The notes below the pieces were generated by a model, which saw nothing but the letters and a program-made list of their open reading frames with translations, made no database searches and had not been told where the DNA came from. From positions 1 to 24,098 of IMG/VR virus record IMGVR_UViG_3300001533_000688: a DNA stretch of 24,098 nt; one strand, 5' to 3'. This DNA is from a virus. Shown here piece after piece: positions 1 through 24,098 of the stretch (its first letter is position 1; every line of letters starts with the position of its first letter). The position numbers and the translations under genes are program-made.

Positions 1-60
1 TTTAACTTCAGTAACCGCCCCGTCGGCAATTTTAACTTCAGTAACCGCCCCGTCGGCAAT
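1..60. repeat. Two perfect tandem copies of a 30-bp unit, in frame
   Basis: Positions 1-30 and 31-60 are identical (tttaacttcagtaaccgccc followed by cgtcggcaat). Read on the minus strand each unit encodes IADGAVTEVK. Identity at every third position points to recent duplication or concerted exchange rather than old protein repeats. The window starts exactly on a unit boundary, so the true array is probably longer and may be where an assembly stopped. Confidence 0.95.
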
Positions 61-156
61 ATTAGCATAACCGCTGGGCTGCGGCCCATTTTGAGCGAAG
101 CAAGAGCTGGAAATTAAGCAAATTGTAATAAAAAAAAATAATTTATGGGCGTTCAT
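1..156 (-). CDS. Partial exported fibre-like protein with IADGAVTEVK repeats (3' end off window)
   Basis: The reading frame opens at an ATG at 156 and stays open for 52 codons to the window edge, so the C-terminus is missing. Residues 1-21 look like a Sec signal peptide: a short basic start (MNAHK), a hydrophobic core rich in F, I and L, and a likely cleavage after C-F-A at residue 21. The mature part begins QNGPQPSGYAN and enters two perfect copies of the decapeptide IADGAVTEVK (residues 33-52). D-G-A-V-T repeats are familiar from phage tail fibres and other trimeric beta-structured fibres, so a fibre or surface-stalk role is likely. The start overlaps the end of the upstream gene by 14 bp, which suggests translational coupling, with a G-rich stretch (GGGGGTGGT) just before the ATG. 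A fibre made with a signal peptide is unusual for a phage. The fibre class is inferred only from the repeat. Confidence 0.6.
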   Translation of the reverse strand, partial: MNAHKLFFFITICLISSSCFAQNGPQPSGYANIADGAVTEVKIADGAVTEVK

Positions 157-562
157 ACCACCCCCAAGCGCCGTCAACAACTACTGTTGCAGCACCAGAA
201 TTAGATATAATCGAACCATTGAATTCACCGGCCAGGCCTTGCCAGAGATATGTTTCGCCCTCAGAAACCAGTCTTCCAACTCTGTCTGTGCCGGTTGCAA
301 TGTTGTCTGAATGAGCTATTACAAAATCGCCCGACTTAGCCCGAAGCTCAAAGCCTAATGCGTTGACTGGCAAAAAAGCAGAAACCGCTACCGGGGCAAT
401 GTCGTCTAAAGTAATGGTGTCGGTTGCTACCGACTTGAAGCCAAAGTTGCATTGAATGGGACTGCTGTTAAGCGTCGGCCAGTTCGGTTGCGCTGCAAAA
501 GCAATGGCAACAGAAAGAATCAGTATCAAGGCCGAGAAAAAATATTTGTTTTTGTTTTTCAT
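143..562 (-). CDS. Small exported protein of unknown function (signal peptide)
   Basis: This is a 139-residue protein. I chose the ATG at 562 rather than the upstream in-frame ATG at 637 because 562 is preceded by GGAGG four bases away and begins a classical signal peptide: MKNKNK, then a hydrophobic stretch of about 16 residues, then A-F-A with likely cleavage near residue 23. The longer start would bury this and overlap the upstream gene by 25 bp. The mature part (about 115 residues) is rich in A, V, T, S and G and looks beta-rich, ending in WGWYERP. Residues 85-95 (SDNIATGTDRV) resemble SDNVSTGTEAV in the upstream neighbour, which hints that the two are paralogues. It lies 50 bp downstream of that neighbour, probably in the same transcript, and overlaps the fibre-like gene by 14 bp. 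I do not recognise the family. Export is well supported by sequence; a surface or virion role is only inferred. Confidence 0.7.
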   Translation of the reverse strand: MKNKNKYFFSALILILSVAIAFAAQPNWPTLNSSPIQCNFGFKSVATDTITLDDIAPVAVSAFLPVNALGFELRAKSGDFVIAHSDNIATGTDRVGRLVSEGETYLWQGLAGEFNGSIISNSGAATVVVDGAWGWYERP

Positions 563-612
563 TTCGCCTCCATAAAAACAAGGCGGGATTGCTCCCGCCG
601 ATTGTTGTTCGC

Positions 613-1095
613 TTATTCGGTGCCTTTTCTGCCCCATACTTCAATGATTACTTCCTGATCTCCGCTGGCTCCAATAGAAATATTAGGCGCTCTGAAAAAT
701 ACGCCCTCAAAGGCCTTTCCAGAAACTACAGCAGCACCTTCTGGAGTCAAAAGATGACTTGCGGTTGCGGTAGGAAGAACGATGCCTGAAGCGACAGATG
801 TTGAGTAGGGAACGTAGGTCAAGGAAGCTGTTCCGTGATTCTGAATCCTGAGCTTAACGGGATATTCTACTGTGTCAGGAAGCATGTAAACAGCCTCAGT
901 TCCAGTGGATACGTTATCGCTTGCAGTTATAGCTGCGGCAGCGTCAAGAGTAACAACTGTCTGTTTAAGCAGCTGGTCGAAAGTCTGCGCCTGGAAAGCC
1001 AGGCCTGCAGTTCTGACAGCCGGATCAGCAGCAAAAGAAGCAGACGCGAAAGAAAAGATTAAAAGAAAAAAAACAACACAGAATAACTTTTTCAT
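613..1095 (-). CDS. Small exported protein of unknown function (signal peptide)
   Basis: This 160-residue protein starts at an ATG preceded by a perfect AGGAGG four bases away. Residues 1-22 form a strong Sec signal peptide: MKK, a hydrophobic core (L, F, V, I), then S-F-A with cleavage before A-D-P. The mature domain of about 138 residues is rich in A, T, V, S and G with alternating hydrophobic positions, and ends with EVIIEVWGRKGTE. Residues 59-69 (SDNVSTGTEAV) match SDNIATGTDRV in the next gene downstream. It is the first gene after a promoter at 1125-1153, so it appears to head its own short operon of three exported proteins. I do not recognise the family. Its place after the virion genes and before a fibre-like gene suggests a surface-exposed or receptor-related role, but a host-modifying (moron) protein is equally possible. 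Confidence 0.75.
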   Translation of the reverse strand: MKKLFCVVFFLLIFSFASASFAADPAVRTAGLAFQAQTFDQLLKQTVVTLDAAAAITASDNVSTGTEAVYMLPDTVEYPVKLRIQNHGTASLTYVPYSTSVASGIVLPTATASHLLTPEGAAVVSGKAFEGVFFRAPNISIGASGDQEVIIEVWGRKGTE

Positions 1096-1124
1096 AAAGC
1101 CTCCTAAAATTTTATACCCCTTAC

Positions 1125-1153
1125 ATTATAACGACAAACAACCATTACTTCAA
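1125..1153 (-). promoter_or_regulatory. Sigma70-type promoter for the exported-protein cassette
   Basis: On the minus strand TTGAAG (1148-1153) and a perfect TATAAT (1125-1130) are separated by 17 bp, the ideal spacing. The start codon of the 160-aa exported protein lies 30 bp downstream of the -10 box with AGGAGG between. The -35 hexamer sits between two arms of an 8-bp inverted repeat (AACCATTA at 1140-1147, TAATGGTT at 1174-1181). Confidence 0.65.
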
Positions 1154-1159
1154 ATCTTA

Positions 1160-1175
1160 TATCAGTTTTTTGATA
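1160..1175. promoter_or_regulatory. Candidate operator TATCA-N6-TGATA upstream of the cassette promoter
   Basis: TATCAGTTTTTTGATA is a near-palindrome of 16 bp. It lies six bases upstream of the -35 box. A 16-bp relative, TATCAGAATTTTGATA, sits inside the terminase promoter at 23549-23564; they differ at two positions. Both are also preceded by TA and followed by A. This is a candidate site for a shared regulator; the regulator itself is not identified. Confidence 0.4.
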
Positions 1176-1179
1176 ATGG

Positions 1180-1265
1180 TTATTTTTTAGAACGATCTTT
1201 TATTTCTTTATTGAATCTTTTCATTAGCTTGGTAGCGGCATTTCTTTTGAAAGCGTCGTCTTTTC
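1180..1265 (-). other. Possible -1 frame tail of the polyvalent gene
   Basis: On the minus strand the polyvalent gene passes A-AAA-AAG (1284-1290) in the correct zero-frame phase, then stops five codons later. In the -1 frame the reading continues for 34 codons (VKTSLVRKDD..., ending RSKK) to a TAA at 1180-1182. The tail is lysine- and arginine-rich and could form an amphipathic helix. A small stem (ACCA/TGGT, 1268-1278) starts five bases after the heptamer. With the extension, the 170-bp gap before the next gene shrinks to 84 bp. A homopolymer sequencing error would give the same picture. Confidence 0.35.
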
Positions 1266-4200
1266 TTACCAGACTGGTTTTAACTTTTTTGTTTTTTGTT
1301 TTTGCCTTTCATCTTCTGTTGGCTTTGCCAGGTTTTCCAGAACATCAAGCGGCCACGTAACGAAGGTTCGAGGGAAGCCAGCGAAAACACCAAGAGTTGC
1401 CGCTGCTCTGATAAAGGAAGACATAGCCGCCATCGCTCCCTTGCCGCCGAAAACAGTTGACAACAAATGCTTTGCCCGTTTTTCTACGTCTTGAATTTGA
1501 TCGACAACCATCATTCCAGCTCCCCAGTGTTCCAAGATATCTTTGGGCGTAGTTCTGGTAAGTCTCATTGCTGGGTTTACAAATATGGTATCATTGGCCG
1601 CTCTGAATATGCTTTCGGCGAAAGAAGATTTCTTACCCCTTGATCTGCTGACTAACTGATCCGCAAGCGCCGAGGTCAGGGCTGTTGCTATCAGCGCAAA
1701 TGCAATATTTTTTGCTTTCTCTGATTTGCCTGTTTTAGTGTCTCTATATAATCTTTTCAGATGGTTGTTAAGCTTCTGCCACTGAGAAGAATAAACGCCG
1801 CCAAGATACGCGACAATATCTCTGCCGCCAGCAGCAGTTAGCTGAGTAAGCGTTGCGTCTGGCACGGTTCCGGTATTCTGAGTTTCCCGAATAGTTCTGC
1901 TTGCCAGTTCTCGCGCCCACTCTTCAGTCTTGCCGGTGTCTTTAGCGTATGCTTTTGCTGCTTCGTGAATGATAACCATGGTTACGCCGTCAAAGTGAGC
2001 AAAAGGCTTGATAAAAAGACTGGTTTTATCTGACTCAAGGTTGCCGCTATACAGAATATTCCCGGCATACCTTGAAAGTCTGCGCCACATATCAGGATCT
2101 TTATTCATTAATTCTTGAACAGCAATAGGTCTGTGATTTCTAAACTTACCAGACTCAGCGGCAATATATTTAAACGGTATATGGCTTGAAGTGTAAGCTA
2201 AAGAAGTATACTGAACCAACATAGAGCGAGGCGTGAGGAGTGCCGGCATTATTCGCCTGAGCCCTCTCATATACCATTTAGACAATTCTGTTGGCGGTTT
2301 ATTTCCGGCCTGAGACAAGCCTTCAACCAGAAGTTTGAGCCTGTTCCAGCGCTCTTTACCCAGAGACTTGATTATTTTCGGCTCCATGCCAGGCATATTT
2401 CTAAGCATTTCAATATTCCTGACAGTTTCAGCATGCCCAACGTAGACGGCTGTTTTGGTTACATGGTCTTTGAAAACATCTGTTATGTCGGTGACTCGGA
2501 ACGGGTGAGTATTGTCAACCGTCTGCTTAACAAAGCTGAACCCAGAAGGTGTGACGAGTCTTTCTTCTTGATCGTCCATAATATTATCGCGGGTTTCTTT
2601 GCCTTTATAAGCCCTGTCTTTTGAGACTGGAAGATATTTGTCACCCATTTTCCATTCAGGAACAAGAGGAAATGCTTTTATTCTCTGATGAACATCGTTT
2701 ATTGCAGGAAGAATATTTTTGTTTATATGGTCAGTAAGGCCTTTTAAAACAACTCTTTCTTGCGGCGTAAGTTCTGAGACAAGCTCATCAAGGAAGTTGT
2801 CTGTCACGTCGATAACGTCCATGTCTCGGTAGCGAGAAAGAACGACACCAGACACCGACAAAGATCTTCTGGCTCTTTCGAACTGAGCAAGCCCAGCAAG
2901 ATACAGTTTTTCGCCCCTGGTTAATGATATGGTTTTTCCAGCCCTATCTTTGAGACGAAGAACAACCTCTTTGCGCCAGTCATTAAACTCTCTGCTATCA
3001 GGACTGAGTTGAGCGCGTTCAATAACGTCTTGAAACTCCTGGTCGCCTCGCTGCATCATGAGATTTTGAACCGTATCGCCTTTAACGGTTTCATCGTAAA
3101 GAACTTTTTTGCCATCAGGCCCAAGCATTTCAGCAAAGGTAAGACCGTCCTCATTCATGTAGCTGGCCGGAGAAACAAGACCGAGAAAGCCAAATTGAGA
3201 GGTTTCTTCCAGCTCGGCTTTTGGTCGAAAGGTTCTTGCCATAAATCCGGGGTCAAATTTTTTGCCAGCAAGATGATTTTCAACGCTTTCGGCAATCTCT
3301 TTTACATCCCTGTATCTACCGCCAACAATGGCAGACTTAATGATTCGTTGTGCGTCAACAAGAAATTGAAGCCCGTCGTTTATTGTTTTCATTTCGTCAG
3401 CAGACAAACTTTCTGGCTTCTTGAGTCTTATTGCGTCGTCAAGATCTTGCACCAGCCACCACGGCACGCCCATATCTGGGTTTGACTCCTCAAAGCTTCT
3501 CAGGAAAAGCCTGGTTGTTTTAAGAGCTTGTCTGCCTTCTTCAATTTGAAGGTTCTTCAGCAAGCTCTGCCTGTCTTTGCCAACCACTTCATGAACTCTT
3601 TCGGTTTTCTTTAAAAGAGTTTTGAATCTGTCGATTTCTTTACGCCTGTAGTGTTTGTCGGCATATTGGATAGCCTTGTCAGATATTTCACCCAGGCGCT
3701 TCATGGTTTTGGCGTTTCTTGTTTGATCCATCAATGCGCCTCTGATTTCCACGGGCAGCACGGCTTTTATAAGATCTGATGTGATTTTTCTGCCTTTTTC
3801 CATGCACTGAGTTTTTGCTAAAGCGTTTTCCGATTTAAAGAAGAGGCTTTCCGCTTCCTTGAGCTTTGGCATAAACTCTTTCTCTGCCTTTTTCGCAGCA
3901 AGCCTGGTATCTCGTTCCGACGCCTTGAATCTTTCTTTTAGCGCCTCAGACGGCCTGACGCTTTTTATTTCATCAGCAAGCCTGGTTTGTTTGGTGATTT
4001 TTCTAATACTCTTTTTTATGTCGCCAACAGCACCGCGCCTGTCAGCAAGCACTCTCTGAATATCAGAGAACATTGATCGCAAGGTTTTATGGACCGATTT
4101 ACCGAACTGCTTAACCATATTTCGCGCCCAGTCAGCAAACTTGGTTGCACCCTTTTTAAACCAATCATAACCAGCCTTGGCTGCTTTCGCGCCATACTTA

Positions 4201-7200
4201 GCGGCCAGATATTCAACCGAATACAGTTCAACACCTTTGTCGGTTGCTCTTTGCTCAACAGCCTTGAATAAGTCGCCGTAAGCTTTTTTGGCTGCAGGCA
4301 ATTCATCAGGAAGCAGGTAAGGATAATCGCCATCTTCGAGTCCGAGGCTTCGGGCCGCTTCCCATACTTGGTGGTCGGCAATATTTACAAGGTAATCATT
4401 TTCTGCTCCAGCATTCTTCATATAGTCTACAAGGTAAGACTCGAACGCCCTGGCGGTCATTTCGGTTGTTTCGCTCCAGTAGTCTTTTGATCGAAGCTTG
4501 TCGAGTGACTTAGACCTTTTAAGCATCTTTGTGTCGCGAATTATGGTTTGCTTAACAGCATTGAATGCGTCAGCCATTTCCTGTCTGATCTGGCCGCGTA
4601 TTGTTCCCGTTTCTGTTATGAATTCTGCTCCAGCTTTTTTGCCGAAGTAGTTATCAAGAGCATGCCACCATTCGTGAGCAAGAGAGCCGGCGCCCTTTGT
4701 TTTTGTGAGATTTATAACAACGTGATCGCGCTCATAGTGAGCTATCGCAGCACGCTTGCCGCCGATTCCTCTTGCGCCAAATGCTAAGCCCAGCTCGCCG
4801 TTAAGAGAAAGAGCAGCCGGTGGAACTCCAATTATTTCAGCCAGATCCAGAAGAGCGTCAAATGCTTCGTTTAAATCTTCCTGTCTCTTGGTTCCTTCAA
4901 CCCAATTTCCAAACTGAACGCCGCGAAGCTTGAAGGTTTCAGCAAAAGTTTCCGGGGTAATATCTTTGCCGCCCCTGCGGTCTTTGCCTATTCGTGGCCG
5001 GTTAACTTCTCTTCTCTCAAACGGAATATTTCTAATTCCATTATATTGAGCGAGAAGGGTTTCGTAGTTGTTTGCTCTATATTCTCTAGCCTCGGTTGAT
5101 GTGCCGAAAAACTTCAGCTCTACGGTTTCAGACCTGATTTTTTTGCCAATAAAAAAGCGGCCTTTATTTTCGCCAATCAGCTTTTTAAAGATATGGAATT
5201 CTGTTTTTTTGGCTTTAGATGGAGCGGCTTTTGTTTTTTCGTATGCAGCTTTAAACTTATCAACAACATCTTTTACGGTTTTTCCGAACATAACCCGTCT
5301 GTCTTCATAGGACATTTCAAAGCCGCCGCTGCCCCTTGGCTCTATTGACCAGAGTATTTTCGGGGAATCAAGCTTCACGCCATCAACCATAGAGAACATG
5401 GCGGATCTTAGCCGAAGATTCTTAAGCGATGCGTCGTGACCAACTTCATTGTAAAGCATCGCAAGGGCTTCTGCGTCAGAAAGCCTTTTTGATTCCTCAG
5501 AGGGTGACGGAGTAAGCGCCTTGTCAGCAGAAAGACTCATTGCTGCGCTTATTTTATCTTTCAGCGCCTGTTGTGCTTCTGGGCTTTCAAGAAGCTTAAG
5601 ACTTAGCATTCTCGCCTGCTCAAGCTCTCTGACGTAAGATATAAGCTTATAGCCCTTTTGGGGCCTGCTGGGTAGAAGTTCTCTTAAGGCTCTGACGACT
5701 CCAACAGCAACTGGGTCGGTTCCTTCCTCGATCATCTTCTGGTAATTCGGAGCAGGCCATGACTTAGAAAGCGGCACGCTTGCGGGGTCGAGCTTTTGCG
5801 CCTTCTCGATGTCTACTTTGTATTGAGCGGCCAAGTGCTTCTTGGCACCATGAAGAGCTTCGCCAAAGTCTTCTATTTTTTCGGTTGGTTTTACCGTAGC
5901 TTGCGCTGGCACCGATGCTTCAGCGGCCTTCTTCGCCTTCCACTCTTTACCGAAGGCAATATCAGCAAGATGGTTTTCACCTACCTTTGGGATTCTATAA
6001 TTTGTTTTCTTAGTCTCCGGTATTCCTTCGGCCACAGGAGCTGCTTTAACTTCTCTACTACTTGGGGGCGGACTGGCGAAAAGGTCGCCTGTTTTCTTTT
6101 CATATTTATCTTCCATCCTTTCTACTACTGCTTGGAATAATTCTGCCCTGGTTGGGATAGTCGGCACCTTGTTTCCTGGCAGTAATTTTTCTTTTGGACT
6201 GCCAAGCTTGAACACCGAATCATTGTAGGTTGAAAAAAGCTCTGTCATTTTTGCGCCAGATCTTTTGTACTTATCAAGCTGTCTTAAAATGTCTTTGGCA
6301 AGAGCCGAAACTCCATCATCCCACAACTGGCCTTGCTGGAAATAACCCTCGATTGTCGTTCCTGATTTGCGAAGGCCCGAGATCAGTTCTGCCGCTTCGG
6401 CCATTGCAGATCCAATGTCAAGATCATACAAGTCATTTGTTTTCGCCATCGAATTGATCAAGGCAATTTTAGCGCCCACGTTTATATATGTAGCCAAAAT
6501 TGCTTTAATGTTTGGGTTTTCTTTTTCGGCAAATATTTCAGCAAGTCTTTCGTCGCCATACGCAGCAGAAAAAACAGCACGTTCAAGCCTAGCGGCGCCC
6601 TCTTTGCTTAAATTATTTTCTGAATCAAAAAATCTTCCTTCATCATTTTTACTTGTTACTTCAGTGAAAAAAGCGGAAATAAAACGATTGTTTGCTGCAG
6701 AAAAAAGATCATCATCCTGAAGCAATCTCGCGTTATTAACGACAGCAAAAGCGTCAGATCCTGCATCTTCTCCAGCTGTCATGCCAAGTTTATCCTGCCT
6801 GTTTAGGTCAGACGCAAGTCTACGCAGTTGTTTATCGTCAAGCTTATCTTGAATAACTCTTACTAAAACAGGTCTGCCTGAAGGCACAGAAGGCAAATTA
6901 AATCTCTTGTCTGTTGTTGTTATGGCTCTCTGGTATTCGCCCATGGTCTTGTCTTTATAGCCTTTTCTAATGGCCATGGTTCTGCCATTGCCGGATATTA
7001 CTACAAACCTAATCATTCCATCTATCATAACTGGAGCAACGACAGGAGTTCCGACGTCTGCATTTACAAAGTCTGTTACAAGCTTATCAACTATTGGATT
7101 TTGCGCGATGCTTTCGATCTGCTCTACGCTTGCCAGTTTTTTTCTTTTTCTGGGTTGATATTGATCTGGAAACCTTGGATCATCCGAAGTGATAAGCTCA

Positions 7201-10200
7201 TTTTCTGGAACTGCTAAATATTTAACCTTTAGTTTTTTTCCGGATGGAGCATAAGCTTCCGCTTCTAAGCCATACTGTATTTTATCAGTAATGTCTTTAG
7301 GGTCGACCACTTTAGCCTTTTCTGCTTCAGGTTTTTTTTCTGTAAAAGTTTCTTGCTTTTTCCCTTCATATGTCAAAACGGCATCTTTTGGAATCTCGCC
7401 AGGTTTGCCCATCTGGCCAATGTATAGTTTTCCGTTAAAATCGTTGGCAAGAACTTTTAAATAGGCTTGGTCGCTGTCTCGATATACTCCAGACGAAACA
7501 ACCTTTCCATTTTGAACTATTGCAAAATAGTTTGCTTTTGGATCGGGTTTTTTCTCCGGTGTCGGCTTTGTTTCTGCCGAGCCAACAAATTTGTCATAAG
7601 CCGACTTTGCTTCTTCCGGCGTTTTGAATGGAATGCCGTCCATAAATCCGCCAAGTTCGGTTTCTGCTGATTTTTCAATATTAACCAACTGAGAGGTTAC
7701 GCCAGTTTGCCTGAAAACATCTTTACCCATAAATGCTTGACCAAGGCTCTTAGACGTGCCGCCAACAGAATCAAGCCATTCTCGAAACTCAACTGAGTCT
7801 TTGTCGTTAGCAAACGCGAAGTGATTGCCCATGATGGCCGATAGCCTTCCACCTGGCTTCAAAAGATCATAGGCTTTTCTGACGTGTTTAATGTCTCGGT
7901 TCTTGCTGAACGGCGGGTTCATAATAATGCGGTCGAATCTTTCTTCTGTCTCGAACGATTCAAAGTCTGCGCCGACAACATCATGACCCTTGAGTTTTAA
8001 GATGTTCTGAAGATCTTCAAGGGGCTCAACGGTCTGAACAACTGCGCCAGACTGAATAGCCTTAACAGCGTCAGCAAGATCGCCTTTACCTGCCGAGGGC
8101 TCAAGAACGGTCATGCCTGGCTTAATATCAAGCTCGGTTGCTATTCTTTCGGCCAGAGCCGGTGGAGTTGGGAAAAAGTCAAAGCCTTCAAATTTCCTGC
8201 CAACCAGTTCTCTTTCGGCGGCTTTTAACGGGTCTGCTGCTTTTCTTCCTTCGGCAAAGCCTTTATATTCAATCAAGGCTTCAGCAAGGTCTGAGTCAGA
8301 CTTAATGCCGGCATCAACTAGCTTTTTATATTCGGTAATGGTGTCTAGTATTCTTTCGAGCTGATGCGGAACCTTGATTTTCTTTTTGCCAAGCCTGGCT
8401 TTTATCTGCAGGATCTTTTCAATCTGGTCATCGTTAAGAGAGATATTTCTATCTCTGCTGCGGTCGCCAATCTTTTCGAGATACTTGGCGGCAAGCTTCA
8501 TATCGGGAAGATTTTCAAGATCGCCTGCAGCCCAGTTAAACCAGTTTCCATGTGGGTATGGTCTTTGAAATACTGCGCCTTCTTTAATAACCTTCTCTGT
8601 CGCATCCATGCCAATTGTCTGACCATAAGATAAGTCGTTTTTATCTGCGTATTTTATCTTGGCTTGCCTTATTTGATTAATAAAAACCTGAAGATCTGGT
8701 CTTGATCTTACGTTTTTCAGGTAATTAACTTCGCCTTTCTCCATGCCTTCTGCGATATTAAGCATGGTCTTTGCGAACGCTTCTCTTTCTGCTGCGCCAG
8801 CCTCGGCCACCGCCGCCGTTCTTGCGCGTCTGGGCGTATTTGTCTGCCTGTCTTTCCCAAGATCTTCTTGGGCTTTCTTAAGAAGGCTCTCGGCTGATGA
8901 TTTAAGATTAGAGGCATTGCGCATAAGGTCCGCGGTTTCTGGGGTTACGGTAATGCCGGGTTTAATTGGCGTTGCCTTTGCAGGAGCCACTTCGCCGGTA
9001 TTGAGCGCCACGGCCTTATCTTCTGCAGTCTGCTTGCTGGTATGCCATGAATATTGCTTGCCTTCGGGGTCAAGAACTCTGAAGCCGCCCTGAAATGATT
9101 CTACTTTATAGACAGGCTTGTCGGTCACAGCAGGCACGCCTTTAATCTCTTCCATTTTCGGAATGAGAATGTCAAGCTTCTGCTCGATCTTGCCTGCCTC
9201 ACGCATAGCGCCAGGCGTATCTTTATCAGCAAGCCTCTCTTTTCTAAGCTGAAGTTTTTCGACCTCACTGGTGATTAGTCCGCGCTCTGTTCTGGTCATT
9301 TCTGCAGCGGTTTTATTTTCCAGTGAACCAAGCAATCCTTGCCAAGGTGTAATTTTCTTTTCAAGCTCAGCGGCTCGATCGGTGTCAGATACGATCATGG
9401 GCTGCTTTTCTTCTGCAGGAGCAGGCTCAGCAACCGGCTTAATCGCTGGTCTTTTTGTTGCGGCTTTTTTCGCAGCACGTCTGCGCCCCTTGACTTTTGC
9501 AAGCTCAGCCTTAAGCTCTTCTTTTACGGCATTCTTAATATCTTCTGGATACTTTTCAAACTCTTCCAAAGCAGCCCGGCCTGATTCACTGTCGAGATCA
9601 AGAGAGGGGTCGATCGCATATTGCATTATAGAAGCAGCTCGGTTGTAGTCGATCTCTCTTTGTTCGGCGCGAGCCTGCTCGACACCGCTAAAACCAGTCT
9701 GCAGTCTTTCAACGAGGCCGCCAAGTCTTTGTCTTTCGCCGGGAATTGCAATTGCTTCTGCCAGGGTTCTGTCTTGAAATTCTTGGCTTGCTGGAAGCTC
9801 AATAGATGGCTGTGGTGGAATCGTTCTGTCTGGCGGCATATACCTAATCGGCAACTGCTTCATTGTTTCGCCAGTCAGTGCTTTCTGGGGCGAGACAGTC
9901 TCTCTGACTTTTCTTATATCAATTGCTGTTTGCTGTGCCGCTGCAGTCTGTGCGAATTTTTCAAATTCATTGCCTCTTTCTGCGACATCCTGAGCAAACA
10001 TGCGAATATTCATTTTTACATAGTCTTGCTTAGATGATGATTCCGCCTTCTTAAGAGCGCTCATTACGCCAGCTAAACCTTCGGATTCTTTGACGTTTCT
10101 AAGAGCGCTTGTTATTGCAGAAATACTTTCTTTGTCCAGCGCCATTCCTCTAAGTGCCGCTTCCTGCTTCATTTGCTCCAAGAATGATTCCGCCTGCTTA

Positions 10201-11258
10201 ACCAGACTGGCCGCACCCAGCGCACCCGTAACGGTTCCGAAAATAAAAGCACTGCCAGCTCCCTGAGCCCCAGCAATAGCAGTATCAAGAAACCTGTAAC
10301 CATCTTCCTCGGGTATTCCGATCTGTTTCAGCACGTCGTTTAATGCCGACGCAGTTCCAAGAGCTGCGCCAGACTTCAGCCCCTGAGCAAGAGCAGACTT
10401 GCCCACAAACATCACTTCACCAAGCCTACCGGCTTGATGAGCTGCGACTACGGCTGACTTAGCCTGCTCAGGAGTCATGCCAGAATTCATAAGATAGCCA
10501 AAGGCTGCGGTTGTTATTAGCGCCTGCCCACCACCTACAGCCAGCGCTGTCTCTGGCTTAAACTTGCCGGTTTTTTCTTCGATGTGATCTGAAACCCTTG
10601 GAATAGATCCAGAGGCGATATAGCCACCCTTGGCAGCCAGTGCGCCAGCTTTTCCGGCAGCAGCCTTGCCAGCTGCGCCAACGGCACCAAAAGCCCCAAG
10701 CGCCACGGCGAGCTCTGTAGCAAACTCAACCCCGCGACCAGCAACCCCGGCAACATCAATGTCTGAGCCAGTGAAAACCGACTCAGGAGCCATAGCCTCT
10801 ATATCTCGTCCAGTCTGGCCTAGTCTTTCGCCATATTCAACATGTTCTTGCATTCTTTCGGTAGTCGTAGGTGATCCGAATCGAGCCGATAAATCACGCC
10901 CCACGGTTCCGGCTGTTCTCATCCCGAAGCCAGCAATTCTTGGCAGTAGTCCGCCAATTTGAGCTGCACCGCGACCTATAGCGCCAGCCGCATGAGCAGC
11001 ACCAACAAACGGTCTCTGCCAGAGAGGTATATCATCTTTCATCTGATCCAGTGCACCACCAGTACCAAAATCTCTGAGCGTTGCCGCGTCCGCTTCTGTT
11101 TGCGCCTGAATGTTTTCGCGCTGCTGCGCCCATGTTTGCAAGTATTTGAGATTATCAACCAATTCTTGCTTAATCTCGTCGGGAGCGGTCTTAAAGTTAT
11201 CTGATTTTAAATACTCATCAGCTTTTTTGAATAGCTCGTTAAATTGTTCTGGCTTCAT
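1266..11258 (-). CDS. Giant phage polyvalent protein: DNA methyltransferase, ParB-like and zincin domains
   Basis: This is a 3,330-residue multidomain protein, probably carried in the capsid and ejected with the DNA. The N-terminus (about 85-360) has several Gly/Ala-rich hydrophobic stretches, as in membrane-active ejection proteins, followed by helical and K/P/A-rich linkers to about 620. A methyltransferase domain covers about 1030-1190: the cofactor motif VLEPSAGKGD is near 1050-1060 and the catalytic NPPF is at 1114-1117, typical of N6-adenine enzymes. A DdrB/ParB-like domain with SGNGRTMAIRKG follows near 1420-1430. An LPD1-type region (RGVQFGNWV, then HEWWHALDN near 2193-2201) is a zincin-like metallopeptidase with intact HExxH. 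The remainder is helical, with hydrophobic patches near 3010, 3190 and 3290. The ATG follows the upstream gene by four bases, with a weak AAGGA 12 bases away. Domain roles follow the known phage polyvalent-protein families; ejection and protection of incoming DNA or attack on host proteins are inferred. Confidence 0.85.
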   Translation of the reverse strand: MKPEQFNELFKKADEYLKSDNFKTAPDEIKQELVDNLKYLQTWAQQRENIQAQTEADAATLRDFGTGGALDQMKDDIPLWQRPFVGAAHAAGAIGRGAAQIGGLLPRIAGFGMRTAGTVGRDLSARFGSPTTTERMQEHVEYGERLGQTGRDIEAMAPESVFTGSDIDVAGVAGRGVEFATELAVALGAFGAVGAAGKAAAGKAGALAAKGGYIASGSIPRVSDHIEEKTGKFKPETALAVGGGQALITTAAFGYLMNSGMTPEQAKSAVVAAHQAGRLGEVMFVGKSALAQGLKSGAALGTASALNDVLKQIGIPEEDGYRFLDTAIAGAQGAGSAFIFGTVTGALGAASLVKQAESFLEQMKQEAALRGMALDKESISAITSALRNVKESEGLAGVMSALKKAESSSKQDYVKMNIRMFAQDVAERGNEFEKFAQTAAAQQTAIDIRKVRETVSPQKALTGETMKQLPIRYMPPDRTIPPQPSIELPASQEFQDRTLAEAIAIPGERQRLGGLVERLQTGFSGVEQARAEQREIDYNRAASIMQYAIDPSLDLDSESGRAALEEFEKYPEDIKNAVKEELKAELAKVKGRRRAAKKAATKRPAIKPVAEPAPAEEKQPMIVSDTDRAAELEKKITPWQGLLGSLENKTAAEMTRTERGLITSEVEKLQLRKERLADKDTPGAMREAGKIEQKLDILIPKMEEIKGVPAVTDKPVYKVESFQGGFRVLDPEGKQYSWHTSKQTAEDKAVALNTGEVAPAKATPIKPGITVTPETADLMRNASNLKSSAESLLKKAQEDLGKDRQTNTPRRARTAAVAEAGAAEREAFAKTMLNIAEGMEKGEVNYLKNVRSRPDLQVFINQIRQAKIKYADKNDLSYGQTIGMDATEKVIKEGAVFQRPYPHGNWFNWAAGDLENLPDMKLAAKYLEKIGDRSRDRNISLNDDQIEKILQIKARLGKKKIKVPHQLERILDTITEYKKLVDAGIKSDSDLAEALIEYKGFAEGRKAADPLKAAERELVGRKFEGFDFFPTPPALAERIATELDIKPGMTVLEPSAGKGDLADAVKAIQSGAVVQTVEPLEDLQNILKLKGHDVVGADFESFETEERFDRIIMNPPFSKNRDIKHVRKAYDLLKPGGRLSAIMGNHFAFANDKDSVEFREWLDSVGGTSKSLGQAFMGKDVFRQTGVTSQLVNIEKSAETELGGFMDGIPFKTPEEAKSAYDKFVGSAETKPTPEKKPDPKANYFAIVQNGKVVSSGVYRDSDQAYLKVLANDFNGKLYIGQMGKPGEIPKDAVLTYEGKKQETFTEKKPEAEKAKVVDPKDITDKIQYGLEAEAYAPSGKKLKVKYLAVPENELITSDDPRFPDQYQPRKRKKLASVEQIESIAQNPIVDKLVTDFVNADVGTPVVAPVMIDGMIRFVVISGNGRTMAIRKGYKDKTMGEYQRAITTTDKRFNLPSVPSGRPVLVRVIQDKLDDKQLRRLASDLNRQDKLGMTAGEDAGSDAFAVVNNARLLQDDDLFSAANNRFISAFFTEVTSKNDEGRFFDSENNLSKEGAARLERAVFSAAYGDERLAEIFAEKENPNIKAILATYINVGAKIALINSMAKTNDLYDLDIGSAMAEAAELISGLRKSGTTIEGYFQQGQLWDDGVSALAKDILRQLDKYKRSGAKMTELFSTYNDSVFKLGSPKEKLLPGNKVPTIPTRAELFQAVVERMEDKYEKKTGDLFASPPPSSREVKAAPVAEGIPETKKTNYRIPKVGENHLADIAFGKEWKAKKAAEASVPAQATVKPTEKIEDFGEALHGAKKHLAAQYKVDIEKAQKLDPASVPLSKSWPAPNYQKMIEEGTDPVAVGVVRALRELLPSRPQKGYKLISYVRELEQARMLSLKLLESPEAQQALKDKISAAMSLSADKALTPSPSEESKRLSDAEALAMLYNEVGHDASLKNLRLRSAMFSMVDGVKLDSPKILWSIEPRGSGGFEMSYEDRRVMFGKTVKDVVDKFKAAYEKTKAAPSKAKKTEFHIFKKLIGENKGRFFIGKKIRSETVELKFFGTSTEAREYRANNYETLLAQYNGIRNIPFERREVNRPRIGKDRRGGKDITPETFAETFKLRGVQFGNWVEGTKRQEDLNEAFDALLDLAEIIGVPPAALSLNGELGLAFGARGIGGKRAAIAHYERDHVVINLTKTKGAGSLAHEWWHALDNYFGKKAGAEFITETGTIRGQIRQEMADAFNAVKQTIIRDTKMLKRSKSLDKLRSKDYWSETTEMTARAFESYLVDYMKNAGAENDYLVNIADHQVWEAARSLGLEDGDYPYLLPDELPAAKKAYGDLFKAVEQRATDKGVELYSVEYLAAKYGAKAAKAGYDWFKKGATKFADWARNMVKQFGKSVHKTLRSMFSDIQRVLADRRGAVGDIKKSIRKITKQTRLADEIKSVRPSEALKERFKASERDTRLAAKKAEKEFMPKLKEAESLFFKSENALAKTQCMEKGRKITSDLIKAVLPVEIRGALMDQTRNAKTMKRLGEISDKAIQYADKHYRRKEIDRFKTLLKKTERVHEVVGKDRQSLLKNLQIEEGRQALKTTRLFLRSFEESNPDMGVPWWLVQDLDDAIRLKKPESLSADEMKTINDGLQFLVDAQRIIKSAIVGGRYRDVKEIAESVENHLAGKKFDPGFMARTFRPKAELEETSQFGFLGLVSPASYMNEDGLTFAEMLGPDGKKVLYDETVKGDTVQNLMMQRGDQEFQDVIERAQLSPDSREFNDWRKEVVLRLKDRAGKTISLTRGEKLYLAGLAQFERARRSLSVSGVVLSRYRDMDVIDVTDNFLDELVSELTPQERVVLKGLTDHINKNILPAINDVHQRIKAFPLVPEWKMGDKYLPVSKDRAYKGKETRDNIMDDQEERLVTPSGFSFVKQTVDNTHPFRVTDITDVFKDHVTKTAVYVGHAETVRNIEMLRNMPGMEPKIIKSLGKERWNRLKLLVEGLSQAGNKPPTELSKWYMRGLRRIMPALLTPRSMLVQYTSLAYTSSHIPFKYIAAESGKFRNHRPIAVQELMNKDPDMWRRLSRYAGNILYSGNLESDKTSLFIKPFAHFDGVTMVIIHEAAKAYAKDTGKTEEWARELASRTIRETQNTGTVPDATLTQLTAAGGRDIVAYLGGVYSSQWQKLNNHLKRLYRDTKTGKSEKAKNIAFALIATALTSALADQLVSRSRGKKSSFAESIFRAANDTIFVNPAMRLTRTTPKDILEHWGAGMMVVDQIQDVEKRAKHLLSTVFGGKGAMAAMSSFIRAAATLGVFAGFPRTFVTWPLDVLENLAKPTEDERQKQKTKKLKPVW

Positions 11259-11262
11259 TGTT

Positions 11263-12255
11263 TTATCGTATCCTTGCGCCGATGTCGCCTCTGAGACTTC
11301 TCAGAAGCTCGACCATTTCTTTCGCTTCCGGGCTGGGCTTCCATTCTGAAGTGGTCGTATCTTCGCCTTCAACACCGCGCTTAATTGCTGGTTCTACTGA
11401 ACCGCTTCGCTCCCTTGCCGGGGCTCGACCAAGAGAAAACGGCCGCTCAGCACCGCCAGTTGCAGCCCGTATTCTTCCGCGAAGATCGCCAAGCTCTGCT
11501 TCTTTCATTTCCTTTTCAGCTCGTAGTTCTCTGACAGTTTCGGCCTGGGCCTGAACAGCTGCAGCCAATTCGGCAGCAGTCAACTCATCTTCAGCGATAG
11601 ATATTTTCTGATTGTTCTGTCTGAGCTTACTTTCTTCGGCGCGAATCTGCTTGTCTATGCCGGTGACTTCACGGTCAATGTTTTTGATCTGGTTTTCAAA
11701 ATCTGCAACCTTTTTTTGATGATAAATGTTTGTTTTGGATGTTTCGGTACTGCCTTCCGTAGATTTCTTTGCCAAAGATTTAAACACATTTATAAAATCA
11801 ACGTCGCTTTGAGTTCTCACGATCTTGCCAACTGCGTTCATGTCTCCGGCAATTAAAGCTTCTCTTAAGCCAGGAGTCGTTTTAATTGGAATTTGTTTTG
11901 CTTTTTCCAAAACAGCCTGACGCACTCTGGCAATCATTTCCATTTCTTCTTGCTTTCTTAAAAGCTCTTCAGGGTGAGCGTTTGCTTTGTATTCCTGATC
12001 TTGTTCAAACCTGGCTCGTTCTCTTCTTAAAATACCGGGAAGAGCCTGATCTTCGTATCTTTGAGAGCGAGCGAATTTTGCATCGCCCATTTTATTTTCG
12101 TATTCAATTTCATTTGGCAGCTGCTCAAACATCATCTGCTGCTGCTGCATCTGCTGGCGCATAGCCTCTTCTTGCTGCCGCTTCGCCCTGCGTTCAGCAA
12201 TCTTGTTTTCAAATCCCTCGGTCACTCGACCCAATAAACCTTGCATGAATGACAT
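11263..12255 (-). CDS. Putative internal virion/ejection protein, coiled-coil
   Basis: This 330-residue protein starts directly after the stop of the gene upstream (TAA then ATG) with GGGGGT seven bases ahead. The N-terminus has a short hydrophobic segment (FMQGLLGRV), then a highly charged Q/M/E/R-rich stretch including MRQQMQQQQMM. Residues about 170-260 read as a long coiled coil with regular E, K, Q and L spacing. The C-terminal part is a disordered-looking acidic and basic tail ending RSLRGDIGARIR. I recognise no catalytic motif. Its position between a small internal protein and the giant polyvalent gene, in the slot where P22-like phages encode ejection proteins (gp7, gp20, gp16), is the main reason for the call. 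It may form part of the ejected trans-envelope channel or a scaffold for the polyvalent protein. Function is inferred from context. Confidence 0.6.
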   Translation of the reverse strand: MSFMQGLLGRVTEGFENKIAERRAKRQQEEAMRQQMQQQQMMFEQLPNEIEYENKMGDAKFARSQRYEDQALPGILRRERARFEQDQEYKANAHPEELLRKQEEMEMIARVRQAVLEKAKQIPIKTTPGLREALIAGDMNAVGKIVRTQSDVDFINVFKSLAKKSTEGSTETSKTNIYHQKKVADFENQIKNIDREVTGIDKQIRAEESKLRQNNQKISIAEDELTAAELAAAVQAQAETVRELRAEKEMKEAELGDLRGRIRAATGGAERPFSLGRAPARERSGSVEPAIKRGVEGEDTTTSEWKPSPEAKEMVELLRSLRGDIGARIR

Positions 12256-13107
12256 TTAAGACCCCCAATATGTTCTAGGCTGGTATGGCGTGTTAGGTGC
12301 CCGTTTGAAACTATAGAATTGGCTCGTCTGTGGCGGAAAATATGCTGGAGTCTGATGGGCAGGTTGCGGCTGCATTCCTCCCTTAGCCGCACTGGCCATG
12401 CCTCCGGTATAGTAATCGGCTATTGTTCCTACAGCTCTTCCAAGCATGGCTCCTTTCTGATCTGCTTGCTGCTGATATTGCTGTGCAATTCCGCTCATCA
12501 TTTGAGGTATTTGCGTTTGCATTCCAACAGACTGGCCTACCGCACCGGCTCTATAGTTCAACGCTCTATCCATAAGGCTTTGTGTAAGCTGAGTTCCCAT
12601 TCCAAGCCTCTCGCCCTGCCGGTCAAATCGACCAGCTTCCATTTGAGACAGTAGTCCAGCTCTCGCCATGCCGATATCGCCCATAGTTCTGAGCGCTGCT
12701 CCGGATTGAACATTGCTAGTATTAAGACCTCTCTGGCCGAGAGATCTTGCCGCCATTGACATTGAATCCCTGATCTGTCCTTCCATTGCTCCGCGCTGCG
12801 CGTTGTATGTGAGGTCTGGAGAGTTCTTAAGCCAGTCAAGATAGTCGCTTGTCCATTGCTTAGAAAGCCCTTCAGCCCCATCGCCTGAGCGAGGGGAAGA
12901 GTTTATGCCCGTGGCGAGATCTATGTTGCCAGTCTGGCGACCGTAAAGCATTGTGTCTGCAATATCAATCTGACCTTGCGCCAAAGACTTGTTCTGGGCT
13001 TCATGCGCCCTCTGTTGCGAGATAGCGGCGTTTTGCGCGTCTCTGGCCTTTCTTGCGTCGGTTGCGCCCCTGACATCATCCCATGCTTTTTTTAAACCTT
13101 TAAACAT
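12256..13107 (-). CDS. Putative internal virion/ejection protein, Q/G/M-rich
   Basis: This 283-residue protein overlaps the upstream stop by one base (TAATG) and has a strong GGAGG nine bases ahead of its ATG. The N-terminal 60 residues are helical and charged (MFKGLKKAWDDVRGATDARK). The centre is rich in G, Q, M, S and R, with segments such as RGAMEGQIRDSMSMAARSLG and GAVGQSVGMQTQIPQMMSG. This pattern resembles the small internal core or ejection proteins of podoviruses (T7 gp14 and P22 gp7 class) and the proline/glycine-rich C-terminus is probably unstructured. No enzyme motif is seen. It is followed without a gap by the coiled-coil protein, so the two are likely made in similar amounts and may assemble together. 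The assignment rests on composition and position rather than a recognised signature. Confidence 0.55.
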   Translation of the reverse strand: MFKGLKKAWDDVRGATDARKARDAQNAAISQQRAHEAQNKSLAQGQIDIADTMLYGRQTGNIDLATGINSSPRSGDGAEGLSKQWTSDYLDWLKNSPDLTYNAQRGAMEGQIRDSMSMAARSLGQRGLNTSNVQSGAALRTMGDIGMARAGLLSQMEAGRFDRQGERLGMGTQLTQSLMDRALNYRAGAVGQSVGMQTQIPQMMSGIAQQYQQQADQKGAMLGRAVGTIADYYTGGMASAAKGGMQPQPAHQTPAYFPPQTSQFYSFKRAPNTPYQPRTYWGS

Positions 13108-13541
13108 TAGTTTTTTCCTCCGTTGTTGACTCTTGAAAATACGCGCTGGATGTCAGATCTTTGCTTTCCGAGTTGACTGGTAGGAACGTCTATATTTGCT
13201 GCCCATGCCGAACACTGCGTTGAAGACACTGACGTTCTGTATGCAGACGAATCGTAAACTTGAAGCAAAAACGTATGCAGGCCAGGAACATCAAAAACCA
13301 CTCTAGCTCTATACATAAGATATATAATTCCTGGAACGCTTATCTGAGAAATTGCCGCCGTTATGTCTTTATGTGATCCATCTGGAAAGATTTGCAGCAA
13401 CTTATAAGATGTCGCTAAAGATAAAAGAGTTTGCGTTATAATGAAAATCTGCGAAACCTCTTTTTCTCTAACGAAAGTTGGAGCCTGAATATCTAACAAG
13501 GTTGCCTCATAAGAAGCTGCAGTTGTAAAATATGCGCCCAT
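13107..13541 (-). CDS. Hypothetical small structural protein after the tail hub
   Basis: This 144-residue protein begins directly next to the stop of the tail-hub gene, with GGGAGG nine bases upstream. It has no signal peptide or membrane span. The sequence alternates hydrophobic and polar residues over much of its length (for example IYLMYRARVVFDVPGLHTFL), which suggests a beta-sandwich, and phrases such as VPGIIYLMYRARVVFDVPG recall small phage neck or tail accessory proteins that decorate a fibre or hub. It ends in a basic, glycine- and asparagine-containing tail (RVFSRVNNGGKN). The position after the gp10-like hub and before the ejection proteins fits a tail accessory or tail-needle-proximal component. 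I do not recognise the family. Confidence 0.55.
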   Translation of the reverse strand: MGAYFTTAASYEATLLDIQAPTFVREKEVSQIFIITQTLLSLATSYKLLQIFPDGSHKDITAAISQISVPGIIYLMYRARVVFDVPGLHTFLLQVYDSSAYRTSVSSTQCSAWAANIDVPTSQLGKQRSDIQRVFSRVNNGGKN

Positions 13542-15224
13542 TTATTCAAGCCTCCCGAATTCGTAGACTTTTGCATTCGTCTGGCCGATAATTCTGAAGC
13601 TAAAATAGTTTGCCCTTATACCAGGAACAGTAAAGTCTTCAGTTTTTGGAGCGCTGCCTGTTATGTTAAACGTGATTTCGTCTTCTTTTACGCCGTCGTA
13701 ATAAAGCTCAACCGTAAACTGTCCGAGGCCTCTGATGAAAGCACGTTTCATATCATCCCATTTGCCGGGCCTGCCAAATTCTTTAGAACGATAAGCAAAA
13801 GTAGTTGACGAGTCTGAAAGACAAAAGCCATTTTCCGCCACATCGTAAACCAGGTTTTTTAAGACTGGCGTTCCTGCCGTGCCAAAGTTTGCTTTAACAA
13901 CAAAAAACCGATCTTCTATTGCAGCCGATCCATAGTAAGGCCTTGGCTTTGTGGTTCCTATGACAGTGGGGCTCATTTCTCCTATTTTGCGCAAAGGAAA
14001 GATAGTTTCTATTTTCCGCGAGATTCTTGTTACCCTGCCTCCGTTTATGGCAAAAATTCCGCTCGATCTGTTCCCCCTATCGTCTGCATAAGACCCTAAA
14101 AAAATAAGCGATCCGTCTACTGCGGCGGTTGAGTAATAACCGGCAACGCCAACGGTGTTTGAGTCTGTGATTTGCTTAACAACAAAGTCTCGCTCATCAT
14201 CGCCATATATGACGTATATTTCGTCTAAACAGCAAACCACAAGCGCTTCGTCGATAGAATGCAAGCCAACAATTTCAGAATTAAATTTAAAATAGTTTAA
14301 TACCGGCAGCTCTCCAAATTTGTTTCTTTTTGTGTAATATAAAACAGACGTTCCGCCCAGACTTTCCCACGTTGACGATGCTGACACGTTTACCGATCTA
14401 GGGAAGTCTCTCTTAAACCATAGCCTGCCATTATGAATGGTAAAAATGCTCCAGCCGGACTTGTCTAGGGGTGCAACTGAATACGGATAAACAACCGGAA
14501 AGTTGCTGCCCATTGGAAGAAACCATACATTTTCACAGGGAGCGCCCAGAGAGCCGTCGGCAAACTGGTCAATAAGAGCTGGAGTTCCTCCAGAAAAAGC
14601 GCCTATTGTTGGAAATGGAACTCTATAAAATTCTGGGCTTCCTGGAGATCTTCTATATATTCTGTATTCAGCATTAGTCTTGTTTTTAAAGACTATGGTT
14701 CTATAGGTGCTAAATGGAGCGTAAATGTTGTTGGCTCCGTTTGTAAGCTGCGGGAACGAGGTAAAGCTAATTGCTTCTCCTGACGCGAAAGTTCTTGTCC
14801 AGACAAGTCCAGCAGATTCTTCTCCAGAGTCAGGATCGTATATTGTAATGGCATATTGATACTGCCCACCAAAGACAGGACTAGAAGGAGCCGAAACAAC
14901 CGATAGAACCGGATTGCCAGACGGGAATGTGTCGGTGTCTATGAGAGACGGAACCCCGACTAGATCTATTTTTCCGCCTGGGTATTCTCTGAAAAGATAT
15001 CCAGCTCCAGTTCTGGATATAACTGACTTAGCAGCAGTTACGTCTAGGGTGCCATTAAGATAAATTGTAGATCCGTCCAGATCTTTTTCAACTCTGCCGC
15101 CTGACTCGTCGATATCATATTCTTTGTATTCCAAAAATCCGCTATCAATCTTCACGTTGACAGCTTCCTGGGATTCGTTGTCGCCTATCTTAGTGGGATC
15201 ATTAAGGTTTAGATATCCAAACAT
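13542..15224 (-). CDS. P22 gp10-like tail hub / packaged-DNA stabilisation protein
   Basis: This 560-residue protein lacks a signal peptide and is beta-rich throughout. It opens with an N-terminal segment (MFGYLNLNDPTKIGDNESQE) typical of phage tail tube or hub proteins. The central part (about 290-420) has repeated blade-like units: LHSIDEALVVCCLDEIYVIY, then VAGYYSTAAVDGSLIFLGSY, then a unit ending GIFAINGGRVTRIS. This reads like a beta-propeller. The C-terminus, FSFRIIGQTNAKVYEFGRLE, resembles the end of P22 gp10. Its position directly after the adaptor (2-bp gap, GAAGG seven bases before ATG) matches the gp4-gp10 order of P22. In that family gp10 binds under the adaptor ring and plugs the packaged head. 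Homology is judged from layout and short similarities, so a different beta-propeller tail protein is possible. Confidence 0.6.
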   Translation of the reverse strand: MFGYLNLNDPTKIGDNESQEAVNVKIDSGFLEYKEYDIDESGGRVEKDLDGSTIYLNGTLDVTAAKSVISRTGAGYLFREYPGGKIDLVGVPSLIDTDTFPSGNPVLSVVSAPSSPVFGGQYQYAITIYDPDSGEESAGLVWTRTFASGEAISFTSFPQLTNGANNIYAPFSTYRTIVFKNKTNAEYRIYRRSPGSPEFYRVPFPTIGAFSGGTPALIDQFADGSLGAPCENVWFLPMGSNFPVVYPYSVAPLDKSGWSIFTIHNGRLWFKRDFPRSVNVSASSTWESLGGTSVLYYTKRNKFGELPVLNYFKFNSEIVGLHSIDEALVVCCLDEIYVIYGDDERDFVVKQITDSNTVGVAGYYSTAAVDGSLIFLGSYADDRGNRSSGIFAINGGRVTRISRKIETIFPLRKIGEMSPTVIGTTKPRPYYGSAAIEDRFFVVKANFGTAGTPVLKNLVYDVAENGFCLSDSSTTFAYRSKEFGRPGKWDDMKRAFIRGLGQFTVELYYDGVKEDEITFNITGSAPKTEDFTVPGIRANYFSFRIIGQTNAKVYEFGRLE

Positions 15225-15226
15225 CT

Positions 15227-17239
15227 TTATACCTTCCAGGGGTCGCGGGGCAGGAATTCCACCGGCGGATCGTAAGCGTTTTTAAACTCTCTTATTTTGT
15301 CTGAATATTTTGCAGCATAAACCTGGCTGAGTGGGAACAGGTCTTTTTGTGCTGGCATACTGTAGAACTCTGACAAAGATAAAATCCAAATCGCGTCAAT
15401 GAAGTGCGCCATGTGAGCCGGCAGGTCTGGTTGATCTGAATTTTTTGCCATTGGCGCTGGAGAGTAAACGCCTTTTGCGCTGCATTCGTAGGCGCTGTTT
15501 CTGAATACGGTGATTTCTATTGTCTTGTCTCTTGTGACTGGAGTCGACAGGGTGACTGTTACGCCATTTGTCTCGGTAAAGGTAGATGGTGCCTGCGAAA
15601 GCCCGTCAAGTCTTACTGCTATTGCATTAGTGCCGACTTCGTATGACACAGGAAGAGTTACGGAATCATTACCGGCCAGTATGGTGAAAGTTCTTTTGAA
15701 TGCGTTGAATGACGAAAAGGGAGCGGCAGGATAATAAACAATCTCGCACTCTTGATCTCTCGCCAGTGGTCCGGCAATCTCTATTGCATTTGGGTTTGTG
15801 ATCGACCACTTGTCCTGATTCTGATAGAAGCCGTTCAGAAAAACATCAACAAATGCCTGATCTTCTGGGATTGCAAGAGGAAGCGCGATTGTTGTTGTTC
15901 CGGCCGGAAGCGCTACTATCTGCGATGCTCTATCGGCAGCAGAAACCCACACAATCTCAACAACTTGATCTCTGGTTTTTGGCCCGATAAGCTCAATGGA
16001 TCTACCGCCGATAATTTCCCACTGGTCTTTATTCTGCCAGACTCCGTTTAAATAGAGTTCAACATTGTTTTTGTTTGTTGAAATTGGAACGTCAATAAAG
16101 ATTTCAGTCTCATTGGCCAGAAGCGTTGAGGTTCTGGAGAAGCGGCAAGGCGCACGTTTAACTGAATCCGGGATTGGGTAGAGCTTGATCTTTGCATCTT
16201 CGATGAACCAGTGAGTCGGAAGCTCTGCGGTAACCTCTCGCCAGGCCAGAGAGCTTGACGGAATTTCGCCTATCTTCATCTGGTCTGTATAGCCTGAGAA
16301 GTAGTCATCGAGATAGCCAGCGGTTGTCCTGACCAGTTTTTTGTTTTTCCAGAAAACATCGTCTACCCTGATGGCATTGGACGGTATATTGAATGCCGCA
16401 GTGTAAACATTAAAAGCGCCCATCTGGACGGATGTTTCTTTGCATTTGGTGTCGGCGGCAAACTTTCTGCAGGATCGGTTCAGGCTATTAACTATTTCCG
16501 ATTCTCTCCAGGGAATAGTTCCGTCTTGAAGTCTGATATTTTCAACCACCTTATTTTTGAGAGAAAGAAGGCTGTCTCCAGAAACCAGATCTGCCTCTGT
16601 CGGCATCGGCGCGGATGAGTCGGAAGAAAAGGCTGCGCCGTATTCTTCGAGCCTGGTCTTGTAGAGAGCCACGTATTGCTCTGCCAGGCTTGGGTCTCGT
16701 TGCTGGCCTTCTCTGCTATAACATTCGACCAGCGCCCAAAGCCATAGGGCATCGTGAAAATGCTGCAGGTGAGAAGGCAGGTCAGGCACATCGGAATCGC
16801 CAGTCATGTCTGCGGGCGTGATTACGCATCTGATTTTAGCGTTTCCCACAGAAAAGCTTAACGGAATAGGGTAAATCCGAATAAGGCCGCCGTCAGTGAC
16901 CCAATGCGTTGGCGTTCCCGTTTCTGTTCTCCAATCCGTATCTCTGGGCTGATAACCAGACAACACAGAATCAAGCTCTTGAACAGAAGTTTGGCCTAGT
17001 CGCTTGCCAAGCCACATCACGCAATCTATACTTGCAATATTGTCCGGGAATGTAAAAAGGCCATCTGGAGCGCTTGACGCGGCAAGATTAAGCGTGGTCT
17101 CTTTGCATCTTGTGTCAGCAGAAAACCTTCTACAGCCTCGATTAATGTTGTCTGTAATCTCAGCCACAGGCCAATACTTCGGCGTAGACCGCTCTTTAAG
17201 CTTCTCGATTACCTTGCTCTTGAGCTCAAGCAGATTCAT
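15227..17239 (-). CDS. Head-tail adaptor, tandem duplicated, with three inserted beta-repeats
   Basis: This 670-residue protein has two copies of an adaptor-like fold (P22 gp4/phage adaptor type). Copy 1 is residues 1-205: LLELKSKVIEKL, NRGCRRFSADTRCKET, GTPTHWVTDGGLIRIYPIP, PDLPSHLQHFHDALWLWALV. Copy 2 is residues 224-360 plus 590-655, with matching LLSLKNKVVENI, NRSCRKFAADTKCKET, ELPTHWFIEDAKIKLYPIP and PDLPAHMAHFIDAIWILSLS. Between YPIP and PDLP of copy 2 sit about 220 extra residues holding three repeats (about 375-433, 447-504, 521-580) with VELYLNGVWQNKDQW, VDVFLNGFYQNQDKW and AVRLDGLSQAPSTF at equivalent places and a common TRDQ/ARDQ/TRDK. The adaptor ring joins the portal to the tail; the repeats probably project outward. 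The ATG has AAGGAG seven bases ahead and overlaps the stop of a 14-codon ORF. Role from family; the insertion is directly visible. Confidence 0.75.
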   Translation of the reverse strand: MNLLELKSKVIEKLKERSTPKYWPVAEITDNINRGCRRFSADTRCKETTLNLAASSAPDGLFTFPDNIASIDCVMWLGKRLGQTSVQELDSVLSGYQPRDTDWRTETGTPTHWVTDGGLIRIYPIPLSFSVGNAKIRCVITPADMTGDSDVPDLPSHLQHFHDALWLWALVECYSREGQQRDPSLAEQYVALYKTRLEEYGAAFSSDSSAPMPTEADLVSGDSLLSLKNKVVENIRLQDGTIPWRESEIVNSLNRSCRKFAADTKCKETSVQMGAFNVYTAAFNIPSNAIRVDDVFWKNKKLVRTTAGYLDDYFSGYTDQMKIGEIPSSSLAWREVTAELPTHWFIEDAKIKLYPIPDSVKRAPCRFSRTSTLLANETEIFIDVPISTNKNNVELYLNGVWQNKDQWEIIGGRSIELIGPKTRDQVVEIVWVSAADRASQIVALPAGTTTIALPLAIPEDQAFVDVFLNGFYQNQDKWSITNPNAIEIAGPLARDQECEIVYYPAAPFSSFNAFKRTFTILAGNDSVTLPVSYEVGTNAIAVRLDGLSQAPSTFTETNGVTVTLSTPVTRDKTIEITVFRNSAYECSAKGVYSPAPMAKNSDQPDLPAHMAHFIDAIWILSLSEFYSMPAQKDLFPLSQVYAAKYSDKIREFKNAYDPPVEFLPRDPWKV

Positions 17240-17280
17240 TCCCGGTCTCCTTGCTTGTTAATGAAAGGCAGGAGGGCCAT
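17236..17280 (-). CDS. Possible 14-residue leader ORF coupled to the adaptor gene
   Basis: In the 68-bp gap before the adaptor gene, an ATG at 17280 is preceded by GGAGGTG seven bases away and encodes MALLPFINKQGDRE. Its TGA overlaps the adaptor ATG (ATGA). The ribosome site is stronger than those of many real genes here, but the peptide is tiny and the adaptor gene has its own AAGGAG. It could set translation of the adaptor by coupling, or be chance. Confidence 0.3.
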   Translation of the reverse strand: MALLPFINKQGDRE

Positions 17281-17307
17281 TGCTGGACACCTCCCACCAG
17301 ACACCGA

Positions 17308-17505
17308 TTACTTAGTTTCCGATTTCTTTTCAGCTTTCGCCGGAGCTACAACGGGCTTAACCTCTGTTACAACGCCTTTACAGTTGGTGCGAAGATGACT
17401 GGCTATGGAATCGTCGTTTGTTCGGAATGCGCCACGAACGAATTTAACTTTCTTCGATCCGGCATATGTCACGAACTCAGCATATATTGACTGGAATATA
17501 AACAT
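17308..17505 (-). CDS. Small hypothetical head protein
   Basis: This 65-residue protein lies 14 bp after the coat gene and has GGAAGG six bases ahead of its ATG. It starts MFIFQSIYAEFVTYAGSKKV and continues KFVRGAFRTNDDSIASHLRT, a compact, beta-looking segment, and ends in an A/P/K/V-rich tail (VVAPAKAEKKSETK) that is likely flexible. No signal peptide or membrane span is convincing. Small genes in this position, between coat and adaptor, often encode a head-decoration or head-completion protein. I do not recognise this one, and the role is inferred from position only. Confidence 0.6.
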   Translation of the reverse strand: MFIFQSIYAEFVTYAGSKKVKFVRGAFRTNDDSIASHLRTNCKGVVTEVKPVVAPAKAEKKSETK

Positions 17506-17519
17506 CTAATGCCTTCCCC

Positions 17520-18683
17520 TTATACGTTGTAGATGAAGCCGTGATTCTGCTCGTTATGCAGACCAGCGCAACATTCTTCAAGATATTCATCCTTGCGTCC
17601 GTCATAGTCAGGAGCCTGGATATTTTCTTTCAGAATCATCTTCTGAATGTAATATTTTGAGACCAGATTCATGTTCAGGAGCATAGCGCACCCGCCATAG
17701 TTGCCTTCGAGCATCTGGGAAAGAATGCGGTGATAGAAAATTTTGCACTTGCCGAACGGGCTGATGTAGCTACCAATATCAAGACCCCATTCTTTGGTCG
17801 CCTGGTCGATATTGTAGTTAGACTTGTTAAGGATTTCGGCATGAAGAGCTTCAAGGAATGTTCCAGAGGCAGCAAGAACATAGTTTCCGCCGCCATTAAA
17901 CATAACGTCTTTAAGGAAGCCGTCGAACTTGGCCTTGGTGAGAGCGCCTGACACGTCTTCACGATGGGAAGTAATATAGCGCAAGATCCCCTTTGAGGTT
18001 CTGCGGTTAGTGGCCACATCGTATTTCATGTCGCCATTAACGAAAGAACGTTCCACGCCTTCAAGGTGAAGAATCATTGCATCACGACGAGCGTCTGCCA
18101 TAGCTTCTTTGTCGCCGCGTTCATAACGCTTGATCTGCATTTCAGTCCTGGTCAGGTCGATAGGAGTGCGGTGAATCTGCAGAACGTTTGACGGCATAGT
18201 TGGCTTGATTTTTACGCCGATACCAGAGAGGGAACCTTCGGCGTATGCGCTGGAAAGCTTAACGATTTCTGCGCCGTCGAGAGCTGAGGCAGCAGCAGCT
18301 TCGCCCCAGCCACGAATAACAGTAAGAGCATCGGCGGTTCTGTCAGTAACAACAACTTGTTCGCCACCAGTCGCTGATGGAATCCAGATGATGTCGTTGA
18401 CATCGAACATCGGGCCTGTGCCGGCTGCGACATTGATTGTGGTTACGGAATCGTTAATGCCGCCATTAAGAACAGTCGTTGGTGTGCCCATATCTTTTTC
18501 TGTCCATTCCTGCTTAACGCTGGTGGCTTTTACTGACCGCTTCATTTTTTCCATGAAAGCGTTTAGCGGGGCAATTTCTGCCTGGGCAAAGAAGATACGC
18601 TGATCTACCGAACGAATCCTGGTATCGGGTGCCGAATTGTTTAGGCTACTGTTTTGAGCGCCTTTTTGAAGATTGAGAGCCAT
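17520..18683 (-). CDS. Major capsid protein, SU10/DUF5309-like
   Basis: This 387-residue protein has GGAGG ten bases before its ATG. The N-terminal arm (about 1-60) is helical and charged. Residues about 70-150 form a beta-rich insert (TTINVAAGTGPMFDVNDIIW, then TADALTVIRGWGEAAA), a pattern I associate with SU10-type coat proteins (DUF5309). The following segment, TRTEMQIKRYERGDKEAMAD, then LEGVERSFVNGD and SKGILRYITS, also fits that family, and the C-terminal part alternates strands and helices as in the HK97 fold. Length is normal for a coat protein. It follows directly after a scaffold gene, as expected for procapsid assembly. It should form the icosahedral shell. The structural role is secure from order and pattern; the exact family is from memory of motifs. 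Confidence 0.8.
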   Translation of the reverse strand: MALNLQKGAQNSSLNNSAPDTRIRSVDQRIFFAQAEIAPLNAFMEKMKRSVKATSVKQEWTEKDMGTPTTVLNGGINDSVTTINVAAGTGPMFDVNDIIWIPSATGGEQVVVTDRTADALTVIRGWGEAAAASALDGAEIVKLSSAYAEGSLSGIGVKIKPTMPSNVLQIHRTPIDLTRTEMQIKRYERGDKEAMADARRDAMILHLEGVERSFVNGDMKYDVATNRRTSKGILRYITSHREDVSGALTKAKFDGFLKDVMFNGGGNYVLAASGTFLEALHAEILNKSNYNIDQATKEWGLDIGSYISPFGKCKIFYHRILSQMLEGNYGGCAMLLNMNLVSKYYIQKMILKENIQAPDYDGRKDEYLEECCAGLHNEQNHGFIYNV

Positions 18684-18741
18684 AATACTACTTCCTCCGT
18701 TAATTTTTCCGCGAAGAGATTAAAGCTCTCCGGGGGTAAGA

Positions 18742-19482
18742 TTATTCAAAACCCAGATCTTCTGGGCTCAATACCGAACTGTCTGGACGTGTCGCGGGAA
18801 CCCGGCCAGTGCCAGGCGTCATAGTTTTTGGCGGATTAACGGATCTTTTCTCTTGTCTTGCGATCGTAGAGCTGCCTAAGCCGCCAGCCTTTTTTCTTGC
18901 CTTATACTTTGTTTCAATCTGCTTCAGGAAGTTTACGGTTTTTGAAAAGTCTCCGCGTGCTTCTGCGTCGCGCAGCGCCTGCATGTCACCGTTTTTCGCT
19001 TCGTAGGCTTCCCTTTTTACGAACTCAATAAAGCCAGGATCATTCTGCTTGTAGATGTTGTCTACAACGTCAAGAGCCTCCTCTTCTCTTTTTAAAACAG
19101 TTTTAACATCGTTCAATGCGTCTCGGTGCGAGTCTTCAAACTCGTCATAGTCAACGCCATGTCTTGCTTTAAAAATTTCCTTTGCCCTGTTATTTAGCGC
19201 CTGGTATTTTTCAAGGCCACTGGCAGCAACAGTGGGCGGTGGTTCTTCGGCAATTTCCTGCTCGTCTTCCGGAATGCCTTCTTCGCCAGATTCATCTTCG
19301 TCTAATTCGTCGGGAAGTTCATCTTCAAGAAGCTCGTCTTCAGAGAAAATATCAAAATCATCTTGTGATTCTTCGTCTTCCTCTGGCGCGTCGATTTCTT
19401 CGGCTTCTGTCTCCGGGATTTGATCGGCCATTTCTTCCTGATCCAGATCTTCTTCGCTGTTAAGATATTCGGTGTCTTTCAT
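18742..19482 (-). CDS. Capsid scaffolding protein
   Basis: This 246-residue protein begins at an ATG preceded by AGGAG six bases away. The first 85 residues are extremely acidic, dominated by E and D (SEEDLDQEEMADQIPETEAE and later DELLEDELPDELDEDESGEE). The middle (about 95-200) is helical and charged, with a probable coiled coil (LNDVKTVLKREEEALDVVDN). The C-terminus is basic and proline-rich (KARKKAGGLGSSTIARQEKR), as expected for the coat-binding end of scaffolds. Its place right before the coat gene is the classic scaffold position. It should fill the procapsid and leave before or during packaging. No protease motif is visible. Scaffolds diverge strongly, so this rests on composition and position. 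Confidence 0.75.
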   Translation of the reverse strand: MKDTEYLNSEEDLDQEEMADQIPETEAEEIDAPEEDEESQDDFDIFSEDELLEDELPDELDEDESGEEGIPEDEQEIAEEPPPTVAASGLEKYQALNNRAKEIFKARHGVDYDEFEDSHRDALNDVKTVLKREEEALDVVDNIYKQNDPGFIEFVKREAYEAKNGDMQALRDAEARGDFSKTVNFLKQIETKYKARKKAGGLGSSTIARQEKRSVNPPKTMTPGTGRVPATRPDSSVLSPEDLGFE

Positions 19483-19491
19483 GCTTCTCTC

Positions 19492-19824
19492 CTACATTCT
19501 TAAATTTGAATTGATTACCCGATCCGATTCTGATCTGTCAGCTTCTGCAAGTTTTTCGCTGGACTCGTTTGCTCTTGCTATTGCTTCTTTGATTTCAGAC
19601 TCCGTATCGGTAATCCATTTACATTCCAAGTGTAAACCAAAGTAATAGCTATTGTCAATTTTCTGATAATCAGGTGAAGTTTTGCACAAGGTTTTCCACA
19701 GGACGTCTCTTCTTCGCGTTAAAATGGGAAGTAGAAACCTCCCAACTGTCTCGGCATCCAGTCCTGCCTTTATGGCTTCTAGTAGTTCTTTTTTGAGTGA
19801 ATAATTATTGTCCACGGTTGCCAC
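19492..19824 (-). CDS. Small hypothetical protein between portal and scaffold
   Basis: This 110-residue frame opens at a GTG at 19824 and overlaps the portal end by 20 bp. A second in-frame GTG at 19815 has AAAGG eight bases ahead and is the better start, giving 107 residues (VDNNYSLKKE...). It is mostly helical and charged, with aromatic and cysteine residues in the middle (WKTLCKTSPDYQKIDNSYYF, then LHLECKWITD) and a helical E/K/A-rich C-terminal third ending VINSNLRM. No known motif is visible. Conserved position between portal and scaffold suggests a head-assembly helper, but the family is not recognised. Confidence 0.6.
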   Translation of the reverse strand: MATVDNNYSLKKELLEAIKAGLDAETVGRFLLPILTRRRDVLWKTLCKTSPDYQKIDNSYYFGLHLECKWITDTESEIKEAIARANESSEKLAEADRSESDRVINSNLRM

Positions 19825-21697
19825 CTTTCGCAGCTGCTTCGATTTGCTCCGGTGTCATTTGCGCCAAAGTCTGCTCGGCCTGCGCTTGCTGCTGCATCAT
19901 CATTTCCTGCTGCTGCATCATATGCTGCTGAATCTCTTCTGCTGTCGGCGCATACTTACTAGAGTCTTTATAGCCCATTTGTTCGACCAGTGTTTTGACG
20001 GCTTCCACCGCCTTACCAGTCATTATTTCAGGAGGAACGCCCATTTGCAACATGGCCGGGTAAATCTGCCCTATCAGCAACATCATGTTTTGTGTCGCCT
20101 CCTGTCGCTGTCCTGCGCCCACTCCCGCCGCAATGTCCAGGTCAAATTCGCCGGCAAGATCTTCCGGCCTGACCACAAGTCCCTGCGACTCGGTGAGCCT
20201 CACCACCTGCTCATTGTCGATATACCTGCTGTTCATTTCGACGAGAATTTCAAAAAGATCAAGCGCACCCGTTTCTGCAAATATCCTGGCAATCATTTCC
20301 AGGCGCTGAGTCGCAGCCCCCATGATCGCCGTGATACCGGTAGCGGTTTTATTCAGGCTCTTTGAATCCATGCCTTGGTTATACTTGGTAATGCCCGTTC
20401 GGTTTTCTTTTACCTGGTCAAGGTATTCAACCATCGGCATTGCCATCGGGCTTGTCGGTGACTCTGGCATATAAGATACAAATGCTCCGACCGGCTGACC
20501 TTCACGCGACTTGGCCCTGATGAATCTCTTGTTGTCCCTGAGATCGTCCGGGTTAATTGCGTCCTGGTCAACTATCGCCTGCCTGTCATTGTTGTTTGCA
20601 ATGTTGACGATAATCTGACGCATGAGGGCGACCTTGATGTCTTGCAACTCACCAATGAGATCGTCAAAAGTTCTGCCGCCCAATTCGTATTGATGCGGGT
20701 ATGGTGACAGCACGGCAAAATGCGGCCTGCCCATTTCGTTTTCTTCGACTCGAATAATCTGATCGCCTATAACGGTTATAATCAGACTCTCGCTGATATT
20801 GTCGTCATTGATGTCGTACTTGCCGAAACACTCCTGCACCCAGTATTGCTGGCGGCTCGGATCTAGGCCAGACGCTCCGTCATGCGTAAAAGAACTGGGA
20901 TCTTGATATTGTCTCAGCTCGTCCTTGTCAAAATCAGAATACTTTGCGCCTGCAATCTTGTTTTCGTCCACCTTGTCGAAGATGCCGGACTTGACCATAA
21001 CTTCTATTTCGCTCCTGGTCATTAGCTTTTTATGCATACAGAAATTTAGATCCCTGATATCGCTTGCGTCTGGAAGCCAGGCAAACTCTGACACGGGAAC
21101 ATTTTCTAGGATCGGCTGGTTCTTTGTGATTTTCTGTTCTCTTACGGTTACAGAATACGTGCCGTCGGGAAGCTCTTCAGCCTTTACAAATTTAACTTGG
21201 TCAGCCTGGGTGTCCAGATCAAGAAGTTCTTCTGGAGTCATCTGAACAACTGTTTCCACCTCTTTTTCTATTCGCTCCCACCTGATTTTGGTTATGCCGT
21301 GACCGAGCTGCAGAGCGTCCAGAATCCAGCGATAGAATTTCAGGAAGCCTTTATTTTTTTTCTGGATCTGCCAGTTGCATAGAACTTGCATGGCTTCTGC
21401 GTGCTGAGTATCGTCCGGTGTCCTTGGCGTAATCGAAACAACGTCCTGGCCGCCGAAAAAGATTTTCATAAGCGATGGCACCGCCCAATAGACAGTGTCG
21501 GCCACGTCTGACATCGTAAAGTTGCTGCGCTCTGAGAGTTTCGGAAAAATGCCTTTATAATAATCTTTGTCTGACATAAAGCGCTGCAATCTTCTGAGAG
21601 CGGCAGGCTCAATGTGCTCCTCGTAATAAAGCTCTGCGGCCTCAATGTCTGAGACCACATAGCCCATCAGTTTATCTTTGGTTTCCTGGTTTATCAT
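19805..21697 (-). CDS. Portal protein, P22-like
   Basis: The protein has about 630 residues. I prefer the ATG at 21697, which overlaps the terminase TGA by one base (TGATG) and has AGGAG seven bases ahead; a GTG at 21700 would add one residue. The N-terminus is helical (ALRRLQRFMSDKDYYKGIFP), followed by VADTVYWAVPSLMKIFFGGQ and the LQLGHGITKIRW segment (about 129-141) that resembles the portal wing/stem pattern of P22-type portals. A central region has GRTFDDLIGELQDIKVALMR and NRTGITKYNQGMDSKSLNKT, both common in this portal class. The last 60 residues are rich in Q and M (QQHMMQQQEMMMQQQAQAEQ) and probably form a helical barrel, like the long C-terminal barrel of P22 portals. Twelve copies should form the DNA gate that terminase docks on. 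Confidence 0.85.
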   Translation of the reverse strand: MINQETKDKLMGYVVSDIEAAELYYEEHIEPAALRRLQRFMSDKDYYKGIFPKLSERSNFTMSDVADTVYWAVPSLMKIFFGGQDVVSITPRTPDDTQHAEAMQVLCNWQIQKKNKGFLKFYRWILDALQLGHGITKIRWERIEKEVETVVQMTPEELLDLDTQADQVKFVKAEELPDGTYSVTVREQKITKNQPILENVPVSEFAWLPDASDIRDLNFCMHKKLMTRSEIEVMVKSGIFDKVDENKIAGAKYSDFDKDELRQYQDPSSFTHDGASGLDPSRQQYWVQECFGKYDINDDNISESLIITVIGDQIIRVEENEMGRPHFAVLSPYPHQYELGGRTFDDLIGELQDIKVALMRQIIVNIANNNDRQAIVDQDAINPDDLRDNKRFIRAKSREGQPVGAFVSYMPESPTSPMAMPMVEYLDQVKENRTGITKYNQGMDSKSLNKTATGITAIMGAATQRLEMIARIFAETGALDLFEILVEMNSRYIDNEQVVRLTESQGLVVRPEDLAGEFDLDIAAGVGAGQRQEATQNMMLLIGQIYPAMLQMGVPPEIMTGKAVEAVKTLVEQMGYKDSSKYAPTAEEIQQHMMQQQEMMMQQQAQAEQTLAQMTPEQIEAAAKGGNRGQ

Positions 21698-23085
21698 CAC
21701 ATTGCTCCTGTAGAACTAATTGCATTCCATGACTCTTGACTGCCACGATCTGCTGGAATTTCGTTTTTAATCAAGTAGGCCAGAGCTTGAGTCATTGCGT
21801 CGACCTGGTCATCGTGCGCGCCAACTGGGAAGGATTTTACTTCGCATTCGAAATCAATCAACCAGGGAGCCTTTTCTGGAAGAAACACCCTGCCAGCCTC
21901 AATCGTGCCGCTTACGCCCTGCGCCCTGATCGTTTTGCTTTTAACCGCAGGGATTGCTATTACAGGCAATCTTGTTTCGGCTCTCAAGACTTGCAGCAGT
22001 TGATGCCCAGATCCTCGATCTTCAATGAGAATCGCCCTGGGATTATCTCTTACCGCAAACGACTCGACAGCCCTGCGAAGATCCGGGAACTGAACACGGC
22101 CTTTATATAGATCCGTCAGGTAAAATCCATTAGGGCCGGGTCGCCAGCATTGCATAACAGACGGATCGTGAATGTCATCGTCTTTAGTGCCAGTGTCCCA
22201 GGAATGGATATTGTAAGACTCTGGCGCTGTCTTATAGCGCCTGAACCATTGCATATTGAACAGCGAGCCCTCTTCTGGTGACGGGTCTTGCATGTAAAGC
22301 GCCGACCATTCACGAGAACCGAGCTGGTCTTTAATCTTAGCCAGAGCTTCCGAGGAATAATGATTAGGCCAGAGCGCTTCACCGTCTTCGCTGATTGCTG
22401 GAAGATTAAGAACCTCCCAACCCTCCGACGCATGATCTCGCAGCAGCCAGCCCGCCAGGTCGTCATGGTGCCACCTTGTCAGCATAACGACAACAGCGCC
22501 GCCGGGCATCAGGCGAGTATAAGCAACGGCCCGATACCAGTCTTTGAGCTTGCGCCTGGTTGTTTCTGAGTCTGCATCTTCGCGGCCTTTAAGCGGATCA
22601 TCAATTAAAAAAAGATGAGCGCCTCGGCCTGTAGCTGCCCCGCCAACGCCGAGAGCAAAATAAGCGCCTGCCCTGGTAGTATTGAATCGCTTCTGACTTG
22701 CGGAATCGTCAGCCAGGACACAATCGGGAAAAGGAAAATTAGTGTCTGCTATCTGGTTGCGGACTTTTCGCCCGAAATCGTCGGCCAGCTCCTGTGCGTA
22801 AGTAGCGTGAATAACATATTTTGAAGGATTACGGCCAAGATACCAGGCAGGGAAATACTCTGATGTCAGCATAGACTTGCCATGCCTGGGCGGTGCAAAG
22901 ATCATTAGGCGCTTGCACTTGCCAGACTCAACACGCTCCAGGGCATTGGCTATTAACCTGTGATGATCGCCAACATCATAATCAGGCCACTGATGCAACG
23001 CATAGTCGATTAAACTGGTGCGAGCAAGCGCAGCCGTCCTCCTGGAAAGCTCCGCATTGACCTGATCTAGAGTGGGGATAATCAC
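21697..23085 (-). CDS. terL: Terminase large subunit
   Basis: This 462-residue protein starts at GTG (23083-23085) and overlaps the small-subunit stop by four bases (GTGA), with AAGGAG 11 bases ahead. It has an ATPase domain with Walker A PPRHGKS (65-71), Walker B FLIDDP (159-164) and a coupling motif MLTRWHHDD (201-209). The nuclease domain has the expected acidic residues: WDTG (D297), LIEDRGSG (E355, D356) and HDDQVDA (D425, D426, D429). Length and motif order match P22-like and related phage terminases that pump DNA into the head and cut it at the end. All key residues look intact. The small subunit upstream and portal downstream are the expected partners. Confidence 0.95.
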   Translation of the reverse strand: MIIPTLDQVNAELSRRTAALARTSLIDYALHQWPDYDVGDHHRLIANALERVESGKCKRLMIFAPPRHGKSMLTSEYFPAWYLGRNPSKYVIHATYAQELADDFGRKVRNQIADTNFPFPDCVLADDSASQKRFNTTRAGAYFALGVGGAATGRGAHLFLIDDPLKGREDADSETTRRKLKDWYRAVAYTRLMPGGAVVVMLTRWHHDDLAGWLLRDHASEGWEVLNLPAISEDGEALWPNHYSSEALAKIKDQLGSREWSALYMQDPSPEEGSLFNMQWFRRYKTAPESYNIHSWDTGTKDDDIHDPSVMQCWRPGPNGFYLTDLYKGRVQFPDLRRAVESFAVRDNPRAILIEDRGSGHQLLQVLRAETRLPVIAIPAVKSKTIRAQGVSGTIEAGRVFLPEKAPWLIDFECEVKSFPVGAHDDQVDAMTQALAYLIKNEIPADRGSQESWNAISSTGAM

Positions 23086-23525
23086 TTTTTGCCGGACTCC
23101 TTATCAGACTCTTTCGGCTGTGCTTTTGATAGCAATGCCTGCAGCGCCTTTACTTCTTCGGTCGTTAAAGATTCCAGGTTGACCTGGTGATTATGTTCAA
23201 TCACTCCGGACTGCTCGATCTCATGCTTATCACGCCAAATCGCACGCTGCCTGTTTTTGAGCCAAAAGATACAGGCGGTTGTGTCGCCATTAGTAGCTCT
23301 GCTATATAGGCTATTAGCAACTGCCACGTCAGCAACCTCAGCGCCTTTTTTTATGGCATCTCGAAAAACCGGCTTACTGGCTATCCATCGGTTCAGAGAC
23401 GCCAGCGAAACCCCAAACAAATCAGCCATTTGCGGCAGAGTCTTGCCCAGCAGGGCATACCCATAAGCACGCTCGCAGCATTCAGGCGTATATGCAGTCG
23501 GTCGGCCTCTTTTCGGTTTATCCAT
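23082..23525 (-). CDS. terS: Terminase small subunit
   Basis: This 147-residue protein starts at an ATG with a GAGGTGA site eight bases ahead and heads the structural operon. Residues 29-49 (TLPQMADLFGVSLASLNRWI) form a helix-turn-helix, the DNA-recognition part of many small terminases. The middle (about 55-75) is helical and matches oligomerisation segments. Residues 84-100 (ACIFWLKNRQRAIWRDK) are a signature seen in small terminases with a WLKNR...WRDK pattern. The C-terminus is acidic then lysine-rich (LTTEEVKALQALL to KESDKESGKK), possibly contacting the large subunit. It should recognise the packaging site and deliver it to the motor. The packaging site itself, often inside this gene in P22-type phages, cannot be seen by eye. 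Confidence 0.85.
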   Translation of the reverse strand: MDKPKRGRPTAYTPECCERAYGYALLGKTLPQMADLFGVSLASLNRWIASKPVFRDAIKKGAEVADVAVANSLYSRATNGDTTACIFWLKNRQRAIWRDKHEIEQSGVIEHNHQVNLESLTTEEVKALQALLSKAQPKESDKESGKK

Positions 23526-23544
23526 GATAAATCACCTCACCTAA

Positions 23545-23573
23545 AATATATCAGAATTTTGATAACAAAGCAA
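23545..23573 (-). promoter_or_regulatory. Sigma70-type promoter for the terminase-led structural operon
   Basis: On the minus strand TTGCTT (23568-23573) and TATATT (23545-23550) are 17 bp apart. The terS ATG is 20 bp beyond the -10 box, with GAGGTGA in between, so the leader is very short. No other convincing promoter is seen before 1153, so this may drive the whole structural run. Confidence 0.6.
23549..23564. promoter_or_regulatory. Candidate operator in the terminase promoter spacer
   Basis: TATCAGAATTTTGATA is a 16-bp palindrome with one mismatched pair. It occupies the spacer of the terS promoter and touches the -10 box, where a bound repressor would block polymerase. A two-mismatch relative lies at 1160-1175, beside the other strong promoter. 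The binding protein is unknown. Confidence 0.45.
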
Positions 23574-23716
23574 AATTTCTGTGGAAAACTCAAAATTCAG
23601 GGGGGTGATAATATACCCGAAGCGCTAGGAAAACGTCAGGAAGCCCCGTTTGCGGCGATCTTTTTTTAACGATAATTATTTTTTTTATCCCCAATCGAAA
23701 GCAAGTAGCCCTAAAA

Positions 23717-23746
23717 GCAAAAAAGCCCCGGATTTCTCCGGGGCTT
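23717..23746 (-). terminator. Rho-independent terminator after the ribbon-helix-helix gene
   Basis: On the minus strand AAGCCCCGGA and TCCGGGGCTT form a 10-bp GC-rich stem (23723-23746) closed by a GAAA tetraloop and followed by six T (23717-23722). It lies nine bases after the stop codon of the small regulator gene, so that gene is a separate transcript from the terminase operon. Confidence 0.9.
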
Positions 23747-23754
23747 GCCTTGCC

Positions 23755-23889
23755 TTACTTTTTTTGCTCTGCGTATTTTTCCAGCGCACGGCTGATCACG
23801 TCTGCCTGGCTCATCTGGAGTTTTCCAGACAGCGTAACTAATAGTGCGCGGTCGCGGTCTGAAAGTCTTACTGATATTAACTTTTTCAT
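23755..23889 (-). CDS. Ribbon-helix-helix DNA-binding protein, 44 aa
   Basis: This 44-residue protein starts at the ATG at 23889, which has AGGAG seven bases ahead; the in-frame ATG at 23895 is too close to that site. The sequence MKKLISVRLSDRDRALLVTL starts with the beta-strand (KKLISVRLS) of a ribbon-helix-helix (Arc/CopG) repressor. Two helices follow: DRDRALLVTLSGKLQM and SQADVISRALEKYAEQ, joined by a short turn. Such proteins bind DNA as dimers through paired strands and commonly repress their own gene. A 36-bp palindrome lies about 30 bp upstream and is a natural candidate operator. A strong terminator follows the stop. It could control early or late genes outside the window or the adjacent promoter. 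The fold is clear; the target is inferred. Confidence 0.85.
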   Translation of the reverse strand: MKKLISVRLSDRDRALLVTLSGKLQMSQADVISRALEKYAEQKK

Positions 23890-23908
23890 CTTCATTCTCC
23901 TGTTTTTT

Positions 23909-24098
23909 TAAGTTTAAAGCAAAAACAGCTTATACTTAATTGTATAAGCTGTTTTTGGCCTTTTTACGGCTTGCCTATGCCGTTTCAAGCTAGTAGTTAT
24001 TCTATAACTACTAGCTTGACACAACGGCATAGGCAAGCCGTAAAAAGGCCAAAAACAGCTTATACAATTAAGTATAAGCTGTTTTTGCTTTAAACTTA
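23909..24098. repeat. 190-bp near-perfect inverted repeat with nested palindromes, at the window edge
   Basis: The left arm (23909-24000, 92 bp) and right arm (24004-24098, 95 bp) are exact reverse complements, except that the right arm has three extra bases (CAC, 24020-24022). The centre is TCT. The innermost 16 bp of each arm form TCAAGCTAGTAGTTAT and its complement. Each arm also holds its own 36-bp palindrome, AAAAACAGCTTATAC-N6-GTATAAGCTGTTTTT (23921-23956 and 24051-24086), which resembles an A/T-flanked bidirectional terminator or an operator. The right arm ends exactly at the last base of the window, so the repeat may continue. No gene is seen in this block. Confidence 0.95.

Follow-up and report, generated by a model that had tools for sequence, protein, structure and literature searches.

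Can the tail fibres of a short-tailed phage be exported from the cytoplasm before they become part of a virion? The question is raised by three genes (A, B and C, together called the cassette) at the far end of a 24,098-base linear IMG/VR record, the whole of which was analysed and is referred to below as the window; the contig end cuts through gene C. Every structural gene of the window lies on the minus strand, in the order small and large terminase, SU10-type portal, SU10-type capsid, SU10 adaptor, a nozzle-like gene and a gene for a 3330-aa polyvalent protein, which is DarB-like and presumably ejected. Pfam matches were obtained for the SU10-type portal, capsid and adaptor proteins (PF23899, 2e-138; PF17236, 1.7e-37; and PF24175, 4.1e-31, respectively). 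The window is a fragment of an SU10-like short-tailed phage, and the portal of the nearest isolated phages shows ~26–30% identity to its portal. The adaptor gene (15227-17239, minus strand) encodes 670 aa with two tandem SU10_adaptor copies and about three small beta-type repeats, compared to 399 aa in the relative G001 described below. The adaptor inserts were suspected to be T7-fibre N-terminal domains, and no support for this was found on checking.

Three Genes with Export Leaders

Three consecutive leader-bearing frames had been predicted to follow the polyvalent gene, and this was confirmed: A, B and C (Table 1) were all scored as having Sec/SPI leaders (3/3), with a positive n-region, a hydrophobic core and a cleavage site. 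Scoring was done with a home-made von Heijne-type matrix combined with hydrophobicity and charge rules, and not with SignalP; the matrix was tested on PhoA, MalE, OmpA and PelB. The expectation that the leaders end in A-x-A was correct for B (AFA), whereas A (S-F-A) and C (C-F-A) end in combinations that are allowed but not strict.

Strong Shine-Dalgarno sites were found just upstream of A and B. Neither the first 60 codons of A nor the visible part of C contain any other ATG, GTG or TTG start, and the sole alternative start in B is a TTG inside its leader; the leaders of A, B and C must therefore be translated. B and C overlap by 14 bp, their homologues B′ and C′ in G001 overlap by 4 bp, and C′ and the following gene D′ are 2 bases apart. 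This overlap or near-contact suggests translational coupling within the cassette.

No match for A, B or the A homologue A″ was found in the family libraries, and structure prediction gave poor models (mean pLDDT of 43 for A from a single sequence and 36 for B from two sequences). Profile comparison of the A and B families gave 13.9% probability over 23 columns, and the two are therefore not put forward as related by descent. The C fragment contains IADGAVTEVK repeats and showed a weak match (0.0012) to the tail fibre family phrog_892; its counterparts by position in two relatives, C′ and C″, are leader-bearing fibres.

Table 1. Features of the cassette and its surroundings in the window, and palindrome copies in related loci.
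Feature	Position	Strand	Basis
Gene A, 160 aa, leader and beta-rich-looking mature part, unknown family	613..1095	-	leader score, SD AGGAGG, homologue A″
Leader of A, predicted cleavage after residue 22 (SFA/AD)	1030..1095	-	leader score
Gene B, 139 aa, leader and mature part of unknown family	143..562	-	leader score, homologue B′
Leader of B, predicted cleavage after residue 23 (AFA/AQ)	494..562	-	leader score
Gene C, first 52 codons of tail-fibre-like gene, cut by contig end	1..156	-	phrog_892, start at 156
Leader of C, predicted cleavage after residue 21 (CFA/QN)	94..156	-	leader score
Polyvalent gene (DarB-like), 3330 aa, precedes cassette	1266..11258	-	PF18799, PF18763, PF18796
Sigma-70-like site TTGAAG-N17-TATAAT before A	1125..1153	-	10/12 matches, consensus match only
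Terminator-like hairpin between A and B	582..599	-	sequence pattern
Palindrome ATTATCA-AAAAAC-TGATA upstream of cassette, candidate shared operator	1160..1177	-	copies at small terminase and in relatives
Second palindrome copy, just upstream of small terminase gene	23549..23566	-	same motif as cassette copy
Third window copy of palindrome	19653-19670	-	
Palindrome copies in relatives	L002 9927-9944; L003 11612-11629, 7493-7510		
Palindrome copies in relatives	L086 8046, 12104; L087 7340, 6079; L091 1354		

Relatives of the Cassette and Occurrence of Leaders Elsewhere

A search of IMG/VR with B gave one relative, IMGVR_UViG_3300035102_000132 (G001; 37.4 kb; loci L002-L004), in which B′ directly follows the polyvalent gene and is itself followed by C′ (a 347-aa fibre), D′ (810 aa), E′ (166 aa, holin-like), a 66-aa protein and a DUF5675 protein. 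Leaders were found in all of B′, C′, D′ and E′, and D′ showed fibre repeats and a weak match to an EPS depolymerase family. A genome scan with a portal alignment revealed a second relative, contig MWCR01000018.1 (L101, L110), in which the end of the polyvalent gene is followed by A″ (166 aa) and then by the fibre C″ (666 aa to the contig end), both leader-bearing. C′ and C″ matched tail-fibre PHROGs, C″ with tail-fibre family matches down to 9e-22, and Pfam gave no match in C′, D′ or C″. The search for the same trio in other phages that had been proposed thus yielded two similar leader-bearing runs, although gene A is absent from G001. The proposed link to surface attachment held as well: the third-position homologues are tail-fibre-like, and one is weakly depolymerase-like.

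No further cassette was found by IMG/VR scans with A, an A/A″ alignment, the polyvalent protein and its methyltransferase-like segment, and the B alignment yielded no hit in a genome scan. Among 50,697 isolated-phage records, A, B′ and D′ had no match and C′ had one weak match. The cassette is known from three phages, all of them without an isolate, and C is incomplete. MWCR01000018.1 is filed in a Parcubacteria MAG; its G+C content (0.41–0.43 versus 0.49–0.50 for the bin) and its tetranucleotide profile are both at odds with that bin, so that it is probably misbinned.

B and B′ were 57% identical in the mature part and 21% in the leader; for A and A″ the values were 38% and 30%, which is a small contrast. 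The core proteins of the window and G001 were only ~25–31% identical, compared to 53–57% for B. A 436-aa methyltransferase-like segment of the polyvalent protein (window 7656-8963, minus strand; L002:3677-4984) showed 64% identity, while capsid and portal showed 27–31%, which suggests that this segment may have been exchanged or is under strong constraint. The correlation of 0.90 between the tetranucleotide profiles of the window and G001 suggests that the two phages have related hosts.

Sec leaders were found in all nine cassette genes of the three phages (A, B, C; B′, C′, D′, E′; A″, C″). None of the 13 other window genes and 1/28 other G001 ORFs (L003, L004) were leader-positive. In eight isolated phages with SU10-like portals 5/285 ORFs were positive, with no recognised structural or fibre gene among them, and in fibre loci 22/561. 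All eight fibre or neighbouring ORFs of P-SSP2, NATL2A-133, S-TIP37, crAss-like cr271_1 and HTVC106P, which match C″, scored negative. Compared to a rate near 3%, nine out of nine is far beyond chance, with the reservation that related genes do not count as independent samples. In agreement with the original prediction, the leaders have the appearance of genuine export signals, and they recur in 6/6 cassette genes of the two other phages; it is very probable that the cassette proteins leave the cytoplasm at all.

Homologues without a hydrophobic leader had been named as a finding that would point to ordinary tail proteins. The close homologues were shown to keep the leader, whereas generic fibre relatives, namely the other IMG/VR relatives of C′, lack it in 78 of 79 cases. 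The latter figure would fit a view in which the cassette encodes ordinary leaderless tail proteins, the leaders being a start-codon artefact or chance hydrophobicity. We consider this extremely improbable, as A and the visible part of C offer no other start codon, A and B are preceded by strong Shine-Dalgarno sites, and every cassette gene of two other phages has a leader.

The one leader-bearing relative of C′ (L022:9242-10864) is a 540-aa fibre-like protein with a strong leader, encoded beside a leaderless 805-aa fibre or depolymerase-like gene; as the phage is unrelated, this gives an independent example of a putative fibre with a Sec leader. Leader-bearing genes of 196 and 248 aa (L106:15097-15684 and 20285-21028) were also seen between the capsid and adaptor genes, in the fibre or decoration region, of an SU10-like prophage found by the portal scan in an Aestuariivirga MAG. 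Besides, Bacteroidetes-type phages were found to encode leader-bearing proteins of ~630 aa (L066:15006-16904, L045:15053-16951 and L044:12385-14274). The L066 protein has a cohesin domain and, at its C-terminus, a sorting domain for type IX secretion (PF18962), and these proteins are apparently made for the type IX secretion of the host. Relatives of them, also leader-bearing, are present in the isolated Flavobacterium phage immuto (L118:3449-6344).

Fibre Slot, Expression and Possible Routes

The cassette fills a T7-like fibre slot, between the ejection protein and the lysis genes, and in P-SSP2 and S-TIP37 the fibre likewise comes after the internal virion protein. In SU10, the fibre genes gp12, gp13 and gp16 are located between the adaptor gene gp11 and the nozzle gene gp17, and the long fibre docks on the adaptor via its N-terminus (PMC9509320). 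In the window and in G001, by comparison, the nozzle gene sits directly next to the adaptor gene, leaving no fibre gene in between. Tests of the other structural genes gave no convincing fibre or spike match, the sole one (phrog_8469, on the capsid protein) being at noise level. C, C′, C″ and D′ have shaft repeats or a family match and a place in the late module, as expected for tail fibres, but all four carry an export signal, which tail fibres should not have.

The first shaft motif of the cassette fibres was found at residue 40–45 (leader included), within about 20–26 residues after the leader, versus residue 56–1538 (median 309) in 41 controls. There appears to be no room for the usual N-terminal docking domain, although a short docking peptide is possible. 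Since the shaft starts right after the leader, the leader could itself replace the docking domain, as an uncleaved hydrophobic N-terminal anchor that fixes the fibres in the virion or a membrane. We regard such anchoring as unlikely: leaders of this kind are also found on the small non-fibre proteins A and B, small residues occupy positions −3 and −1, and the B leader has diverged while the mature part has been kept, a pattern typical of signal peptides rather than of a docking interface.

The cassette had been predicted to have its own promoter, separate from the structural operon. A sigma-70-like site does precede A, but the palindrome upstream of A is also found before the small terminase gene, so that regulation is probably shared rather than separate. 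All three phages have the palindrome (TTATCA-N6-TGATA, in its longer form ATTATCA-N6-TGATAAT; chance expectation <0.1 per source at up to three mismatches) upstream of the cassette, with a TATAAT on its downstream side; in the window phage, G001, L086, L087 and L091 a copy lies immediately before the small terminase gene. The motif may serve packaging or act as an operator or late-promoter element, and a shared element of one of the latter two kinds would be the simplest reading. The presence of the palindrome at both the cassette and the small terminase gene makes it probable that the cassette is expressed late, together with the virion genes. No palindrome was seen near the G001 repressor gene. 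Several of these phages contain a further copy inside a short gene after the portal, which may simply reflect a conserved DYQxIDN peptide.

The promoter-like site before A and the terminator-like hairpin after it (consensus matches only), together with the lack of A in G001, would be expected if A, perhaps with the whole run, were a moron: a gene active in the lysogen under its own promoter, which changes the host surface and has nothing to do with fibres. This is quite unlikely, considering that a third phage has A″ in the corresponding position, beside a fibre gene with a leader, that the upstream palindrome is common to the terminase operon, and that no foreign composition was detected (G+C of 0.464 for the cassette versus 0.464 for the rest of the window).

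The original prediction had taken the cassette proteins to be something other than virion parts. This was not supported: the genes lie where fibre genes normally do, no further fibre gene could be recognised, and the palindrome is shared with the terminase operon. For these reasons the proteins may be the fibres of the virion itself, delivered to it by way of export. Receptor masking, exclusion, adhesion and assembly outside the cell would all look alike at the level of sequence. Our preferred explanation, to which we give somewhat less than an even chance, is a receptor-binding fibre locus whose fibres and companions are exported by Sec and joined to virions at lysis. Late in infection, A, B and the fibre C (C′, C″ and D′ in the relatives) would be made, pass through SecYEG and be cut by signal peptidase I, after which they would fold and trimerise in the periplasm. 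Lysis would then bring the exported fibres together with virions coming out of the cytoplasm, to which they would be joined, A and B being putative exported companions (cap, dock or chaperone). What the sequence itself offers in favour of this explanation is that the genes and all their homologues have leaders, that they lie in the fibre slot, that there is similarity to fibres and depolymerases, and that the palindrome is shared. The virions of tailed phages are assembled in the cytoplasm, which counts against it, as does the apparent lack of room for a docking domain, given that the SU10 long fibre docks by its N-terminus, and receptor binding might instead be performed by the inserted beta domains of the adaptor or by genes outside the contigs.

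Alternatively, the proteins could be exported and never become virion parts, masking or stripping the receptor against superinfecting phages and against re-adsorption of progeny to the producer cell or to debris. The leaders, the apparent absence of the usual docking domain and the weak depolymerase match of D′ agree with such a role. Precedents are the clearly exported surface proteins with type IX sorting domains encoded by phages of Bacteroidetes and, functionally, the T5 lipoprotein Llp (PMC9586334). However, G001, most of whose genome is in hand, would then be left without a recognised virion fibre. The palindrome shared with the terminase gene also suggests late rather than early expression, and exclusion proteins are usually early. 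Free exported proteins are in our opinion a real possibility, although not the probable outcome.

That there exists a lineage of short-tailed phages whose Sec-exported periplasmic fibres are fitted to virions outside the cytoplasm at lysis is possible but doubtful. If true, it would represent a two-compartment assembly route, new for tailed phages in the literature searched, and the leader-bearing fibre-region genes in L022 and L106 would mean that the export route arose more than once. Either the rule of cytoplasm-only assembly is broken for tailed phages, or dedicated exported fibre or depolymerase proteins alter the surface of the infected cell. Both outcomes are relevant to how progeny are kept from sticking to debris, to competition for receptors and to annotation, as signal-peptide fibre-like genes in metagenomes are easily taken for bacterial adhesins.

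Comparison with Known Systems

The coat proteins of filamentous phages are virion proteins that travel through Sec, and these phages assemble at the membrane. The cassette proteins resemble them as candidate Sec-routed virion proteins, but the window phage differs in having the capsid, portal and terminase of a tailed phage.

Llp of T5 blocks FhuA against superinfection and against useless adsorption to debris (PMC9586334). It resembles the possible role of A and B in being a small exported phage protein that acts at the envelope on a receptor. In contrast to Llp, A and B have no lipobox, are tied to fibre genes and are probably late; reading the leaders of A, B, A″ and B′ directly revealed no cysteine at the predicted +1 position.

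The mosaic adhesive trimer (MAT) fibres of Bdellovibrio are likewise phage-fibre-like proteins with a signal peptide and are displayed outside the cell (PMC10769870), but they are encoded by a bacterium and serve predation. MAT fibres have a beta-rich domain of ~130 aa after the signal peptide, and many end in S74 (PMC10769870); neither was seen in the cassette.

The layout had been put forward as one without a described counterpart, and none was found in the literature searched. This literature, which was open-access only, also contained no report of Sec leaders on tailed-phage fibres. The closest likeness is to SU10-, T7- and P-SSP2-like podovirus fibres, which share the repeats, the families and the place between ejection protein and lysis genes. 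The known fibres of this kind that were checked are leaderless and begin with an N-terminal virion-docking region, whereas in the cassette the shaft starts shortly behind a Sec leader, and the fibre gene comes after small companion genes that have leaders of their own. The cassette is best described as a tail-fibre locus with export signals: the fibre locus is of a known kind, and the export signals are the new element.
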